Below are positions 1 through 64,000 of a stretch of DNA of 64,000 bases, in pieces (the first letter of the stretch is position 1; every line of letters starts with the position of its first letter). The stretch lies in NCBI GenBank assembly GCA_913061265.1, contig CAJXVS010000007.1, forward strand, positions 62,001-126,000, given 5' to 3'. The position numbers and the translations under genes were made by a program. The DNA comes from an uncultured Halobacteriovorax sp. (lineage in GTDB: Bacteria > Bdellovibrionota > Bacteriovoracia > Bacteriovoracales > Bacteriovoracaceae). Under the pieces are notes generated by a model. It was not told where the DNA came from. It was given only the letters and a program-made list of their open reading frames with translations, and ran no database searches.

Positions 1-1761
1 ACTCAAATGGAGAAGTCTCAAAAAGAGTACTACCTTAATGAGCAGATGAACGCGATCCAAAAAGAACTTGGTCAAAAAGACGATGGTAAGACTGACATCC
101 AAGAGATGGAAGAGAAGCTTGAAGCTAAGAATATGCCTGAAGAAGCCAAACTTAAGACGGCTAAAGAGATCAAGAAGTTAAAGTCTATGTCACCAATGTC
201 AGCTGAGGCTGCCGTTGTCAGAAACTATATCGATTGGATGATTAATCTTCCATGGAATGAGTACACTGAAGACAATAATTCTGTGGCCCACGCAAGAGAA
301 GTTCTTGATAACGGTCATTACGGAATGAAAGATGTAAAAGATAGAATTGTTGAATACCTTGCGGTTAGATCATTACTAACTGAAGAGGGTAGAGGAACAA
401 TTCTTTGTCTTGCAGGTCCTCCAGGTGTTGGTAAAACATCTATCGCGAAGTCCCTAGCAGAATCCCTTGGAAGAGAATTCCAAAGAATCTCTCTTGGTGG
501 TGTTCGTGATGAGTCTGAGATTAGAGGACATAGAAGAACTTATGTTGGTGCCATGCCAGGTAAGATTGTTAACGCTCTTAAGAAAGCGGGAACATCAAAC
601 CCACTTATCCTTTTAGATGAAATCGATAAAATGAGCTCTGATATGAGAGGGGATCCAGCTTCAGCTATGCTTGAAGTCCTTGATCCTGAGCAAAATAAAA
701 ACTTTGGCGATCATTATATTGAAGTTGAGTACGACCTCTCTAAAGTAATGTTCGTTATGACAGCAAATGATCTAGGAGCAATCCCAGGACCACTTCGCGA
801 TAGAATGGAAATCATCCATGTTTCTGGATACACACCTTCAGAGAAAATGCAGATTGGTAAACGCTACCTTTTAAAGAAAGCAACTAAAGGTAACGGACTT
901 TACGATTATAAAGTCACTATCAATGACAATGTTATGGAAGAGATCGTTCGTGGCTATACTAGAGAAGCAGGAGTTCGTGAGTTCGAAAGACTTATCAACA
1001 CTGTTTGTAGAAAGATTGCCACTGAAGTCGTTGAGAAAGATCATGAAAAAGGAAAGAAGTTCAACGTAACTTCAAAGCAACTTCCAAAATATCTTGGACC
1101 TAAGAAAAGAGACGGGAAAGAGATTGAAGATACGCCACAAATTGGACTGGTTAACGGTCTAGCTTGGACTTCAGTTGGTGGAGAGATCCTCAATATTGAA
1201 GTTATTACTGTTCCTGGAAATGGGAAGATTCAGACAACAGGTAAATTAGGCGATGTGATGCAAGAATCAGCGAAAGCTGCACTAACGTATGTGAGATCAA
1301 TTAGCCCTCAGCTCGGAATCGATGCAGAGTGGTACTCCAAGAATGATATCCATGTACATGTGCCTGAAGGGGCAACACCAAAAGATGGTCCTTCAGCTGG
1401 TATTACAATGACGACGGCACTTGTTTCTGCGATTACTGGGATTCCAGTATTCCAAACAGTTGCTATGACTGGTGAAGTAACCTTGAGGGGAAGGGTACTT
1501 CCAATTGGTGGACTAAAAGAGAAGATGCTCGCTGCTAAACAAGCAGGTGTTGAAACGATTATTATTCCACAGCAAAACGCTAAAGACTTAATTGAAATTC
1601 CAGAAGAAATTAAATCAGGTCTAACTATTCACCCAGTATCTCATGTTGATGATGTGCTCAAATTAGCCCTTGAGTTAACAGAACCAGAGAAGTTCATGAA
1701 GGTTGTAGGCCTTAAAGTTCTTAAAGATGAGACAGCCGGTGAAATGGGTGTTGCAAACTAA
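1..1761 (+). CDS. lon: ATP-dependent protease Lon, 5'-truncated by window edge
   Basis: Cytoplasmic AAA+ serine protease that degrades misfolded and regulatory proteins. The reading frame is open to base 1, and the first Met (base 7) lies inside the family's conserved coiled region (EKSQKEYYLNEQM), so the true start is upstream of the window; about 586 of the usual ~800 residues are present. The missing part is most of the N-terminal substrate-binding domain. Visible features are Walker A GPPGVGKTS (bases 415-441), the Walker B region ILLDEIDKM, and the C-terminal protease domain with catalytic Ser in PKDGPSAG (codon 1393-1395) and catalytic Lys in GGLKEKMLAA. A terminator follows at once. 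Identity is secure. Confidence 0.97.
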   Translation, partial: TQMEKSQKEYYLNEQMNAIQKELGQKDDGKTDIQEMEEKLEAKNMPEEAKLKTAKEIKKLKSMSPMSAEAAVVRNYIDWMINLPWNEYTEDNNSVAHAREVLDNGHYGMKDVKDRIVEYLAVRSLLTEEGRGTILCLAGPPGVGKTSIAKSLAESLGREFQRISLGGVRDESEIRGHRRTYVGAMPGKIVNALKKAGTSNPLILLDEIDKMSSDMRGDPASAMLEVLDPEQNKNFGDHYIEVEYDLSKVMFVMTANDLGAIPGPLRDRMEIIHVSGYTPSEKMQIGKRYLLKKATKGNGLYDYKVTINDNVMEEIVRGYTREAGVREFERLINTVCRKIATEVVEKDHEKGKKFNVTSKQLPKYLGPKKRDGKEIEDTPQIGLVNGLAWTSVGGEILNIEVITVPGNGKIQTTGKLGDVMQESAKAALTYVRSISPQLGIDAEWYSKNDIHVHVPEGATPKDGPSAGITMTTALVSAITGIPVFQTVAMTGEVTLRGRVLPIGGLKEKMLAAKQAGVETIIIPQQNAKDLIEIPEEIKSGLTIHPVSHVDDVLKLALELTEPEKFMKVVGLKVLKDETAGEMGVAN

Positions 1762-1790
1762 AACAGTTTTTTAAATTTAACGAATAACTA

Positions 1791-1815
1791 GGGCCCTCTA
1801 TATGAGGGCCTTTTA
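1791..1815 (+). terminator. Rho-independent terminator of lon
   Basis: Perfect 7-bp GC-rich stem GGCCCTC/GAGGGCC (1792-1798 and 1804-1810) with a 5-nt loop, followed by TTTT. It lies 30 bases after the lon stop codon. Confidence 0.85.
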
Positions 1816-1871
1816 ATTGTTCAGAATCCTAAGTAGTGTTAAAATATCTTTAAGCTTAAAAAGGATGATCT

Positions 1872-2333
1872 ATGCAGGAAGTTAACGATAGTAAGTTTAA
1901 TATGTGGCGTGCCTCGATGGCCGTTATTTACTTAGATGGAAGGGTGACGAAGGAAGAAGAGGCCTGGGCTGAATCGAAGATTCAAGATCTACCTTTTTCT
2001 AGTGCTCAAAGAAATATAATCCATGGTGATCTTACTCACGGTCTAAGTATAGATAAAGTTCTTCCCTTAATTACTCATAAACCAGACATCGCCTTTCTTT
2101 TGCATCTTATAAGAACCATAGGTCATATTGATGGTTGTTATGATGCTAGTGAAAAGGAAGCCTTTAAAAAACTCGAAGAGAAAATTATAAAAGGCTTAGA
2201 CCTAGAAGCCTTAGAAGAACAAGTCCGTACAATGGAAGAGCAGTCTTATATTCCTAAAAAAGAAGAACTTGTTAATAAGAGCTCACTTATAATAAGAACC
2301 ATTAATAATTTTAAATGGTGGTTAAAGATCTAA
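1872..2333 (+). CDS. TerB-like domain protein
   Basis: Small cytoplasmic protein of 153 residues without signal peptide. The first ~110 residues resemble the TerB/tellurite-resistance helical fold: two helix pairs, each with an acidic turn (YLDGRVTKEEEAW near residue 20 and HIDGCYDASEKEAF near residue 83), the pattern expected of this metal-binding-type fold. The C-terminal 40 residues are charged, then Trp-rich. It stands alone between the lon terminator and a gene on the other strand. The fold call is by motif only. The substrate or partner cannot be inferred, and a role in tellurite resistance should not be assumed. Confidence 0.6.
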   Translation: MQEVNDSKFNMWRASMAVIYLDGRVTKEEEAWAESKIQDLPFSSAQRNIIHGDLTHGLSIDKVLPLITHKPDIAFLLHLIRTIGHIDGCYDASEKEAFKKLEEKIIKGLDLEALEEQVRTMEEQSYIPKKEELVNKSSLIIRTINNFKWWLKI

Positions 2334-2417
2334 GTCGTTGTAATATAAACACTTTTTCCCGTTGCAGAAAAAGATCGTGATCCTATAGTTCGAGAAAAAA
2401 CTGAAGAAGCTATATAA

Positions 2418-2440
2418 AAGGCCCTCGTTCTAAGGGCCTT
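2418..2440 (-). terminator. Terminator for the minus-strand exported protein gene
   Basis: Perfect 8-bp stem AAGGCCCT/AGGGCCTT (2418-2425 and 2433-2440) with a 7-nt loop. Read on the minus strand it is followed by TTTTATATA, so it terminates the gene ending at 2446. Confidence 0.75.
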
Positions 2441-2445
2441 ATTAA

Positions 2446-2898
2446 CTAAAGAGCTTTAAAAGAAAAACTCTCGTATTGAGGAGAGTCATGGCACCAATCG
2501 CTTGAAGTACTGGTTTCCCCTTTTAAAGAGGTAACTTTAAGAAGGTTTCCGAATGAGTCAATATTGGCAGTTCCAGAAATTGAATAAGTAGAAGCTCGAT
2601 CACAAACTCCCTCAGAATTCTTTTTTGAAATAAGGTCAAAATTAACAACGTAACCTAGGGCGGTCTTTTTGCCTTTTAAAACTCTCTTAACTTTAAGAGT
2701 CTCTTCACCATCAAGACTAAGTTCAATAGCGGCAGTGGAATCTTCAAAAACATTAAGTTCTGTTTTCATGGACTTTATACAGACTGTACTTGGAAGCTTT
2801 AGGCTACCAACAGTGCTGATCGAATCATTTTGAAAACAAGCTGCTCGAAGATTGGAAGATAGAATAACTAACGCAATTAGAATTAACGAATTTCTCAT
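2446..2898 (-). CDS. Small exported protein of unknown function
   Basis: The 150-residue product begins with a clear Sec signal peptide (MRNSLILIALVILSSNLRA, then Ala-Cys). The mature part has only a few Cys residues (one right after the cleavage site, others in CIKS, GVCD and WCHD) and looks beta-rich. This suggests a small disulfide-stabilised periplasmic protein. I do not recognise the family. It is a single gene with its own terminator downstream. Confidence 0.7.
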   Translation of the reverse strand: MRNSLILIALVILSSNLRAACFQNDSISTVGSLKLPSTVCIKSMKTELNVFEDSTAAIELSLDGEETLKVKRVLKGKKTALGYVVNFDLISKKNSEGVCDRASTYSISGTANIDSFGNLLKVTSLKGETSTSSDWCHDSPQYESFSFKAL

Positions 2899-3002
2899 AA
2901 ATGGCCCCTCTATTTTATAAATTTGGAGTACTTATACAAAAGAAGAGTTGTTTTGCTCCTTGTCATTGTATTATTTATAGGGATGTTTCCCTATAATAAA
3001 CC

Positions 3003-3998
3003 ATGGAAAATAAAATAAGCACAGGATCCCTTTTTACTCTGGCCATCATCGCCGTTGCCGTCGTCTTAAAGTTTGCGAGCGCCGTCTTTGTTCCTTTTAT
3101 TTTTAGCCTTTTTATTTATTACTCTGTCCTTCCCTTAGTCGATTGGATTGAAAGGAAGTTTAAACTTCCTAATAGTGTCTCTTCGGTTCTAAGCCTTGTT
3201 GTTGTGGGTGTGGTTATCACTCTTCTTGTCATGGGAAGCATGATGAGCCTAAAGGGGTTTATCTCAGGAGCGGATCTCTATAAAGAAAAGTTTCTTCTCT
3301 TTGGTCAAAGCAGTGTGGATTTCTTAACCGATAGAGGTGTGCCTTTAGATAGAAATCAAATCCTAGGCTATATCGCAAAGTTTCCTATTCTTGGTTTTAT
3401 CAAAAAGATGGGGGGCAGCCTTACAAGTGTTGTGGGCGATTCTCTTTTAGTCGGAATCTTTCTTCTCTTTTTATTAATGGGAACGAAAAGAACTGAAGAA
3501 GAGGGGGTTCTTAAGAAGATTGGCCGTGGAATTTCAAAGTACACTACAAATAAGATCTTTATTTCTATTTTAACTTCTCTTCTAAGCTACGCCCTTATGG
3601 CGATTGTGCGTCTTGATTTGGCCCTTATGTTCGCCATTTTAACCTTTATGCTTAATTTTATCCCTAATGTGGGAAGCCTCTTTGCCGTTCTGATAACGGT
3701 TCCAGTGGTCTTTCTTCAGTTTGGGATAGGCTGGCAACCAGTGGTCTTACTTCCTGGGCTTCTGATTATTCAGTTTCTTGTGGGTAATGTTCTTGAACCA
3801 AAGCTTATGGGAGATGACTTAGGTCTTCACCCTATAACGATTCTCTTAGCCTTAATTCTTTGGGGAATGATTTGGGGAATTCCTGGGATGTTTCTTGCTG
3901 TTCCTCTTACCGCTGCTCTAAAAATTGTTTGTGAGGAGTTTGAGTATACTCGGCATATTAGTAAGATGATGTCGGGAGAGCTAGGCGCCCTCCCATAA
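3003..3998 (+). CDS. AI-2E family transporter (PerM/YdiK-type permease)
   Basis: Inner-membrane protein of 331 residues, a usual length for the AI-2E/PF01594 family. It has several hydrophobic segments, a conserved central FIPNVGSLFAV segment, and the C-terminal stretch NVLEPKLMGDDLGLHPITIL followed by GIPGMFLAVPL, the hallmark of the family. Members have been linked to autoinducer-2 export, Na+(Li+)/H+ exchange or unknown transport, so the substrate is not predictable. The ribosome binding site is weak. The stop lies 6 bases from the convergent gene on the minus strand. Confidence 0.9.
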   Translation: MENKISTGSLFTLAIIAVAVVLKFASAVFVPFIFSLFIYYSVLPLVDWIERKFKLPNSVSSVLSLVVVGVVITLLVMGSMMSLKGFISGADLYKEKFLLFGQSSVDFLTDRGVPLDRNQILGYIAKFPILGFIKKMGGSLTSVVGDSLLVGIFLLFLLMGTKRTEEEGVLKKIGRGISKYTTNKIFISILTSLLSYALMAIVRLDLALMFAILTFMLNFIPNVGSLFAVLITVPVVFLQFGIGWQPVVLLPGLLIIQFLVGNVLEPKLMGDDLGLHPITILLALILWGMIWGIPGMFLAVPLTAALKIVCEEFEYTRHISKMMSGELGALP

Positions 3999-4004
3999 AT
4001 CTTA

Positions 4005-5474
4005 TTATTCTACTTTATCTAAGATCTTAAGCAGTTCTAGAAATTCCGCATGAGGAATATCTTCTTTCTTCGTCTCAGTGTTCTCATACTTATCATAAAG
4101 CTTCTTATAAAAAAGAGCGTCATGCTTAACTCCTACATTAAAAGTATGTTTTGAAGGAGCGCCGCCTACTGGTCTATTTGAAGGAATCTGTGAATAGAAA
4201 ACATAATCCATTCTTTTTATCCCTAGCTTTTTCATAACAGATTTTTTCTTAAGAGATTCAATATAAGAATGAAAAGCTGGTCTTGGTTGAAAGTCTTCTT
4301 TATCATTTGATGCTGTAAAGCCTAGGGCCTCTCCAGCTTCACCAAAAACACTCAGAGTTCTTAATGGAATGGCCAGGTTGTTTAGATCGGCAACGCGGTT
4401 CCAAAGAGTTCTTGTATGATTGCCTTTGATTCCAGCAAGCACAAGGCCTTTCGCTGTTTCAGTCGTGCAGTTAAATTCAAGAGTAATATCAAGTTTCTCT
4501 GTTCTAAATTTAATATGAGAAGGCTCCATAAAGTCTCTAAAAGTTTGAAGCTTATCTTTATCAATCCCGTAAGCGAGGAAAGTATAGGTTGGTCTGTAGT
4601 TGTTTTGACCTTGAACTAGATTTGAAAAATAATTTGTTAAAGATGTATTCCCTGAAAGGATATCTTTACCGTTAGTCACATAAGCATTTGAGACTTCACC
4701 TCTTAGAGTGAGATCATCCTTAACTTCTCCAACACCAGCAACAAAGTGACCATTCACAGATCCAAAAGAATCCCCTTGGCGTCCTGAAAGAGTAACTAAG
4801 AAAACTGACTCACCAGGTTTTACTGTATAGCCTTTTTTATTATAGACGGTTGTTCTAAAAGAGTTATTTGATTTAGAAATATCATTTTTATAAACACGTT
4901 TCTTTAAAAACTTATAAGGATTCTTGGCAATCTCTTTATCATAAGGAGAGCTTGCAGCAGGAGCCGCGCTAAAAAGACCTGTTGGAGTAAGGGCCTGCAT
5001 AATAAAGACACCACTTTCAACTCTTCCCTCAGCGATAACTTTCTTACCGACAAAAGACTTCTTTGATTTTTCATCAAACTCATAATTGTTAAGATTCTTT
5101 GTATAACCAAAGCTAACTTCCTGAGAACCAATATGATAGCGTCCGGTTCCTTCGTTAAACTCGAGAGTTCCTGTCACTGCTTCAGCGCCCGGAATATTGG
5201 TAGGAGTTTGTTCTAAGTTAAAAACAGATCCTTTTAATTCACCTTTGAATTCATATGAATAAGGATTTCCATCTGATTGAGTGACATAAGTTGGGTTGGC
5301 CAGAGAGGGAAGTGAGCGCTTAATCACATCACTTGCTTCTATTTGAAACTGACCTTTTGGAGAGCTGATCCCAAAGGTTCCATCATTATTATCAATGAGA
5401 GATCCCGTTAAGAAATCCGCTGCATAAACATTTGAAACAACAGAGAGGAGAAGAAGGGCGTGTCTAAACTTCAT
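4005..5474 (-). CDS. Large exported protein of unknown function, possibly papain-like
   Basis: Product of 489 residues with a signal peptide (MKFRHALLLLSVVSNVYAA). Residues 20-165 look like repeated beta-rich segments. From about residue 215 there is a second domain with a conserved-looking His in SVNGHFVAG (H243) and Cys in LEFNCTTETAKG (C336). A His placed before a Cys, each in a turn, is the order found in circularly permuted papain-like (NlpC/P60, DUF4105/Lnb-like) enzymes. That link is a weak inference, not a family match. It has its own promoter region and converges on the AI-2E permease gene. Confidence 0.65.
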   Translation of the reverse strand: MKFRHALLLLSVVSNVYAADFLTGSLIDNNDGTFGISSPKGQFQIEASDVIKRSLPSLANPTYVTQSDGNPYSYEFKGELKGSVFNLEQTPTNIPGAEAVTGTLEFNEGTGRYHIGSQEVSFGYTKNLNNYEFDEKSKKSFVGKKVIAEGRVESGVFIMQALTPTGLFSAAPAASSPYDKEIAKNPYKFLKKRVYKNDISKSNNSFRTTVYNKKGYTVKPGESVFLVTLSGRQGDSFGSVNGHFVAGVGEVKDDLTLRGEVSNAYVTNGKDILSGNTSLTNYFSNLVQGQNNYRPTYTFLAYGIDKDKLQTFRDFMEPSHIKFRTEKLDITLEFNCTTETAKGLVLAGIKGNHTRTLWNRVADLNNLAIPLRTLSVFGEAGEALGFTASNDKEDFQPRPAFHSYIESLKKKSVMKKLGIKRMDYVFYSQIPSNRPVGGAPSKHTFNVGVKHDALFYKKLYDKYENTETKKEDIPHAEFLELLKILDKVE

Positions 5475-5679
5475 TTTTTACCTTTGGCTTAATTTATTAG
5501 TTCCCTAATAGTAGTGCTTTCCTGATTTTTTAGGAGTGATCTTGAAAGGTTTTCATCCGTGTAAAAAGATTAAACACATTGTAAGTCATTGAAAACACTT
5601 AATTTAAAAGACACACATGGACAAATTTTACTGGAGGGAACTATGATACTCGAAAACTTAACTCACAAAAGGAATTCAA

Positions 5680-6507
5680 ATGAATGTCGACCCCCAGGTT
5701 ATAGGCGAAAAAATTGCTGAGGCTGCCGCAGTCTATGGACCAAAAGTGCTTCTTGCTATCATCACCCTTTTTATTGGTTCTTGGGTTGTTGGAGTGGTTG
5801 GAAAGATCTTTAAGAAAGCTTTGAAGAAAGTAAATTTCGATGAAACTCTTCTCCCCTACCTTGTAGGAATCACAACAACTCTTTTAAAGGCCATCCTTTA
5901 TATAAGCGTCATTGGAATGCTAGGAGTTCAGACAACTTCTTTTATAGCAGTTCTAGGTGCTGCTGGTCTTGCTGTAGGAATGGCGCTTCAAGGCAGCTTA
6001 GGTAACTTTGCTGGTGGTGTTCTTATCTTAATCTTTAAGCCCATCAAGAAGGGAGATCTGATCGAAGCCGCTGGTGTCACAGGAGTAGTTGAATCAATTC
6101 AACCATTCGTTACCGTTCTTCTCTCTCCTGATAATGTTGTTCATTATATTCCAAACGGCGCTTTATCAAGTGGCTCTATTAAGAACTATTCAATCAATCA
6201 GCAAAGACGAGTCGACCTGACTTTTGGAATAAGCTACACGGATGATATTGATAAAGCTAAGAAGATCTTTGAAGATGTTGCGAAGGCCTGTCCTCATGCC
6301 CTTAAAGATATTGGTCCTGATATCTTTGTAAGTGGGCTAGGGGATAGTTCAGTTGATTTCGCTGTTCGCCCTTATTGTAAGCCAGATCATTATTGGGATA
6401 TCCATATTTATATGCATGAGAATGTTAAGAAAGAATTGGATAAAGCTGGGATTTCAATTCCATTTCCTCAGAGAGATGTTCACGTTTTTAATAGCACTGT
6501 CTCTTAA
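5680..6507 (+). CDS. mscS: Small-conductance mechanosensitive channel, MscS family
   Basis: Inner-membrane tension-gated channel that releases solutes on osmotic downshock. At 275 residues it is close to E. coli MscS (286). Three transmembrane segments are visible. The third is the Gly/Ala-rich pore helix GAAGLAVGMALQGSLGNF (about residues 93-110), followed by the hydrophobic continuation of the channel and the cytoplasmic beta domain with YIPNGALSSGSIKNYS. The C-terminus has the FPQRDVH pattern common in the family. A strong terminator follows. It appears monocistronic. Confidence 0.95.
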   Translation: MNVDPQVIGEKIAEAAAVYGPKVLLAIITLFIGSWVVGVVGKIFKKALKKVNFDETLLPYLVGITTTLLKAILYISVIGMLGVQTTSFIAVLGAAGLAVGMALQGSLGNFAGGVLILIFKPIKKGDLIEAAGVTGVVESIQPFVTVLLSPDNVVHYIPNGALSSGSIKNYSINQQRRVDLTFGISYTDDIDKAKKIFEDVAKACPHALKDIGPDIFVSGLGDSSVDFAVRPYCKPDHYWDIHIYMHENVKKELDKAGISIPFPQRDVHVFNSTVS

Positions 6508-6523
6508 GAACTTTTCTTATTTG

Positions 6524-6557
6524 CGCCGAGAGATTCTTCTCGGCGTTCTTTTTTTTA
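6524..6557 (+). terminator. Rho-independent terminator of mscS
   Basis: Perfect 8-bp stem CGCCGAGA/TCTCGGCG (6524-6531 and 6538-6545), 6-nt loop, followed by a T-rich tract. Confidence 0.9.
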
Positions 6558-6662
6558 ATTGGTTTTATTTTTGATTTTTTCTTGGTTGCGTAGATTTTTG
6601 TGGATGTTTGAGAAGATACTCCGCGGGCCGGCTACGCGCTACCGCTTCTAGCCGTCTGTACG

Positions 6663-6712
6663 ACCATTTAAACTAAAAAGCCCCTGAAAAGGGGCTTTTT
6701 AGTTTAAATGGT
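6663..6712 (-). terminator. Very long perfect hairpin behind tRNA-Val
   Basis: A perfect inverted repeat of 23 bp (arms 6663-6685 and 6690-6712) around a 4-base loop. The core AAAAAGCCCCT/AGGGGCTTTTT is a normal terminator stem for the tRNA, read on the minus strand. The arms, however, extend outward until the inner end of the right arm is the tRNA's own discriminator plus CCA. The stem is therefore about twice as long as needed for termination and would sequester the tRNA 3' end in the precursor. Confidence 0.75.
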
Positions 6713-6784
6713 GGGCGTTGACGGGATCGAACCGCCGACATCTACCTTGTAAGGGTAGCGCTCTCCCAGCTGAGCTAAACGCCC
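6709..6784 (-). tRNA. tRNA-Val (anticodon TAC), CCA encoded
   Basis: Read on the minus strand, the 76-nt sequence folds as a cloverleaf: acceptor GGGCGTT/AACGCCC, D arm with AGCTCAGCTGGGAGAGC, anticodon arm CTACC-CTTACAA-GGTAG giving anticodon TAC, T arm with GGTTCGATCCC, discriminator A and encoded CCA. All stems are canonical. It is preceded by MsrB on the same strand and followed by the long hairpin. Confidence 0.97.
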
Positions 6785-6848
6785 ACTAATTAAGTGTTCG
6801 GCTAAATTAATAGAGCACCCGAATATTGTCAATGCTTTTGCATCGCGT

Positions 6849-7358
6849 TTATTTAGTCGGAGCTTCTATTAGTTTGAGGAATTCACCGTAACCGGCCTTT
6901 TCCATCTCTTCTTTAGGGATAAACTTTAAAGAGGCTGAGTTGATACAATAGCGCATGCCTGTGGGCTTTGGGCCATCATTGAAGAGGTGACCTAGATGAC
7001 TGTTGGCATGCTTAGAGCGCACCTCAGTTCGCTTCATAAAAAACTTTCTATCAGTCTTTTCTGTCACATTTTCTTTAACAAGAGTCTCGTAGAACGAAGG
7101 CCAGCCTGTTCCAGAATCAAACTTATGAGTTGAAGCAAAGAGGGGCTCACCGGAGACGATGTCTACATAGATGCCAGCTTTTTTATTGTCGTTATACTCG
7201 TTACTAAAAGGCGGCTCTGTTCCGTCTTTCTGAGTCACTTTCTTTTGAATGGGACTTAAGGCCTCAATGGCCTTTTCTTTGTCAAACTTCACTTCATAAC
7301 TCCAGCTTGCTTGAGGGAATAATAATTGAATCGATAATATTAAGATTAGTTTCTTCAT
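6849..7358 (-). CDS. msrB: Exported peptide methionine (R)-S-oxide reductase MsrB
   Basis: Repairs oxidised methionine (R form) in proteins. This copy has a signal peptide ([20 protein letters not shown]), so it should act outside the cytoplasm. Family motifs are [35 protein letters not shown] and [11 protein letters not shown] with the catalytic Cys. The two CxxC zinc pairs of E. coli MsrB are absent ([12 protein letters not shown] here), as in the secreted PilB-type enzymes. The resolving Cys of the WPSF motif is Thr. The frame is open farther upstream into the glycosyltransferase gene, but the start at 7358 gives the signal peptide. It lies 37 bases after the glycosyltransferase gene, probably in one operon. 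Confidence 0.94.
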
Positions 7359-7395
7359 ATAAGTTAGTCTTTCTAAAAGCCGTTTTGTTACAAGT

Positions 7396-8523
7396 TTATC
7401 CCTTTCCCAGCATCTTTTTATAGATATCAATTGTTTGCAAGGCCATCTTATCCCATGAGAAGTCCTTAGACCTTTTAAGCGCTTTAGCAGAGAGCTCATC
7501 TCTGATCTCTTTAGAAGTAGCAATCTTTGAGAGCATATCTGCTAAATGGGATGCATCGTTTAAGTCAAAAACTAAACCACCGATACCAAGAACTTCTGGC
7601 AAGGAGGCTTGATCTGATACAAGGGTAGGGCAGGCACTGGCCATGGCTTCACAGACTTGAAGGCCAAAGCCTTCATAGTGAGAAGCATAAGCGAAGGCCT
7701 CGGCTCCTTGATAAAAAGCAGGTAGGTCTTCATCTTTTATATAACCGCTAAAATGAACAAAGGCATTCACTCCTAAAATCGAAGCGATCCTTTCAAGCTC
7801 AGAGGTATCACCGCCGCCACCTAGGACGAGTCGATGATTAGGCAGGGCCGCCTTGGCAAAAGCTTCTAGTAAAAAGGGAATATTCTTTCTTTCGTCGAAA
7901 CCTCCGACATAGAAAAAATAAGGAAAATCAATATTGTATTTTTTAAGAACTTCTTTCTTCTCTTCTTCGCTGACTTTAGTTTCGAACTCTTTTGGATGAG
8001 CCTCGAGAGTAACGCTTATCTTTTCACGAGGAATATTTAAGTCATTAATTAAATCAGTCTTAGCATGCTCGCTCACAGTGATAATATGATCCGCCGATCT
8101 TGGAGCAAGTGCTTGGATCATTCTATACTTGAGTGAACTAGGTTTTATCTTTTCTTTGAAAGATTGAAGGGGAAAATAAAATTTTTGTTCAATGGCATCG
8201 TGAAGAGTTAAGACTTTTAAACATGGGCATCTTACAGGAAGACCATAATTAAAAGGTGAGTGCAGGATATCTACTCGGTCTTCTTTACACCATTTAGGCA
8301 GAAGAACCTGCTCCCAATAAAGGTAGTTGGTTCCCGGAGCACTTCGGTAGGTTACTCCCTTACCTTTGAAACGTTCTTTAAAGTCAGGGTGTATCTCCTC
8401 GCGGCTGTAGAGGCACAGATTTAGGCCCTTATCCATTAGCCCTTCTATAAGGGAGGATGTGTAACGGTTCCATCCACGGAGGTGAGAGTCATATAAAAGG
8501 GAAGTATTGAGGGCTATTTTCAT
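7396..8523 (-). CDS. Glycosyltransferase family 4 protein
   Basis: A 375-residue GT-B fold enzyme expected to transfer a sugar from a nucleotide donor to an envelope glycan or lipid. The N-terminal Rossmann domain ([10 protein letters not shown]) is followed by the donor-binding domain ([20 protein letters not shown]). The retaining E-x7-E signature is in [17 protein letters not shown], and [11 protein letters not shown] follows it, as is typical of GT4 (group 1) enzymes. There is no signal peptide. It is the first gene of a minus-strand pair with msrB. Acceptor and sugar are not predictable. Confidence 0.92.
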
Positions 8524-8621
8524 TGGCTTTAAGCTTAACCTAGAGCGCCAATATTATAACCCTGCACTGTGGCAGTAGCCGTTTCTAATGGAATCAAATG
8601 AATTTACCTGAGGATAACTCT

Positions 8622-8635
8622 TGAGTCATGAGTCA
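8622..8635. promoter_or_regulatory. Tandem heptamer TGAGTCA upstream of korA
   Basis: Two exact head-to-tail copies of TGAGTCA (8622-8628, 8629-8635) in the divergent region between the glycosyltransferase gene and korA. They could be an operator half-site pair. No regulator can be named, and chance cannot be excluded. Confidence 0.25.
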
Positions 8636-8759
8636 ATTAGTAAATTAAACGCGACACAAACACCTTATTGCAACTTTTTCCGCCTTTTTAGGAAGTCAAA
8701 AGAGAGCATAATTGATAAAGTATTTACGAATTTTTAATAGCGACGATAAGGATTTCCTA

Positions 8760-10595
8760 ATGCAAGAACTCGACAGTGTAGTCATCCGTTTCTCCGGCGA
8801 TTCCGGTGATGGTATGCAATTAACTGGTACTCAATTTTCAAACACGTCAGCCCTTATGGGTAATGACATCGCAACCTTCCCTGATTTCCCTGCTGAAATT
8901 CGTGCTCCTATCGGAACCGTCGCAGGTGTATCAGGATTCCAAGTTCATATTGGTGCAAATGAAATTAACACTCCTGGCGATGAGCCTGATGTTTTAATTG
9001 CGATGAACCCTGCTGCTCTTAAAGCGAACCTTCGTTCGGTTAAAAGAGGCGGAACAATTATTTTAAATATTGATGCATTCGATGAAAAAAATATTAAGAA
9101 AGCTGGCTATGAAGGAACTCCTCTTGGAACTCCTGAGATGGAAGGCTTTAATGTTATCGAAGCGCAGATTACTGGGCAGACATTAAAGGCTCTTGAAGAT
9201 TCAGAACTAGATAATAAATCAAAAGCTCGTTGTAAAAACTTCTACGCACTTGGAATGACTTATTTCATGTACGGAAGAGAGATGGAGCAAACGATTAAAT
9301 GGGTAGAAGAAAAATTTGGTAAGAAACCTGAGCTTGTGGCCGCTAACGTAACCGCTCTTAAAGCTGGATGGAACTTTGCCAATACGATTGAGGCCATCGG
9401 AACTGCTTATAAAGTACCAAAGGCTAAGATCTCTCCCGGTAAATACAGACAAATCAACGGGAATACTGCAACTGCATGGGGATTCATTCAAGCTGCTAAA
9501 TCAGCAGGTCTTGACCTCTTCTTAGGATCATACCCTATTACTCCAGCTTCAGATATTCTTCACGAATTATCAAAACACAAAAATATGGGCGTTAAGACTT
9601 TTCAAGCGGAAGATGAAATCGCCGCTTGTTGTTCGGCCATCGGGGCTAGCTTTGCTGGCGCTTTATCACTGACAACTTCTTCAGGACCAGGGATCTCACT
9701 CAAAGGTGAAGCCTTAGGGCTGGCCATGATTTACGAACTCCCTATGGTTTGCGTAAATGTTCAAAGAGGGGGACCTTCAACAGGACTACCTACTAAAACT
9801 GAGCAATCAGATTTAAATCTTTGCATGTACGGAAGAAACGGTGAATCTCCCATGATTGTTGTAGCTGCTTCAAAGCCAGGTGACTGTTTTGAAATGGCTT
9901 ATGAATCAGCAAGACTAGCTCTTGAGACAATGACTCCTGCCATGCTTTTAACTGATGGTTATATTGCTAACGGTGCAGAGCCATGGAAAATTCCTGATCT
10001 TACAAAAGAATTTGGACCTATCAAACATAAGCAACTTAGTGGATCCAAGCCTGAAGGCGAAGAATTCTTAGCCTATAGCCGAGATAAGAACCTTGCTCGT
10101 CCATGGGCCATTCCTGGTCAAGCTGGTTATGAGCACAGAGTTGGTGGTCTAGAAAAGGCAGATGGGACAGGAAATGTATCTTATGATCCTGATAATCATG
10201 AGCATATGGTAAAGTTAAGACAAGAAAAGATTGATCGTGCAGCCTCTTTGATTCCTCAGCAGAAGCTTGAAGGGGAAGAGACTGGAGATATCTTACTTAT
10301 TAGTTGGGGAGGGACTTATGGAGCTACAAGAATGGCCGTTAAGACTCTTCAAGAACAAGGGAAGAAAGTTTCTCTTTGCCATCTTAAGTATATCAATCCA
10401 ATGCCAAGCAATCTCGAAACCATCTTTAAAGGTTTCAAGAAGATTATTGTGGCTGAACTTAACAATGGTCAGATGAAAGCCATCATTAATGGTAAATATG
10501 AATGTGGTGCTCTTGGATACTCAAAGATTCAAGGACTACCATTTAAGATTTCTGAATTAGTAACAATGCTAAATCAAGAACTAGAGACACTTTAA
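8760..10595 (+). CDS. korA: 2-oxoacid:ferredoxin oxidoreductase, fused gamma-alpha subunit
   Basis: With KorB it oxidatively decarboxylates a 2-oxoacid (2-oxoglutarate most likely) to the acyl-CoA while reducing ferredoxin, replacing 2-oxoglutarate dehydrogenase in the TCA cycle. The ~190-residue N-terminal gamma domain starts VVIRFSGDSGDGMQLTG. The alpha (pyrimidine-binding) domain starts near GNTATAWGFIQAA and carries GSYPITPASDI, QAEDEIAA and TTSSGPGISLKGEALG. The frame extends back to 8712, but the start at 8760 has AAGGA 7 bases upstream and matches family N-termini. KorB follows after 9 bases. Substrate specificity is inferred from overall similarity. Confidence 0.93.
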   Translation: MQELDSVVIRFSGDSGDGMQLTGTQFSNTSALMGNDIATFPDFPAEIRAPIGTVAGVSGFQVHIGANEINTPGDEPDVLIAMNPAALKANLRSVKRGGTIILNIDAFDEKNIKKAGYEGTPLGTPEMEGFNVIEAQITGQTLKALEDSELDNKSKARCKNFYALGMTYFMYGREMEQTIKWVEEKFGKKPELVAANVTALKAGWNFANTIEAIGTAYKVPKAKISPGKYRQINGNTATAWGFIQAAKSAGLDLFLGSYPITPASDILHELSKHKNMGVKTFQAEDEIAACCSAIGASFAGALSLTTSSGPGISLKGEALGLAMIYELPMVCVNVQRGGPSTGLPTKTEQSDLNLCMYGRNGESPMIVVAASKPGDCFEMAYESARLALETMTPAMLLTDGYIANGAEPWKIPDLTKEFGPIKHKQLSGSKPEGEEFLAYSRDKNLARPWAIPGQAGYEHRVGGLEKADGTGNVSYDPDNHEHMVKLRQEKIDRAASLIPQQKLEGEETGDILLISWGGTYGATRMAVKTLQEQGKKVSLCHLKYINPMPSNLETIFKGFKKIIVAELNNGQMKAIINGKYECGALGYSKIQGLPFKISELVTMLNQELETL

Positions 10596-10604
10596 GAGGC
10601 AATT

Positions 10605-11606
10605 ATGACTGAGAATCCAACTTATAAGAAAAAAGATTTTATTAGTGATCAGGAAGTCCGCTGGTGTCCTGGTTGTGGTGATTACGCCATTTTATCATCG
10701 GTACAATTAGCGATGACTAAGATTGGAAAGAAAAAAGAAGATATGGTTTTCGTTTCGGGAATCGGTTGTTCTTCACGCTTTCCTTACTATATGAACACTT
10801 ATGGCATGCATACTATTCACGGGAGAGCGCCAGCTTTTGCTACGGCAATTAAGGCGACTAACCCTAACCTAGAAGTTTGGCAGATTACAGGGGACGGGGA
10901 CGGCCTCTCTATTGGTGGAAATCATTTGATTCATGTAATCAGAAGAAATGTGAACATCAATATTATTCTTTTTAATAATGAGATCTACGGACTTACTAAA
11001 GGTCAGTACTCACCAACTTCTGAGCCAGGGCTAAATACAAAATCAAGTCCATTTGGATCTATTGATAGATCATTCAATCCTGCTTCTTTAGCACTAGGTG
11101 CTGGTTCAACTTTCTACGCTAGAACAATTGATACTGACCCTAAGCATATGACTGATACTTTTGTTGAAGCTTCAAAGCATCAAGGAACTTCTTTTATCGA
11201 AGTCTTCCAAAACTGCGTGATCTTTAACGATAAGGTTCATGATGCTCAAACAAATAGAGCAACAAGAGATGACCATACTGTTCGTCTTGAAAATGGGAAG
11301 CCGCTTATCTTTGGTAAAGAAAAAGATAAAGGGATTAGAATTGTAGATAACAAGCCTGAAGTTGTTTTATTAGCTGATGTTAAAGAAGAAGAACTCTTTA
11401 TTCATGATGAAACTAACCCAATCTCGGCTCAGATCTTAGCTTCTATGAAAGGGGAACTTCCGGTTCCACTTGGAGTGTTAAGAAAAGTTTCTGATGTTGT
11501 TTATGATCAACAATTAAATGATCAAATCAAAGCTGTTAAAGAATCTAAGGGAGAAGGCGATATGACTGCTCTTTTAAACTCTGGCGACACTTGGATCGTA
11601 GAATAA
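10605..11606 (+). CDS. korB: 2-oxoacid:ferredoxin oxidoreductase, beta subunit
   Basis: The thiamine-diphosphate and iron-sulfur subunit that partners KorA. The N-terminal WCPGCGDYAIL and the later GIGCSSRFPYYM supply cluster Cys residues. GDGDGLSIGGNH followed by NNEIYGLTKGQYSPTS is the Mg-ThDP binding motif and its end. The 333-residue length is normal for KorB. No separate ferredoxin-like delta subunit is present nearby, as in other two-subunit enzymes of this class. It is translated 9 bases after korA and followed by a possible promoter for a small gene. Confidence 0.95.
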   Translation: MTENPTYKKKDFISDQEVRWCPGCGDYAILSSVQLAMTKIGKKKEDMVFVSGIGCSSRFPYYMNTYGMHTIHGRAPAFATAIKATNPNLEVWQITGDGDGLSIGGNHLIHVIRRNVNINIILFNNEIYGLTKGQYSPTSEPGLNTKSSPFGSIDRSFNPASLALGAGSTFYARTIDTDPKHMTDTFVEASKHQGTSFIEVFQNCVIFNDKVHDAQTNRATRDDHTVRLENGKPLIFGKEKDKGIRIVDNKPEVVLLADVKEEELFIHDETNPISAQILASMKGELPVPLGVLRKVSDVVYDQQLNDQIKAVKESKGEGDMTALLNSGDTWIVE

Positions 11607-11614
11607 CTGTAACC

Positions 11615-11657
11615 TTGACAAAAAAACTTCTGCTCCCATTTTATGGGAGTAGGAGGA
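11615..11657 (+). promoter_or_regulatory. Possible promoter and leader hairpin before small ORF
   Basis: A consensus -35 TTGACA (11615-11620) is followed 17-18 bases later by ATTTTA/TTTTAT. The region also contains a perfect hairpin CTCCCAT-TTT-ATGGGAG (11633-11649) directly before a very strong ribosome binding site AGGAGG (11651-11656). The CTCCC arm could alternatively pair with the ribosome binding site, which would allow translational control. Promoter and control role are inference. Confidence 0.35.
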
Positions 11658-11664
11658 TCTTTTT

Positions 11665-11856
11665 ATGACAAAAGCTATCCAAATTAACGATGTTTATATT
11701 AACGGTAGAAAAAAAATGGTTCCTATGATCAAGGGAATCCTTAGCGTTGATTCTGAAGCGGCCATCGATCTTTTTAGAAAAGCAGCAGAAGCTACGGATA
11801 AAACCGCTCTAAAGCCTGAGAACTCAGAAAAAACAAAGACTTGTAAGCCTAAATAA
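11665..11856 (+). CDS. Small protein of unknown function (63 aa)
   Basis: It starts 8 bases after a strong AGGAGG site, which supports expression. No signal peptide or membrane segment. The N-terminal half reads like a short amphipathic fold (NDVYINGRKKMVPMIKGILSVDSEAAIDLFRKAAE), and the C-terminal 20 residues are a Lys/Thr-rich tail with one Cys. I do not recognise it. It sits between korB and a dihaem lipoprotein gene. Confidence 0.6.
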   Translation: MTKAIQINDVYINGRKKMVPMIKGILSVDSEAAIDLFRKAAEATDKTALKPENSEKTKTCKPK

Positions 11857-11927
11857 AAAACCAAATCCCTAAGTTAAATTCACAATACTTCCGATAGGTT
11901 AGGATAACTTCTAAGGTGGGAGAACCT

Positions 11928-13058
11928 ATGAATGGTCAGAAGAAGAGATGGCTTCAAGTCGTCGGATCAGTGTCGTTAGTATTATCTGTGTTGTTTGCCT
12001 TCACTCATTGTGTTGTTCAATCACCAAAAAAGACGGCGCGCAAAGCAACCTCAACCTCAACTCAAGATATAAATAACACCAATACTTCAGACAATACCGG
12101 AAACACTGGTAACACTGGAAGTACTGGTGGAAACAATACTGCAGCAGCAGAGGATTACTTCAATCAGACGGTAAAGACGACCTTTGAAGCAAACTGCATG
12201 TTTTGTCATGACCTCCCTCAGAACAATCCTCCAGTTCCAGGCCCAGTTACTATTTACGACTACGCCATTATGAAAGGCATGATGATGACCGGAACTTCTG
12301 GAAGTCAGAATAATCTTATGAATAAGATTCAGGCCATGCCATCTCATACAGGTGGTAACAGATGCCCAGGTGGTGTCGGTGATCCTATTTGTGATGTCAT
12401 TATGGAATGGTATGACCTAGAGAACCCAGGGGCCAATACTGGGGGGAATAATAACCCAGGCACACCAACTGGGGACGTGCTCGACATCACTCCTCTTGGA
12501 AAGATTACGGGTTGGGGTGCTAATCCAAATGACGTTAATGAACTGATTACTGTTAAATTTTATATTGATGGTGAGCAAGGTGGTGCTGGAACTTTTATTG
12601 GTTCAACCATTGCTGCAAACCCTGGCTTTAACGGGGGCTATGCTGGTACTCACGCCTTTCAGTTTTATGTTCCTCTAAGTTATAGAGATGGAACGACTCA
12701 TCAACTATATGTTTATGCCAGTTCAAATAATCAAGACTATCTTATGGCGCAAACCCCATGGACCTTTGCCGCCTATACAACTTCAAGTGCAGGCTTTAAC
12801 TTCTATCAACAAAACCTAAAACCACTTCTTGATGCTCAATGTGCAAGCTGTCATGGTGTGAACTATGACCTTCACTTTAACAATCTTCTAGAACCAACTC
12901 CTGCTGAGGGAGGCTCGGCCACGAATAATCAATTGGTCAGAATGCCTGCTGGAAATTTTAATGGTCTAGGTCACCCTGGTGGAAATATCTGTGGAAGTGT
13001 TAATGGCTCACCTTGTAATCTTATTCAGCAGTGGTGGACAATCGAATTTGGTAACTAG
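11928..13058 (+). CDS. Dihaem c-type cytochrome lipoprotein
   Basis: Exported lipoprotein: a hydrophobic signal segment ends in FAFTHC with the lipidated Cys, followed by a Thr/Asn/Gly-rich linker. Two haem c motifs are visible, CMFCH in the first third and CASCH near the C-terminus. Each starts a half-domain of similar layout (RMPAGN.../AMPSHTGGNRCPG, then a Cys pair). About 120 residues of likely beta-sandwich lie between them. The start at 11928 has GGGAG 7 bases upstream; an in-frame GTG at 11916 is less likely. Probably a periplasm-facing electron carrier or the lipid-anchored subunit of a surface complex. The exact partner is unknown. Confidence 0.75.
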   Translation: MNGQKKRWLQVVGSVSLVLSVLFAFTHCVVQSPKKTARKATSTSTQDINNTNTSDNTGNTGNTGSTGGNNTAAAEDYFNQTVKTTFEANCMFCHDLPQNNPPVPGPVTIYDYAIMKGMMMTGTSGSQNNLMNKIQAMPSHTGGNRCPGGVGDPICDVIMEWYDLENPGANTGGNNNPGTPTGDVLDITPLGKITGWGANPNDVNELITVKFYIDGEQGGAGTFIGSTIAANPGFNGGYAGTHAFQFYVPLSYRDGTTHQLYVYASSNNQDYLMAQTPWTFAAYTTSSAGFNFYQQNLKPLLDAQCASCHGVNYDLHFNNLLEPTPAEGGSATNNQLVRMPAGNFNGLGHPGGNICGSVNGSPCNLIQQWWTIEFGN

Positions 13059-13060
13059 TT

Positions 13061-14245
13061 TTACTGAAAGCTATTCCAGATGCGAATATCTTTAAACCAA
13101 TTGGTGCTTGAGAGAGCAGATCTAAGCTTTGCTGCTAAAGCTTCACTTTGATCCTTACTGATCTCTTCGTTGATTAAAAAAAGATCAACGAGGACTCTGC
13201 CCCCTAAATAATGAAATTGAATCTCTATAAGCTTTGGAGCCCCTTCAATCTTATCCCAATGTTCTCTTACCAATGATTCGAGAGTAGGTCTTAGTGGAAG
13301 GAGGGTGAGCGGAGCATGCTGATAAGCTTCCGCTCTATCGTCTTCTACGTCAGTATGAACGGTTACATCTTCAATATCGTCAAAGCCTTCCATTAATTCT
13401 TTCATAACCCATGAAGCAATCTCATGGCCTTCACTCACTGTGATAAGAGGAGAGACTTGAATATTAACATCAAGGACTGCTTTGTTTCCATGATAGCGGC
13501 TTCTTAAGTCGTGCATGCTTAAAACTCCTGGCACACTTAGAATAGTCTTTTTAACTTCCGCGAGCTGGGCGTCTGGGAGGCTTGTATCAACAAGCTCTTT
13601 GATACTGGCGTAAGTAAAATCCCAGCCAACCTTTCCAATGAAGATGGAAACAATGACTGAGGCAAGCGAGTCCATATGCTTTGCGCCAAAGTAGGTGAGG
13701 ACCGCTCCAACAAGAACGACGATAGTGGTGATTGCGTCACTTCGAGAATGCCAAGCATTTGCTATTAGGAGCTGAGAGTTTAAGTCTTCTCCCACTTTTT
13801 TTGAGTATCTAAAGATGATTTCTTTTCCAAAGATTGAAAGGACTGCCACGATAAAGACAGGCCAGGTGGGAAGTTCTTGAGAACCGCCTGCTACGAACCT
13901 TTGAATGGTTTCAAATAATAAGGCGCCACCAGTTGCAATAAGAATGGCCCCAAGAACTACTGTACCTAAGGTTTCAAAGCGGCCATGGCCATAAGGGTGT
14001 TCGTCATCTGGTTTTTCGTTAGAGACTCGCGTGATGATGAGAACAAAGGCATCTGTGAGTAAGTCAGTTAAGCTATGGATTCCATCGATAACAAGGGCGT
14101 GAGAATGAAAGAGACTTCCTGTGATGATCTTCAAAACCCCGAGAATGAGATCAACAGCAGAACCAATAAGGGTTACTTTTTGAGCAGCCGCTTGTTTTTC
14201 TTTATGATTCAAGCACCAAGTCCATACTGTACTTTTCAGAGACAT
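13061..14245 (-). CDS. Cation diffusion facilitator family metal/proton antiporter
   Basis: Inner-membrane efflux of a divalent metal (Zn, Fe, Co, Cd or Mn; not resolvable). The ~395-residue product has the six-helix CDF core with the metal-site signature HALVIDGIHSLTDLLTD in TM2, the cytosolic DDEHPYGHGRFET loop, a second metal site region NAWHSRSDA in TM5, and a cytoplasmic ferredoxin-like C-terminal domain (VPGVLSMHDLRSR). It also has a C-terminal extension of about 100 residues beyond the usual CDF length. It overlaps the preceding gene by 44 bases. I chose ATG 14245; an in-frame TTG lies two codons upstream. Confidence 0.92.
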   Translation of the reverse strand: MSLKSTVWTWCLNHKEKQAAAQKVTLIGSAVDLILGVLKIITGSLFHSHALVIDGIHSLTDLLTDAFVLIITRVSNEKPDDEHPYGHGRFETLGTVVLGAILIATGGALLFETIQRFVAGGSQELPTWPVFIVAVLSIFGKEIIFRYSKKVGEDLNSQLLIANAWHSRSDAITTIVVLVGAVLTYFGAKHMDSLASVIVSIFIGKVGWDFTYASIKELVDTSLPDAQLAEVKKTILSVPGVLSMHDLRSRYHGNKAVLDVNIQVSPLITVSEGHEIASWVMKELMEGFDDIEDVTVHTDVEDDRAEAYQHAPLTLLPLRPTLESLVREHWDKIEGAPKLIEIQFHYLGGRVLVDLFLINEEISKDQSEALAAKLRSALSSTNWFKDIRIWNSFQ

Positions 14246-14573
14246 CTTCAAGAATCTGATTAACCTGTGCAGTATTTAAGATCTGTCCTACAACATTAAG
14301 TTTCGAAAAAGCTGAGACACAACCAGATTCGCATTTAACATCGCCGGTGATGAACTTAACTTTCTTAAGAGGCTCAAGGTTTGAGAAATTAGCGAGCCAC
14401 TTAACAAACTCTTCGAGTTTCTTTTGGGCATCAGCGTAGAGTTCAGTTTTACTAGTGCTGCTGCTAAAGAGAAAGCGACCAGAGTCCATCTTCTTTTCAT
14501 TGATAAGAATTTCAATGACTCCACTGTCTTTAATGAAGAGGGTATTGTTTAAACATTTAGGGCAATACATCAT
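14202..14573 (-). CDS. Small protein with N-terminal CPKC zinc-ribbon-like motif
   Basis: The 123-residue product starts MMYCPKCLNN, and a second Cys pair CESGC lies near residue 77. Such spaced Cys pairs suggest a metal-binding or redox role. The rest is mixed alpha/beta with no signal peptide. The gene overlaps the start of the metal efflux gene on the same strand by 44 bases, so the two are almost certainly co-transcribed. A metal-related function is therefore attractive but unproven. Family not recognised. Confidence 0.6.
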   Translation of the reverse strand: MMYCPKCLNNTLFIKDSGVIEILINEKKMDSGRFLFSSSTSKTELYADAQKKLEEFVKWLANFSNLEPLKKVKFITGDVKCESGCVSAFSKLNVVGQILNTAQVNQILEDVSEKYSMDLVLES

Positions 14574-14676
14574 GGGCTTTTCCGTACTCTTACTGGTGAT
14601 TACTTGTTAACCATTGTAAGATGAATCTAGTTAATAATCTATGGGAAAGCCCTTTCCTCTATTAATGGATGGCGTC

Positions 14677-15561
14677 ATGATACAAGAGCATAAATTTTTA
14701 AAGATGCACGATGGGATAGAGCTTCACGCAAGGATACAGGAGACTGGATCACCCGTTTGGCTTATTAAAACACACGGGATTGGTGAGCATCTAGAAAGAC
14801 ATAACTATATTACCGATCTATTTGGTAAAGATTTCAATATTTTTCAATACGATTTAAGAGGCCATGGTCGTTCCATGGGAGAATCCGGTTATATTGAGGA
14901 CTTCAATATTTATATGGAAGACCTAGCGGAGATCGTTAGTTTCTTGAAGAAACATTATAAGATGCAACGCTTTGTAATGGTGGCCCATAGTATGGGGGCC
15001 TTGATTAATTGTGGTTATCTGAAAGACTTTGCTTGCGAAGACTTTTATCCTGAAAGAGTCTTCTTTAATGCTCCGCCGGTTGGTTTTCCAGGGGCCTTAG
15101 GGCAGATGATCCGCTTATCACCACTTCCTATCTTTAAGAATCTATCTAAACTTCCTTATAGTGTTAAGTTAGGGGGCTTAGTTGATTTAGATTATCTCTC
15201 TCATGATCCGCATATTAAGGAAGATTATCTTGAAGATGAATTGAATCATAAGAAACTTCATACAAAGCTACTTCTTCAAATGGTGAAGGCCAGCCAAGAT
15301 GTCTTTTCTTCAGCTTTAAAACCCAAGTGTGCAGGCTTTATTACTGTAGGCTCTGATGACAAAGTGGTACACGCTCCATCGTTGATGGATTATTTTAATC
15401 TTATTGAAAAAGACTTTGATCTAAAAGTTTTCAATGGAGCTTATCACGAGATCCATAATGAAATTGAAAAGTATAGAAAGCCTTACTTCTCTCATATGAA
15501 GAATGTTCTTATGGAATGTTTTTACAGCCCACCAGAAGAGTTAGAGGATATTGTTCATTGA
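14677..15561 (+). CDS. Alpha/beta hydrolase, monoacylglycerol lipase-like
   Basis: Serine hydrolase of the lysophospholipase/monoacylglycerol lipase group. HGIGEHLERHNYITDLF followed by YDLRGHGRS is the typical beginning; the nucleophile Ser is in VAHSMGAL (S105). The likely Asp is in GSDDKVVHA and the His in AYHEIHNE. No signal peptide, so it should act in the cytoplasm. The start at 14677 has GGATGG just upstream; the frame is open back to 14641 without such a site. Its stop codon overlaps the start of the GAF-domain gene (TGATG), so the two are translationally coupled. Confidence 0.88.
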   Translation: MIQEHKFLKMHDGIELHARIQETGSPVWLIKTHGIGEHLERHNYITDLFGKDFNIFQYDLRGHGRSMGESGYIEDFNIYMEDLAEIVSFLKKHYKMQRFVMVAHSMGALINCGYLKDFACEDFYPERVFFNAPPVGFPGALGQMIRLSPLPIFKNLSKLPYSVKLGGLVDLDYLSHDPHIKEDYLEDELNHKKLHTKLLLQMVKASQDVFSSALKPKCAGFITVGSDDKVVHAPSLMDYFNLIEKDFDLKVFNGAYHEIHNEIEKYRKPYFSHMKNVLMECFYSPPEELEDIVH

Positions 15562-15974
15562 TGAAAGAGTTAACGAGATGGTTAGAGGAGGCGAGTGATA
15601 TCGCCCCTGAGATTGTCGATTGGATAGGGATTTATTTTAAAGCTTCTTATTTAAATGGTGAGGACAGCACTGACTTAGTTCTTGGTCCCTTTATTGGAGA
15701 GCCTACTGATCATACTAGGATCTCAATTGATCGCGGTATGTGTGGGCTGGCCCTCAGAGAAGAGAGAGTTGTTAATGTTGAAGACGTCAGAGAACAGAGC
15801 GATCATATAGCTTGCAGCTTAAAGACAAGATCAGAACTTGTGATTCCTCTAGAGGGGACCTCTGGGGAATTCATTGCTGAACTTGATATAGATAGTAATA
15901 CTCTTGGAGCTTTCACACCTCTTATTGAAAAAAGATTTATTGAATTTTCAAAGACCTTTAAACACTCGAAATAA
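15561..15974 (+). CDS. GAF-domain protein, free methionine-(R)-sulfoxide reductase-like
   Basis: A single GAF domain of 137 residues. It has the layout of fRMsr (YebR-type) enzymes: WIGIYFKASY, LVLGPFIGEP, RGMCGLA with Cys61, and DHIACSLKTRSELVIPL with Cys85, then an acidic LDID strand. Cys61 and Cys85 correspond by motif to the resolving and catalytic Cys pair; the third Cys of the E. coli enzyme appears to be missing. Expected role: reduce free Met-R-sulfoxide in the cytoplasm. It starts on the TGATG overlap with the hydrolase gene, and its 3' end overlaps the convergent amidotransferase gene by 17 bases. Confidence 0.75.
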   Translation: MKELTRWLEEASDIAPEIVDWIGIYFKASYLNGEDSTDLVLGPFIGEPTDHTRISIDRGMCGLALREERVVNVEDVREQSDHIACSLKTRSELVIPLEGTSGEFIAELDIDSNTLGAFTPLIEKRFIEFSKTFKHSK

Positions 15975-16608
15975 ATTTCTTTAAGAGATAGAGACCATCC
16001 CTTAGGCCATGTTCCTTTTGATCCCTATTGAGATCAACAGCTATCTCGTGTTTGATAAAGAACTCTGATCCCTCTGGATGAGACTGACAGCTAAAATAGG
16101 GAAGGCTCTTATGTTTGATAAACTCAAAGGGAGAGTCTAGAGAGCTGCCTATTACTTCAAGCTCAGATGAGAGAGAATCAATCTGATAGTTGTGAGCAGT
16201 AAAAAGAGAAAGAGATTCTTTTTCTATTCCAAAGACCGATTCTTTTAACTGAACTTCTCTTAGGCCTTCAAGGCAAAGATCTAATGAGTTTCTTTTTAGA
16301 GTTGAACCAAAAGCATGAGCCATCAATTGGTGGCTAAAGCAGATACCAAAGACAGGAATCCCTTTTTCTAATTGCTGTAAAAGATACTCCGCTAAGGGAG
16401 CATGCCAGAGAGAGCCATCTCCAATATTTGAATGACTTCCAAAAGAGATGATGGCGTCAGGTTCATTTTCATAGGAAAAGCTACTCAAGCCGTACTTAGG
16501 AAAATGATGATAGCTTAAGTTTTCCTGTAGCTCCCTCGCTAAGCGGTTGAAGCAAGTATAGGCAGGGTCTTTTACAGAGCAATCAATAATGGCCAATGAC
16601 TTTTTCAT
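15958..16608 (-). CDS. Class I glutamine amidotransferase-like protein
   Basis: A 216-residue type-1 GATase domain without a fused synthase. The nucleophile elbow is in FGICFSHQLMAHAFG, the oxyanion region in ISFGSHSNI, and the His-Glu pair in SCQSHPEGSEFF. This layout is typical of stand-alone GATases annotated as GMP synthase-like or gamma-glutamyl hydrolases acting on small molecules. The acceptor cannot be deduced. It is transcribed against the GAF gene with a 17-base overlap. Upstream is a long structured intergenic region. Confidence 0.88.
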   Translation of the reverse strand: MKKSLAIIDCSVKDPAYTCFNRLARELQENLSYHHFPKYGLSSFSYENEPDAIISFGSHSNIGDGSLWHAPLAEYLLQQLEKGIPVFGICFSHQLMAHAFGSTLKRNSLDLCLEGLREVQLKESVFGIEKESLSLFTAHNYQIDSLSSELEVIGSSLDSPFEFIKHKSLPYFSCQSHPEGSEFFIKHEIAVDLNRDQKEHGLRDGLYLLKKFISSV

Positions 16609-16700
16609 TTCAGCTCACCTTTGTTGAATAAGGTCTCAATCTTATCTTCAAGAAGTTCAGTTTGGAAAAAAGAAAAGGTTCGGGGCAGGAGTATAGGAGG

Positions 16701-16835
16701 AAAAAGCCCCTTAATGACCACCCATCTTGGGCCCTGAGAGGGGCTTTTGAGCTGGCGGGCTTTGGTCTAGGTTTGAAGCTCGAAGGAGGGATGAGCTCTT
16801 AGAAGGCCTTGAATGACCTAAAAAGAGCATAAATA
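16701..16835 (-). ncRNA. Possible small RNA with terminator-like hairpin
   Basis: The 347-base gap 16609-16955 has no good ORF. On the minus strand a promoter-like pair TTGGTC-17-TATGCT (about 16829-16857) is followed ~110 bases later by a strong stem AAAAGCCCCT/AGGGGCTTTT (16702-16711 and 16739-16748) and a TTTTT run, as expected for an independently terminated RNA. The stem cannot serve the amidotransferase gene because it lies upstream of that gene's start. An imperfect 18-base repeat (16704-16721 and 16802-16819, both containing AATGACC) lies inside. Strand and function are uncertain. Confidence 0.35.
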
Positions 16836-16914
16836 TCAAGTAGTTAGAGACCAACTAAAGTGGTCAAAAAACCCTTAAATGATTCAGTTAATATCCCGAT
16901 AAGTTAACGAGGTA

Positions 16915-16927
16915 GACTCATAGAGTC
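16915..16927. promoter_or_regulatory. Palindrome GACTC-ATA-GAGTC upstream of the Gln/Ala-rich gene
   Basis: A perfect 5-bp inverted repeat with a 3-base centre lies 29 bases before the start codon of the next gene, whose ribosome binding site TTAGGAGT is clear. A nearby second inverted repeat is GACCA-7-TGGTC around 16849-16865. Both may be operator sites; no regulator can be assigned. Confidence 0.3.
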
Positions 16928-16955
16928 CCTAAATTTTTAGCAACTTAGGAGTACA

Positions 16956-17675
16956 ATGGGAGCTCACAAGCTCGACATTGAATTTGAAGACGACGATGAA
17001 CTCAAGGCTCGGGAAGCCGAGACCAAGAAGAAGAAAGCGGCTGAAGATAAACACGCCGCCGACATGGGTGAATTAGAGTTTGATGTAGACGACGGAGACG
17101 ACGAAGAAGAAGTCACGTCACCTACTGCAGCAGCCACTACTGAAGCGGTGGCGCCTGCACCTGCGCAAAAAGCAGCAGCTCCTCAGCAGCAAGCGCAGCC
17201 ACAGCAAAAGCAAGCGGCAGCTCAGCCTCAAGCTAGGCCTCAAGCGCAAGCGCAACAACAACAACAACAACAACCAACTAACGTCACGACTGGCGCCTAT
17301 ATGCATGCTTCTCCGGGAGCTGCAAATTATAATTTAGGTGATGAACTTAGGGGTGCCATTGGTGGTAACCGAATCTTAGAGATTGAACTACAAGCAAAAG
17401 TTGAGATTGCGGTGACTCATAGGTTAACAACAATTATTGCCGAGAGTGCTCAAGAGAATAAGGTATTAGAAAATAAAGTGAATAAGATCTTGGCCCAAGT
17501 TGCGGCGAAGGTTCCAGCTCTTAAAAAAGAATTAACGATGATTAAAAGATTGATGGCAGAGCATGCTGCCGTAGATAAAGAAAAGTTTCGCGAAGATGCG
17601 GCAAGCTCTGAAGCGAAAGCAAAAACAGCTGCACCGGCTTCTAGGCCTGCGCCAGCTAAGAAGAAAGCTAGCTAA
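16956..17675 (+). CDS. Gln/Ala/Pro-rich, partly disordered cytoplasmic protein
   Basis: A 239-residue protein without signal peptide. Residues 1-55 are strongly acidic with blocks of Asp/Glu and a KKKK patch. Residues ~56-105 are low-complexity Ala/Pro/Gln, ending in a run of seven Gln. Residues ~125-205 form a predicted helical region (NRILEIELQAKVEIAVTHRL...), and the tail is Ala/Lys/Pro-rich. It looks like a disordered linker between a charged head and a coiled-coil, possibly a scaffold. No family recognised. Good ribosome binding site. GC content is higher than in neighbouring genes, owing to Ala/Pro/Gln codons. Confidence 0.75.
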   Translation: MGAHKLDIEFEDDDELKAREAETKKKKAAEDKHAADMGELEFDVDDGDDEEEVTSPTAAATTEAVAPAPAQKAAAPQQQAQPQQKQAAAQPQARPQAQAQQQQQQQPTNVTTGAYMHASPGAANYNLGDELRGAIGGNRILEIELQAKVEIAVTHRLTTIIAESAQENKVLENKVNKILAQVAAKVPALKKELTMIKRLMAEHAAVDKEKFREDAASSEAKAKTAAPASRPAPAKKKAS

Positions 17676-17678
17676 TAA

Positions 17679-17861
17679 CTATCTTCCGCCACCAAGTATA
17701 GGTAGAGTTCCACCATTACCGCCATTCCCACCAGTACCGTCGTCACCGTGAGGTGGTTTCTTATCAACAGATGTAGTGTTCTTTGGAGAGCTTTCTCCAG
17801 AAAAAGCGCTAGGGGCGCTCACAACAGTAATTAAAAATAGGGCAATCAAAAGTGTTTTCAT
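17679..17861 (-). CDS. Small secreted Gly-rich protein (60 aa)
   Basis: A short gene supported by a good ribosome binding site (GAGGAAATT before ATG) and a textbook signal peptide (MKTLLIALFLITVVSAPSAFS). The mature part is only ~38 residues: a Ser/Lys/Pro segment followed by GDDGTGGNGGNGG. Such peptides are typically periplasmic or surface-located and disordered. Function unknown. It converges on the Gln-rich gene with a 3-base gap. Confidence 0.6.
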   Translation of the reverse strand: MKTLLIALFLITVVSAPSAFSGESSPKNTTSVDKKPPHGDDGTGGNGGNGGTLPILGGGR

Positions 17862-17997
17862 AATTTCCTCGATACCTAAGTTCTACTCCCTTTTAGGTGT
17901 GAGTCAAAAACAGCTACTCTATAATTTTTATTACCTTTTCGAATTTTCAAAGAGTTAAGTGCGTCATTGTAAGAAAAGTATCTTTCTATCAGACGAA

Positions 17998-18026
17998 ATT
18001 AAAAGGATCGGTTTCCTTTCGATCCT
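17998..18026 (-). terminator. Terminator of the M48 peptidase gene
   Basis: Stem GGATCG/CGATCC (18005-18010 and 18020-18025); read on the minus strand it is followed by TTTTAATTT. It lies 3 bases after the stop codon of the peptidase gene. Confidence 0.75.
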
Positions 18027-18028
18027 GG

Positions 18029-19267
18029 TTAATTCTGTAATTTCTCTAAATGCGCCACTCTAACTAAGGCCGGTGGATGACTATGATAGAAAGCTGAGTA
18101 AGTTGGGTCAGGGGTCAACGTACTTGCGTTGTCTTTATACATCTTAACTAAAGCCGTGATGAGGCTCTTTGGGTCTGAATGTTTAGAGGCGAACTCATCC
18201 GCTTCAAATTCATACTTTCTACTTGTATAGCTTGTTAGAGGAGTTAGGAAAAAAGTATAGAATCCGCTTACCATTGAAAAAAGTAAGAGGGCCATATGAG
18301 AAGAAGAAGTAGAAACTCCATGACCTTCATAAAAAGGCATCCAGTTATAGAGAAGACCAAGGATATAAAAACCAATAAAGCTAAAGATAACGGCCTTAAC
18401 TAATTGCTTCATAATATGTTTTCTTTTGAAGTGACCAAGTTCGTGGGCGAGGACCGCTTCAACTTCTTCAGCGTTCAGTGTTTTAATCAAAGTATCAAAG
18501 AAGACAATTCTTTTATTATCCCCAAAGCCTGTGAAGTAAGCATTTCCGTGAGAGCTTCGCATAGAAGCGTCCATGACAAAAAGGCCATTTGAAGTAAAGC
18601 CAGTTCTCTCTAAGAGGCCTAGAACTTTATCTTTTACATCGCCTTCTTCCATTGGGGAGAACTTATTAAATAAAGGAGCGATGAATCTTGGGTAGGCCCA
18701 AAGAAGGATGAATTGAATTGAAGTAAGAAAGGCCCAACCCGCAACCCACCAATAATTTCCAAGTGCACCAATCATCCAAAGAAGTCCGGCTAAAATAGGA
18801 AGGCCAATAATACATCCTAGGAGAAGTCCTTTAAGCATATCTGTGACAAAGGTCTTAGGAGTTGTTTTGTTAAAACCAAAACGCTCTTCGATAACAAAGG
18901 TTGAAAAGATACTTTCAGGAAGTCCTAGGATCATCGAGATCGCTCCGAAGATACCAAAGAAGATAAGCCCTGTTATAATAGGGCCTTTTTCGAAACTTTG
19001 AGAGAACTGATCTAAGGCCTCAAGGCCTCCGCCTAATGTCCAAATAAGTAAGAAGGCGTAACCTATAATCTTAAAGAAACTGGCGACATTGATCTTAGTA
19101 ATAGAATAGTCTGCTGCTTTTTGATGATCAGGAAGATCAATACTATGAGCGAACTTTTCAGGCACTGCATTTCGATTTGCTGCAATATGACGCTTGTTTT
19201 TTAGATCAAGCCAGGCTTCTACGAGACCTTTTGAGCAAAGAAAAAATAAAAAGACTTTTGTTACCAT
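18029..19267 (-). CDS. M48 family zinc metalloprotease (Ste24/CAAX protease-like)
   Basis: Integral membrane protease with several transmembrane segments. The zinc motif is VLAHELGHFKRKH (HExxH), and the third ligand Glu is in the YEFEADEFASKHS segment near the C-terminus, as in Ste24p. The family cleaves prenylated or misfolded membrane proteins; prenylation is not expected here, so membrane protein quality control is more likely. I placed the start at 19267, where AGGGAAC lies 8 bases upstream; the frame runs open to 19315. At ~412 residues the length matches bacterial Ste24 homologues. Confidence 0.93.
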   Translation of the reverse strand: MVTKVFLFFLCSKGLVEAWLDLKNKRHIAANRNAVPEKFAHSIDLPDHQKAADYSITKINVASFFKIIGYAFLLIWTLGGGLEALDQFSQSFEKGPIITGLIFFGIFGAISMILGLPESIFSTFVIEERFGFNKTTPKTFVTDMLKGLLLGCIIGLPILAGLLWMIGALGNYWWVAGWAFLTSIQFILLWAYPRFIAPLFNKFSPMEEGDVKDKVLGLLERTGFTSNGLFVMDASMRSSHGNAYFTGFGDNKRIVFFDTLIKTLNAEEVEAVLAHELGHFKRKHIMKQLVKAVIFSFIGFYILGLLYNWMPFYEGHGVSTSSSHMALLLFSMVSGFYTFFLTPLTSYTSRKYEFEADEFASKHSDPKSLITALVKMYKDNASTLTPDPTYSAFYHSHPPALVRVAHLEKLQN

Positions 19268-19375
19268 AGTGAGTTCCCTAATATACTGAAAACTGGGCAC
19301 TTGAATCTTCAGCATAGATGACTATATATTTGGGCTTTAGAATACCTAAACTTGTAATCCTTGGAAAGGCGGCAA

Positions 19376-20128
19376 ATGGTCATTCAGCTTTATACACATA
19401 GTTCACTTCGAAATTTTACCTATTTAGTTGAAGGCTCTGATGGGTTTTATTGCATCGATCCATTTGATGCAGCTCAGGTATTAGAGAATCTTCCTGGAAA
19501 ACTCCTCGCAGTAATCAATACGCATGAGCATTGGGATCATACTCAGGGAAACTCTGAGCTAGTCTCAGAGACCGGCTGTGAGGTTTGGGCCCATGAAAAT
19601 GCAAAAGGGAAGATCAAAGCGGTTGATAGATTCTTAAGTAAGGGAGAGGTGATCTCGCTTGGAGGTTCAAAGCAGTTCATTGTTATGGATACGCCAGGTC
19701 ATACTCATGCTCATCTTTGTTTGCTTTTAGTGGAAGATAAAAAGAAGCTGGCCGTCTTTACGGGAGATACTCTTTTTAATGCTGGGGTTGGGAACTGCCA
19801 CAATGGGGGTGACCCAGAAGTTCTATATAAAACTATTAGTGAGCAGTTTCAAGAAATGGACGATGAGATTCTTGTCTACCCAGGTCATGAGTATTTAGGT
19901 AATAACTTAAAGTTCACTCTTAACTTAGAGCCAACAAATCAAAAGGCCATCGATCTCACGCAAAAGTATGAAGAAGACAACCTTCTCGTCACAAATATGA
20001 AAACAGAGAGAGAGATCAATACTTTTTTAAGACTAGAAAATAGTGAGATCATCAATAATTTAAAAGGTAACACAGATAATAATAAACAAGTTTTTCTAAG
20101 ACTTCGAGAGCTTAGGAATAAATGGTAG
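19376..20128 (+). CDS. gloB: Glyoxalase II-like metallo-beta-lactamase-fold hydrolase
   Basis: Hydroxyacylglutathione hydrolase: hydrolyses S-lactoylglutathione to lactate and glutathione, the second step of methylglyoxal detoxification. The di-zinc motif THEHWDHTQGN, then DTPGHTHAHLCLL, FTGDTLFNAGVGNC, and the diagnostic YPGHEYLGNNLKFTLNLEPTN are all present. The start at 19376 sits after AAAGGCGG; a TTG further upstream is less likely. The peroxiredoxin gene follows after 9 bases, forming a stress pair. The frmA-frmB genes at 30-32 kb are a second glutathione-dependent aldehyde pathway in this window. Confidence 0.92.
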   Translation: MVIQLYTHSSLRNFTYLVEGSDGFYCIDPFDAAQVLENLPGKLLAVINTHEHWDHTQGNSELVSETGCEVWAHENAKGKIKAVDRFLSKGEVISLGGSKQFIVMDTPGHTHAHLCLLLVEDKKKLAVFTGDTLFNAGVGNCHNGGDPEVLYKTISEQFQEMDDEILVYPGHEYLGNNLKFTLNLEPTNQKAIDLTQKYEEDNLLVTNMKTEREINTFLRLENSEIINNLKGNTDNNKQVFLRLRELRNKW

Positions 20129-20137
20129 GAGAGAAAA

Positions 20138-20611
20138 ATGGCATTACCAAAAGTAGGAAATAAGGCCCCAGCATTTTCAATGCTAAATCAGAAAGGCGAG
20201 AAGGTTTCTTTAAAAGACTTCGCTGGAAAAAAGAATGTGGTTCTTTATTTCTACCCAAAAGCGATGACTCCAGGATGCACGGTTCAGGCCTGCGGGATTA
20301 GAGATTCAAAAAGAAAGTTTACAGCTAAGGACACTGTTGTTTTAGGTGTTAGCCCTGACGCTCCTGAGAGGCTTCAACGATTTATTGATAGAGATAAGCT
20401 TAACTTTGACCTTCTTTCAGACCCGGAACATAAGATTACTGAAAAGTATGGCATGTGGGGACTTAAGAAGTTCATGGGTAAAGAGTATATGGGTGTTATC
20501 AGAAGCACCTTTATCATCGGTAAAGACGGCAAGCTTAAGCTTATTATGGATAAGGTGAAAACAAAGACCCACCATGACGATGTCCTTGAATTTATTAAAG
20601 AAAACCTCTAA
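20138..20611 (+). CDS. bcp: Thiol peroxidase, PrxQ/Bcp type
   Basis: Cytoplasmic peroxiredoxin that reduces peroxides using thioredoxin. The 157 residues show the thioredoxin-like AhpC/TSA fold with FYPKAMTPGCTVQACGIRD: peroxidatic Cys47 and resolving Cys52 five residues later, the atypical 2-Cys arrangement of the PrxQ group. GVSPDAPERLQRF, LLSDPEHKITEKYGMWG and RSTFIIGKDGKL complete the family pattern. It is the second gene of a pair with gloB. Confidence 0.96.
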   Translation: MALPKVGNKAPAFSMLNQKGEKVSLKDFAGKKNVVLYFYPKAMTPGCTVQACGIRDSKRKFTAKDTVVLGVSPDAPERLQRFIDRDKLNFDLLSDPEHKITEKYGMWGLKKFMGKEYMGVIRSTFIIGKDGKLKLIMDKVKTKTHHDDVLEFIKENL

Positions 20612-20669
20612 GCCCTTGTAATAGTTTCAAGCCTTTTCATTGCCGCCTTTAGTTATGCTATAAGACGGC

Positions 20670-21446
20670 ATGAAAACTTCAATGATTTTAGTCCTTTTGA
20701 TCCTCGCTTCTTGCGGCCAAAGAGTTAGTGTCACAAGAACACCAAAAATCACCCCTGTTATTGATGAGCTTCTTGATAGCCCCGTCGCTATCTTTCAATC
20801 AGAGATGAATAAAATGAGTGAAGAGAGGAGCATCGATATGCCAACTCTTGATGAATCAATTCAGTACACAGCAGAATATAATATAACAAAGACTCTTGAA
20901 TTTCCTATTGAAGATGGTGGGGACAAATTCACTTGTAAGTATAGTTTTAAGAAAGTTCTCATCTCTGAGACCATCAAAGAAGTATCGATAAAGGACTATA
21001 GCATCATCAAAGTCTTTATTCCTGTTGAGCCTACTTACACAGGGGCTGAGATAACTTCTTGGAAAGCAAAATGTTTAGTGGCGCTTAATAATGGGGCAAA
21101 GTCAGTTAAGAATAATTATTCTATTGATACGCAGGTAGAAGCTTTTAAGAAATTTGTAAGAGTCAATCTTATTGATCCAGTTCAAAAATGCTTAAAGAGA
21201 ACTCCTCCTATATTCTATACTTGCGAAGTTGATAAACTTGAAGTGACACCAAGTTCAAATGATTTCTTAGATTTTTATAAAATGAACTTTGTCGCTAGGA
21301 TTAAAGGCAAAACGATTGGAATCAAAGCCTCCGTTAATTTTGAGAAGATCTATTTCTCAAATTATGGGATCTTTGGCTTTTCCTTTGATTCGTTGAACCC
21401 ATCAGGATTCTCCGGCATAACGAAGTTAACACTAGAAGATTGGTAG
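20670..21446 (+). CDS. Lipoprotein of unknown function
   Basis: The 258-residue product has a lipoprotein signal peptide ending in ILASC, so it is likely anchored in the inner or outer membrane. The mature part has alternating charged and hydrophobic segments, four Cys residues (KFTCKY, KCLVA, KCLKR, YTCEV) and probably a mixed alpha/beta fold. I do not recognise a domain. A short inverted repeat (GCCGCCTT/AAGACGGC, one mismatch) covers the promoter-proximal region. It precedes a secreted nuclease gene by 44 bases and may share its promoter. Confidence 0.7.
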   Translation: MKTSMILVLLILASCGQRVSVTRTPKITPVIDELLDSPVAIFQSEMNKMSEERSIDMPTLDESIQYTAEYNITKTLEFPIEDGGDKFTCKYSFKKVLISETIKEVSIKDYSIIKVFIPVEPTYTGAEITSWKAKCLVALNNGAKSVKNNYSIDTQVEAFKKFVRVNLIDPVQKCLKRTPPIFYTCEVDKLEVTPSSNDFLDFYKMNFVARIKGKTIGIKASVNFEKIYFSNYGIFGFSFDSLNPSGFSGITKLTLEDW

Positions 21447-21490
21447 CATTAAATCTTTCGTGGTAGCTTGAGGCCACCAAGGAGATTTTT

Positions 21491-22582
21491 ATGCGCTTAG
21501 TTGTTCTATTATTGGCCCTTTGTTTTTCACCCTCTATTCTTGCCTTAGAGAAATTCACCGTCTTAAGTTATAATGTCGAAAACTTTTTTGACACTAGTAA
21601 GGATGAAGGAAAGAACGACTGGACCTTCTTACCAAGTGAATTCAAGGGAAAGAAAGCTGAATGCGAAAAAATCGGTTATTGGCGTTATAAAGAAGCCTGT
21701 CAGCAAATTGATTGGACAGATGAAAAGGTTGATCTCAAGTTAACTCAAATTAAGAAATACGTTGAAAGCCTAAAGACCAAGCCTCAATTTATAGGCCTAA
21801 GTGAAATCGAAAATGAGGCCATTGTTGCTAAGATTGCTAAGAGTCTAGGCTATTCTAAGTTTGTTGTTTCAAAGTCTCCTGACAGAAGAGGTATTGATGT
21901 GGCCCTTCTCTTTAATGAATTAGATGATCTCAAGATGACATCGATGAGAGAACATGTTCTAAAAGATAAGTACTTTGTAAAAAAGCCTACAAGAAATATC
22001 CTAGAAGTTTCCTTCTTATTAAATAAAAAAGAAAAACTCACTTTCTTTGTTAATCATTGGCCTTCTTTAGGAAATCCTACAGAGGCGAGAATTGTAGCAG
22101 CATCAAGTCTTAAAAAAAGAATGCAGGCCTTAAATAAAAAAGGACATCATCTGATTGCCCTTGGTGACTTTAATACTATCCCAGAGAACAACCCAAGACC
22201 TTTTGAAGATGTTCTCTTAAAGAACACAGGCTTCTCTGATGTTCATGATCTCTTTATGAGTGATCGTAATATTGCTAAAGCGCTTAAGAAAGAGATGCCT
22301 CTTGGAACTTATTTTTACGCACCTAAAATGAGCTGGAATAGACTAGATAGAATTATTATCAATAAGAGGCTGAATGATGGGAAGAAGTTAGAGCTTGTTA
22401 AGAAGTCTTATTCAATTCATAACCCAAACTTTTCTACAACTGATCACCGTTATGAGAAAGGGGCAAACAAGGGAAGTATCATTAAGGGCGTTCCAGCTGC
22501 TTATGATCATAAGACCAATAGCCGCCGTAAAGCAGGTTACTCAGATCACTTTGGAGTGGTTGTAGAATTCTCTTATCTGTAA
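21491..22582 (+). CDS. Secreted endonuclease/exonuclease/phosphatase family protein
   Basis: Exported metal-dependent phosphodiesterase, most likely an extracellular nuclease. Signal peptide MRLVVLLLALCFSPSILA. EEP motifs in order: LSYNVENFFD, FIGLSEIEN (metal-binding Glu), FVNHWPSLGNP, LIALGDFNTIPEN (catalytic Asp/Asn), and a C-terminal YSDHFGVVVEF with the catalytic Asp-His. The layout matches secreted bacterial nucleases. In a predatory or scavenging bacterium it could degrade prey or environmental DNA (inference). Strong ribosome binding site AAGGAG. The last 10 bases overlap the convergent radical SAM gene. Confidence 0.88.
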   Translation: MRLVVLLLALCFSPSILALEKFTVLSYNVENFFDTSKDEGKNDWTFLPSEFKGKKAECEKIGYWRYKEACQQIDWTDEKVDLKLTQIKKYVESLKTKPQFIGLSEIENEAIVAKIAKSLGYSKFVVSKSPDRRGIDVALLFNELDDLKMTSMREHVLKDKYFVKKPTRNILEVSFLLNKKEKLTFFVNHWPSLGNPTEARIVAASSLKKRMQALNKKGHHLIALGDFNTIPENNPRPFEDVLLKNTGFSDVHDLFMSDRNIAKALKKEMPLGTYFYAPKMSWNRLDRIIINKRLNDGKKLELVKKSYSIHNPNFSTTDHRYEKGANKGSIIKGVPAAYDHKTNSRRKAGYSDHFGVVVEFSYL

Positions 22583-23373
22583 ACGGAGTAGATCTTAAGA
22601 CCAGTTTTTTCTTCGAGCTGGTCTTGGATTTCTAAGGCCCTTTTTTCATCAACCTTTTTTAAATCTCTAACTTCGTAATCAAAGATAAGCTCATGATTGC
22701 CTCGATTTTCTCTATGCCATGATAGGGGATAGGGTCTCTTTGGTGTATTTAACTGAACAGCATTAGGAGAGATTTTTTTTAAGAGAAGAGCCAAGTCTTC
22801 AAGGTGCTTATCATTGATAGGCATAAACATTGATTGAACTTCAATCTCACCTTTAAATTCTTTCTTTAGTTTTTCAATACCTTCTAGAACTCTCTCTAAA
22901 GTAATTCCCGGAGCCGGTCTATTGATAGACTTGAAGGTTTCTTCATTTGAGGCATCGAGCTTGACGATGATTTTATCTAACTTTAATAAATTTTTTCTTA
23001 CTGAATCATCAACCAAGTGAGTGGCGTTAGTTAAGATGTATTGGGGAAGCTCTGGTTTGATTTCTCTGATTCCGTCGATCATCTCCCCTAGGTTTAAAGC
23101 TAGGCTTGGTTCGCCTGAACCAGAGTAAGTAATAACATCAATAGGGATATCTTTTTTGATAAGCTCTTTAAAATCTTCCAGGACCTTTGAAGTAGGAACA
23201 TATTCTTTCACAAGGTCTGTGACCACTTCGATACTTCCAAGCTGGCAATAAATACAATTAAATGAACAAGTGCTGGTCTCAAAGATAGGATCGATACCGA
23301 GGCTCATTCCGAAACGCCAAGACTTTACCGGTCCATAAACAGTTTTGGTATTTGGAAACTTATTTGTCATCAA
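22573..23373 (-). CDS. Radical SAM domain protein
   Basis: A 266-residue radical SAM enzyme. The cluster motif is in STCSFNCIYCQLG (CxxxCxxC). The SAM-binding region is ITYSGSGEPSLALNLG, followed by YILTNATHLVD and IVKLDASNEETFKSINRP. Close relatives are often annotated as wyosine-base-formation-like or simply radical SAM proteins. The substrate is unknown. Its start overlaps the end of the upstream 84-aa gene by 14 bases, so the two are coupled and may form a functional pair. Confidence 0.9.
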   Translation of the reverse strand: MMTNKFPNTKTVYGPVKSWRFGMSLGIDPIFETSTCSFNCIYCQLGSIEVVTDLVKEYVPTSKVLEDFKELIKKDIPIDVITYSGSGEPSLALNLGEMIDGIREIKPELPQYILTNATHLVDDSVRKNLLKLDKIIVKLDASNEETFKSINRPAPGITLERVLEGIEKLKKEFKGEIEVQSMFMPINDKHLEDLALLLKKISPNAVQLNTPKRPYPLSWHRENRGNHELIFDYEVRDLKKVDEKRALEIQDQLEEKTGLKIYSVYR

Positions 23374-23614
23374 TCTTCTCCCTTAATCTAATTTCAATTG
23401 GGATCTCTAATCCGAGTGTCTCTATCAAGTGATCAAGTTCCTTTTCAAAACAGACGTGAGTTTTTATAGCGATGTCGCGAAAGCCTTCTCCGAGGGAGTC
23501 TTGTAAAGTAGAGTAAAATGATAAACCTTCATTGGCCTCCAAAGTAAAATAGACGAAGGCCGATTCTTCTTTTGGAACCCTAATAATTGTGTGAACTAGT
23601 TGGTTGTTTGCCAT
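23360..23614 (-). CDS. Small conserved protein, DUF4911-like
   Basis: An 84-residue cytoplasmic protein with the look of the DUF4911 family of delta-proteobacteria and relatives: HTIIRVPKEESAFVYFTLEANEGLSFYSTL then an amphipathic C-terminal half with a single Cys. Family assignment is by pattern only. It is the first gene of a two-gene unit with the radical SAM gene (14-base overlap), so a role related to that enzyme is possible. Confidence 0.6.
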   Translation of the reverse strand: MANNQLVHTIIRVPKEESAFVYFTLEANEGLSFYSTLQDSLGEGFRDIAIKTHVCFEKELDHLIETLGLEIPIEIRLREKIDDK

Positions 23615-23763
23615 TAAATTACCCTTATTTTCGTCCCTTCAAATATCATGCTTATTCGCCAATGGGTAGGAAAACTACCTTATTTCATTGACTTGAATTT
23701 GGTTGTCGTGAGAAAATTTAAAGACAATAGGCACATCTCCTTTAGAGGAGAAGTGATAGCGTC

Positions 23764-24621
23764 ATGGAGGACGAATTGAAGCCCCTTTTACCTAAAAGTC
23801 TTAATTTCGTATTGTTACAATTGGTCATCCTAAGTCTAGGAGTTGGACTTCTTGAGTCATGTTCTTGGGTAACAAGCAGGCGCAGCCTCTTTGGGGATGA
23901 CCCGAAGATTGAAAAGGAAAAAAAGGCCAATGAAGTAAAAGCTAAGAATGAGGCTTATAAGAAACAGGGTAAAACAACAGAAGTTCCTCGCGAAGAATAC
24001 GAACAACTAAAGTCAAAGTATGAATCTCTTCTTAACGGTGACTATGATAAGTCTAAGCTGAGTGACAAGCCTGTCTCTCAAGAGGATATGGGTAATGTTA
24101 ATGACCCTGCTCAATTAGTTGAACAATTGAAAACCGCTCCAGAAGTTAATAGCGGAGCAAAAGGTGAGCTAGCTGAAACAGTTGATGTCTTTGGAAAGAA
24201 TGGCATCGTAAGAAACTCAACGACGACTAGTGCCCCTAGAACAAACGGTCTTCAAAAACATGAAACTGATTTTGTCTCTGACTCAATTGAAAATGAAATA
24301 ACCAAACTTAGAGAAGCAGAAGGTCTTATTGAACGAAATAAATTCAATGAAGGGCTTAATAAACTAAAGGTTGTAGAGAACTCTACAAGTAGACAAGTAA
24401 GAGTAAGGGCCAAGTTTCTTCTTGGAGAGATCCTCTTTAAGCAAAAAGAGTATGATCTTGCTATGCAGGTCTTTGAAGAGATCATCAGTAAAGACGCTTT
24501 CTCTGGAATGGTCTTAAAGTCTCTTGGTCGCCTCATCGTTTGCTGTGAAAAACTAAAACAAGAAAAGAAACAACAACAATACTATTCTATTCTCCATGAC
24601 TTTTTTGAGTCAGGGGCTTAG
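23764..24621 (+). CDS. TPR-type lipoprotein
   Basis: The N-terminus contains a hydrophobic segment ending in LLESC, a plausible lipobox, then a long charged, probably coiled or disordered stretch (residues ~40-170), and a C-terminal ~100-residue helical part with tetratricopeptide-like repeats (VRVRAKFLLGEILFKQKEYDLAMQVFEEII). The start is uncertain: ATG 23764 has its ribosome binding site 13 bases away, while an in-frame TTG at 23776 follows GGAGG by 5 bases and gives a more usual signal peptide (MKPLL...). The LysM gene follows after 15 bases. The pair probably acts in the cell envelope. Confidence 0.7.
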   Translation: MEDELKPLLPKSLNFVLLQLVILSLGVGLLESCSWVTSRRSLFGDDPKIEKEKKANEVKAKNEAYKKQGKTTEVPREEYEQLKSKYESLLNGDYDKSKLSDKPVSQEDMGNVNDPAQLVEQLKTAPEVNSGAKGELAETVDVFGKNGIVRNSTTTSAPRTNGLQKHETDFVSDSIENEITKLREAEGLIERNKFNEGLNKLKVVENSTSRQVRVRAKFLLGEILFKQKEYDLAMQVFEEIISKDAFSGMVLKSLGRLIVCCEKLKQEKKQQQYYSILHDFFESGA

Positions 24622-24636
24622 TAGGGAATTATTTGA

Positions 24637-26772
24637 TTGAAAATTAGGTCAAGCTTAATATTCTTTGCACTTCTCTTGAGCAGCTACGGCGCTCTTTCTC
24701 AAGATATTGAGTCTCTCGACCTGATGGACGCTTCGGACGTTAATGTTCTCTTAGAGGACGATAGTAATAGCAATAGTAACCTTGATATTTCAGAAGCCGA
24801 AGAAATTGATGATCTTGAATCTTTAAAAAGTGATATTGGAGAAGTCTTATTTGACGAAGTAAAGGACGAGTCCGTTGAAGCATCTTTAGAAATAAACTCT
24901 GATGAGAAAGTGGAAATCATTAATGAGGCTCAGGCCGTTGAAGCGGCAAGTTCAGTCTCTTCACAAGGCCTTGAAGGTAAGACAAAGATCTTTGATGTTG
25001 GAAATGAAGAAAAAGAATTAATGGAAGTGGCTAAGTATCTTGAAGGTAAGATTCCTGAAGATGAGTGGAATGAGATTGCTACGGCCTCAAAGTTAGAGAG
25101 ATATGTTATTCAAGAAGGTGATTGGCTTTGGAAGATCTGTAAGAAGGTCTTTGGATCAGGTTTTTATTATTCAAAGATTTGGTCTCTTAACCCGCATATT
25201 AAAAACCCACATGAAATTGAACCAGGGATGACTCTTGTCTTTGATACAGGTGATTCAACCAATTTACCTGAAGTTCAACTAGGCTCATTTGAAGATACTC
25301 CAGGTGGTCTTAAAGAAGCTGATGTTAAAAGAGAAACTAAAGAGCATTTTGACTTTAAACAATTCGGTGATGATACCAAGCCTGCTTGGATTGCTGAGAG
25401 AACTAAGTTAATTGATGACGGTATCTATTTTCAATATGCTTCAGAAGAAACTTACGCAGATTTAGCTGCTATTGCTAAGCAAAGTTTAAAAACAGAATGG
25501 GAGAAGTACGACCCACCGGTGGCAGATATTATTATCTCTGAACCGGGTGAGCAGTATGACGATACTGGTTTTGATAAAGATTCTAAGATTGTTTTTGATG
25601 TTAAAGAAGGCTTCTACCTAAACTCATTTGTAACAACTAATATTGTTCAAGATCTTGGTATTATTGAAGCTTCTTCAGAAGATCAAGTTTACCTTCAACG
25701 TTTTGACCCTATCTATATAAAGTTTGATCCTACAGTTAAAGTAAAACCAGGAGATCTTTTCTCTGTCTATGCGCCAGAAGGAAAAATCGCCCATAAGGTT
25801 TCTGATAGAAGTGGTTACCGTTATACGGTGACGGGACAAATCAAGACTATTCGAAAAACAAATCATCTATGGGAATGCCAAATTTTTGAATTATCTGGGC
25901 TTATAAGACGAGGGGATAGGGTAACTATTTACACTCCAAAGATTACAAAGATTGTTAAAACTTTTAATAAGAGAAATATTGAAGCCGCTATTATTGGCGC
26001 CTTTAATAATACAGCTAACGGAATGAGCTTTGGTGATGTGGTCTATATTGATAGAGGCCGAGCCGATGGTGTTGAGATGGGAACGGTCTTTGAAACCTTC
26101 TCCTTTAGAGATAGAAATACTGATAGAAGGATCACGCCTGATCCAACTTATAAAACGGGTGAGTTAACAGTTATTACTTTAACTGATAATTTTGCCACGG
26201 CCCTTATAACTAATAGTAGTAATGAAGTTGCTATGGGCGCCATCGCCTTATCAAAAACGGAAGAGCAAGCGGCGAGAGAGAGTCGTCTTAAGAACAAGAG
26301 TCTTCTTAGCCAAGTTGATCAAACTGAAGGTGAGGCTCTGGACGAGCTTGATATCGAGCTTAACTTAGATGACATCGGAGAAGACCTCTTGCGTCAGGCT
26401 GACAAGGTGCAGCTGACTGAAGATGAGCTTGAAGAGCTAGAGCGTCAAGAAAGAGAACGCTCTATTCTTAAAGATCATGAGAGAGACCTAAAAGAGCTTG
26501 AACGTCTTGAAAACGAACTTGTAGAAGCTGAGGCAAGCTTAAGTGAAGCCAAGGTTGATGAAGATAAATTCCTAGAACAACAGAACCTTGATGAAGTTGA
26601 GAGAAAATCAGGTGAGCCTGATCCAAATGCTTTTGAATCTCTCGACGATATTGAGCAAGACGTTGGCCGTAAATACATGGATGAGGATATCAACGCCAAA
26701 GAAAATCCTTACGGTCTTACTGAGTTTGACCTTGAAGAAATTGATGAATTGTTGAATACTGAGAAGCTATAA
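24637..26772 (+). CDS. Exported LysM-domain protein with acidic coiled-coil regions
   Basis: A 711-residue exported protein starting at TTG, with AGGGA upstream and a signal peptide (MKIRSSLIFFALLLSSYGALS). Residues 22-110 are highly acidic. A LysM peptidoglycan-binding domain spans about 155-202 (YVIQEGDWLWKICKKVFG...NPHEIEPGMTL). The centre (~250-560) is beta-rich, with FSVYAPEGKIAHKV and GDRVTIYTPK, and the C-terminus is a long Glu/Leu-rich coiled coil. Likely a periplasmic scaffold bound to the cell wall. Co-transcribed with the TPR lipoprotein 15 bases upstream. Homologous proteins of unknown role occur in Bdellovibrio-type bacteria (recollection, not checked). Confidence 0.8.
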   Translation: MKIRSSLIFFALLLSSYGALSQDIESLDLMDASDVNVLLEDDSNSNSNLDISEAEEIDDLESLKSDIGEVLFDEVKDESVEASLEINSDEKVEIINEAQAVEAASSVSSQGLEGKTKIFDVGNEEKELMEVAKYLEGKIPEDEWNEIATASKLERYVIQEGDWLWKICKKVFGSGFYYSKIWSLNPHIKNPHEIEPGMTLVFDTGDSTNLPEVQLGSFEDTPGGLKEADVKRETKEHFDFKQFGDDTKPAWIAERTKLIDDGIYFQYASEETYADLAAIAKQSLKTEWEKYDPPVADIIISEPGEQYDDTGFDKDSKIVFDVKEGFYLNSFVTTNIVQDLGIIEASSEDQVYLQRFDPIYIKFDPTVKVKPGDLFSVYAPEGKIAHKVSDRSGYRYTVTGQIKTIRKTNHLWECQIFELSGLIRRGDRVTIYTPKITKIVKTFNKRNIEAAIIGAFNNTANGMSFGDVVYIDRGRADGVEMGTVFETFSFRDRNTDRRITPDPTYKTGELTVITLTDNFATALITNSSNEVAMGAIALSKTEEQAARESRLKNKSLLSQVDQTEGEALDELDIELNLDDIGEDLLRQADKVQLTEDELEELERQERERSILKDHERDLKELERLENELVEAEASLSEAKVDEDKFLEQQNLDEVERKSGEPDPNAFESLDDIEQDVGRKYMDEDINAKENPYGLTEFDLEEIDELLNTEKL

Positions 26773-26864
26773 AGAAGGCGGCTTGTTGGCGCACTGGTCA
26801 AATAGTATCCCCGACCAAGAACCCAAGCCGTTATCCGTATTCAATTTTTTACAAAGGGGAGATT

Positions 26865-29414
26865 GTGGCGACCAAAGACGCGAAAAAAACAACCTCAAAG
26901 ACTGCTTCTGCGAAGAAGCAGAAAAAAAAGACAGCAAAGAAAAAAGTAACTAAGAAAAAGGTTACTAAGAAAAAAACTGCAAAGAAGAAAGTTGCTAAGA
27001 AAACAACCAAAGCCTCAGCTGAGCCTGCTTCTAAAAAGAAGAAAAAGAAAACAGTTAAGAGAGACTTAGGTGAGTACTCATTAGTTGTTGTGGAATCACC
27101 CTCAAAAGCTAAGACCATTAAGAAATATCTTGGTCGTGGTTTTCAGGTTGTGGCCTCTAACGGGCATATCAAAGATCTTCCAAAATCAAAACTAGGTGTT
27201 GATGTAAAAGCTAATTTTGCTATCGACCTTGTTCCGATTACGGGGAAGAAAGATAAGATCGAAAGAATTCAAGAACTAGCTAAGAAGGCGCAAGTCATCT
27301 ACCTCGCTCCCGATATGGACCGCGAAGGTGAGGCGATCGCTCATCACTTGGCAGAAGAGATTGGAAAGAAAGCGAAGATTTTTAGAGTCGTCTTTAACGC
27401 CGTTACAAAAAAGGCCGTTAACGAAGCTATCGCTAACCCTACTGAATTAAATAGACCAATGTATGACTCACAAAGAACGAGACGTGTACTCGATAGGCTT
27501 GTGGGCTATAAGATCTCTCCTATCCTGTGGGATAAGGTTCAAAGAGGAATCTCTGCTGGGCGTGTTCAGTCAGTGGCCCTTAGAATTATCGTTGAGAGAG
27601 AAGACGCCGTTAAAGCCTTTGTTCCTGAACAGTGGTTTTCAATCCACGGTGAGATGAACAAAGAAGCAACTCCTTTTGAAATTAAGTACTATGGTGAAGA
27701 GCCAAATAAGAAGATGGAACTTAATGATCAAAAAGAAGCAGATAAGATTGTTAAAGATGTTAAGGGAAAAGACTTTAATGTAACTGACGTTAAGAAGCGT
27801 GAGAGAAAGCAAAACCCAACACCGCCTTTTACAACTTCAAAGCTTCAACAGGAAGCGGCTAATAAGTTAGGCTTTACAGCTAAGAGAACCATGATGGTTG
27901 CCCAGAAACTCTATGAAGGTATCAATCTTCGAGATCACGGCATGCAAGGTTTGATTACTTATATGAGAACCGATTCAATGAGAACGGCTCCTGAGGCCCT
28001 TGAATCATTGATTAATTTTATCGATAAGAGGTACGGAAAAGATTATCTTCCGGCCGAGCCTATCGTTTATAAGAAAAAAGGAAATAGTAAGGTTCAAGAT
28101 GCCCACGAGGCCATCCGCCCTACTGATTTAATGTACACTCCTGATGAAGTAAGAGGAGACCTTGAGCCTGATCAACAAAAACTTTATGAGTTGATTTGGA
28201 ATAAGTTTATCTCTTCTCAAATGAGTCAGGCCGTTATCGATCAAACCTCAGTTACTTTTGAATCTTCCGGTCACTTTTTTAAAGCGACGGGATCGATCAT
28301 TAAGTTTCCTGGTTTTCGTACTGTCTATCTAGAAGCCGCTGCAGAGAAGGCCTCTAAGAAAGGTGGAGACGACGAAGAATCACTCGCTGATGTTAAGAGT
28401 GGGCTTCTTCCAGAGATCGAAAAAGGTGAAGTGATCAAAGCTTCAAAAGATCCAGCAGCTCTTGAGCACTGGACTTCACCACCGCCAAGATACAATGAAG
28501 CCTCTCTTGTTAAGGACCTTGAAGAAAAAGGCATCGGTCGACCTTCGACTTACGCTGCCATTATTTCAAACATCCAAGACAGAGGTTACGTAGAAAAGAT
28601 TGAAAACAGATTCATCCCCACAGAACTTGGGATGGTTGTTTGTAGAATGCTTATTGAATCCTTTCCAAATGTGATGGATGTTGATTTTACCGCTAGGGTA
28701 GAGGGACTTCTCGATCAGATTGAAGAAGGTGAGATTACTTATAAGAAAGTTCTTAAAGACTTCTGGAAAGACTTTGAGAAGACCCTAGAGAAAGCTAAAG
28801 AGGAGATGAAAAACCTCAAAAAGCAGCTTATCCCTACGGGAATTGATTGTAAGAAGTGCGGGCCTGGTGAGTATCATATTAAGTGGGGAAGAAATGGACA
28901 ATTTCTTGCTTGCTCTGAATACCCCGAGTGTAATTCTACTTTTGACTTTAAAAAAGACTTAGAAGGAGTCATAACAATCCTTCCTAAGAACTGGTTCCAC
29001 GATCCGTGCCCAACTTGTAATAAGAAATTAGAAGTGAAGACCGGAAAGTATGGCCGTTTTGTACGCTGTGAGGATTACCCCACTTGCGAGACAACACTTC
29101 CTTATACGCTTCAAATCGTCTGTCCTGCCTGTAAGGTTGGAAAGTTTGCTGAGAAAAAGAGTCGTTACGGAAAGATCTTCTATGGTTGCTCAAACTATCC
29201 AAACTGCGAGAACGCAATGTGGACCAAGCCTTTTGAGCATCCTTGTCCTGGTTGTGGTTTTGCCATTATGGGAGAGAGGATCACTAAAAGAGAAGGTCAC
29301 CAACTTCAATGCCCTCAGTGTAAGCATAAAGAAGACTGGGAAGACACTCCGTTTGGAAAAGAAGAATTAGCAAAGCAAGCTGAAGAAGATTCCAAAACGG
29401 TAGCGCAGGTTTAG
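26865..29414 (+). CDS. topA: DNA topoisomerase I with Lys-rich N-terminal extension
   Basis: Type IA topoisomerase relaxing negative supercoils. Toprim domain from about residue 71 (YSLVVVESPSKAKTIKKYLG, then APDMDREGEAIA). The active-site Tyr is in GLITYMRTDS (Y366). Four C-terminal zinc-ribbon repeats with CxxC pairs run to the end (e.g. CPTCNKKLEVKTGKYG). The first ~65 residues are unusual: a Lys/Ala/Thr-rich histone-H1-like tail with repeated KKKVTKKK/AKKK units. Starts with GTG behind AAAGGGGAG. Followed after 8 bases by the yqaA-like gene and then frmA-frmB, apparently one transcription unit. Confidence 0.97.
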   Translation: MATKDAKKTTSKTASAKKQKKKTAKKKVTKKKVTKKKTAKKKVAKKTTKASAEPASKKKKKKTVKRDLGEYSLVVVESPSKAKTIKKYLGRGFQVVASNGHIKDLPKSKLGVDVKANFAIDLVPITGKKDKIERIQELAKKAQVIYLAPDMDREGEAIAHHLAEEIGKKAKIFRVVFNAVTKKAVNEAIANPTELNRPMYDSQRTRRVLDRLVGYKISPILWDKVQRGISAGRVQSVALRIIVEREDAVKAFVPEQWFSIHGEMNKEATPFEIKYYGEEPNKKMELNDQKEADKIVKDVKGKDFNVTDVKKRERKQNPTPPFTTSKLQQEAANKLGFTAKRTMMVAQKLYEGINLRDHGMQGLITYMRTDSMRTAPEALESLINFIDKRYGKDYLPAEPIVYKKKGNSKVQDAHEAIRPTDLMYTPDEVRGDLEPDQQKLYELIWNKFISSQMSQAVIDQTSVTFESSGHFFKATGSIIKFPGFRTVYLEAAAEKASKKGGDDEESLADVKSGLLPEIEKGEVIKASKDPAALEHWTSPPPRYNEASLVKDLEEKGIGRPSTYAAIISNIQDRGYVEKIENRFIPTELGMVVCRMLIESFPNVMDVDFTARVEGLLDQIEEGEITYKKVLKDFWKDFEKTLEKAKEEMKNLKKQLIPTGIDCKKCGPGEYHIKWGRNGQFLACSEYPECNSTFDFKKDLEGVITILPKNWFHDPCPTCNKKLEVKTGKYGRFVRCEDYPTCETTLPYTLQIVCPACKVGKFAEKKSRYGKIFYGCSNYPNCENAMWTKPFEHPCPGCGFAIMGERITKREGHQLQCPQCKHKEDWEDTPFGKEELAKQAEEDSKTVAQV

Positions 29415-29422
29415 GTAGAAAA

Positions 29423-31175
<1,753 letters not shown>

Positions 31176-31176
31176 A

Positions 31177-32007
31177 ATGTTAGAAACAATAAAGACAAAT
31201 AAATGTTTCGATGGCTCCACTAAGACCTTCGAGCACGAAAGCAAAGTCACAAAAACAAAGATGAAGTTCTCAGCCTTTCTTCCAAAAGAAGAAACAAGCT
31301 TTGAAACTTGCATCATCTGGCTCTCTGGTCTTACCTGCAATGAAGATAACTTCATCACCAAAGCAGGCGCTCAACAATTTCTAAAAGACACAAAGACAAT
31401 GATTGTCTGCCCCGATACTTCACCAAGAGGATTAGATCTTCCAGGTGAGCATGACGCTTTTAACTTCGGATCTGGAGCTGGCTTTTATTTAACGGCAACG
31501 ACGGAAGGCTACAAAGATCATTATAAAATGGATCAGTATATAACGGACGAATTAATCTCAATCCTTAAGGATAACTTCGGCATAAAGAAGTTTTCTATAA
31601 TGGGTCACTCAATGGGTGGCCATGGCGCCATCACTTTAGGCCTCAAGAACCCTGATCTCTTTGTCTCAGTTTCCGCTTTCTCACCAGTGGTAAACCCAAG
31701 CGCCACGCCTTGGGGAAAAGAGGCCCTAACTGGATACCTAGGATCAAATACCGAGGATTGGAAGGCCTACGACAGCACAGAATTGCTCAATTCTGGCCTG
31801 AAGCGAGCAGATACACTCTTAATCGATCAAGGCCTAAACGACGAATTCCTAGAATCAGAGCTCCTCACTAAGAACCTCGAAACAGCTGCTGAAAAGGCTT
31901 CTCAGCCCATTAAGGTAAATTATAGAGAAGGATACGATCATAGTTACTTCTATATCTCGACCTTTATTAAGGAGCATATAGACTTTCACCTAAGGGCGTT
32001 AACCTAG
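31177..32007 (+). CDS. frmB: S-formylglutathione hydrolase
   Basis: Hydrolyses S-formylglutathione to formate and glutathione, the second step of glutathione-dependent formaldehyde detoxification. An esterase-D-type alpha/beta hydrolase: CIIWLSGLTCNEDNFI, oxyanion region, nucleophile Ser in GHSMGGHGAIT, Asp in DQGLNDEF, His in GYDHSYFY. The start at 31177 (276 aa) follows the frmA stop codon by one base; the longer open frame back to 31066 lies inside frmA. tRNA-Arg begins 45 bases downstream. Confidence 0.96.
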   Translation: MLETIKTNKCFDGSTKTFEHESKVTKTKMKFSAFLPKEETSFETCIIWLSGLTCNEDNFITKAGAQQFLKDTKTMIVCPDTSPRGLDLPGEHDAFNFGSGAGFYLTATTEGYKDHYKMDQYITDELISILKDNFGIKKFSIMGHSMGGHGAITLGLKNPDLFVSVSAFSPVVNPSATPWGKEALTGYLGSNTEDWKAYDSTELLNSGLKRADTLLIDQGLNDEFLESELLTKNLETAAEKASQPIKVNYREGYDHSYFYISTFIKEHIDFHLRALT

Positions 32008-32051
32008 ACGAATAAGAAAACGAATATTAATATAATAAAAAAATCAGTTCG

Positions 32052-32128
32052 GGGGCGTTAGCTCAGCTGGATAGAGTTGCTGGCTTCGAACCAGTCGGTC
32101 GGGGGTTCGAATCCCTCACGCCCCGCCA
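32052..32128 (+). tRNA. tRNA-Arg (anticodon TCG), CCA encoded
   Basis: A 77-nt cloverleaf: acceptor GGGGCGT/ACGCCCC, D arm AGCTCAGCTGGATAGAGTT, anticodon arm GCTGG-CTTCGAA-CCAGT with anticodon TCG, T arm GGGGGTTCGAATCCC, discriminator G, encoded CCA. The base after CCA starts a 20-bp sequence repeated 1.9 kb downstream, so this tRNA 3' end may be an integration hotspot. Confidence 0.96.
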
Positions 32129-32148
32129 TTTTAGGTACCAGGTTACTT
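32129..32148 (+). repeat. 20-bp direct repeat, copy 1 (adjacent to tRNA-Arg)
   Basis: TTTTAGGTACCAGGTTACTT, immediately after the CCA end of tRNA-Arg. An identical 20-bp copy lies at 34056-34075. Together they bracket the RpiR regulator and the clamp-like gene, as attachment-site-like or recombination-derived repeats would. No integrase gene is present between them. Confidence 0.7.
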
Positions 32149-32382
32149 GCAGAAAAGAAAAACCTCTTAAACTTTTCAATATTTCATATATAATTAAAAA
32201 ACCAAGGTGGCTTTTTGTATGCAGGCCGGGAACTTCTAACATACGCCACCTTGGAAACATCTAACTATTCAGAAGAATGCTTTTGGGGAATTTAGCTTTT
32301 GTTTCGAAAAGAGGTAAGAATCTTACAGAAGTTCCTTAGACAATTTTCACTTTGGACAAAAGAGCATGGCACTATTTAAACG

Positions 32383-33222
32383 CTATTTGAGAAAAATCGG
32401 AAGTGACGTCCACTTCTTTTCAATGCTTCTAATTTTTGCCAAGTGAACATGTTTATCCATAGAGAAGAGAATAGACTCCAGTATATTTGTGCAGACAATA
32501 AAGGGAGTTATACAGTTGATCATTCCGTTGCCTGTAGAGGAAGCGTAAAAGCTGATGTCTGTATGTTTTCTAAGACGTCCTGTCTTTTTATCAGTAAAAA
32601 GAATTGAAAAGATTTCTTTTGTCTTCAGGGCATCAAAAAATTGCTCATATTCGATAAGCTCTTTATTAATGGAAAAGGCCACTACGACGTCATCTTTAGA
32701 GAGAGAATGAATTTCAGCTTGTTTTGAAAAGCCAAGCTCTGTAAGGCAAATGACATTTTTACTTAATAACTTAAGACTTTCTGATAATTTCATGGCCACA
32801 AGGCCCATCTGGCCGACACCTATAATAAAGACTCTTTTAGATTTATTAATCTTTTTAGCACAATCTGTTAAATCTTTCTCGTGAAGGTGGCCTGTTAATT
32901 TATTAAGGTTTCTCATTTCTGATTGGAAAACAATATTGAGAATCGATTTGTCGCGTGTGTCTTGAACAAAGGTCTCCGCCTGGTGAGAAGGGGAGAACTC
33001 AGTCTTATACATATGCTCTATTTCTTTTTTGAGTTCAGGAAAACCTTTGTACTTAAGAGATTTTGCGAGTCTAGTGAGTGAAGAAAAAGAAATATCAAAC
33101 TTTTGGCATAGCTCACTACCACTTAAGAAAGAATTAGACTCGAGGTCATCGAGAATAGCTTCGATGACCCTGAGTTGTTTTATTGGTAAAGTGTATTTTT
33201 TAATTCTTTCTATTAAGTTCAT
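32383..33222 (-). CDS. RpiR/MurR-family transcriptional regulator
   Basis: 279 residues: N-terminal HTH_6 domain (about 1-80: SGSELCQKFDISFSSLTRLAKSLKYKGFPELKKEIE) and a C-terminal SIS domain (about 110-250, with RVFIIGVGQMGLVAMKLSESLKLLS) that normally binds a phosphosugar or amino sugar. It probably regulates a sugar or cell-wall recycling function, but no sugar gene is adjacent. Instead it is coupled (TAATG overlap) to the clamp-like gene upstream. Intergenic DNA of 254 bases separates it from tRNA-Arg. Confidence 0.88.
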   Translation of the reverse strand: MNLIERIKKYTLPIKQLRVIEAILDDLESNSFLSGSELCQKFDISFSSLTRLAKSLKYKGFPELKKEIEHMYKTEFSPSHQAETFVQDTRDKSILNIVFQSEMRNLNKLTGHLHEKDLTDCAKKINKSKRVFIIGVGQMGLVAMKLSESLKLLSKNVICLTELGFSKQAEIHSLSKDDVVVAFSINKELIEYEQFFDALKTKEIFSILFTDKKTGRLRKHTDISFYASSTGNGMINCITPFIVCTNILESILFSMDKHVHLAKIRSIEKKWTSLPIFLK

Positions 33223-33842
33223 TACATATAGACTTCATGGGCCGACTCTTCATCTAAATCTATTTTTAAGGGCATAAGAAGGTAGAACCAGTCTTCTTTT
33301 AATACTTCTTCCTTAAAGTTTTTAGATAAAGGGTCTAGGGTTGAATTTTTACTTACGACAACCACTGGAGAGAGTGGGCTTGTAATTAAAAAAGAAACTT
33401 CCTCACCTGCAAAACAAGAAAGGTATTTAGCATTAAAGCCAAGGCATGTTTCTCCGATGGCCTTTGATATTTTAAGAAATGGATTTGAAGTATCTGTATA
33501 ATCAAGAAGCATCGAAACAGATCGATTCTCTTCACCAAAGGTGTCAAACCATTCTGGAATCTGAATCGTAACTCTTCGGCCGCTCTCTTCAGGGATGACC
33601 TGTTGCCATTTGGGGTATTCTAGCTCGGCTTCTGTAAAATATCCTTTTTCGTATTCTACTTTTGAGAAAGTTCTTCCGGCTTTATCTATTTCCCATGGTC
33701 TTTTTGAAGCAAACAAAACATGAGAATTCGTCGCAATCACATGACCTGAGTGATCATAGTGAAAGGAGTGAATCTTCTGATGTTTTGGGTTTTCAATATC
33801 AGTGCTGCTGAATTTTAAGAGGTTGTTTAGGGTGTGTTCCAT
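33222..33842 (-). CDS. Orphan sliding-clamp-like (DnaN-related) protein
   Basis: A 206-residue protein, too short for a three-domain beta clamp (~370), that shows features of the clamp fold: SFHYDHSGHVIATNSHVLFA recalls the strand and DGHR loop of DnaN; YPKWQQVIPE recalls the domain boundary motif; and LGFNAKYLSCF...PLSPVVVVS...FYLLMPLKI resembles the last clamp domain and its MPM(R/K) ending. It may therefore be a one-and-a-half to two-domain clamp relative (inference). The start at 33842 has GGAAGAG upstream. The stop codon shares a base with the RpiR gene's start. A phage or plasmid origin is plausible. Confidence 0.6.
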   Translation of the reverse strand: MEHTLNNLLKFSSTDIENPKHQKIHSFHYDHSGHVIATNSHVLFASKRPWEIDKAGRTFSKVEYEKGYFTEAELEYPKWQQVIPEESGRRVTIQIPEWFDTFGEENRSVSMLLDYTDTSNPFLKISKAIGETCLGFNAKYLSCFAGEEVSFLITSPLSPVVVVSKNSTLDPLSKNFKEEVLKEDWFYLLMPLKIDLDEESAHEVYM

Positions 33843-34020
33843 GCTCTTCCTTTTGTGAAAAATTAGTATCAATCATTTGATGAATTGAAAATATATTTTC
33901 AGAAAAGTTAAAGCAATGATGAAAATGAAGTTCTTTTAAAGCTTCAAAAAGAGGGTAAGTGTTCGAATTTATGTTGTAGCCCTGAAACTCTGGAGGTGAG
34001 GCAGGATTTCGCCTTAGAGT
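33843..34020. other. Intergenic region before structured repeat, no gene seen
   Basis: The gap 33843-34200 holds no convincing ORF. Its first half is AT-rich and presumably carries the promoter of the clamp-like gene on the minus strand. The part near 33980-34020 has a short GC-richer stretch with possible stem GGC-AGGATTTC-GCC. The second half is the structured repeat and the second copy of the 20-bp direct repeat. Confidence 0.4.
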
Positions 34021-34143
34021 AGGTGATACTTTGTGAGGAGGTAGCCGTACTCAGGTTTTAGGTACCAGGTTACTTTATTTAAGGTAGCGACCTTATCTAT
34101 ATAGAAGTCAAAAAACGCCAAGAAGATCTCCTCAATATCACCT
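34021..34143 (+). repeat. Structured intergenic repeat, copy A
   Basis: A hairpin-capable element: outer arms AGGTGATA/TATCACCT (34021-34028 and 34136-34143) and inner arms TGAGGAG/CTCCTCA (34034-34040 and 34128-34134). Bases 34023-34052 match 37702-37731 at 28 of 30 positions (core GATACTTTGTGAGGAGGTA). The loop of copy A contains the second 20-bp direct repeat and is longer than that of copy B. The GAGGAGGT arm is a perfect ribosome-binding-site sequence facing an anti-site arm. Confidence 0.65.
34056..34075 (+). repeat. 20-bp direct repeat, copy 2
   Basis: TTTTAGGTACCAGGTTACTT, identical to 32129-32148 next to tRNA-Arg and in the same orientation. It lies inside the loop of structured repeat copy A. 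Confidence 0.7.
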
Positions 34144-34200
34144 ATCTTCCGCTTAATATTAATATGAGAAACAGAATAGTTTCAAAAATAGGGAGATTAA

Positions 34201-34620
34201 ATGAAGATTTTAATAAGTATTGTATCGTTAAGTATTTCAAGTGCGTCTTTTGCTCAGGCACCAACAGAGTGCTTTAAAATGGCAACTAAAAGAGAACGTG
34301 ATGGTGGATTGGTCGTTGAAGGGTACAACAGAGGAAAGGCCCTCAGATTAAATAAGAATGAAGCCCTAATTTTATGTAGAGGAACAAGGACTTCTGAGGC
34401 ACCTGTTGCTTGTACTTTAATGGCTCAAGAAAGAAAGAAGCTAAATGGCCTAAACTTAAATCAAGCTGATGGCATTAGACTGTGTGCTGGTACTGACAGT
34501 ATGGAAGCCACAAAAGACTGTTTTGTAAAAGCTACTAATAGTGATAGAGACGGTGGTTTGGAGCTTAATGACTATGACGCCATAAAGCTTTGTAGAAAGT
34601 ACAAAGGACTTAACCACTAG
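34201..34620 (+). CDS. Small exported protein with three Cys-pair repeats
   Basis: 139 residues with signal peptide (MKILISIVSLSISSASFAQA). The mature protein consists of three repeats of about 34-46 residues. Each starts with a Cys (ECFKMAT, ACTLMAQ, DCFVKAT), has a Gly-Leu core, and ends in LILCRGT, IRLCAGT or IKLCRKY. Two Cys per repeat suggest one disulfide per unit. I recall similar Cys-repeat exported proteins in Bdellovibrio-type bacteria, but know no function. Good ribosome binding site and its own terminator, so monocistronic. Confidence 0.7.
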   Translation: MKILISIVSLSISSASFAQAPTECFKMATKRERDGGLVVEGYNRGKALRLNKNEALILCRGTRTSEAPVACTLMAQERKKLNGLNLNQADGIRLCAGTDSMEATKDCFVKATNSDRDGGLELNDYDAIKLCRKYKGLNH

Positions 34621-34647
34621 GTGGATAATTTGGGAAAGAAGTTTTAA

Positions 34648-34673
34648 GAGGGAGTCATTAGACTCCCTTTTTT
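34648..34673 (+). terminator. Rho-independent terminator of the Cys-repeat protein gene
   Basis: Perfect stem GGGAGTC/GACTCCC (34650-34656 and 34661-34667), loop ATTA, followed by TTTTTT. Confidence 0.9.
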
Positions 34674-34691
34674 ATGAAGTTGGTCGTAACT

Positions 34692-35594
34692 TTAAAGGAG
34701 ATCTGATTCTAGTTGTTTTTGAGTAGGAGTTTTTAGGTCCCAGACAATACCTAAGGCCTCTAGAAGCTTTAAGACATAGTAGGTAGGGTCTAGTTCATAC
34801 CAAAGAAAACCATTTCTAGCGGACCAACCATATTTATGATGGTTATTATGCCATCCTTCACCAAGGGCCAAGAATGCCATGGGCCAGTTGTTCTTTGAAT
34901 GATCGTTTGATTTATACTTTGGTTTTCCAAATATGTGGCAAACTGAATTTATTGAAAAAGTTATATGCCAAGTCCAGACAGTAGCTACGAAGAATCCCCA
35001 GACTAATAATTGATTTCCGTTTGTATTGAGTGAGGGAGCATAATTATTGAGTAGCTCTCCAAGTCCATAAAAGAAGCCTGCTTGCAGAGCAAGAACGACG
35101 ACATAGTATTTGTTTAAAAATTTAATCTCTGGAAAGACTGAAAAATCATTTAATCTGTACTTTGCTCTAGAAAAACACTCTTTAGTCCACATCCATCCTA
35201 AGTGAGAATGAAAGAAAGAATGGGTTATTGGTGAATGAATATCATCTTCTTGATCACTATGTTTATGGTGTCCTCTATGATGAGATGCCCACCACAATAC
35301 TCCACCTTGAACGGCTCCAGTTCCTAAAACTCCGAGAAAAAACTGAAAGAAGCGGCTTGTTTTAAAGGAGCGATGAGCAAAGTAGCGATGAAAGCCCATT
35401 GTTATGCCGAGTCCTTTTGATAGGTAGGAGAGGGTAAATATTAAAATCGCAACTTTAGAGACCCCTGTCTGAAAGGCCATTAGAGCGCCTATATGAAAAA
35501 CGATCATGCCTATAAAGACACCGAGCCCTAGGCGAGATTCTTTAGAAGCTAATAAGTCATCAAAATAGTTATTAATCTTTATATTCGAGTTCAT
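34692..35594 (-). CDS. Acyl-CoA/acyl-lipid delta-9-type fatty acid desaturase
   Basis: Di-iron membrane desaturase that introduces a cis double bond into fatty acyl chains, used for membrane fluidity. All three histidine boxes are present: HRYFAH, HHRGHHKH and HNNHH (in GEGWHNNHHKYGWSARNGF), with four hydrophobic helices. At 300 residues it fits the bacterial stearoyl-CoA desaturase-like group (DesC/SCD1 type). Start supported by AAGGATG. Single gene. Confidence 0.94.
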   Translation of the reverse strand: MNSNIKINNYFDDLLASKESRLGLGVFIGMIVFHIGALMAFQTGVSKVAILIFTLSYLSKGLGITMGFHRYFAHRSFKTSRFFQFFLGVLGTGAVQGGVLWWASHHRGHHKHSDQEDDIHSPITHSFFHSHLGWMWTKECFSRAKYRLNDFSVFPEIKFLNKYYVVVLALQAGFFYGLGELLNNYAPSLNTNGNQLLVWGFFVATVWTWHITFSINSVCHIFGKPKYKSNDHSKNNWPMAFLALGEGWHNNHHKYGWSARNGFLWYELDPTYYVLKLLEALGIVWDLKTPTQKQLESDLL

Positions 35595-35774
35595 GAGGCA
35601 TCCTTAATAAGGTTAGTTCTTATCCTTTTAAGAGGGATTCTCGCTTTTATCTTGGCGTTTTTTGACTAATGAACAAATTATATAAGCCTATTGTAAAACT
35701 TTCCGGAGTCAAAAATCGCCAAGATATAAATCCTAGATTTGATATTTATACTGTGTTTTTCAAAAGGGGTGTTT

Positions 35775-35987
35775 ATGAAAAAACTAAGTCAATTGTTAAC
35801 GATTCTTACAGGAATATGCTTGCCGGTTTTTTTACTTCTTATTTCAGTTCAATCATTGCCGGCTAAAAGTGAAATAGAGAAAGTAAAGGATGTTGAAACT
35901 AAGAGCTATATAGAAAAAGAGTTAGAAGTGATTCTAGCTAAAACAAATAGAATGTCGTCTTATAAAATGTCTAAGTATGAGTTTTAA
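35775..35987 (+). CDS. Small membrane-anchored or exported protein (70 aa)
   Basis: A strong ribosome binding site (AAGGGG) precedes the ATG at 35775. MKKLSQLLTILTGICLPVFLLLISVQSLPAKS is a signal or anchor segment, followed by ~40 charged residues (EIEKVKDVETKSYIEKELEVILAK...). It looks like a short helical periplasmic protein. Function unknown. The open frame extends upstream to 35739, but without a binding site. A strong terminator follows. Confidence 0.55.
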   Translation: MKKLSQLLTILTGICLPVFLLLISVQSLPAKSEIEKVKDVETKSYIEKELEVILAKTNRMSSYKMSKYEF

Positions 35988-36025
35988 TTCCGCGATTCAA
36001 ACTTATATGTCCCTAATTACCCTTT

Positions 36026-36075
36026 AAAACCCCCTCTAAATGATTTATTCAATTTTTAGAGGGGGTTTTCCCTTT
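36026..36075 (+). terminator. Strong terminator after the 70-aa gene
   Basis: Perfect 15-bp stem AAAACCCCCTCTAAA/TTTAGAGGGGGTTTT (36026-36040 and 36055-36069), then a T-rich tract. Confidence 0.85.
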
Positions 36076-36106
36076 TTTAAATACTGAAACATTGTAAAAT
36101 ACTTTT

Positions 36107-36844
36107 ATGAGTATGGAGTTTAAAAGAGAGAGAGAGAAGATAGATGACAGCAATGTCTTTATCAAATCGAGAACGACAATTGACGGGAGTGTTGAGTTTT
36201 ATGATGTTACGGGTCCTCTTTGGAATATCTTTTATATAGAGTTAAAAAGAGGAGTCTTTCAGTGGAAGACCCTAGACGGAATCGTGACTCCTAAATCAAA
36301 TAAGTTCTTTATTTTTCTTCCCGAAAATGCAGCATGCATCGACCTGTATAAAGATGCCGAGATTGAGCTTGTTGGCCTTTACTCAAATTCAGAATGCCCC
36401 ATCAAAGAGGCGAGACCCTTTTATTTTGATTTAGCTGATCAAGATGAGCCTAAAACTTACGAAGACTTGATTTCTTTTTTTAATATAGAGTTTGAACCTA
36501 ACTATATTGATTACAATCCTTTTCCTGATCCACTTGGTGTCTTATTAAAAAAAACCATTGATGACCGCTTTAGTGAAGGGATTGAAATTGCTGATGTATG
36601 TAAAGTAACAGGTAAAGCACCTGCAGTTGTTTCTAGAGTCTTTAAAAAGAACTTTGGCTTCACACCTAAGAATTATATGAATATGGTTCGTATGAGCTAT
36701 GCAGAGTTTTTATTAGGAATTGATCACGAAATAAAAGATGTTGTTTTTGACGTTGGTTTCAAAGACTTTAGCCGCTTTTATAAAGTCTTTAAAAAGAAGT
36801 TAAAGGGTACTCCAAAAGGAATAAAAACCTTAATTAAAGAATAA
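36107..36844 (+). CDS. AraC-family transcriptional regulator
   Basis: 245 residues; the C-terminal ~95 residues form the double HTH of the AraC/XylS family (IEIADVCKVTGKAPAVVSRVFKKNFGFTPKNYMNMVRM, then VVFDVGFKDFSRFYKVFKKKLKGTPKG). The N-terminal ~145 residues are a beta-rich sensor-like domain without a recognisable ligand pocket. No clear ribosome binding site at ATG 36107; ATG 36113 is an alternative. Its stop is 7 bases from the convergent cytochrome gene. Target genes unknown. Confidence 0.85.
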   Translation: MSMEFKREREKIDDSNVFIKSRTTIDGSVEFYDVTGPLWNIFYIELKRGVFQWKTLDGIVTPKSNKFFIFLPENAACIDLYKDAEIELVGLYSNSECPIKEARPFYFDLADQDEPKTYEDLISFFNIEFEPNYIDYNPFPDPLGVLLKKTIDDRFSEGIEIADVCKVTGKAPAVVSRVFKKNFGFTPKNYMNMVRMSYAEFLLGIDHEIKDVVFDVGFKDFSRFYKVFKKKLKGTPKGIKTLIKE

Positions 36845-36851
36845 GACTAAC

Positions 36852-37430
36852 TTACTTTTCTTCACAGATCTTTTGATCATTTAAATAAGCTGCAACGTCC
36901 TTAATATCTTGATCACTAAGCATGTCAGTTTGTGATCTCATGTTGACTCTACTAGGACGTGGTTCATACCAAGAGCTTTGAAAGCTTTTTATGGCGTCTT
37001 CTAGGTATCCTGTTTTTTGACCGTGAATGACTGGCCCGATTCCAAGGTTGTCTTTTTTATGGCAATCAAAACAACTCTTGTTAAAGATTTCTTCCCCTTT
37101 TTTTACATTAGCATCTGGGTGCTCTTCAACAGGAGTTTGAGTGTGGCAGAGGGAAAGCTTAGAGATATAGGCGGCAATTTCCATAACTTCAGAATCTGTA
37201 AAGTCTTCCATTACTTGGTTCATGATTTCGTGATCACGGATATAATCTCTAAAGTTAAACAATTCGAACTCTAGGAAATCTCTATTTTGACCGGCCATCA
37301 AAGGAGCATTCATAACGTTCATATGACAACCCATGCAGTCCGTTTCTACCATTTCAGGAATAGGCTTATTTCTTTGGGCAAATAGGTTGAAACAAAATAA
37401 ACCGACTACAATAAAAACAGCTGAACGCAT
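36852..37430 (-). CDS. Periplasmic dihaem cytochrome c (c4/c553-like)
   Basis: 192 residues with signal peptide (MRSAVFIVVGLFCFNLFA). Two haem-binding motifs, CMGCH and CFDCH, each start a half with the class I cytochrome pattern. The second half has GPVIHGQKTGYLEDAIKSFQ and a possible methionine ligand in RVNMRSQTDMLSDQDIKDVAAYL, and the first has the related APLMAGQNRDFLEFEL. This fits a c4-type electron carrier to a terminal oxidase or peroxidase. It is a single gene on the minus strand. Confidence 0.9.
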   Translation of the reverse strand: MRSAVFIVVGLFCFNLFAQRNKPIPEMVETDCMGCHMNVMNAPLMAGQNRDFLEFELFNFRDYIRDHEIMNQVMEDFTDSEVMEIAAYISKLSLCHTQTPVEEHPDANVKKGEEIFNKSCFDCHKKDNLGIGPVIHGQKTGYLEDAIKSFQSSWYEPRPSRVNMRSQTDMLSDQDIKDVAAYLNDQKICEEK

Positions 37431-37699
37431 ACTTTCTCCTAAACTAAACCTTGAAGGGCTTTGTCATAACACCAAAGAAAATGATTTTGTAGTTAATTTG
37501 GGGAGCACCGTTATAAGTGAATTGCATAAGTTGGTTTTAGGCTTTTTACAACTCTAAGTCTTTGTTAGCGGTTCCTCTCCAAATACAAGTAGTTATCCCT
37601 TAGTAGTCATTAGAATAGAGGCGAGGAAAATTTATTGAATGGATTAAGCCTAGTAAATACTGATTAAAATCACTTTATTTTAAAAAGAGAAGGTAGGGG
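37431..37699. other. Intergenic region, no gene seen
   Basis: Part of a 423-base gap (37431-37853) upstream of both the cytochrome gene (minus) and the glutaminase-like gene (plus). AT-rich. I see no convincing ORF, tRNA or terminator; it presumably holds divergent promoters. The rest of the gap is structured repeat copy B and the leader of the next gene. Confidence 0.4.
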
Positions 37700-37775
37700 A
37701 CGTGATACTTTGTGAGGAGGTATCCGCACTCTTTTTAAATAAGTCATTTGAGTGACTTGCACCTCCTCAATACGT
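37700..37775 (+). repeat. Structured intergenic repeat, copy B
   Basis: A 76-base hairpin element: outer ACGT/ACGT (37700-37703 and 37772-37775), main stem TGAGGAGGT/ACCTCCTCA (37713-37721 and 37761-37769), upper stem CACTC/GAGTG (37727-37731 and 37750-37754). The left arm matches copy A at 28 of 30 bases (37702-37731 against 34023-34052). The two copies keep inner pairing although the outer arms differ, which hints at conserved RNA structure. Confidence 0.65.
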
Positions 37776-37853
37776 GAAAAATATTCATAAGGTCCCTTAA
37801 TCATTCTGTTTGATGCTATGAGTTGGTGAAAGAATTAAAACCTAGGAGAACCT

Positions 37854-38639
37854 ATGAAAATGAAGAGATTTATCCCCGTTCTATTCGTTACCTTACTCAC
37901 AATCTCAGCTGCTCAAGCAAAGATTTTCTCGGAGAAGGTTCACTTATTTAGTCAGTCAAAGTCAGATACTTGGAATAAAACTACTGCTCAAATTGACCAA
38001 GAAAATCAAGCACACCTTTCCGAATTTGTGGCAATGGAAGTGGAAGGCAGAAGCCGTCAGTCTATCAATATTGTGGATGCAGATGATGCTAAGTTTTTAA
38101 GCCCTAGAGTCGCTAGAGACGTTCTATCAACACTTAGAATGCACCCTGTAGTATCTCTTTACCAATATGAAAAATACGATCCAAAGAATCAAGGAATTGG
38201 CTTTTGTTTTGGGCGAGCGATGTTTGTTCACTTAGAACTGGCCATGAGAAACCTTGATAGAGACTCGATCAAGAAGGCCTTCGTTGTAGGTCATATGAGT
38301 ACTGGCGACGGAAATTCTTGGGGATGGCATGTAACCACGATAGCCCAAAGTAAAGATGAGAATGGAGATGAGATTTGGCTAGCGCTTGATCCTGTAACAG
38401 GGCTTAAGACTTTAAAAGAATGGTATAAAGAAATGTATAACCACTTCTCTACAGATCAAAAATTAAAGATCTACGTAACTGAGTCTGGCAAATTTGGACC
38501 AACTCCTGGTTTCTATAACCAAATCGGTCTTGAAAATGAATTTTACAATAGCTACTTCACAGATCTTAACGAAGCCTTTGTTAAGGCCTCTATAGCTGGA
38601 AGGTATGATACTCCTATAGCTGAATTCGAAATCAAATAA
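37854..38639 (+). CDS. Exported papain-fold protein, protein-glutaminase-like
   Basis: 261 residues with signal peptide (ending ISAAQA). A Cys-His-Asp arrangement is visible: GIGFCFGRAMFVHLELA (C118), NSWGWHVTTIAQ (H159), and EIWLALDPVTGLKTLKEW (D179). This order and spacing resemble secreted protein-glutamine glutaminases (deamidases), which share the papain/transglutaminase fold. The assignment is from motif layout, so a related papain-like hydrolase remains possible. Preceded by a good ribosome binding site (CCTAGGAGAACCT) and copy B of the structured repeat, and followed by a terminator. Confidence 0.6.
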   Translation: MKMKRFIPVLFVTLLTISAAQAKIFSEKVHLFSQSKSDTWNKTTAQIDQENQAHLSEFVAMEVEGRSRQSINIVDADDAKFLSPRVARDVLSTLRMHPVVSLYQYEKYDPKNQGIGFCFGRAMFVHLELAMRNLDRDSIKKAFVVGHMSTGDGNSWGWHVTTIAQSKDENGDEIWLALDPVTGLKTLKEWYKEMYNHFSTDQKLKIYVTESGKFGPTPGFYNQIGLENEFYNSYFTDLNEAFVKASIAGRYDTPIAEFEIK

Positions 38640-38646
38640 CATATTT

Positions 38647-38680
38647 CCCCCATGCCTCAAGGTCGTGGGGGGGGATTTTA
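38647..38680 (+). terminator. Terminator of the glutaminase-like gene
   Basis: Stem CCCCCA/TGGGGG (38647-38652 and 38666-38671) with an inner CCTCAAGG mini-hairpin, followed by ATTTTA; 8 bases after the stop codon. Confidence 0.7.
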
Positions 38681-38777
38681 ATGAAGACCATAGCATTTGT
38701 CGTAAAAATCAAAGTAGATTCTTTATCCTTTTGATTGAATGGCTATTTTAGCTACCGGATATTGGCACTTAAGAAAA

Positions 38778-39146
38778 CTACTTTTTCTTTTCTAAGATTG
38801 ACTTGGCTCGATCTGGATCTACGCCATTAGAGACAAGAAATTCAAATTGCTTTCCCCACTGGGCACGCTTCTCTAGGCCTTCGGTAGAGAGGTCTCTTTC
38901 ATCTACAAACTTTGTAACTAAGGTTGATTTGCAATCAGTACAGTTTCGGTATTCAAAGACAGAACTCTTTGTTCCTCTAGAATAGTTTCCATGAACCAAG
39001 GCTTCTGTTTCTTCCCAAAAGCTCTCTCGGTTTAGAAATTCTTTTTTGCAGCAACTGCACTTTTTAGGAAATTCATCTAGGTGAAACTGTCTTCCTGTTT
39101 CGACGCAGTTTTGTAAATGTGAAGACTCTTTTTTTACAGCACTCAT
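38778..39146 (-). CDS. Small cytoplasmic protein with two CxxC pairs
   Basis: 122 residues without signal peptide. Cys pairs in KKCSCCKKEFLNRESF and RNCTDCKSTLV are spaced ~39 residues apart, as in a zinc-ribbon-like fold. The C-terminal third is helical (EKRAQWGKQFEFLVSNGVDPDRAKSILEKK). No recognised family. Single gene between two terminators. Confidence 0.65.
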   Translation of the reverse strand: MSAVKKESSHLQNCVETGRQFHLDEFPKKCSCCKKEFLNRESFWEETEALVHGNYSRGTKSSVFEYRNCTDCKSTLVTKFVDERDLSTEGLEKRAQWGKQFEFLVSNGVDPDRAKSILEKKK

Positions 39147-39217
39147 ATTGAACTTATCGGACCTAAATATAGAATACTTAGAACACTAGGTAACGTCCTG
39201 AATCTATTCAGAAGGAA

Positions 39218-39254
39218 AAGGTGCCAGCAGAGCTGTGCCTGTTAATGGCACCTT
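39218..39254 (-). terminator. Hairpin after the 631-aa exported protein gene
   Basis: Stem AAGGTGCCA/TGGCACCTT (39218-39226 and 39246-39254) directly after the stop codon. Read on the minus strand it is followed by TTCC, so termination there is moderate. It may also act on transcripts from the plus side. Confidence 0.6.
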
Positions 39255-39255
39255 A

Positions 39256-41151
39256 TTATTTTGCGTTAGTTTCTAAGAAGCTCAAGTGATCAGAAGTGGT
39301 TGTGATCCTAAAATCATAATTTCGATCATCTATAACTGCTAATAAAGATCTTAGTTGTTGAAACAGAAGATCTCCTCCTTGTGGGCCATATTCAAATTGA
39401 ATACCTTTGTCATTTGGTGAAACAATATTCAGTTTCATTGAAACAAATCTTTCAAGGCTTTCCTCAGGTACCATTGATAAAAGAAAGCCAATCCCATACT
39501 TATAAAAAAGAGATTTATTTCTTAGTTTGAAGATCCTATCTAGGGATAACTTAGAGTTGGCGCTGGTTTTTTGAAGTACTTTAAATAACTTCTTCGCAAA
39601 CATTGTTAAGCGCAGTCTTCCAAGAAGTTTTGCTTCAGCTTTCTCCCCAGTGATTGATTTAACACTGCTGTAGTAAGTGTGAAACATTCGTTTGAAATCT
39701 TTGTACTTAATCTTCTTTAACTCGCTGAGAGCATCTGAATGCAAGGTAATCTGATAGTAGAGTTTTACATCTCTTTTAACTTCTTTTTTCCTCCAATTTC
39801 CCCATTTTATCTTTTCACGGATAGTTTTTGGAACTTGGTAGTTAAAATACTTAATAAAGTTTTCTTGTTCATTGACAGTGAACTTGTCGTCGTCATATTC
39901 AGTACTAAAACCTAGCTCATAAGGAGCGTCTGGGTTTTCTTTGTTAACTTCTGCTAGTCCAAATAGTGTTCTTCTAAATTCCTCTTCAGATTTAAGAGGA
40001 CCACGAAGAAATTTCTTTTTTCGGTACTTGGCGCTAAAAGGAAAATAGTACTTTGATTTCTCACCCTCTGGCGATTCATAGACTAAGTTGTTTCTTACAT
40101 AGAGCCTTTGTTTTTCATAGTCGATAAAGGGAAGGCCCATGGAAGTACGGCGGAAAGTCTTTTTAAAGTGGTTAATACCTTTAAAGAGTTGTTCGACTCT
40201 TTGATTTGGCTTTCCAATATCTTCTCTTACGAGGTTCTCGGCCATAACAAAAGTAGAGTGTAGGCGATCTTCTATCGGGAATTTTCCAATTGTATCTCTC
40301 ACTAGACTCAAGTCTGTGAAGCGGTAACGACTGCTTAGGATTTTGTCATAAGCAGCACGGGCCTTAGGGTCTTTTAAGTCGAAAATATAGTCGAGAAGTA
40401 GTTGGCCACCATTTCCAAGTCCGGCATTAACTTCAATCGGATCAAACTTAGTGATTTTTTTAATGATTCCATCTAAGAGATCAATTCCAAAAACATTTAA
40501 GCCGGTTTGAACACTTCCACGAACTCCACCTTCACGGTTGCGAGTTGCGATTAACTTAAGCCTTACTTTATTATCTTTCAGTCTAAAGACATGAATAAGA
40601 AACTGGCCTTGAATAAGATAGTAAACCCCTGCCTTGCCTTCAGCGAATTCATCATCTCCAAAACCTACCTGAGCTCCAGTTACTATACTCATTGAAGTAG
40701 GAAGTGCTACAAAGTCCCCTGGCTTTAAATTCTTTAGTGCCTGATCAGCATTGTAGGGAAGTCTTAAAGGAGTGTAGGGAAGGGCCTTTACAGCATCCCA
40801 TTTCTTTTTAAATTGGCGGATAAAGACAATCTCACTCTCACGCTTTAAATGAAGGTATAGTGGCGAGCTTGTTCCACTTATTATATCGCCAGGTTGTACT
40901 TTAACTTTAGTTCTAAACTTATCAACTCTGGAGAAGTATCCCTCTCTATGTGAAGACTCTACTTCATAAGCATAGGTAATTGATAAACCTAGTGAATCGT
41001 AAAAGGTCTGATCAAATAGATCGCCACTAAAGCCTAAATCTATGGAGGAAATGCGGTCCCAAAGCCAGCCCTTAGGGTTAGTTTCTTCGAGAAATGATTG
41101 TGAGAATGCGGTGCTACATAAAAGTAGACTGAGGATGATAAATTTTTTCAT
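39256..41151 (-). CDS. Large exported protein of unknown function (631 aa)
   Basis: Signal peptide MKKFIILSLLLCSTAFS, then a long mature protein with no transmembrane segment. Residues ~20-240 look beta-rich and barrel- or sandwich-like (GDIISGTSSPLYLHLKRES, LKPGDFVALPTSMSIV); the rest is helical and Lys-rich. I recognise no domain. The size and exported nature fit a conserved Bacteriovorax-type hypothetical protein. Its nearest upstream neighbour on the same strand is 96 bases away, another exported protein. Confidence 0.75.
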   Translation of the reverse strand: MKKFIILSLLLCSTAFSQSFLEETNPKGWLWDRISSIDLGFSGDLFDQTFYDSLGLSITYAYEVESSHREGYFSRVDKFRTKVKVQPGDIISGTSSPLYLHLKRESEIVFIRQFKKKWDAVKALPYTPLRLPYNADQALKNLKPGDFVALPTSMSIVTGAQVGFGDDEFAEGKAGVYYLIQGQFLIHVFRLKDNKVRLKLIATRNREGGVRGSVQTGLNVFGIDLLDGIIKKITKFDPIEVNAGLGNGGQLLLDYIFDLKDPKARAAYDKILSSRYRFTDLSLVRDTIGKFPIEDRLHSTFVMAENLVREDIGKPNQRVEQLFKGINHFKKTFRRTSMGLPFIDYEKQRLYVRNNLVYESPEGEKSKYYFPFSAKYRKKKFLRGPLKSEEEFRRTLFGLAEVNKENPDAPYELGFSTEYDDDKFTVNEQENFIKYFNYQVPKTIREKIKWGNWRKKEVKRDVKLYYQITLHSDALSELKKIKYKDFKRMFHTYYSSVKSITGEKAEAKLLGRLRLTMFAKKLFKVLQKTSANSKLSLDRIFKLRNKSLFYKYGIGFLLSMVPEESLERFVSMKLNIVSPNDKGIQFEYGPQGGDLLFQQLRSLLAVIDDRNYDFRITTTSDHLSFLETNAK

Positions 41152-41247
41152 AAGGAGAATTATCTAGCAGTAAAGATAAAAGGGCAAGCAAACCAGTCGG
41201 GCATTTATTCAAGGAAACACAGTGTCAGACAAGGCTGGATAAGATAC

Positions 41248-42030
41248 CTAATCAAGCTCAACAATAATATAAGGTCTCTCAACTCGAACACCTTCCGCAG
41301 CTTCTTTCTCAATCGCCTCAAAAACCTTCTTCGTAACATTAAGAAAACTGGCCTTAGCCTTATCTAAACGAATTCGAAGCTCAGCTCCAGAGTTTGTTTT
41401 TAAGTAGTCTATCTTTCCATTCGCTTTAATATTGGCCGTGATATCAAACTTAGCGCGAACGCTTAAATTAAACTTTCCGTTCTTAACGGTCATGGATAAA
41501 TTCTCTAGTGTAGTTCTAGTATTTGATCTATCAGTTTCGTAGATATCAAAAAGAGCTGATTTTAAAAGGCTATTTCTTAAACATACATCAAAGAGAGCGT
41601 CTCTTGTTTCAGCTCGTGAGGAAGATCCAGAGCAGCTGAAATTAAATTTCTTGATAAGAAGCAGTCCACTTTCATCAGAGCCCGTTAAAGAATCAATGCC
41701 TAGGTTTAATCCACTGGCTTCACTTTTGAAGGAGGAGCCTTTCCAGTTTAAGGAATTCATCTTTACGATTGAATCAGGAAGTCCCTTTAATTCATAAAGA
41801 CCAGCGTCTCCTTCAAAGACAAAGAGGTCTTGTTCTTGAAAAACGCTAAACTGGGCATTTTGTAGGGGGGCACTATCAGGTACTTTCCAAAACGATGCCG
41901 TGGCGCTGCCTGCTGGGTGAGTGTATCTTCCGTTTAGGTCTTGAATATCGATGAGCGGGAGCCCGTTTGCTAAAGATATTTGGCTGAATAAGATGGCCAC
42001 GAATAGAATAAATGCTCTCTCAATACTCAT
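41248..42030 (-). CDS. Exported protein of unknown function (260 aa)
   Basis: Signal peptide MSIERAFILFVAILFSQISLA; the mature part is beta-rich with repeated patterns of alternating polar and hydrophobic residues (FNLSVRAKFDITANIKANGKIDYL) such as lipid-binding or AsmA/LEA-like beta sheets show. Two Cys residues (NFSCSGSS, DVCLRN). The family is not recognised. It lies 96 bases upstream of the 631-aa exported protein gene on the same strand; the two may be one transcription unit. Confidence 0.7.
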   Translation of the reverse strand: MSIERAFILFVAILFSQISLANGLPLIDIQDLNGRYTHPAGSATASFWKVPDSAPLQNAQFSVFQEQDLFVFEGDAGLYELKGLPDSIVKMNSLNWKGSSFKSEASGLNLGIDSLTGSDESGLLLIKKFNFSCSGSSSRAETRDALFDVCLRNSLLKSALFDIYETDRSNTRTTLENLSMTVKNGKFNLSVRAKFDITANIKANGKIDYLKTNSGAELRIRLDKAKASFLNVTKKVFEAIEKEAAEGVRVERPYIIVELD

Positions 42031-42263
42031 GATTGATTCCTTATAATGCTTTTCATAGGTGTCTATGAATCGGTAGTTGAAATAACTGAGTAAAGGCTAG
42101 TGCCAAAATTCTGGAGAAGTGGCAAAGGATGCCATGTCAGGTACTTGAAATCAGTGGGAAATGGGCCCTTGATCTGAGGCGTTTAAAAAATAGACGGCCC
42201 GTATCGTTTTTACAAGTAAAGATAGATTTTAAAGGCGTCAGTATAAACTATGAGGGAACTAAA

Positions 42264-43088
42264 ATGAGGAGCTTTTATATGAAATACATACTTTTCTTGG
42301 CCATTTCTCTTACTTCTACGGTCTCTTTTGGACAATCAATCGAAGTGCTTGAGTCGGAGAAATACTCAAATTTAAGAGAGATAACTATCAAAACTGTTTC
42401 TAAGAAAAGCAGTGACTCGACTTTCTTTGCAAAGAAGAAGGCAGAGAAAAAAGCGATTAATGCTGCCACAGAAGCGGCAAATAATTTTTTCTCTCAAACT
42501 TGTACTGAAGGACTTGAGAGCGATTATGTAGATCATGATACTGAGGAATGTATTGTTTTAAATAAAGAAACTAATGAAGTTAAGTGTACAGTTCAGTCAA
42601 AAGCTCATTGCAAAAACTTTAGCGGTATTAGCTCTGCCTCTGGATTAAACTTTAAATTAGGGCATACTCAGTCAAGCACAGCTTGTCTTAACCTTATCAA
42701 AGAAAGCAATTACTCAGTTGATTCATCGCTTATTGAGAACTGTAATAAGATTAATAATCTTATTCAATTTGAGTGTGTAGAGATTCTTACTCGTTATAAC
42801 TCTGTTAAGACTTACGCTGTTGGGAAATGTGGTAGCTTTGAGAATATCCACGCCTTAAATGTTCTTCGAGAGTTTACTGAAGAAGGTGAAGATGGAAAAG
42901 CTTATACAAGCCCGGGTGTTGATACCATTAATCTCATCTCTAAAGTTGATACTCTAAAAGAAGAGACTTGTTTTAAAAACAAGATGAGACTTTCTGAACT
43001 TAATACTGGTGACCTTCAGAAATGTACCAATGAAATTAAAGAAGAAGCCGATAGTGTGTTTAATCGTCTTAGAGATTGGTTTAACTAA
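42264..43088 (+). CDS. Exported Cys-rich protein of unknown function
   Basis: I chose ATG 42264, with GAGGGA about 7 bases upstream; ATG 42279 behind GAGGAGC is nearly as good. Either gives a signal peptide (MKYILFLAISLTSTVSFGQ). The ~255-residue mature part has about twelve Cys, often in charged surroundings (QTCTEGL, EECIVL, VKCTVQ, AHCKNF, ENCNKI), which implies multiple disulfides. A longer frame open to 42129 is probably not translated. A hairpin terminator follows. Function unknown. Confidence 0.7.
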   Translation: MRSFYMKYILFLAISLTSTVSFGQSIEVLESEKYSNLREITIKTVSKKSSDSTFFAKKKAEKKAINAATEAANNFFSQTCTEGLESDYVDHDTEECIVLNKETNEVKCTVQSKAHCKNFSGISSASGLNFKLGHTQSSTACLNLIKESNYSVDSSLIENCNKINNLIQFECVEILTRYNSVKTYAVGKCGSFENIHALNVLREFTEEGEDGKAYTSPGVDTINLISKVDTLKEETCFKNKMRLSELNTGDLQKCTNEIKEEADSVFNRLRDWFN

Positions 43089-43090
43089 GA

Positions 43091-43137
43091 TAAGTGTACG
43101 TGATATTATACTTAAAAGTATCACGTACTTCGTTTCT
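43091..43137 (+). terminator. Hairpin terminator of the Cys-rich protein gene
   Basis: An extended inverted repeat: ACGTG...CACGT outside, ATACTT-AA-AAGTAT inside, extended by AAGT/ACTT. It is followed by CGTTTCTAATC, a weak T tract. Confidence 0.55.
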
Positions 43138-43161
43138 AATCCTAAGAATATCTAAGTAGAT

Positions 43162-45249
43162 TTATTTACTTCGCTTGAATATTTTTGTAAGAATGTCCGA
43201 ACATTTTGATTTCAACATTGAAGTTCCAACATGAAGAAGATCTATGTTCTTTAAAGGATAATCATTCTCTAGATTCATAAAACGAAAAACTTTATGTTTC
43301 ACTGCGAATTGTTCAACAAATTTAACCTCAATACCGCCCATCTTTACCGCATTTGGTAGCTGATTCACGAGCGCTCCCCCTCGGGTTAGGACACCTAAGT
43401 CATCGGGGATTTTAAATCCATTTTTGATCCCCCAAGTAACCCATTCAGCCTGGTCCTTTTTTCCATTTTTAACGAGCTCATCTTTAATAACACGAGTTAG
43501 CTCTTTGTAACTTAGGTTAGACTCATTGTTTCCAAATAATAATAGTGATTTTGCGATAAGTTTAGGGTCATTATAAGCAGCACCGGCTCCTATTAAAATA
43601 AAGGCTCTTTTGGTCTCCTTGGTGATTTTGATATTCATTCCAAAATCAAAAAAAGTAATTTTTATTTTCTTCCCATCCTCTGAGAGAAGTACTTTAAAGT
43701 TTCCTTCATGAAGATCAGCGTGGGTGTATCCAGAGCGAAAAAGGGCTTCATCAACCCATAACTTGGTAATCTGTTGAGCTGCCACCTTTTTGGCGGTCTC
43801 ATCAGTTACTTCTGAGAACTTTGTTCCTTCCCCTATAAACTCAGTAACAACAAGCTTAGTAGAATCTAGGTTTTGTGAGGGCTCATAAAGTTTTGGGACA
43901 TTGAAATCAATTAAATAAGAATTACTCTCAAGTTTCGTTTTAATAATCTTCGAGTAGACATCCTTTGCTATTCGATGATTTTCTAGTGTTAGAGGGATAT
44001 TCATATCTGCCTTTAAAAACTCATCAAGAGTTTTTAAAAGTTTATCTAAATCGGGAACTTCCATACCTACGACTGAAGAGTCTTTTTTCATTCGTTCAAA
44101 TACATTCCCTAATATCTTCATATCAGCACTTGCTCTTTTTTCAATTCCCGGTTTTAAAAACCTTACAGCAACTTCAATTTCTTCTCCATCTCTTAAAATA
44201 ATGGCCCTATGTACTTGAGCGACTGTACCTGTCCCAACAGGAAATGGATCTATATGAACAAACTTGTATCCACCTGGGTCTGATCGAATAATTTGAAGTG
44301 CTAAGTCAGGCGGGACTGGTTTGCCTTCACTTTCGAGCTTTGACATCATCTCAGCAAGAGCATCACCCATTCCTTGTTCTCTACCAATCTGCTGTAGTGT
44401 CTTTCCAAGTCCTGGTCCTGAATTATTGAAAATGATCTGGATGGCCTCTTCTTCGGATGGGCGATGACCTAATTTCATTGAATCTGAAAGCATATTTTTA
44501 AAAATATCGATATCGGCTTGATCATAATAATCGTTTATAAACTCCTTAACTGATTTCTCCCAGAAGGGTTGATTAAACTTAATATCTTCTGATTCACTAA
44601 GCTTCTTCGCTGCATTTTTAAATTGAGTTATGTATTCATCTATTTCTTCTTCTGCTACGTTGAGGCTTTTTAAAATCTTATCCTCGTTGTTTGAAGAATT
44701 AGACATATGTCTTAAGAAGTTAAATGATTTTTCCTTCATTTGGGAGTTCGAGGTCTTCCATTGGTTTAAAATATTTGGATCTAAATTTGAGATAACTTCT
44801 AATATTGAATTAAAATTGGCACCAATCTTTGGTAAAGGAACTTCTTTTAAGGATTTATTTAAGAATTCGACTTCAGATTCGACAGTCCAAGATGGAGCTT
44901 TCTTTAATTTAAATAGTTCTGAATCTCCATTTGTTTCTATTGTATAAATATTATCCATAATTTGTGATGAAGCTTTATTGAAATATGTTTGGGCATCTCG
45001 AACTATCTTAATCTTTTCTTCATCGCTTTTATAAGATGCATGCAGGATATAACGAATCATATTATCTCTGAGAATAAGTAATTCACTTTTTTGACTATCA
45101 TGAATGGCTTCCCAACCATTCTCAGCAATTTCTTGGGCTAAATTATTGAGGTCAACTGAACTTGGAACTCTTGTTGATTTAGGTGTGCATGAAGTTAAAT
45201 TAGTTAACAGCAATAAAAGAATCACATGAATAACTGCAACAAACCTCAT
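43162..45249 (-). CDS. ABC1/UbiB-type kinase-like lipoprotein
   Basis: 695 residues with motifs of the ABC1/AarF/UbiB atypical kinase family: GPGLGKTLQQIGREQG (about 278-293, in place of the KxGQ motif), GTGTVAQVHRA (339-349, the Ala-rich-loop equivalent), HADLHEGN (510-517, catalytic loop) and FFDFG (533-537). The usual ATP-binding Lys in VAVK is Arg (VAVRFLKPGIE, R363). Unusually, the N-terminus is a lipoprotein signal peptide (MRFVAVIHVILLLLLTNLTSC, lipidated C21), so the kinase-like domain would lie in the periplasm where ATP is scarce. About 250 residues of helical unknown sequence precede it. Ribosome binding site AGGAG is clear. Confidence 0.85.
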   Translation of the reverse strand: MRFVAVIHVILLLLLTNLTSCTPKSTRVPSSVDLNNLAQEIAENGWEAIHDSQKSELLILRDNMIRYILHASYKSDEEKIKIVRDAQTYFNKASSQIMDNIYTIETNGDSELFKLKKAPSWTVESEVEFLNKSLKEVPLPKIGANFNSILEVISNLDPNILNQWKTSNSQMKEKSFNFLRHMSNSSNNEDKILKSLNVAEEEIDEYITQFKNAAKKLSESEDIKFNQPFWEKSVKEFINDYYDQADIDIFKNMLSDSMKLGHRPSEEEAIQIIFNNSGPGLGKTLQQIGREQGMGDALAEMMSKLESEGKPVPPDLALQIIRSDPGGYKFVHIDPFPVGTGTVAQVHRAIILRDGEEIEVAVRFLKPGIEKRASADMKILGNVFERMKKDSSVVGMEVPDLDKLLKTLDEFLKADMNIPLTLENHRIAKDVYSKIIKTKLESNSYLIDFNVPKLYEPSQNLDSTKLVVTEFIGEGTKFSEVTDETAKKVAAQQITKLWVDEALFRSGYTHADLHEGNFKVLLSEDGKKIKITFFDFGMNIKITKETKRAFILIGAGAAYNDPKLIAKSLLLFGNNESNLSYKELTRVIKDELVKNGKKDQAEWVTWGIKNGFKIPDDLGVLTRGGALVNQLPNAVKMGGIEVKFVEQFAVKHKVFRFMNLENDYPLKNIDLLHVGTSMLKSKCSDILTKIFKRSK

Positions 45250-45522
45250 TTTTTCTCCTGACTCTTTATCGGTAAATATAGGGAGTTGTTTAAATTCTCT
45301 ACTCTTTTTCTCAACATTAATATATCAGGTGGCTAGAACTGTTTAAAAAGTTGACACCCAATATAGCTTTTTAATTGGGAAAAGGACCATAGCACTACTT
45401 TAAAGCCGTCTAGAAAGGGATCTAAGACCCTTTAATCCGTTACAGCTTCCGTAACTAAAACTTTACCGAGACCCTAGTGAATTTTGCAGATTGCTTTAAG
45501 GTGAAATCACCAGGAGGCAAAT

Positions 45523-46275
45523 ATGAAAGAAATTCTACTAGTCATTTTCATATCATTAACATCAGCAAAGCTTTATTCAACAGTAAGACCCTTACCCGGA
45601 ACGACATTAGGTGAGGTCAATAGAGACTGTCTTCTTTGGGCATCAAAGAGTGATGGCCAACTGGTAGTCGCTTTTGAAGGGTTAGGGGCCTTTCGTAAAA
45701 AGGCGGCGAAGAAGCTTTACGCCTATCATGATTTGTTAAAGAAGGGCGGAAGTGTGATGAGTCCTTCGAACGGTAGCATGGCCTATGTCACGGATAATGT
45801 CTTGATCAAGAATTTGAGCCAGACTTATGACAAATCAGAGTTTTTAATTCTTCCACACTCTAAAGAAGGGAAGGAGAAAAGTATTTCTTATCAATGTGTA
45901 AAGGCCTGGCATAAAGTTCATAAAGAGAACTTGAGGCTTATCATCGTTGGTCATAGCTTTGGTGGAAACGCTGCGAAGAGGTTAATGAATACTCTCTTTG
46001 ATAAGATTTCAAACCTTAAAGTTAAGGCCATGCTTAGCCTTGATCCTAGGCTTAAGAGCCGCTTTGTTACTAAGGCAAATATTAAGAAGCATTATGTGTT
46101 TTATCAAAAGGGCTTTCTTAGAGGCTATCCTTATAAGGACAGTCGAGGGGATGAGTTTACTAAGAATATTGTTGTTCCTGGTTCGCTGATCAATGGTCCT
46201 GAAGGGAACAACCACGCAAACTTAACTCTTTATAAAGATGTGCAGAGAACTTACCTTGATTTAATTCTTTTTTAA
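45523..46275 (+). CDS. Exported alpha/beta hydrolase, lipase-like
   Basis: 250 residues with a signal peptide (MKEILLVIFISLTSAKLYS). Nucleophile Ser145 in IIVGHSFGGNAA, a likely Asp in MLSLDPRLK, and a likely His in EGNNHANLTLY near the C-terminus make a complete catalytic triad. The substrate could be a lipid or ester, acting in the periplasm or outside. Strong ribosome binding site CAGGAGG. A 273-base AT-rich upstream region contains an imperfect hairpin (CCCAAT/ATTGGG around 45358-45379) but no clear promoter. Confidence 0.85.
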   Translation: MKEILLVIFISLTSAKLYSTVRPLPGTTLGEVNRDCLLWASKSDGQLVVAFEGLGAFRKKAAKKLYAYHDLLKKGGSVMSPSNGSMAYVTDNVLIKNLSQTYDKSEFLILPHSKEGKEKSISYQCVKAWHKVHKENLRLIIVGHSFGGNAAKRLMNTLFDKISNLKVKAMLSLDPRLKSRFVTKANIKKHYVFYQKGFLRGYPYKDSRGDEFTKNIVVPGSLINGPEGNNHANLTLYKDVQRTYLDLILF

Positions 46276-46286
46276 GTTGATAAGAA

Positions 46287-46304
46287 GGGGAGGAAGTCCT
46301 CCCC
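46287..46304. terminator. Hairpin between convergent genes
   Basis: Perfect stem GGGGAGG/CCTCCCC with loop AAGT, 12 bases after the lipase-like stop codon and 19 bases from the convergent gene's stop. The T tract is weak on both sides, so it may work as a bidirectional transcription stop. Confidence 0.5.
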
Positions 46305-46322
46305 TCAGTATGACCTTTGAAA

Positions 46323-46904
46323 TTATCTTCTCATTCTTAAAGGCTTAAGAGCAACGTATTTTCCACCCTTACAGATAGCGGCTACGTTTACATAGTGATC
46401 TCCATCACGAGTTGAGAATCTTCCGTTGTTAAGGATTGAAAGAGAACCTCTTCTTCCTTCCTTACACTTTCTTGGAATTGGTTGTGGCTTGTATGGATAG
46501 TAACGACCGTTCTTACAAACGCGAACAACCTGTACCTGACGGTCTGGGTTACGAACATCATTCTCTGAAAAAATAGCTCTTTGACCATCTTTACACTTTC
46601 TTATTACGCCAGTGTAATAAACTGAACCTGTGCTTGAATCTCTATCTTTACAAACAAATCCAATCTTACATTTTTTAGCGTCCATTGTTCTTACATAGGC
46701 GTTGTTAGCTTCTTCCCCGTGAGCACAGGCGCTTCTTCTTGCATGAAAAAGATCGTAGATTCCTTGGTTTCCAATACTAAGGACTATTGATCCTGCATTA
46801 TCGACCATGTTGTTTGCACTTTGGCAGCTCATCATTGTTGTGTCAGGGCGCGCGAAGGCACTTACAGAAAGTAGACAGACTACTAAGGTTAGAAAAGTTT
46901 TCAT
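46323..46904 (-). CDS. Exported basic protein with Cys-flanked repeats
   Basis: 193 residues from ATG 46904, with AGGAGATT upstream; the frame is open back to 46934. Signal peptide MKTFLTLVVCLLSVSAFA. The mature part is basic and repetitive: segments built around KCKDGQRAIFSENDV, RVCKNGRYYPYK, KCKEGRRGSLSIL and AICKGGKYVALK look like four repeats of a short Cys-beta-hairpin motif. The family is not recognised. It follows the GNGGD gene on the same strand after a 119-base gap. Confidence 0.65.
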   Translation of the reverse strand: MKTFLTLVVCLLSVSAFARPDTTMMSCQSANNMVDNAGSIVLSIGNQGIYDLFHARRSACAHGEEANNAYVRTMDAKKCKIGFVCKDRDSSTGSVYYTGVIRKCKDGQRAIFSENDVRNPDRQVQVVRVCKNGRYYPYKPQPIPRKCKEGRRGSLSILNNGRFSTRDGDHYVNVAAICKGGKYVALKPLRMRR

Positions 46905-47023
46905 TTTAATCTCCTGTTTATTGCTTACTAGCAATTGGTTAGTTTCGTGAATGAGAAACTATGCCTTAGGGATCTCAATGAATAGAGAGCTGGAGGGTTT
47001 TGGTTACGGAAATTGTAACGACC

Positions 47024-47785
47024 CTAAAGTTGTGAATAGAGGTAGTTTAAGATGTTCGTTTTCGTCATAGAATCAAGAAGACCAAGTCCCATGAACTGAA
47101 GGTTCTCATTCATGACGAAGATATCTTTTGAATTATTGAAGAAGTTCCAAAGCCATTCGTGGACGATTAACCATGAAAGGTTTGCGTCATCTAGCTGATT
47201 GATTAATTGAGAATCAAGTTGATAAATAATCCTTGAACCAGACTGGACTCGTCTCACAGCCTGAAGCACATCACAATTAATACTAAAGAGCATTCCAAAA
47301 AGCCCCGGTAGTTCATCGTGTAGTACTGCTGGTTTGGTAAAGGCCTTAGATTGAACCTGCTTCATAAAAGATGTTTTAAAGCTAAGGAGAGATTCTCCCA
47401 TACTTCTATCTAAGTGATAGAGTTCTTTGATAACGAGGTTGATATGAGATGCTTTATAATTGTAATAAGAGATTCCACCAGTTTGATGAGAGCTTTTTGA
47501 TAAGAAGTAGTCCGTAAAATAAAGGCCATCTTTACAGCTGGCGATATCTCCACCATTTCCAATAATTGTGCCACTATCGCCTTCATCACCACTTTTTTGT
47601 TCTAGCTTTTTAATCAACTCTTTCATTTCCTTGCTATCCATCTTTGGCTTTTTAGTGACAAAGAAGGGCAGGCTTCCATTTTCTTCGAAAAGGACTATCT
47701 CTTGGACCTTTGGTCCTTTCAAGATCCACGCTTCATCAGAGGCGAACGAGGTAGATATAAAAAAGAGGAGAAGGAGTATTTTAAT
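47024..47785 (-). CDS. Exported GNGGD-HE protein with probable ATT start
   Basis: The only in-frame start of a usual type is TTG at 47722, but that would remove the evident signal peptide. Reading from ATT at 47785 gives KILLLLFFISTSFA-SDEAW, a perfect Sec signal, with AAGGGG 7-8 bases upstream. The ATT overlaps the stop codon of the regulator gene (ATTAA), as an ATG would in a coupled pair. The mature part has IIGNGGD (residues ~74-80) and LIVHEWLWNFF (H209, E210), as in the 52.4-53.4 kb protein, but the second zinc His of HExxH is missing. Likely a secreted, possibly non-catalytic relative. Confidence 0.65.
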   Translation of the reverse strand: MKILLLLFFISTSFASDEAWILKGPKVQEIVLFEENGSLPFFVTKKPKMDSKEMKELIKKLEQKSGDEGDSGTIIGNGGDIASCKDGLYFTDYFLSKSSHQTGGISYYNYKASHINLVIKELYHLDRSMGESLLSFKTSFMKQVQSKAFTKPAVLHDELPGLFGMLFSINCDVLQAVRRVQSGSRIIYQLDSQLINQLDDANLSWLIVHEWLWNFFNNSKDIFVMNENLQFMGLGLLDSMTKTNILNYLYSQL

Positions 47786-48650
47786 GAAGATTCCCCTTAG
47801 TATTTGTTTTAGTTACTGGATAGAGCTGAATATTACAATGAAAGACCTCGGTTTTAGTGACATCTTCATCGTTAACGAGGCATTCTTTTTCTAATTCTTT
47901 AATAAAGTCTTTGAGGCGGTTAAACTTATCTAAATCCCCTTGAAAAGTGACTGAAGAGAAATACCTTTCCTCTGGGGCTACATCACTTAGGGCAGTCTTA
48001 CCTAAATCTAAAACATCACTATGATATCTTTGAATATCTAGGTTCTGACCTTCCTCGGCTGTCTTTTGAATTTCTTTGTTTGAAGTTAAATTACCTTTCT
48101 CATCATGAGTGATAAGACCTAAGCTGCTTAAGTCATCAATCACCTCGCCTAAGAGGAGACCTTTATCTTTTAGTCTAAAAAGTGACTTGAGCTCTTTTAA
48201 ACTTTGTATCTTCTTGTTTGAACTTAGAAGTTCCTTAACTGAGAAGTGTAGCCAATGAAAAGCTACGTTAAGAATATTCTTATCTATATTTCTTGATTCA
48301 TGCCCTCGTGATCTTCGTAGCTGACTTCTTAAAAGCTGAGAAGAATCAACTCCTATCGGATCAATCGATTGAAGCTCTACTAGATTGAGAAAATGTTTTT
48401 CCTCTGCCTTTGAGAACTTAAAATAATCGAGTAGTAAAAAAAGGTGTTCCCCTTTAGGGACTCTATCACCACTCAAATAGTGGTGAAGTGAAGCTTTTGA
48501 TTTAAAGCCTATAGACTTCGCTAAAGAGCCCACGCTAATTCGGTGGTTTAGCTCCTTTTTGAACCTTAAAACATCTCCTAGATACTCATGAGCGCTTAGG
48601 TAATTGAATACGACGGGAGCTACGGGCTCCATGGTTAATTCTATTGGCAT
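47781..48650 (-). CDS. TIGR02147-family transcriptional regulator
   Basis: About 289 residues: an N-terminal helix-turn-helix (VGSLAKSIGFKSKASLHHYLSGDRVP, then LLDYFKFSKAEEKHFLNLVELQ) followed by the DUF4423 domain (FHWLHFSVKELLSS, LIEDLSSLGLITHDEKGNL-like segment, RYFSSVTFQGDLDKFNRLKDFI, NIQLYPVTK ending). This is the family known from Fibrobacter and Bdellovibrio. The start is uncertain: an in-frame TTG (48668) or ATG 48632 are alternatives. Coupled to the exported GNGGD gene by a 5-base overlap, so it probably controls that gene or its locus. Confidence 0.85.
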   Translation of the reverse strand: MPIELTMEPVAPVVFNYLSAHEYLGDVLRFKKELNHRISVGSLAKSIGFKSKASLHHYLSGDRVPKGEHLFLLLDYFKFSKAEEKHFLNLVELQSIDPIGVDSSQLLRSQLRRSRGHESRNIDKNILNVAFHWLHFSVKELLSSNKKIQSLKELKSLFRLKDKGLLLGEVIDDLSSLGLITHDEKGNLTSNKEIQKTAEEGQNLDIQRYHSDVLDLGKTALSDVAPEERYFSSVTFQGDLDKFNRLKDFIKELEKECLVNDEDVTKTEVFHCNIQLYPVTKTNTKGNLH

Positions 48651-48725
48651 AGGATAAGTATCTAACAAAAGAGGCTAGAGAGGGGGGAAGTTGAATTCTT
48701 TTTAGGGCCGTCTAAACTTTAGCCG

Positions 48726-48760
48726 ATATTGGGGGGAAGCCTGACCCTTACCCCCAATAT
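48726..48760. promoter_or_regulatory. Long perfect inverted repeat between secreted-protein and regulator genes
   Basis: ATATTGGGGG/CCCCCAATAT (48726-48735 and 48751-48760) with a 15-base loop, just after the stop codon of the small secreted protein gene and upstream of the TIGR02147 regulator on the minus strand. It lacks a T tract, so it may be a processing or attenuation site rather than a terminator. Close by is the palindrome TTTAG-GGCCGT-CTAAA (48701-48716). Confidence 0.5.
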
Positions 48761-48765
48761 ATAGT

Positions 48766-49242
48766 CTATTTAAGGTCTACAGAGATTATCTTAGCATTCT
48801 CCGTTTCTTCTAAATTCAAATAAAAGATTGATTTAGCAAGAGAAGAGTATTTTTTCTTACCAGGAAAGAGGGTTCTTCTATTCTTTAAAGTGCTTATTAC
48901 GTTTGAATCTAATTCTTCAGGGTTAAAGTAAAGGAAAGTACTATGAGGCTTCATTCGATCATAACAGATTTCACTATCGCGCTTCTTTCTACAGACTTCG
49001 CCCATAGCTTTATAGCCTACAACGACTTTAACAACTGTCTTATAAGTGTATCTATACTCAGTACATCTTTCGCGCCTCTTATCACTGATACAATAAGTGT
49101 TATAGGGCGTTTTTGAAGTAGCCACTTTAGTAAGCTTCATGTCTTTAAATTTAACATCTTTTGCTGTCTTATCTACGGGAGTTGTAGCAGCGAAAAGATT
49201 AACACTTAGAAAAAGTACAAACATTGAAATCATAGTTTTCAT
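48766..49242 (-). CDS. Small exported protein P1, paralogue of 50269-50760
   Basis: 158 residues from ATG 49242 with GAGGAG upstream; signal peptide MKTMISMFVLFLSVNLFAA. The mature part has four Cys and the sequence TVVKVVVGYKAMGEVCRKKRDSEICYDR, then LDSNVISTLKNRRTLFPGKKKYSSLAKS. The 50269-50760 protein has the same order of motifs (MVKVIIKYKIPVVKCIERENRMDRCYNG, MIRKLSSRKLFSKKKPYIALAKE), so the two are diverged paralogues. Function unknown. It is the first gene of the minus-strand arm of the mirrored locus. Confidence 0.75.
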   Translation of the reverse strand: MKTMISMFVLFLSVNLFAATTPVDKTAKDVKFKDMKLTKVATSKTPYNTYCISDKRRERCTEYRYTYKTVVKVVVGYKAMGEVCRKKRDSEICYDRMKPHSTFLYFNPEELDSNVISTLKNRRTLFPGKKKYSSLAKSIFYLNLEETENAKIISVDLK

Positions 49243-49496
49243 AGAATTCTCCTCTTTAGAAAACACGTCAGTATTATTACATCCGTTTTATGAGGCCGAT
49301 ACTTGTCGTTTTTTATGGCTCGGTCAAAAAATGAGCGGATAAATTAAAAAAACTGGGACATATGTCTGAATCACTAAGAATTTGAGGACATGCTAAATTG
49401 GATGTCTGATTTGAAGTTAGTTATGACGAGGTTAAAATGTGAAAGTTTTACAAACAAGGATTGGAACCTTATTAAAGTGATAATTTTCTGAGCACC

Positions 49497-49523
49497 TATA
49501 ATGGAGACTGAATACCTATAATG
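49497..49523 (+). promoter_or_regulatory. Promoter-like TATAAT and possible overlapping leader peptide
   Basis: ACCTATAATG occurs twice, 20 bases apart, the second copy containing the regulator's ATG. The first TATAAT (49497-49502) is a perfect -10 element, but no -35 is evident. From ATG 49501 a six-codon ORF (METEYL) ends in TAA that shares its last base with the regulator's ATG (TAATG), suggesting a coupled leader peptide. If transcription instead starts ~7 bases after the -10, the regulator mRNA would be nearly leaderless. Both readings are inference. Confidence 0.3.
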
Positions 49524-50258
49524 AACTTACGAGAACAGGTCTCAACCGACTTAAGCAATTATCTGAATGGGTTTTCTGACCCAAAGAAGGCCGTTCGTCT
49601 TGCCTCTATCAATATTGGAATTCACCAGAAGACTCTAAAAAGGTTAGTTGAACAAGATAATACACCAACCTACCTAACTCTTTATAAGATCTACCGAGAA
49701 ATCTTCAAGATCACTAATGACTCTCTCTTATTACAAATGGTTCCTAAAGTGGTTAAGACCGAGCTTATTAGTGAAAATCCAAAGGATATTGTTAGTCATA
49801 TTCAATTCAATGTTGAAGTTGAAGATGAAATCAATTCTGACCCTGTCTTTATGGATATCTACTTCTTGTCGAATGCGGGCGTTTTAACCAGAGAGTATAT
49901 TCAATTTAAGTTTGGTGAGTACGGCCTCTCGATAGTGAGCAAGATGATAAAAAATAACATCTTAGAGCTAAATGATAAGGGAGTCTTTGTTCAAGGAACA
50001 AATCAAGCTAACTTATCTCCAGCGACTATTAAACGATCCGGGCTTTATATGATTAACAAATATCTTTCTCCTGAGGACTGTGAGGAGAGAGGGAAGAATT
50101 TTTGTGGAGTCTTTGTTGAAGGACTGACTGAAGAGGGATTCAACGAATGGCTGAAAGTTGATTATGAGGCTTATTATAAGAAGGTTGAAATTTCAAAGAA
50201 ACATAAAGATAACAAGGGAATCAAGGCGTTTACTTTTATGGCCACTGATTCCATGTAA
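49521..50258 (+). CDS. Helix-turn-helix regulator of the secreted-protein locus
   Basis: 245 residues without signal peptide. The N-terminal ~70 residues look like an HTH (AVRLASINIGIHQKTLKRLVEQDNTPTYLTLYKIYREIF). A second winged-helix-like part follows (VLTREYIQFKFGEYGLSIVSKMIKNNILELNDKGVFV), then a C-terminal domain. The architecture is like TIGR02147 proteins but I see no clear DUF4423 motifs, so it may be a different family. It is 10 bases upstream of the small exported protein gene at 50269, as a dedicated regulator would be. No good ribosome binding site. Confidence 0.65.
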   Translation: MNLREQVSTDLSNYLNGFSDPKKAVRLASINIGIHQKTLKRLVEQDNTPTYLTLYKIYREIFKITNDSLLLQMVPKVVKTELISENPKDIVSHIQFNVEVEDEINSDPVFMDIYFLSNAGVLTREYIQFKFGEYGLSIVSKMIKNNILELNDKGVFVQGTNQANLSPATIKRSGLYMINKYLSPEDCEERGKNFCGVFVEGLTEEGFNEWLKVDYEAYYKKVEISKKHKDNKGIKAFTFMATDSM

Positions 50259-50268
50259 GAGAGAGAAT

Positions 50269-50760
50269 ATGAAGAACATGATAACAATCTTAGTATTATT
50301 TGCATCCATTTCTGCCTTCGCTAGAGGTGGCGGTGATGCGGGCGGCGGTCCTACCTTGAGATTTAAGGTTGCCTTAGATGCAACTAAGATAGATATCGCA
50401 AATATATCCTTAACGAAAATCGCTAGAAGAGAAAAAAGTGAGAGAAGAGAGCGTCCTTTCGTTTATATTGAAGATAGAGATTCCGAGAATATGGTTAAGG
50501 TAATCATTAAATATAAGATCCCAGTCGTAAAATGTATCGAAAGAGAGAACAGGATGGACAGGTGTTATAATGGATTCGATACGAAGTATAACCCCGTTTT
50601 ATTTAAGGCTGATTTATTTCCCTCTGAGATGATCCGCAAGCTAAGTTCAAGAAAGTTATTTTCTAAAAAGAAGCCTTATATTGCTCTAGCGAAAGAGAAT
50701 CTGTCTGTTGACGTGCTTGAAGGTGAAGAGTCACAGATTGTAACAGTCGAAGTTTACTAA
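50269..50760 (+). CDS. Small exported protein P2, paralogue of 48766-49242
   Basis: 163 residues from ATG 50269 (10 bases after the regulator's stop; GAGAGAG upstream). Signal peptide MKNMITILVLFASISAFA followed by RGGGDAGGG. It is homologous to P1 by motif order: SLTKIARREK against KLTKVATSKT, KVIIKYK with VKCIERENRMDRCYNG, and SSRKLFSKKKPYIALAKENL. Only two Cys, both conserved with P1. Basic and beta-rich. Role unknown, but its linkage to a regulator on each side suggests a responsive surface or secreted factor. Confidence 0.75.
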   Translation: MKNMITILVLFASISAFARGGGDAGGGPTLRFKVALDATKIDIANISLTKIARREKSERRERPFVYIEDRDSENMVKVIIKYKIPVVKCIERENRMDRCYNGFDTKYNPVLFKADLFPSEMIRKLSSRKLFSKKKPYIALAKENLSVDVLEGEESQIVTVEVY

Positions 50761-50982
50761 TAGATTCGGGGAGAAGGGCCAATAGGCCTATCCCCATCCA
50801 TTCTCCCTCTTTAAGCATTATCCAACTAATTGAAATGACAAACTCCAAGAATAAGATTCACAAGTTGTGAGATCTTTCTCATGGGTTTTGTGAGTTTTTA
50901 TTACCCAAGTAATTCGAAGAAGCTAGTTTCAGCCCAGAGATAACAACGGCCCGTCAGGGCATAACTAACTTTCGGAGAAACA

Positions 50983-51489
50983 ATGAAAACACTTTTTATT
51001 CTAGTTGCCACACTTCTAGTAACAGCATCGGCTTCGGCGCATACGCCTACTGCTTCAGACTCTTGGGATACGATTCGTAGCCATTATAATAGAGTTGAAG
51101 TTGATGAGCCGTCAGTAAGACTTGATGTTGGAGCTTTAACAACTTCTGCCTTCTTTGTTTGTATTGATGGAAATCAATTAAGAACTCTTAAAAAATTCAC
51201 AAGATGTCTTGAATGGTCAAATGATGACGATGAAGATTCAAGCCGTCGTTGTAGACGTGAACAAAAGTATTACGGAACAGCAGCTATCGAGTCGACAAGA
51301 CAGAGATGTGTTGATTGGACTGAAGTTGATTCAGGTGATTCTACAGAAACTATCTGTACTGAATACGAAGACTACTCATACACTCAACCACTTACTTTCA
51401 ACGTCAATGTTTATAGAGAAAGTGACGGCGATGAATATAGAGGAAGAAAACTTTTCACTAAAACTCTTACTCTTAAAGATTGTAAATAA
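50983..51489 (+). CDS. Small exported acidic Cys-rich protein P3
   Basis: 168 residues, signal peptide MKTLFILVATLLVTASASA. The mature part has seven Cys (FVCID, TRCLEW, RRCRRE, QRCVDW, TICTEY, KDCK and others) and acidic stretches. Its ending RGRKLFTKTLTLKDC recalls the SRKLFSKKK part of P2, so it may be a distant member of the same group. The leader has a GCCCGTCAGGGC hairpin before the ribosome binding site CGGAGAAACA. Terminator downstream at 51500. Function unknown. Confidence 0.7.
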   Translation: MKTLFILVATLLVTASASAHTPTASDSWDTIRSHYNRVEVDEPSVRLDVGALTTSAFFVCIDGNQLRTLKKFTRCLEWSNDDDEDSSRRCRREQKYYGTAAIESTRQRCVDWTEVDSGDSTETICTEYEDYSYTQPLTFNVNVYRESDGDEYRGRKLFTKTLTLKDCK

Positions 51490-51499
51490 TGATTTTATT

Positions 51500-51530
51500 G
51501 GCCCTGCTTCGGTGGGGCCTTTGTCTTTTA
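51500..51530 (+). terminator. Terminator after P3
   Basis: Stem GGCCC/GGGCC (51500-51504 and 51515-51519) followed by TTTGTCTTTT, 11 bases after the stop codon. The regulator gene starts 54 bases after the P3 stop, so it probably has its own transcription start or depends on read-through. Confidence 0.7.
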
Positions 51531-51543
51531 GTTAGCGAGAAGT

Positions 51544-52386
51544 ATGAACGAAACTATAGAGAAGCCCAGAGTATCAATCTTTGATTTCGATAATTATCGA
51601 GATTTTCTTATTAAGGTAGGACTACCAGATGGTCTCTACTCGCACTCTTCAAACAACCTCCAATCTTGGTCTAAGCGTTTAGGCTATAAATCTTCAAGTT
51701 CATTAACAATGGTTTTAAAGGGACAACGTCCTCCAAGCTCCGAAATGTTAGGTGCCATTGCTGAAGACCTAAAGATGAACACTAGAGAAAGGAATTACTT
51801 TGAACTCCTTATCCAGTTTGAAAAACTTAATAAGAAGAACAAGGATTCTAAGAAAGTCTTAGAAAAGATTGAAAGATTGAACTCTGATAAACAGGCCAAC
51901 TCTCTTGGGCTAAAGGACTTCTCTGCTATTAGCGAATGGTACTTTCTTGCTATAAAGCAACTTATCTCCACTCCTTCGTTTGTTGAAGATGAGGGGTGGA
52001 TTTTTAGAAAGCTTAGGCGAAAGGTGACGCTCTCTCAGATAAGAAGCGCCTTATCGATCATGCTTGAGAAGAAGACGATTGCTAGAGACGATGACGGTAA
52101 GTTGATTGTTCTAAAGCCAGGTCTAATCACAACCAATGATGTTCCAAGTTCTGCCATTAGAAGGCATCACTTTGGAATGATCAACCGCGCCCTCGAAGCG
52201 ATCGAGGAACAAGACGTCTCTCAAAGACAAGTGACTTCTGTCACGATGAAATTTAAGGAAGAACATTTAGAGGCCGCCAAGCAAAGCCTCTTTGAATTTG
52301 TGAAGGATTTTAATAACAAATATTCAGATAAAGAAGCAGATGATCTCTATCAAATGAATATGCAGTTCTTTAAACATACTAGGTAA
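51544..52386 (+). CDS. TIGR02147-family transcriptional regulator
   Basis: 280 residues with the full TIGR02147/DUF4423 layout: SIFDFDNYRDFLIKVG, HTH region LQSWSKRLGYKSSSSLTMVLKGQRPPS, MNTRERNYFELLIQFEK, then WYFLAIKQLISTPSF, IRSALSIMLEKKTIARDDDGKL, NDVPSSAIRRHHFGMINRAL, and an MNMQFFKHT ending. It mirrors the minus-strand regulator 47781-48650. The exported metalloprotease-like gene follows after 4 bases, so the two are one operon. Likely an autoregulator of a secreted protein locus (inference). Confidence 0.9.
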   Translation: MNETIEKPRVSIFDFDNYRDFLIKVGLPDGLYSHSSNNLQSWSKRLGYKSSSSLTMVLKGQRPPSSEMLGAIAEDLKMNTRERNYFELLIQFEKLNKKNKDSKKVLEKIERLNSDKQANSLGLKDFSAISEWYFLAIKQLISTPSFVEDEGWIFRKLRRKVTLSQIRSALSIMLEKKTIARDDDGKLIVLKPGLITTNDVPSSAIRRHHFGMINRALEAIEEQDVSQRQVTSVTMKFKEEHLEAAKQSLFEFVKDFNNKYSDKEADDLYQMNMQFFKHTR

Positions 52387-52390
52387 TTAT

Positions 52391-53356
52391 ATGAAAAAGA
52401 TTATACTTTTAGTTTTATTGACTCTCTCAAACCTCTCTCATGCAAACGAGGCCATTCGTTTGGATAAAAATCAGAGGGCCATGCTTAATGCTGACTTTGA
52501 GAGAAGCATCCTTCCACTGGTTGAATTCTATGGAGACGGTGATGTCGTTGGAAATGGTGGAGGCCTACTAGAGCAAAATTTTTTATTGGCTTACTATAGC
52601 CTGCAAGCAGCTATTGAAAACTGTTTAATCTTAGAGGATTGCTATACCTCTCAATCCAATCAAGAAGTTCTAAAAGAGATTAATCAATTGATTATCAAAA
52701 AGATCAATATGAAATCAATCTTTATTTTTTTAAGAAACTCAGAAACCGAAAACTTCTTCTTTGATGAATTTGATCAAAGTGAAAGAATAGCTAAAACGGG
52801 GTTTTCTAAAGATCATCCTATCTTTATTAACCTAGATATTACGGATGAAATTATAAATGATGTACCTGCCATGCTGGGGATCATTGTTCATGAACTAGGT
52901 CATCAAATAGGAATAAAAAGTCATAGCTATCTTGATCAGCTCGGGGTCAAGATTAGAGAGATGTGGATCACAAATTGGATTGTCTCTGATATCAGTATTG
53001 GTGGAGAGGACCTTTCTCTTAGGCTTTTTAGCACGAAATCTAACTATATTAGCTCGAAACTAAGCTATGTCTTTAGGGGAAAGGTGAAAAGTCTAAACTC
53101 TCTGATCTTAAAAAAATTAAACTGTAGAAAAGGGGATAGACTTTCAAATTATTCCCTTACAAATGGACATTGGCGTAGGCCAAGCTTGGATAATTTTAGG
53201 TCTATAGTCATCAAGACTTTCTGGTTAGATCTTTATTGTGAAGACCAATATGGTCAAGCTTATCTGATAAAGAGAGACCTTGATATCAGCTTTATCTTTA
53301 ACTCTTTTAGGGGGAGATCTCCTGTTTTAAAACAAGTTGAAGTTCTCGTAAAATAG
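52391..53356 (+). CDS. Exported GNGG protein with HExxH zinc-protease motif
   Basis: 321 residues, signal peptide MKKIILLVLLTLSNLSHA. VVGNGGG (residues ~52-58) is followed by a helical part, then IIVHELGHQIGIKSHSYLDQLG with H167-E168-x-x-H171 and another His at 178, spaced HExxH-x6-H, one residue longer than in metzincins. It is a plausible secreted zinc metalloprotease; substrate unknown. The relative at 47024-47785 lacks the second His. It follows its TIGR02147 regulator by 4 bases. The C-terminal ~110 residues are basic and of unknown type. Confidence 0.75.
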   Translation: MKKIILLVLLTLSNLSHANEAIRLDKNQRAMLNADFERSILPLVEFYGDGDVVGNGGGLLEQNFLLAYYSLQAAIENCLILEDCYTSQSNQEVLKEINQLIIKKINMKSIFIFLRNSETENFFFDEFDQSERIAKTGFSKDHPIFINLDITDEIINDVPAMLGIIVHELGHQIGIKSHSYLDQLGVKIREMWITNWIVSDISIGGEDLSLRLFSTKSNYISSKLSYVFRGKVKSLNSLILKKLNCRKGDRLSNYSLTNGHWRRPSLDNFRSIVIKTFWLDLYCEDQYGQAYLIKRDLDISFIFNSFRGRSPVLKQVEVLVK

Positions 53357-53454
53357 CGAGAATAAATTGGATTCAATAAAATATTAGGTTAAGTCTTGAT
53401 GCCTTTTTCTCTTTAAGTGTTATAGTATCTAAACAACAATACTTTGGAGAAATA

Positions 53455-53733
53455 ATGAAAAAACTAATACTAGTGGTCCTATTCCTAAGTTCATGTACAA
53501 CATCTCACAAACAAATTGACTTAAATAAGTTTGAGATAGTTTGTGCTGCCGAGAAGAAGTTTAAGTGCTATAAAAGGGCGAAAGAACTTTGTGATAAATT
53601 TGGATTAAATAAAGTTGCAGAAGAAGTTGAGAAGATTTCATCTGTAGATGCTGTTGCTAAAAAGAACCTCTACGATAGTAAAAAGAAAGGCTATAACCGC
53701 ATGGTTATTTCCTGTGTTGACGCAAAAAAATAA
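53455..53733 (+). CDS. Small lipoprotein of unknown function (92 aa)
   Basis: A lipoprotein signal peptide ends in LFLSSC, so the mature part of ~75 residues is membrane-anchored. It has several Cys (IVCAAEKKFKCYKRAKELCDKF, VISCVDAKK) and is basic and helical. A ribosome binding site TTGGAGAA is visible. The DOPA-dioxygenase-like gene starts one base after the stop codon, so they are co-transcribed. Function unknown. Confidence 0.7.
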   Translation: MKKLILVVLFLSSCTTSHKQIDLNKFEIVCAAEKKFKCYKRAKELCDKFGLNKVAEEVEKISSVDAVAKKNLYDSKKKGYNRMVISCVDAKK

Positions 53734-53734
53734 T

Positions 53735-54061
53735 ATGGAAATTAAAGACTATCACTTTCATTTATATTACGACGTAAAAGATATTGATAAGGCGACTACT
53801 CTTCGAGATAAGATTGGGGAGACCTTTGATGTTGATCTAGGCCGCGTCTGGGACAAGCCCGTGGGCCCGCATCCCATTGGCTCTTGTCAGGTGACTGTCT
53901 CCAATGAACTCTTCCAAGAGGTCATGGTTTGGCTTCTTAGTAACCGTAATGGAATAGACTTCTTCGTCCACCCAAATACTGGGGATAACCTGGCTGATCA
54001 TTCAGATTATATTATGTGGATAGGGAAGAGTTACGAGTTAAAGCTGGAAGGCTTTAGATAG
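53735..54061 (+). CDS. DOPA 4,5-dioxygenase family protein
   Basis: 108 residues with the conserved His pattern of the family (PF08883): KDYHFHLYYDVKD, VGPHPIGSCQVTV, DFFVHPNTGDNLADHSDYIMWIG. In plants and fungi such enzymes cleave catechols; in bacteria the natural substrate is unknown, and detoxification or regulation has been suggested. The start codon overlaps the lipoprotein operon (one-base gap). Longer frame from 53648 belongs to the lipoprotein gene region and is not used. Confidence 0.9.
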   Translation: MEIKDYHFHLYYDVKDIDKATTLRDKIGETFDVDLGRVWDKPVGPHPIGSCQVTVSNELFQEVMVWLLSNRNGIDFFVHPNTGDNLADHSDYIMWIGKSYELKLEGFR

Positions 54062-54170
54062 GCCCTAAGTTATTGATCTTTAAGGTCTCAAGCCACTGAA
54101 TAAATTACATAAGAAAGGTATTTCTAGAGCAAGAATGTTAGTCTCCCGTTGAATTTACACAGGGACTTAT

Positions 54171-55121
54171 ATGAAAACTAGCAAATGGCTTTTGATTCTT
54201 TCTTTATTCGTATCAGCTTACGCGCAGGCGGCAAGGACAGATATTTGGCCTTCAATTCCTTTTCTAAGAGGAGCTGATCTTTGCAAGTTTCATAATGCTT
54301 ATTCTCAAACGAGAAATGAGTCTATCTCAGGCATGGTAAGAAATGCTGAAGACCTTATGTACGCCGGGGCCTTAGGTTCTGAAGCTCTTGATATGCTTCT
54401 TTCTTTTGATGCTCTTTATGACAAGAACCAAAGACTAGCGACTAGTGGTAATGGCCTTGCTGTAACTTTAGAGTCGACCTTAAAAGCTTATGTCGATCAG
54501 TATCATAGAAACTTAAGACCCATTGAGAAGAAGCTCTCTTTTCGTCATACCAATTCACTAGTTTCAATCATCGACGCTTTAAAGAAAGGTCAGCGTATTG
54601 GAAATATGAACGATGAGCTTCTTAGTGAATTAGATTATATCGCTTACGGAACTTATACCTTGGCCCCTAACTGTAGAGGCAATATTCAAGTCACTCTTCA
54701 TTTAATCGGAAGAGGTGGAGACACTCAGTCTTATACAGCGACTGGAAAACCAAGCACCGTAATGAGTCAGATTGCGAGCCAGCTTTATACTGACTTTCAA
54801 AGAACTCAGTTTCCAAGTAAGCTTAGAATCGGTAGCAGAACCATCACTCTTGTGGGCGCTTTAAACGGAAGCGTTGGAGAAGTGAATAACCTACGCATGG
54901 CAGACCTCGCCTGCGAAACTTTAGGAGCAAGGCTTCCTAATGCAACTGAACTAGATCTTATTGGCGCCTATGGCGATTGGTCTGGTGGAGTAGGGCTTGG
55001 AAATGCTGTTTGGGCCCTGCCTAATGGAAAGGTCTTTCATCCAGGTCTTAGAAACCCAAGTCCTGTGAGAAACCCGAATGAGGTTAATGCTCGCAGCTTT
55101 AAGTATTATTGCGTTAGATAG
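54171..55121 (+). CDS. Exported protein with C-terminal lectin/FGE-like motif
   Basis: 316 residues, signal peptide MKTSKWLLILSLFVSAYAQA. The N-terminal ~200 residues are helical and unknown. The C-terminal part, LACETLGARLPNATELDLIGAYGDWSGGVGLGNAVWALPNGKVFHPG...YYCVR, resembles the RLPT-type and Trp-Gly signatures of C-type-lectin-like, FGE-sulfatase or DUF1566 domains, with a Cys near each end. A carbohydrate- or ligand-binding role is possible. Own promoter region with no obvious ribosome binding site upstream. Confidence 0.65.
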   Translation: MKTSKWLLILSLFVSAYAQAARTDIWPSIPFLRGADLCKFHNAYSQTRNESISGMVRNAEDLMYAGALGSEALDMLLSFDALYDKNQRLATSGNGLAVTLESTLKAYVDQYHRNLRPIEKKLSFRHTNSLVSIIDALKKGQRIGNMNDELLSELDYIAYGTYTLAPNCRGNIQVTLHLIGRGGDTQSYTATGKPSTVMSQIASQLYTDFQRTQFPSKLRIGSRTITLVGALNGSVGEVNNLRMADLACETLGARLPNATELDLIGAYGDWSGGVGLGNAVWALPNGKVFHPGLRNPSPVRNPNEVNARSFKYYCVR

Positions 55122-55230
55122 GACACTAACGAAGTTCTATTTAGGGATATCATTTACATTCTTCTATGGTCTCTGAGACTTAGCGTAAGAACTATGGCAT
55201 GGTGACCCAAAATTACTATATGGAAGAATA

Positions 55231-56727
55231 ATGATTCAGTTGAATAATATTTCAAAGCATTTTGGCCTTCAAGTTCTCTTTGAAGAGTTAAACCTTTTAA
55301 TTGGCAAGCGTGAGCGTATCGGCTTTGTAGGGCGTAATGGTTCTGGGAAATCGACTCTGTTTAAGATCATCTTAGGTGAGCTTACAGCGGACTCTGGTGA
55401 AGTGATTATTCCAAAGGGTTATAAGATTGGCGCCCTTGATCAGCATATCAATTTCACAAAGCCAACTGTCCTTGAAGAATGCTGCCAGGTGCTCTCTGAA
55501 GAAGAACAGTATGACTGGTGGAAAGCGGAGAAGATTCTCTTTGGTCTTGGCTTTACTGATGAAGACTTAGAAAAAGATCCCAATAGTTTCTCTGGTGGTT
55601 ATCAGGTTCGAATCAACTTAACGAAGGCCTTGGTTCAAAACCCCCACCTACTTCTTTTAGATGAGCCGACCAACTATCTTGATATTGTTTCCTTAAGGTG
55701 GCTCCGTGGTTTCTTAACTTCATTTAAGGGAGAGGTTCTCCTTATAACTCATGATAAAGACTTTATGGACTCAGTCTCTACTCATACTATTGGGCTTAGT
55801 AGAAAGCAGCTTAGTAAGTACGAAGGTAATACTGCTAAATTCTATGAGCAGCTAGCTATCGCAGATGAAATGTATGAGGCGACAAGACTGACTCAAGAGA
55901 GAAAGAAGAAAGAACTTCAAGGGTTTGTGGATCGTTTTGGAGCGAAAGCTTCTAAGGCAACTCAGGCCCAGTCTCGTGTGAAACAGATTGAGAAGATGGG
56001 AACCATTGAAAAACTTGATACAGAAAATACATTAGGATTTACCTTTCATCATAAAGACTGCCCGGGGAAAGTTATCCTTGAGGGTGAGAACTTAAGTTTT
56101 TCTTATTCAGGGCTTGAAGAAGAAGACCTCTTTAAGAACTTAAGCCTAACGATAGGAAGAGAAGATAGGATTGGGATCATTGGAAAGAACGGAAAAGGGA
56201 AGTCGACTCTCTTAAATGTGATTGCCGGCGAGCTTAAGCCCAGAACAGGAAGCCTAACCAATCACCCCTCCCTAGCTATGGGGCATTTTGGTCAAACCAA
56301 TATTGAAAGGCTTGATCAGAACTGCACAATCATAACTGAGATCGCTGATAGCAATCATAACCTTGGTGTCGGGCAGGTAAGAAAGATTTGCGGAACCATG
56401 ATGTTCACTGATGAGCTTGCTAAAAAGAAGATCAAGGTCTTATCAGGGGGCGAAAAAAGTAGGGTGATGCTTGGAAAGATCCTAGCTAAGCAATCAAACC
56501 TCTTATTATTAGATGAGCCTACTAACCATTTAGATATGGAATCTATTGAAGCTTTAAGTAAAGAAATCATAAAGTTCCCAGGTGCGGTCATTTTGGTGAC
56601 CCACTCTGAGTTACTGCTTAGATCTTCAGTGAATAAGCTGATTATTTTTCATCAAGGTAAGGCCGAGTTCTTTGATGGCACCTATGATGAATTCTTAGAA
56701 AAGATCGGCTGGGAAACTGAGGAATAG
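55231..56727 (+). CDS. ABC-F family ATPase
   Basis: 498 residues with two ABC domains and no membrane part. Domain 1: Walker A GRNGSGKST, signature SGGYQVRINLTKAL, Walker B LLLLDEPTNYLD. Domain 2: GKNGKGKST, LSGGEKSRVMLGKIL, LLLLDEPTNHLDMESIEAL. A linker of about 70 residues between the domains has a charged coiled-coil (KKKELQGFVDRFGAKASKATQAQSRV). ABC-F proteins act on the ribosome in translation or antibiotic resistance; this looks like the YheS/Uup-type housekeeping class. Ribosome binding site GGAAGAAT. The amphi-Trp gene follows after 2 bases. Confidence 0.93.
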   Translation: MIQLNNISKHFGLQVLFEELNLLIGKRERIGFVGRNGSGKSTLFKIILGELTADSGEVIIPKGYKIGALDQHINFTKPTVLEECCQVLSEEEQYDWWKAEKILFGLGFTDEDLEKDPNSFSGGYQVRINLTKALVQNPHLLLLDEPTNYLDIVSLRWLRGFLTSFKGEVLLITHDKDFMDSVSTHTIGLSRKQLSKYEGNTAKFYEQLAIADEMYEATRLTQERKKKELQGFVDRFGAKASKATQAQSRVKQIEKMGTIEKLDTENTLGFTFHHKDCPGKVILEGENLSFSYSGLEEEDLFKNLSLTIGREDRIGIIGKNGKGKSTLLNVIAGELKPRTGSLTNHPSLAMGHFGQTNIERLDQNCTIITEIADSNHNLGVGQVRKICGTMMFTDELAKKKIKVLSGGEKSRVMLGKILAKQSNLLLLDEPTNHLDMESIEALSKEIIKFPGAVILVTHSELLLRSSVNKLIIFHQGKAEFFDGTYDEFLEKIGWETEE

Positions 56728-56729
56728 AG

Positions 56730-56957
56730 ATGAAAAAGAAAGCAAAACGAGACTTAGAGAAAACCTATACTAAATCAGAGATGATTAAAAAACTTCGCCG
56801 CCTAGCTGATTGTTTAGAGAATGATAAGTACTTCGCCATTCAAATCGCTGGGGAGAGGATTCATATTCCTGTCTCCGCCGTCTTTAATATTGAGCATGAA
56901 CGTTCAAAGGACGAAGAAGAAGTTGAGTTTCAGTTTAAGTGGAAGCGAGACAAGTAA
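56730..56957 (+). CDS. Amphi-Trp domain protein
   Basis: 75 residues: MIKKLRRLADCLENDKYFAIQIAGERIHIPVSA...EHERSKDEEEVEFQFKWKRD matches the small amphi-Trp family (single beta-rich domain named after its conserved Trp in an amphipathic strand). Function unknown. It follows the ABC-F gene by 2 bases, so it is co-transcribed, and its stop is 4 bases from the convergent gene. Confidence 0.85.
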   Translation: MKKKAKRDLEKTYTKSEMIKKLRRLADCLENDKYFAIQIAGERIHIPVSAVFNIEHERSKDEEEVEFQFKWKRDK

Positions 56958-56961
56958 GAGA

Positions 56962-57987
56962 TTATTTCTTACCAGTAAGATAGCTTCTTATAAGCTTCTT
57001 TTTTCTTTTACAGCGCTTTGAATTCCAGCAATCTTTATAGGTATATACCAGCTTCTCTTTCTCATAGATCTCAATGCGAAATGGTTTCTTGAAGATTTGA
57101 GTATGGATATAGTTTACATAACTCTCGGCGAAATCATCCCATGGGTTCTTTGTACCATAGAGAGTTGGAAAATCTGATTGAGATAACTCTTTGTAGTAGT
57201 CGAGCATGGAACTATTCTTTACAGCATCCTTTGGTTTGTAAAAAGGAGTATAACTTATCTTTTTGTATTTACGCTTTTGGTTGAGAAAGGTTTTCTTTCC
57301 TAAAAACCAGCTCTGTTTCAAGAAAGAGTAGGCTTCCACTTCTTCCTCTGTTTTTAAGACGACATTCCAGTAGGGAAGAATATCTGTACTTAGATTTAGG
57401 ATATGAGCTGCTTCGTGTAAAAAAATATATCTAAAGGCGCCAACTTTATCGTTAAACTTCTCTTCTTCAATAATGCACTTTAACTTAAGGGGACCTTCTT
57501 TAAATGGTGAGCTCTCTTTCCAAGTACACCAATCATTAGCAGACTTTGTCAGAGTCTTTATATCAAAGATGATAAAACCTTTGTTCTTAAAGCTTTCGAT
57601 CTTATCAGTTAAAGCGCTGCCTCCAATATTTTCAAGAATGATGATGGCCGTGATGTTCTCTTCAATAGGCTTCTTAATCCAGCTTGGAAGAGAGGCGAGG
57701 GCCTCTTTAATAACGGCTAAGTTCTCCTTGGTAAGTTTTATCTTTGAAGGTCTATTAGGGTAGTGATTGTAGATATTGTCATCTGTTAGAAACTGAATGA
57801 TCTCGTCGGTTCCCTCAATAACCCTCTCCTCTAAAGGCAGGTTAATCCATTTATCCCAATAACCTTTTTTATGAATGGCATTTGATCTCTGGTGTTTTTT
57901 AAACCGTTCCTGACTCCATTTTGATAGGGGAGTTTGGCAGGAAGCGAATTGAGTTAAGATTAGGAATAAAAAGAGGAAGTATTTCAA
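56962..57987 (-). CDS. Putative zinc metallopeptidase lipoprotein
   Basis: 341 residues. The signal region MKYFLFLFLILTQFASC ends in a Cys (C17) at a lipobox-like site. The zinc motif is in IFLHEAAHILNLS (H191, E192, H195), and a downstream DDFAESYVNYI provides a possible third Glu ligand, as in gluzincin-type peptidases. The C-terminus is basic. Expected to be a membrane-anchored periplasmic or outer-surface protease; substrate unknown. Convergent with the amphi-Trp gene. Confidence 0.75.
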   Translation of the reverse strand: MKYFLFLFLILTQFASCQTPLSKWSQERFKKHQRSNAIHKKGYWDKWINLPLEERVIEGTDEIIQFLTDDNIYNHYPNRPSKIKLTKENLAVIKEALASLPSWIKKPIEENITAIIILENIGGSALTDKIESFKNKGFIIFDIKTLTKSANDWCTWKESSPFKEGPLKLKCIIEEEKFNDKVGAFRYIFLHEAAHILNLSTDILPYWNVVLKTEEEVEAYSFLKQSWFLGKKTFLNQKRKYKKISYTPFYKPKDAVKNSSMLDYYKELSQSDFPTLYGTKNPWDDFAESYVNYIHTQIFKKPFRIEIYEKEKLVYTYKDCWNSKRCKRKKKLIRSYLTGKK

Positions 57988-58130
57988 GCGCAGCCTAGTT
58001 AGTTATTAAGGGGTAATAGTTCGTCGTTGTAGGTCTATTTTACATGAAATCGGATATTTATCTAGAGCTTAGAGGTATCACCTTTTTTCAAAAGAGCTCG
58101 ATGGAGGCCCTTAAGTGCTATATTCCTCCC

Positions 58131-58937
58131 ATGAAGAGGATCTTGCTTTGCTTTCTATTCTTATTTTCTATTGGGGCAGAGGCCAAGGGTTCGTTCTTTT
58201 TAACAGTGCTTAAGAAAGATAGAACTCTTGTTTCAGGAGAGTTCATAGAGCGCTATGAAGATAGATGGTTCTACGAAGAGGATTCAGAAAAAGTTAAGAA
58301 GTACTACCTTCTCTTTGAAGAGAAAAATGGTGACCCAAAGTTTCATATTATCCAGAGAAAAGATGTCTTAAGAATGTGGTCTGCTTGGACTGCCTATTCT
58401 CGTTATGAATGGTACTTAAGAAAACATAATCTTGGTTTTCAAAATGAGATTGTCCCTGGTGCTGATATTCTAACGGGAAATTCAGGGCATCATAAGTTTG
58501 AAAAGATGTTTGGAAACTTTGCTTGGGATCTTGGGGTTTTAGATAGTGAGGGTAAACAGTTTCAAAACCAAGGGCTCCTTTTAGAGGATTACTATATCTT
58601 TGATCAAGCGGTCTATTCACCAGTTAGTGGGACCGTGGTTGGAAAGACTTCTGATCAGGTCGATAATATCCCTGACCAGTCCATGAGTGGGGATCTCTCT
58701 AAAAAGATAAATAACTTTCTTACTATAAAGATGAAGTATCCTTTCTACCTTTCTGTTGTTCATTTTAAGAAAGACTCGATTACTGTGAATATTGGGGATG
58801 AGATCAACGCTGGGCAAGAACTTGGAGTTGTTGGAAACTCTGGAGTCTCTTATATTCCTCATCTTCACTACACTCTTTATATCTACTCTGAGAGTTTAAA
58901 AAGATTCATCTCTGTTCCTGCTTTTTTTAATTATTAA
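58131..58937 (+). CDS. Exported M23-like (LytM) protein with altered zinc site
   Basis: 268 residues from ATG 58131, giving signal peptide MKRILLCFLFLFSIGAEA; the longer frame from 58044 has no clear ribosome binding site. The C-terminal half is an M23/LytM fold: SGTVVGKT, GQELGVVGNSG, IPHLHYTLY (H244, H246). The first ligand motif HxxxD is NFAWD (N129, D133), so the first His is replaced. Like EnvC-type factors it may be catalytically dead and act as an activator of an amidase, or use a changed metal site. Confidence 0.8.
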   Translation: MKRILLCFLFLFSIGAEAKGSFFLTVLKKDRTLVSGEFIERYEDRWFYEEDSEKVKKYYLLFEEKNGDPKFHIIQRKDVLRMWSAWTAYSRYEWYLRKHNLGFQNEIVPGADILTGNSGHHKFEKMFGNFAWDLGVLDSEGKQFQNQGLLLEDYYIFDQAVYSPVSGTVVGKTSDQVDNIPDQSMSGDLSKKINNFLTIKMKYPFYLSVVHFKKDSITVNIGDEINAGQELGVVGNSGVSYIPHLHYTLYIYSESLKRFISVPAFFNY

Positions 58938-59101
58938 CTTTTAGAAGTGTCACTTCGAAACTCTTAAGCACTGCAAGGTGCGGTTTTAAGACCCATTCAG
59001 ATTCATTTTTTAGGGGACGCCGCTGAGAGTTTATGCAATAGCAGAGGCCTCAACAGTAGTATCCCAAGAAATACTAATGACTAAATAAGCAAGAAGAAGG
59101 C

Positions 59102-59758
59102 CTAGATCTTATTGATGAGGATGTCTTCTTCATCCCCTAGGTCTTGAATTAAAAGAATCTGACCTTTAGAGCCATCTTTGTTAATACCAATGATGGCGCT
59201 AGAGTCTGGATCTTCTTCAATGTCACAAAAGTAGGTGATGGGTGAGGTCCAGATCTTTGAATCAACTGTCTTTTTAAAATCAATTTTTTTACAAAAAGCA
59301 TTCTCCTCATCTGAAGAGATAACAAACTTATCTAGAGTTCCCGTTTTCGAACCAGAGGTAACAAGATCAAGGACTTCTTTTTCTAGGTCTTGAATATCAT
59401 CACCATCTTCTATATTTCTAAAGACAACCTTCGATCTTTCATCATTTAAATAATTAATGGAATAGACAGCTGAAGCGCCATCATCATCGGCCTTACAAAT
59501 GAGAACTGAGTCACTTACTTGGCCTCTCTTTAAGATACCCATTTCTTTTTTCTCAAAACTCAGCTCATCACACCTGACTTTTAAATTGTTGAGGATATTT
59601 AAACTAAGTTCACCGTTAGCTCCATCAAAAGTAAAAATGGCTTTAGAAGCATCTTTTTCAGATCTTAATTTCCAAGCACCATTAAAGTCGCTGCCAAAGC
59701 ATTGAAACACCATAAGGCCTGAAACTAAAAGGGTAGAAGCACTCTTCAAATTAAACAT
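59102..59758 (-). CDS. Small exported protein of unknown function (218 aa)
   Basis: Signal peptide MFNLKSASTLLVSGLMVFQCFGS, then FNGAWKLRSEKD and a beta-rich, acidic mature part with four Cys (VRCDEL, LICKAD, AFCKKI, YFCDIE). The ribosome binding site CGGAGAATACT is good. No recognised family. Single gene; the neighbours on both sides are on the other strand. Confidence 0.7.
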   Translation of the reverse strand: MFNLKSASTLLVSGLMVFQCFGSDFNGAWKLRSEKDASKAIFTFDGANGELSLNILNNLKVRCDELSFEKKEMGILKRGQVSDSVLICKADDDGASAVYSINYLNDERSKVVFRNIEDGDDIQDLEKEVLDLVTSGSKTGTLDKFVISSDEENAFCKKIDFKKTVDSKIWTSPITYFCDIEEDPDSSAIIGINKDGSKGQILLIQDLGDEEDILINKI

Positions 59759-60037
59759 AGTATTCTCCGAAATGGGGTATCTCTTATGATAGCGAGAAAA
59801 CTTATCTCTATGGTGGATCTTGGAAATCTTTCAGGGGATGTTAGGATCTTAACGGCCAAAAAGATGAGAATTCGCCTAATATTTGAGGCTCTCATTTGAG
59901 GTTTTTGTTAATAAGGATCCCCTTGTAAGTACCTATAATTAGTCACAATGGATTGGTCTTTCTTAGATTTCTTAATGGAAAAACCCAAAGAAGGTAACAA
60001 TATAGTCAAGGAGCTCGATAAGGTAGTGAGAGAGTCT

Positions 60038-61387
60038 ATGAGATATATTTTGGGTCTATTTATTCTGGTAAGTTTTAGTGCCTTCGCCACTGATTCTTCT
60101 GATATTGGAGATCCAAGAGAGTCTAAGTTATCTGACCTTGTTATTCCTATCTATGAATCTTTAGAGATCGCTGATTATACGAAAAAGATATGTGATGAAG
60201 TTAATGGGTTTAAACGTTGTAAGCCTGAGCTTACTACTTTAAAGAAAGGCACTAAAGTTAGAATTATTTCAGAGAATAAAAAGGGAGTCTATAAAGTAGA
60301 GGTTTTTTCTAAAGATGGTTATAGCGAAGGGATTTATCATACTTCAAAGAAATTTGCTGATAAAGCTCTTAACTGGTCAGCTGTGAATCACACTCTTAGC
60401 CTCTTAGGTTCACCAAATGGATTAGGGGCAGTTCCGAAAATCAATTGCAACTATGGAATTAACTTAGTTTCTCAGATGAAAAAAGGACCAAAGATTCCTA
60501 CGCTAGAAATACAAGAAAATAAAAAGGTTTATTCAGTAAAAGAAGTGGCTGATCTAATGGAAAGATATAGTTTAAATGCTGATGGTAGCATGGCTCCGAG
60601 GACAAGCCCGAGACCTAAGATTCGTCCTAGCAGTATCTCAAATGCTCAAACGGGATCAGTTCCTGAAGAAGATCTTCCTGCCTATAATGGTGAATACTTA
60701 CCAGGTTGTGAAGCACTAAAAGAAGATCAGATTAAAGAAGAGAATAAAGATGACCTAAAAGATTGTGTTCAATCGATTAGAAAGGCCATTGCGGTAGGAA
60801 ATGCTCGAAATAGCGATGGTTCTTTAAATAGAACAAATCTTTATAAAAATATGTTCACAAAACTAAATCCAAAAGAGCAGGCCTTCGCTGGTAAGTTCTT
60901 CACTTCAATTGGTGAAGTTGAAATCCTAGATAATAAGGCCGACTATATGTCGATCATGAAGGTTCTTAAGAATAGAGCACGCTTCGCTAGACAGAAAGAA
61001 GGGGATACTAAGTACAACGAGCTTGATGCTGCCCTCGCTGATTGGCAATTTTCTATGTACAACTCTGCGGAGCCTGGATGGAGAAAGGTTCTTGATCCTG
61101 GTAAGGCCATCAGCACTAAGACTCTTGATAATGTTCTAGATGCCATGGTGACATTGGACAGTACTGATACTTCAAAATATGATAATGTTTATATGTACCA
61201 TGCCAATTATGTAACGCCGAAAGATTGGGATTGGAAGCTATTGTCTGATCCTTTCTCAATGGACTTTGGCTCTGGTATGGAGACGAAGTCATCAGGTGGC
61301 TCGTATCATAAGTTTTATACTCCATCGAATGGATTGAAAGGTGTTTATATTGGAAACTTTAAAAAGAGGAGGCGAAATGCGGATTAA
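60038..61387 (+). CDS. Exported protein with SleB-like cell wall hydrolase domain
   Basis: 449 residues from ATG 60038, giving signal peptide MRYILGLFILVSFSAFA; an ATG at 59948 is in frame but leads to a cytoplasmic extension. The N-terminal half holds an SH3-like region (KKGTKVRIISENKKGVYKVEVF...GIYHTSK). The C-terminal part (SIGEVEILDNKADYMSIMKVLKNRARFA...YNELDAALADWQFSMYN) follows the pattern of the SleB/CwlJ hydrolase family, with a Glu, an NR motif and a QF motif. A periplasmic peptidoglycan hydrolase is the best guess. The next gene overlaps by 11 bases. Confidence 0.65.
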   Translation: MRYILGLFILVSFSAFATDSSDIGDPRESKLSDLVIPIYESLEIADYTKKICDEVNGFKRCKPELTTLKKGTKVRIISENKKGVYKVEVFSKDGYSEGIYHTSKKFADKALNWSAVNHTLSLLGSPNGLGAVPKINCNYGINLVSQMKKGPKIPTLEIQENKKVYSVKEVADLMERYSLNADGSMAPRTSPRPKIRPSSISNAQTGSVPEEDLPAYNGEYLPGCEALKEDQIKEENKDDLKDCVQSIRKAIAVGNARNSDGSLNRTNLYKNMFTKLNPKEQAFAGKFFTSIGEVEILDNKADYMSIMKVLKNRARFARQKEGDTKYNELDAALADWQFSMYNSAEPGWRKVLDPGKAISTKTLDNVLDAMVTLDSTDTSKYDNVYMYHANYVTPKDWDWKLLSDPFSMDFGSGMETKSSGGSYHKFYTPSNGLKGVYIGNFKKRRRNAD

Positions 61388-61802
61388 ATTAGTTCTACTA
61401 CTTTCTCTTAGTCTTCCTTTTCTAACTCTATCTGCGAAAGAGTGGAGTGTTAAGGCGTCTGAAGAGGGGCACTCGCTTATAAGCACAGCAAATGATTCTG
61501 TTGAACTTGAATTAGAGGGACCAACTCTTCCAAAGATTATCAAGTCTAAGAAGCATCCTCTCTTTGATATTGTGGTTGTTGATCATGGTGAAGTGGGGAC
61601 TTCTTGTTTAGTAAGAATTCAAAAAGCCTATGTCTTTAATAAGTCCAAGAACAAATTTATAGGGGTCTATCCTTATAAAGTTATTGCAGTGGATAGCTTA
61701 GTTAAAAAGTGTAAGGTTAAGCCCGTTGTTTGGGAAACCTATAAAAGTTATATCTTGATTCACGATAAAAATAATGATCAGAAATTTAAGATCACTCCCT
61801 AG
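61377..61802 (+). CDS. Small exported protein of unknown function (141 aa)
   Basis: Start at 61377 behind AGAGGAGGCGAA, inside the end of the upstream gene (11-base overlap), so co-translated with the SleB-like protein. Signal peptide MRIKLVLLLSLSLPFLTLSA. The mature part is beta-rich with two Cys (SCLVRI, KKCKVK) and could be a partner or inhibitor of the hydrolase. Family not recognised. It converges with the phosphatase gene 3 bases away. Confidence 0.7.
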   Translation: MRIKLVLLLSLSLPFLTLSAKEWSVKASEEGHSLISTANDSVELELEGPTLPKIIKSKKHPLFDIVVVDHGEVGTSCLVRIQKAYVFNKSKNKFIGVYPYKVIAVDSLVKKCKVKPVVWETYKSYILIHDKNNDQKFKITP

Positions 61803-61805
61803 GAC

Positions 61806-62498
61806 TTATTCACACCTAGGGATTTCACTTACCCATTCCATTTGATCACAGGCCTCTTCGTTTAGATTATCAAAGGAGAGCTGTCCATTTTCAATTAATT
61901 TGGCCATCTTAAAGAAGAGGGGGCTCAGTCCCTTTCTAATCGCACTAACCACCTTATAGGGCTTCGTTTGATTTCCTGCTGAGTATCCTCGATCGCACAT
62001 TTGTTTTTTAAAGACCTCAGACTTTTCTTTTTCATGAAAAAGAAGATCCCAAATGCCTGCTAAGTGACCGGTTCTATCTTCACCGACTGTGCAATGAAAG
62101 AAGAGCTTACGATCAATTGATTGATAGACCTCTTTAATGATGGCCAGGGCCTGGATGGTTTGTTTACAGGCCTTAGGAAGATCATCAATGTCTTTCCATT
62201 TAAAAGGGATATGGTGGATGTCACTCTTCTTGTAACCACTTTCTAGTAATTCCTGAACTTCGTCATCAACCTCAGATCTTGTTTGATTCTTAAAAATCAA
62301 GACATCGGTAACACCATTCTCAGAGAGCTCAGCTATTTGATGCCTTGGGGCCATTCCTCTTAAGATCACCCCTTCATCGTCTATGACATGAGTATTGGGG
62401 ATACTAAAGCCCTCAGCAGTGGCAGGAACCTTAGACTCAAGGCCAGCTGCTGCGTTAAGGGAAGTTAGGCAAAGAAGTAGTGTGATGAATTGTTTCAT
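61806..62498 (-). CDS. Exported dual-specificity/tyrosine phosphatase-like protein
   Basis: 230 residues, signal peptide MKQFITLLLCLTSLNAAA. The active-site signature CX5R is in LFFHCTVGEDRTGHLAG (C136, R142), with a general-acid candidate Asp in WKDIDDLPKA and the FKNQTRSEVDDE segment typical of the family. Being secreted it would act on extracellular or prey/host phosphoproteins, phosphoinositides or phospho-sugars. Ribosome binding site AGGAGATC. Transcribed divergently from the HupE-like gene. Confidence 0.85.
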   Translation of the reverse strand: MKQFITLLLCLTSLNAAAGLESKVPATAEGFSIPNTHVIDDEGVILRGMAPRHQIAELSENGVTDVLIFKNQTRSEVDDEVQELLESGYKKSDIHHIPFKWKDIDDLPKACKQTIQALAIIKEVYQSIDRKLFFHCTVGEDRTGHLAGIWDLLFHEKEKSEVFKKQMCDRGYSAGNQTKPYKVVSAIRKGLSPLFFKMAKLIENGQLSFDNLNEEACDQMEWVSEIPRCE

Positions 62499-62539
62499 TT
62501 TGATCTCCTGCCTCGCAACATAACTTAATGCCTCGGGTA

Positions 62540-62556
62540 TATCTATGATATAGATA
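62540..62556. promoter_or_regulatory. Palindrome in the phosphatase/HupE divergent region
   Basis: TATCTAT-GAT-ATAGATA, a perfect 7-bp inverted repeat with a 3-base centre, lies midway between the two divergent start codons, where an operator for a dimeric repressor is expected. Candidate target genes include the metal-related HupE/His-rich pair. The regulator is unknown. Confidence 0.4.
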
Positions 62557-62637
62557 ATATGTCTTCTATCTAATTTATCGACATTGCTTAGGGAGATCCT
62601 TTAATTTAAACTTTCAGTACTTAATATTGGAGTCAAA

Positions 62638-63408
62638 GTGCTTAAGGTCGTTATGAGTTTTCTCATTTTTTTATCATCCCCAAATGCGTTCGCTCATGGA
62701 ATCAGTGAAGCCTCTAAGAAGGCCATGATTGAAGGGGGCTATTTAAAGTATGCCTGGCTTGGTGGGGAGCATATGCTGACGGGCTATGATCATCTTCTCT
62801 TTTTATTTGGAGTGATCTTTTTCCTAACGAAGTTCTCAGACATCGTTAAGTTTATAAGCATCTTTACCTTAGGCCATAGCATCACCTTAATTGGAGCGAC
62901 GTTCTTAGGCATCTCTGCCAATTACTTATTAGTAGATGCGGTTATTGCTTTAAGCGTTTGTTATAAAGGCTTTGATAATAACCAAGGCTTTCAAAAATAC
63001 TTTGAAATGAAGAAGGCGCCTAATCTTTTAATGATGGTTTTTATCTTTGGTCTTATTCATGGCTTTGGCCTCTCAACTAGGCTTCAACAACTACCACTAG
63101 GAGAGAAAGGATGGCCTATGCTTATGAGGATTGTCTCTTTTAATATTGGTGTAGAGGCGGGACAGGTTTTGGCCTTAAGTATCATGCTGATTCTCTTATC
63201 AGGAATCAGAAAGACAGATCTTTTCAAGAGAATCTCTCGAGTTTCAAATGATGGGCTTATTCTTGCGGGATTTTTACTCTTTTTAATGCAAATGCATGGG
63301 TATCTCCATACCAGTTACCCTGATGAATTTGGCTTTAGTCAAGATGAGCATATTCATCATCATCTTGATATGGACGCAGCTAAAGAAAACAAACACGATA
63401 ATTTATAA
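62638..63408 (+). CDS. HupE/UreJ-family membrane protein
   Basis: 256 residues, six or more hydrophobic segments, starting with GTG behind TTGGAG; an ATG lies five codons in. N-terminal signal-like segment ending in FAHGISEA, then a transmembrane region with conserved His: GGEHMLTGYDHLLFLFG, FTLGHSITL, GLIHGFGLS. These are family marks of HupE/UreJ-type proteins, implicated in nickel (or other metal) transport. A His-rich C-terminus (EHIHHHLDMD) adds a metal-binding hint. Followed after 9 bases by the His-rich secreted protein gene, one operon. Confidence 0.9.
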   Translation: MLKVVMSFLIFLSSPNAFAHGISEASKKAMIEGGYLKYAWLGGEHMLTGYDHLLFLFGVIFFLTKFSDIVKFISIFTLGHSITLIGATFLGISANYLLVDAVIALSVCYKGFDNNQGFQKYFEMKKAPNLLMMVFIFGLIHGFGLSTRLQQLPLGEKGWPMLMRIVSFNIGVEAGQVLALSIMLILLSGIRKTDLFKRISRVSNDGLILAGFLLFLMQMHGYLHTSYPDEFGFSQDEHIHHHLDMDAAKENKHDNL

Positions 63409-63417
63409 GGAGTTTAT

Positions 63418-63756
63418 ATGAAGTATTTATTGATCGCTTTAACGCTTGTTAGTTTTAATAGTCTTGCCGGTTCTGGGCATGACCATTCTCATGGACACGG
63501 GCATTCGCATGGTCATGAAAAACGTGAGATCAAGAAATCAAGAACGGGAGTCATTGGTCGAGTTCAAGTTGAAAGGCTAGTTCATGAAAAGAAGATTGAC
63601 GCTTCTTGGAAGAGGTCTAGCTTTGATAAATCTGTTCTAAAAGAGGGAGAGTGGCTTGTTACTTTTACCAATGATAAGGGCGTTAAGGGCAAGAAGCTTT
63701 ATATCTTCTTAAAGACTTCTGGTGAATTCGTAGCCGCAAACTTTACGGGTAAGTAA
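63418..63756 (+). CDS. Exported His-rich protein, DUF6488-like
   Basis: 112 residues, signal peptide MKYLLIALTLVSFNSLA. The mature N-terminus is His/Gly-rich (GHDHSHGHGHSHGHE), a metal-binding stretch. The rest (IGRVQVERLVHEKKIDASWKRSS, EWLVTFTNDKGVKGKKLYIFL, GEFVAANFTGK) resembles DUF6488 proteins. It probably buffers or delivers a metal for the adjacent HupE-like transporter. Strong ribosome binding site TAAGGAG; 9 bases after the previous gene. The family name is from recall of the pattern. Confidence 0.8.
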   Translation: MKYLLIALTLVSFNSLAGSGHDHSHGHGHSHGHEKREIKKSRTGVIGRVQVERLVHEKKIDASWKRSSFDKSVLKEGEWLVTFTNDKGVKGKKLYIFLKTSGEFVAANFTGK

Positions 63757-63762
63757 GACCTT

Positions 63763-63981
63763 TTATTCTACAAAAGAATCAAGCAAGGTGAGCTGAACGG
63801 CGTAGTCATCTTCGGCCTTAAGCTCAACTTGGCACCTCTGCCCAATAGTATGCATGGGTACTGTATGAGAGCAATCAAACTCCGTAACGATGGGATAGCT
63901 TCTAGGTCCAATAACTTCACTTAGAAGCTCATCTAAAGAAAATGGGGCTCCCTCAGTATCAGGAACCTCAGGTTTTCCCAT
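63763..63981 (-). CDS. Small cytoplasmic protein of unknown function (72 aa)
   Basis: It starts with MGKPEVPDTEGAPF behind AGGATTAATA, so it appears complete within the window. The acidic 72 residues contain two Cys (EFDCSH, QRCQVEL) and beta-type segments ending CQVELKAEDDYAVQLTLLDSF. No signal peptide. No family recognised. Converges on the His-rich protein gene with 6 bases between. Confidence 0.6.
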   Translation of the reverse strand: MGKPEVPDTEGAPFSLDELLSEVIGPRSYPIVTEFDCSHTVPMHTIGQRCQVELKAEDDYAVQLTLLDSFVE

Positions 63982-64000
63982 TATTAATCCTACAATTTTA

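Follow-up and report, generated by a model that had tools for sequence, protein, structure and literature searches.

A predicted exported branch of ABC1/UbiB-like proteins with a rebuilt nucleotide pocket in Bdellovibrionota

Proteins of the UbiB type are found in all domains of life, and the role of their ATP pocket is debated. The window examined here (the whole 64,000-nt stretch of Halobacteriovorax sp. DNA) raises the question of what such a protein could be doing behind a lipoprotein signal peptide. The gene concerned, at 43162–45249 on the minus strand (the strand of all its parts given below), is an exact open reading frame of 695 aa with 19 orthologues. Its ATG start is supported by a Shine-Dalgarno sequence, AGGAG (45255–45259, minus strand), read directly 5 nt upstream. 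An earlier note had called the product ABC1/UbiB-like, with the motifs HADLHEGN and DFG, and this was borne out. Residues 328–567 (43549–44268) match the ABC1 atypical kinase-like domain PF03109 with an E-value of 2.5e-24 and 86.2 bits, against a curated cut-off of 22.9, and the fold model agrees; the catalytic loop HADLHEGN lies at residues 510–517 (43699–43722) and DFG at residues 535–537 (43639–43647). The score against the UbiB equivalog TIGR01982 was 93 bits, which falls below its cut-off of 487.55. The source genome has four ABC1 genes: two are ordinary (L001 and L002), and two encode lipoprotein signals, namely the window gene and L003, the latter predicting a protein of 857 aa with the lipobox ISSC16.

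The N-terminus of the window protein, MRFVAVIHVILLLLLTNLTSC, has a charged n-region, a hydrophobic core and a lipobox (LTSC) ending in Cys, as expected of a lipoprotein. The predicted Sec signal peptide comprises residues 1–20 (45190–45249), and the residue predicted to be lipidated is Cys21 (45187–45189), with Thr at the +2 position. For comparison, 60 relatives were set against 54 ordinary homologues, a grouping made by profile score and thus partly circular. By rules of hydrophobicity and motif, rather than a trained predictor, a hydrophobic N-terminal signal was assigned to 59 of the 60. Among the 54, only 10 near-identical Pelagibacterales proteins had a hydrophobic N-terminus, and the roughly 30 ordinary ABC1 proteins compared from this phylum all lacked an N-terminal signal. 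The earlier note had claimed a lipoprotein signal with C21 as the lipobox Cys, and had named orthologues without the N-terminal segment as the observation that would speak against it. Instead, the signal peptide is kept among the 19 orthologues (from 129 genomes of the order) at an identity of 31–38%. To judge from these sequences, the signal is more than a chance coincidence.

The lipobox itself is present in 14 of the 19 closest orthologues and absent from five, and the signals of Bdellovibrionaceae members have SPase-I-like sites at their ends, such as WAQA in L077 of Bdellovibrio bacteriovorus. The conserved trait is therefore export, with the lipid anchor as a variant. Where the earlier note had proposed surveying orthologues for both the lipobox and an Arg in the ATP pocket, the Arg proved conserved but the lipobox did not prove universal. 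In this organism the window protein is nevertheless a predicted Sec/SPII lipoprotein. Under the Lol rule of E. coli, Asp at +2 leads to inner-membrane retention; since the window protein has Thr there, it is probably anchored in the outer membrane, on the periplasmic side.

The N-terminal stretch could also be read as an uncleaved membrane anchor, with an ordinary UbiB-like domain facing the cytoplasm, as the five orthologues without a lipobox and the membrane association of UbiB-type proteins would allow. This reading is very improbable: in most members a lipobox or SPase-I-like site directly follows the hydrophobic core, and the stretch precedes a large extra domain, while in the genome's own L001 the hydrophobic stretch is C-terminal. 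Moreover, changes in the pocket accompany export, while the ordinary paralogues retain Lys, the Ala-type loop and KxGQ.

Trees provide a check more independent than the profile-score grouping, and both were built without the columns of the loop and beta3 traits. They group the exported proteins in a single clade (SH-aLRT 99), which holds when the roughly 30 ordinary ABC1 proteins of the phylum are added. Because a group with the ordinary beta3 Lys is sister to the group with Arg (support 98), export probably preceded the change of the pocket. The 60 relatives are nearly all from Bdellovibrionota, including Bacteriovoracaceae and most of the sampled Bdellovibrio species. A single-sequence scan of genome contigs detected no relative, but a profile built from the 19 orthologues detected members of the branch in 64 of the 369 genomes of Bdellovibrionota; at least 21 of these belong to the genus of B. 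bacteriovorus. When some 85,000 species genomes were scanned by pattern, exported members were essentially confined to this phylum, with a few MAGs under broader names. Three relatives (G021, G127 and G298) have open frames of 1549–2014 aa with weak ABC1 matches, that is, very large proteins with a kinase-like domain.

This distribution, together with the conserved export signal and the presence of the gene in the B. bacteriovorus genus, would suit a predation protein that is secreted or surface-exposed in the prey and uses prey ATP on prey lipids or proteins, much like the exported effector suggested in the earlier note. However, the Sec signal is the only one seen, and the loci have no conserved secretion partner. 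The gene is also patchy in the window's own family, with two genomes of the same genus lacking it, as would be expected of a gene that is accessory to predation and not obligate for it. We consider the predation role quite unlikely.

The nucleotide pocket differs from that of the ordinary homologues in several elements. As the earlier note had observed, the beta3 ATP lysine (K358 in COQ8A) is replaced by Arg, here Arg363 in the motif VAVR (44161–44163), and alignment shows the replacement to be conserved: Arg occupies the position in 54 of the 60 clade members, and without exception in an alignment of the window protein with 18 orthologues, whereas all 54 ordinary homologues have Lys. The position of COQ8A A339 is Gly in 54 of the 60 and Ala in 54 of 54 others. 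Where UbiB has an Ala-rich loop, the clade has G[T/V]GT, which in the window protein is GTGT (residues 339–342, 44224–44235, with Gly341 at the A339 position). The Gly of UbiB KxGQ is kept in none of the 60 and in all 52 of the others that could be aligned; the clade form is Kx[L/F]Q, with KTLQ aligned at residues 283–286 (44392–44403) of the window protein. Of the 57 Arg-type proteins that align at the alphaC Glu, none retains it, the residue being Thr, Ala, Ser or Gly instead (Thr421 in the window protein). Among the basal Lys-type proteins, the alignment shows this Glu in L025 and L026, and the motif ELDFxxE shows it in L033, while L191 is not alignable at the position; L086, which lacks the Glu, seems to have changed secondarily from Arg to Lys. 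The window protein has D415-M-N417 in place of the ExD motif, which many orthologues retain. Asp512, Asn517, Asp535 and Arg623 (43381–43383, by alignment the UbiB-family Arg, R611 in COQ8A) do not vary in alignment A1 and hardly vary across the clade. That an exported ABC1 family with a rebuilt pocket exists, centred on Bdellovibrionota, seems to us very likely.

Replacement of the beta3 Lys by Arg often lowers or abolishes phosphotransfer, and ATP is scarce in the periplasm. The latter would favor an extracytoplasmic pseudokinase whose fold serves as a protein-binding scaffold of the envelope and binds no nucleotide; a lone C-terminal Cys in these proteins would suit a covalent partner. The usual rule for a pseudokinase is the loss of at least one of the beta3 Lys, the HRD Asp and the DFG Asp (PMC12599244). 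The window protein falls under this rule through its Arg, both Asp residues being kept, and in the Arg-type clade the beta3 Lys and the alphaC Glu are both lost. The pseudokinase scaffold suggested in the earlier note is thus half supported: the protein counts as a pseudokinase by the strict definition, but not in the sense of decay. Unlike in decayed pseudokinases, the catalytic Asp, the metal-binding Asn and the DFG Asp are kept in nearly the whole clade at low identity, the loop has become more Gly-rich, and the Lys-Glu pair has changed together, which points to a pocket that was retuned rather than dead. Other bacterial pseudokinase families with a Lys-to-Arg change and no alphaC Glu have also been modelled as ATP binders (PMC12599244). 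We regard the nucleotide-free scaffold as a serious alternative, if on the unlikely side.

A precedent for such retuning comes from COQ8A, in which the engineered A339G change raises ATPase activity, reverses the preference for ADP and permits autophosphorylation, and in which the KxGQ element inhibits kinase activity (PMC4718504; PMC7263595). By alignment, comparable changes occur naturally in the exported clade. Neither "decayed pseudokinase" nor "misplaced UbiB" describes the window protein. Its retained catalytic residues argue that the pocket could still bind metal-nucleotide, whereas the loss of the Lys-Glu pair speaks against turnover as an ordinary kinase. It is unlikely, in our estimate, that these are extracytoplasmic UbiB-type enzymes still catalyzing phosphoryl or nucleotidyl chemistry, whether in the periplasm or in the prey, by means of the Arg/Thr pocket and Gly-type loop and possibly with a donor other than ATP.

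The AlphaFold2 model of the mature window protein (pLDDT 82, pTM 0.81) has COQ8A as its top PDB match (Foldseek E 2e-9; VIA Z 17.5, rmsd 4.0, 333 residues). The match to 7udq_B pairs residues 245–636 of the model with 258–644 of the chain, and in this predicted structure it includes the KxGQ region and N-terminal GQ helices. The next matches were mycobacterial ABC1 proteins (Z 12–15) and RIO kinases (Z up to 11.7). Residues 34–244 (44518–45150) form an N-terminal all-helical region. The N-terminal 236 mature residues are predicted to fold alone as a helical domain (AlphaFold2 pLDDT 83), which had no convincing match in the PDB: the top VIA hit was a designed repeat protein (Z 5.1), and no Foldseek E-value was under 1.

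The C-terminus carries a lone cysteine, Cys683 (43201–43203), which the exported clade conserves: 59 of the 60 clade members, and six of the 54 others, have a Cys among their last 30 residues. The Bdellovibrionaceae proteins have it within a short motif at the terminus, for instance [RS]C[EQS]xxF, preceded by a linker of low conservation, and many clade members have no other Cys in their mature form. This pattern suggests an intermolecular disulfide or a modification. The idea of a general C-terminal export tag was ruled out, as ABC1 proteins make up 20 of the 23 single-Cys C-terminal cases among exported ORFs.

Synteny around the ABC1 genes extends only within genera, and no conserved operon, secretion partner or lipid-metabolism partner was found across genera at the loci compared. 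The sole cross-genus neighbor is a secreted protein of ~260 aa, encoded in the window by the adjoining gene (41248–42030, minus strand) and also present at L037, L040 and L044, in three genomes of one other genus. It was rejected as a partner because these loci are too few. The ABC1 gene appears to work alone, as far as gene order can indicate. On the other side lies a divergent gene (45523–46275, plus strand) for a 250-aa product whose N-terminus resembles a signal and which has the nucleophile elbow GHSFGG; from weak profile matches, it is a probable secreted alpha/beta hydrolase or lipase. Both lipoprotein ABC1 loci carry a gene pair, since that at 49521–50258 and 50983–51489 of the window has paralogues ~6 kb downstream of L003 (L054, 16249–17653). 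Elsewhere in the window are a gene for a secreted 261-aa protein (37854–38639, plus strand) with a weak match to Gln_deamidase_2 (PF18626, E 1.1e-3, below the cut-off) and, a few kb apart, two TIGR02147/DUF4423 HTH regulators (47781–48668, minus strand, and 51544–52386, plus strand).

Since the window protein is predicted to be exported on a lipid anchor and its ATP pocket is consistently rebuilt, it probably serves a new function in the envelope rather than acting in quinone synthesis. We propose a nucleotide-gated envelope protein that handles a hydrophobic ligand, and give this mechanism as a whole, which is argued by analogy, about two chances in five. In the rebuilt pocket the Lys-Glu pair has become Arg-Thr/Ala, the Ala-rich loop a Gly-type loop, and the KxGQ Gly a bulky residue. 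ADP or ATP in the periplasm of the predator or of its prey would bind there; because ATP is scarce in that compartment, a switch of this kind would need nucleotide derived from the prey or from the cell itself. The bound nucleotide would switch the conformation of the protein, which might then extract, shield or hand over a hydrophobic ligand of the envelope, either a quinone or another lipid. The C-terminal Cys could tether the protein through its disulfide or modification. Of this picture, the sequences show the export signal, the clade, the pocket substitutions, the modelled fold and the conserved Cys, while the outer-membrane site, nucleotide binding, the lipid ligand and the function of the Cys are inferred. 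The proposal of a lipid ligand draws on analogy with UbiB and Cqd1, rather than on any conserved lipid-metabolism partner. Cqd1 and Cqd2, which are UbiB proteins outside the matrix, control the distribution of CoQ, and Cqd1 needs its kinase-like residues (PMC8346625).

Our literature search found no paper describing an exported bacterial branch of ABC1/UbiB proteins, and the main text of the predatosome paper does not name ABC1, AarF or ubiquinone. The branch offers a widely conserved, apparently undescribed Bdellovibrio envelope protein that is testable in a laboratory predator-prey system. By alignment, the exported clade has arrived naturally at the Ala-to-Gly loop replacement by which COQ8A was activated in the laboratory, and it has also exchanged the salt bridge and modified KxGQ. 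Its Arg-type and basal Lys-type members provide a natural experiment for separating features of nucleotide use from those of lipid handling.

Among known systems, the window protein is a member of the ABC1 domain family and may work like UbiB. The UbiB label is unsuitable, however, since the equivalog cut-off, KxGQ, the Ala-rich loop, ExD and the Lys-Glu pair are all missed. With UbiB, COQ8A (ADCK3) and Coq8, the atypical kinase-like ATPases of CoQ biosynthesis, it shares the ABC1 domain, HxDxxxxN, DFG, the R611-equivalent Arg and, in the predicted model, a similar fold that includes the N-terminal GQ helices. Unlike them, it is exported, has Arg at beta3, no alphaC Glu, a Gly-type loop and KxLQ, bears an extra N-terminal helical domain and a C-terminal Cys, and scores far below the equivalog cut-off. 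The mycobacterial proteins Rv3197 (MABP-1) and MSMEG_1954, the top sequence match of solved structure (E 8.6e-7), have a bacterial ABC1 fold (Z 12–15), but they match the kinase-like part only and have the beta3 Lys, and neither a signal peptide nor a rebuilt pocket was noted in the alignment. The bacterial Lys-to-Arg pseudokinases DYD and ActPs2 also have Arg at beta3, and DYD likewise lacks the alphaC Glu, but these are Ser/Thr kinase families and not ABC1 proteins; the review that treats them makes no mention of ABC1, UbiB or the periplasm (PMC12599244). Likened by description, yeast Cqd1 and Cqd2 place a UbiB-family domain on the non-matrix side, the analogue of the periplasm, with Cqd1 facing the intermembrane space. 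Cqd1 differs in that it is eukaryotic, has no lipoprotein signal and requires the canonical kinase-like residues and UbiB motifs.
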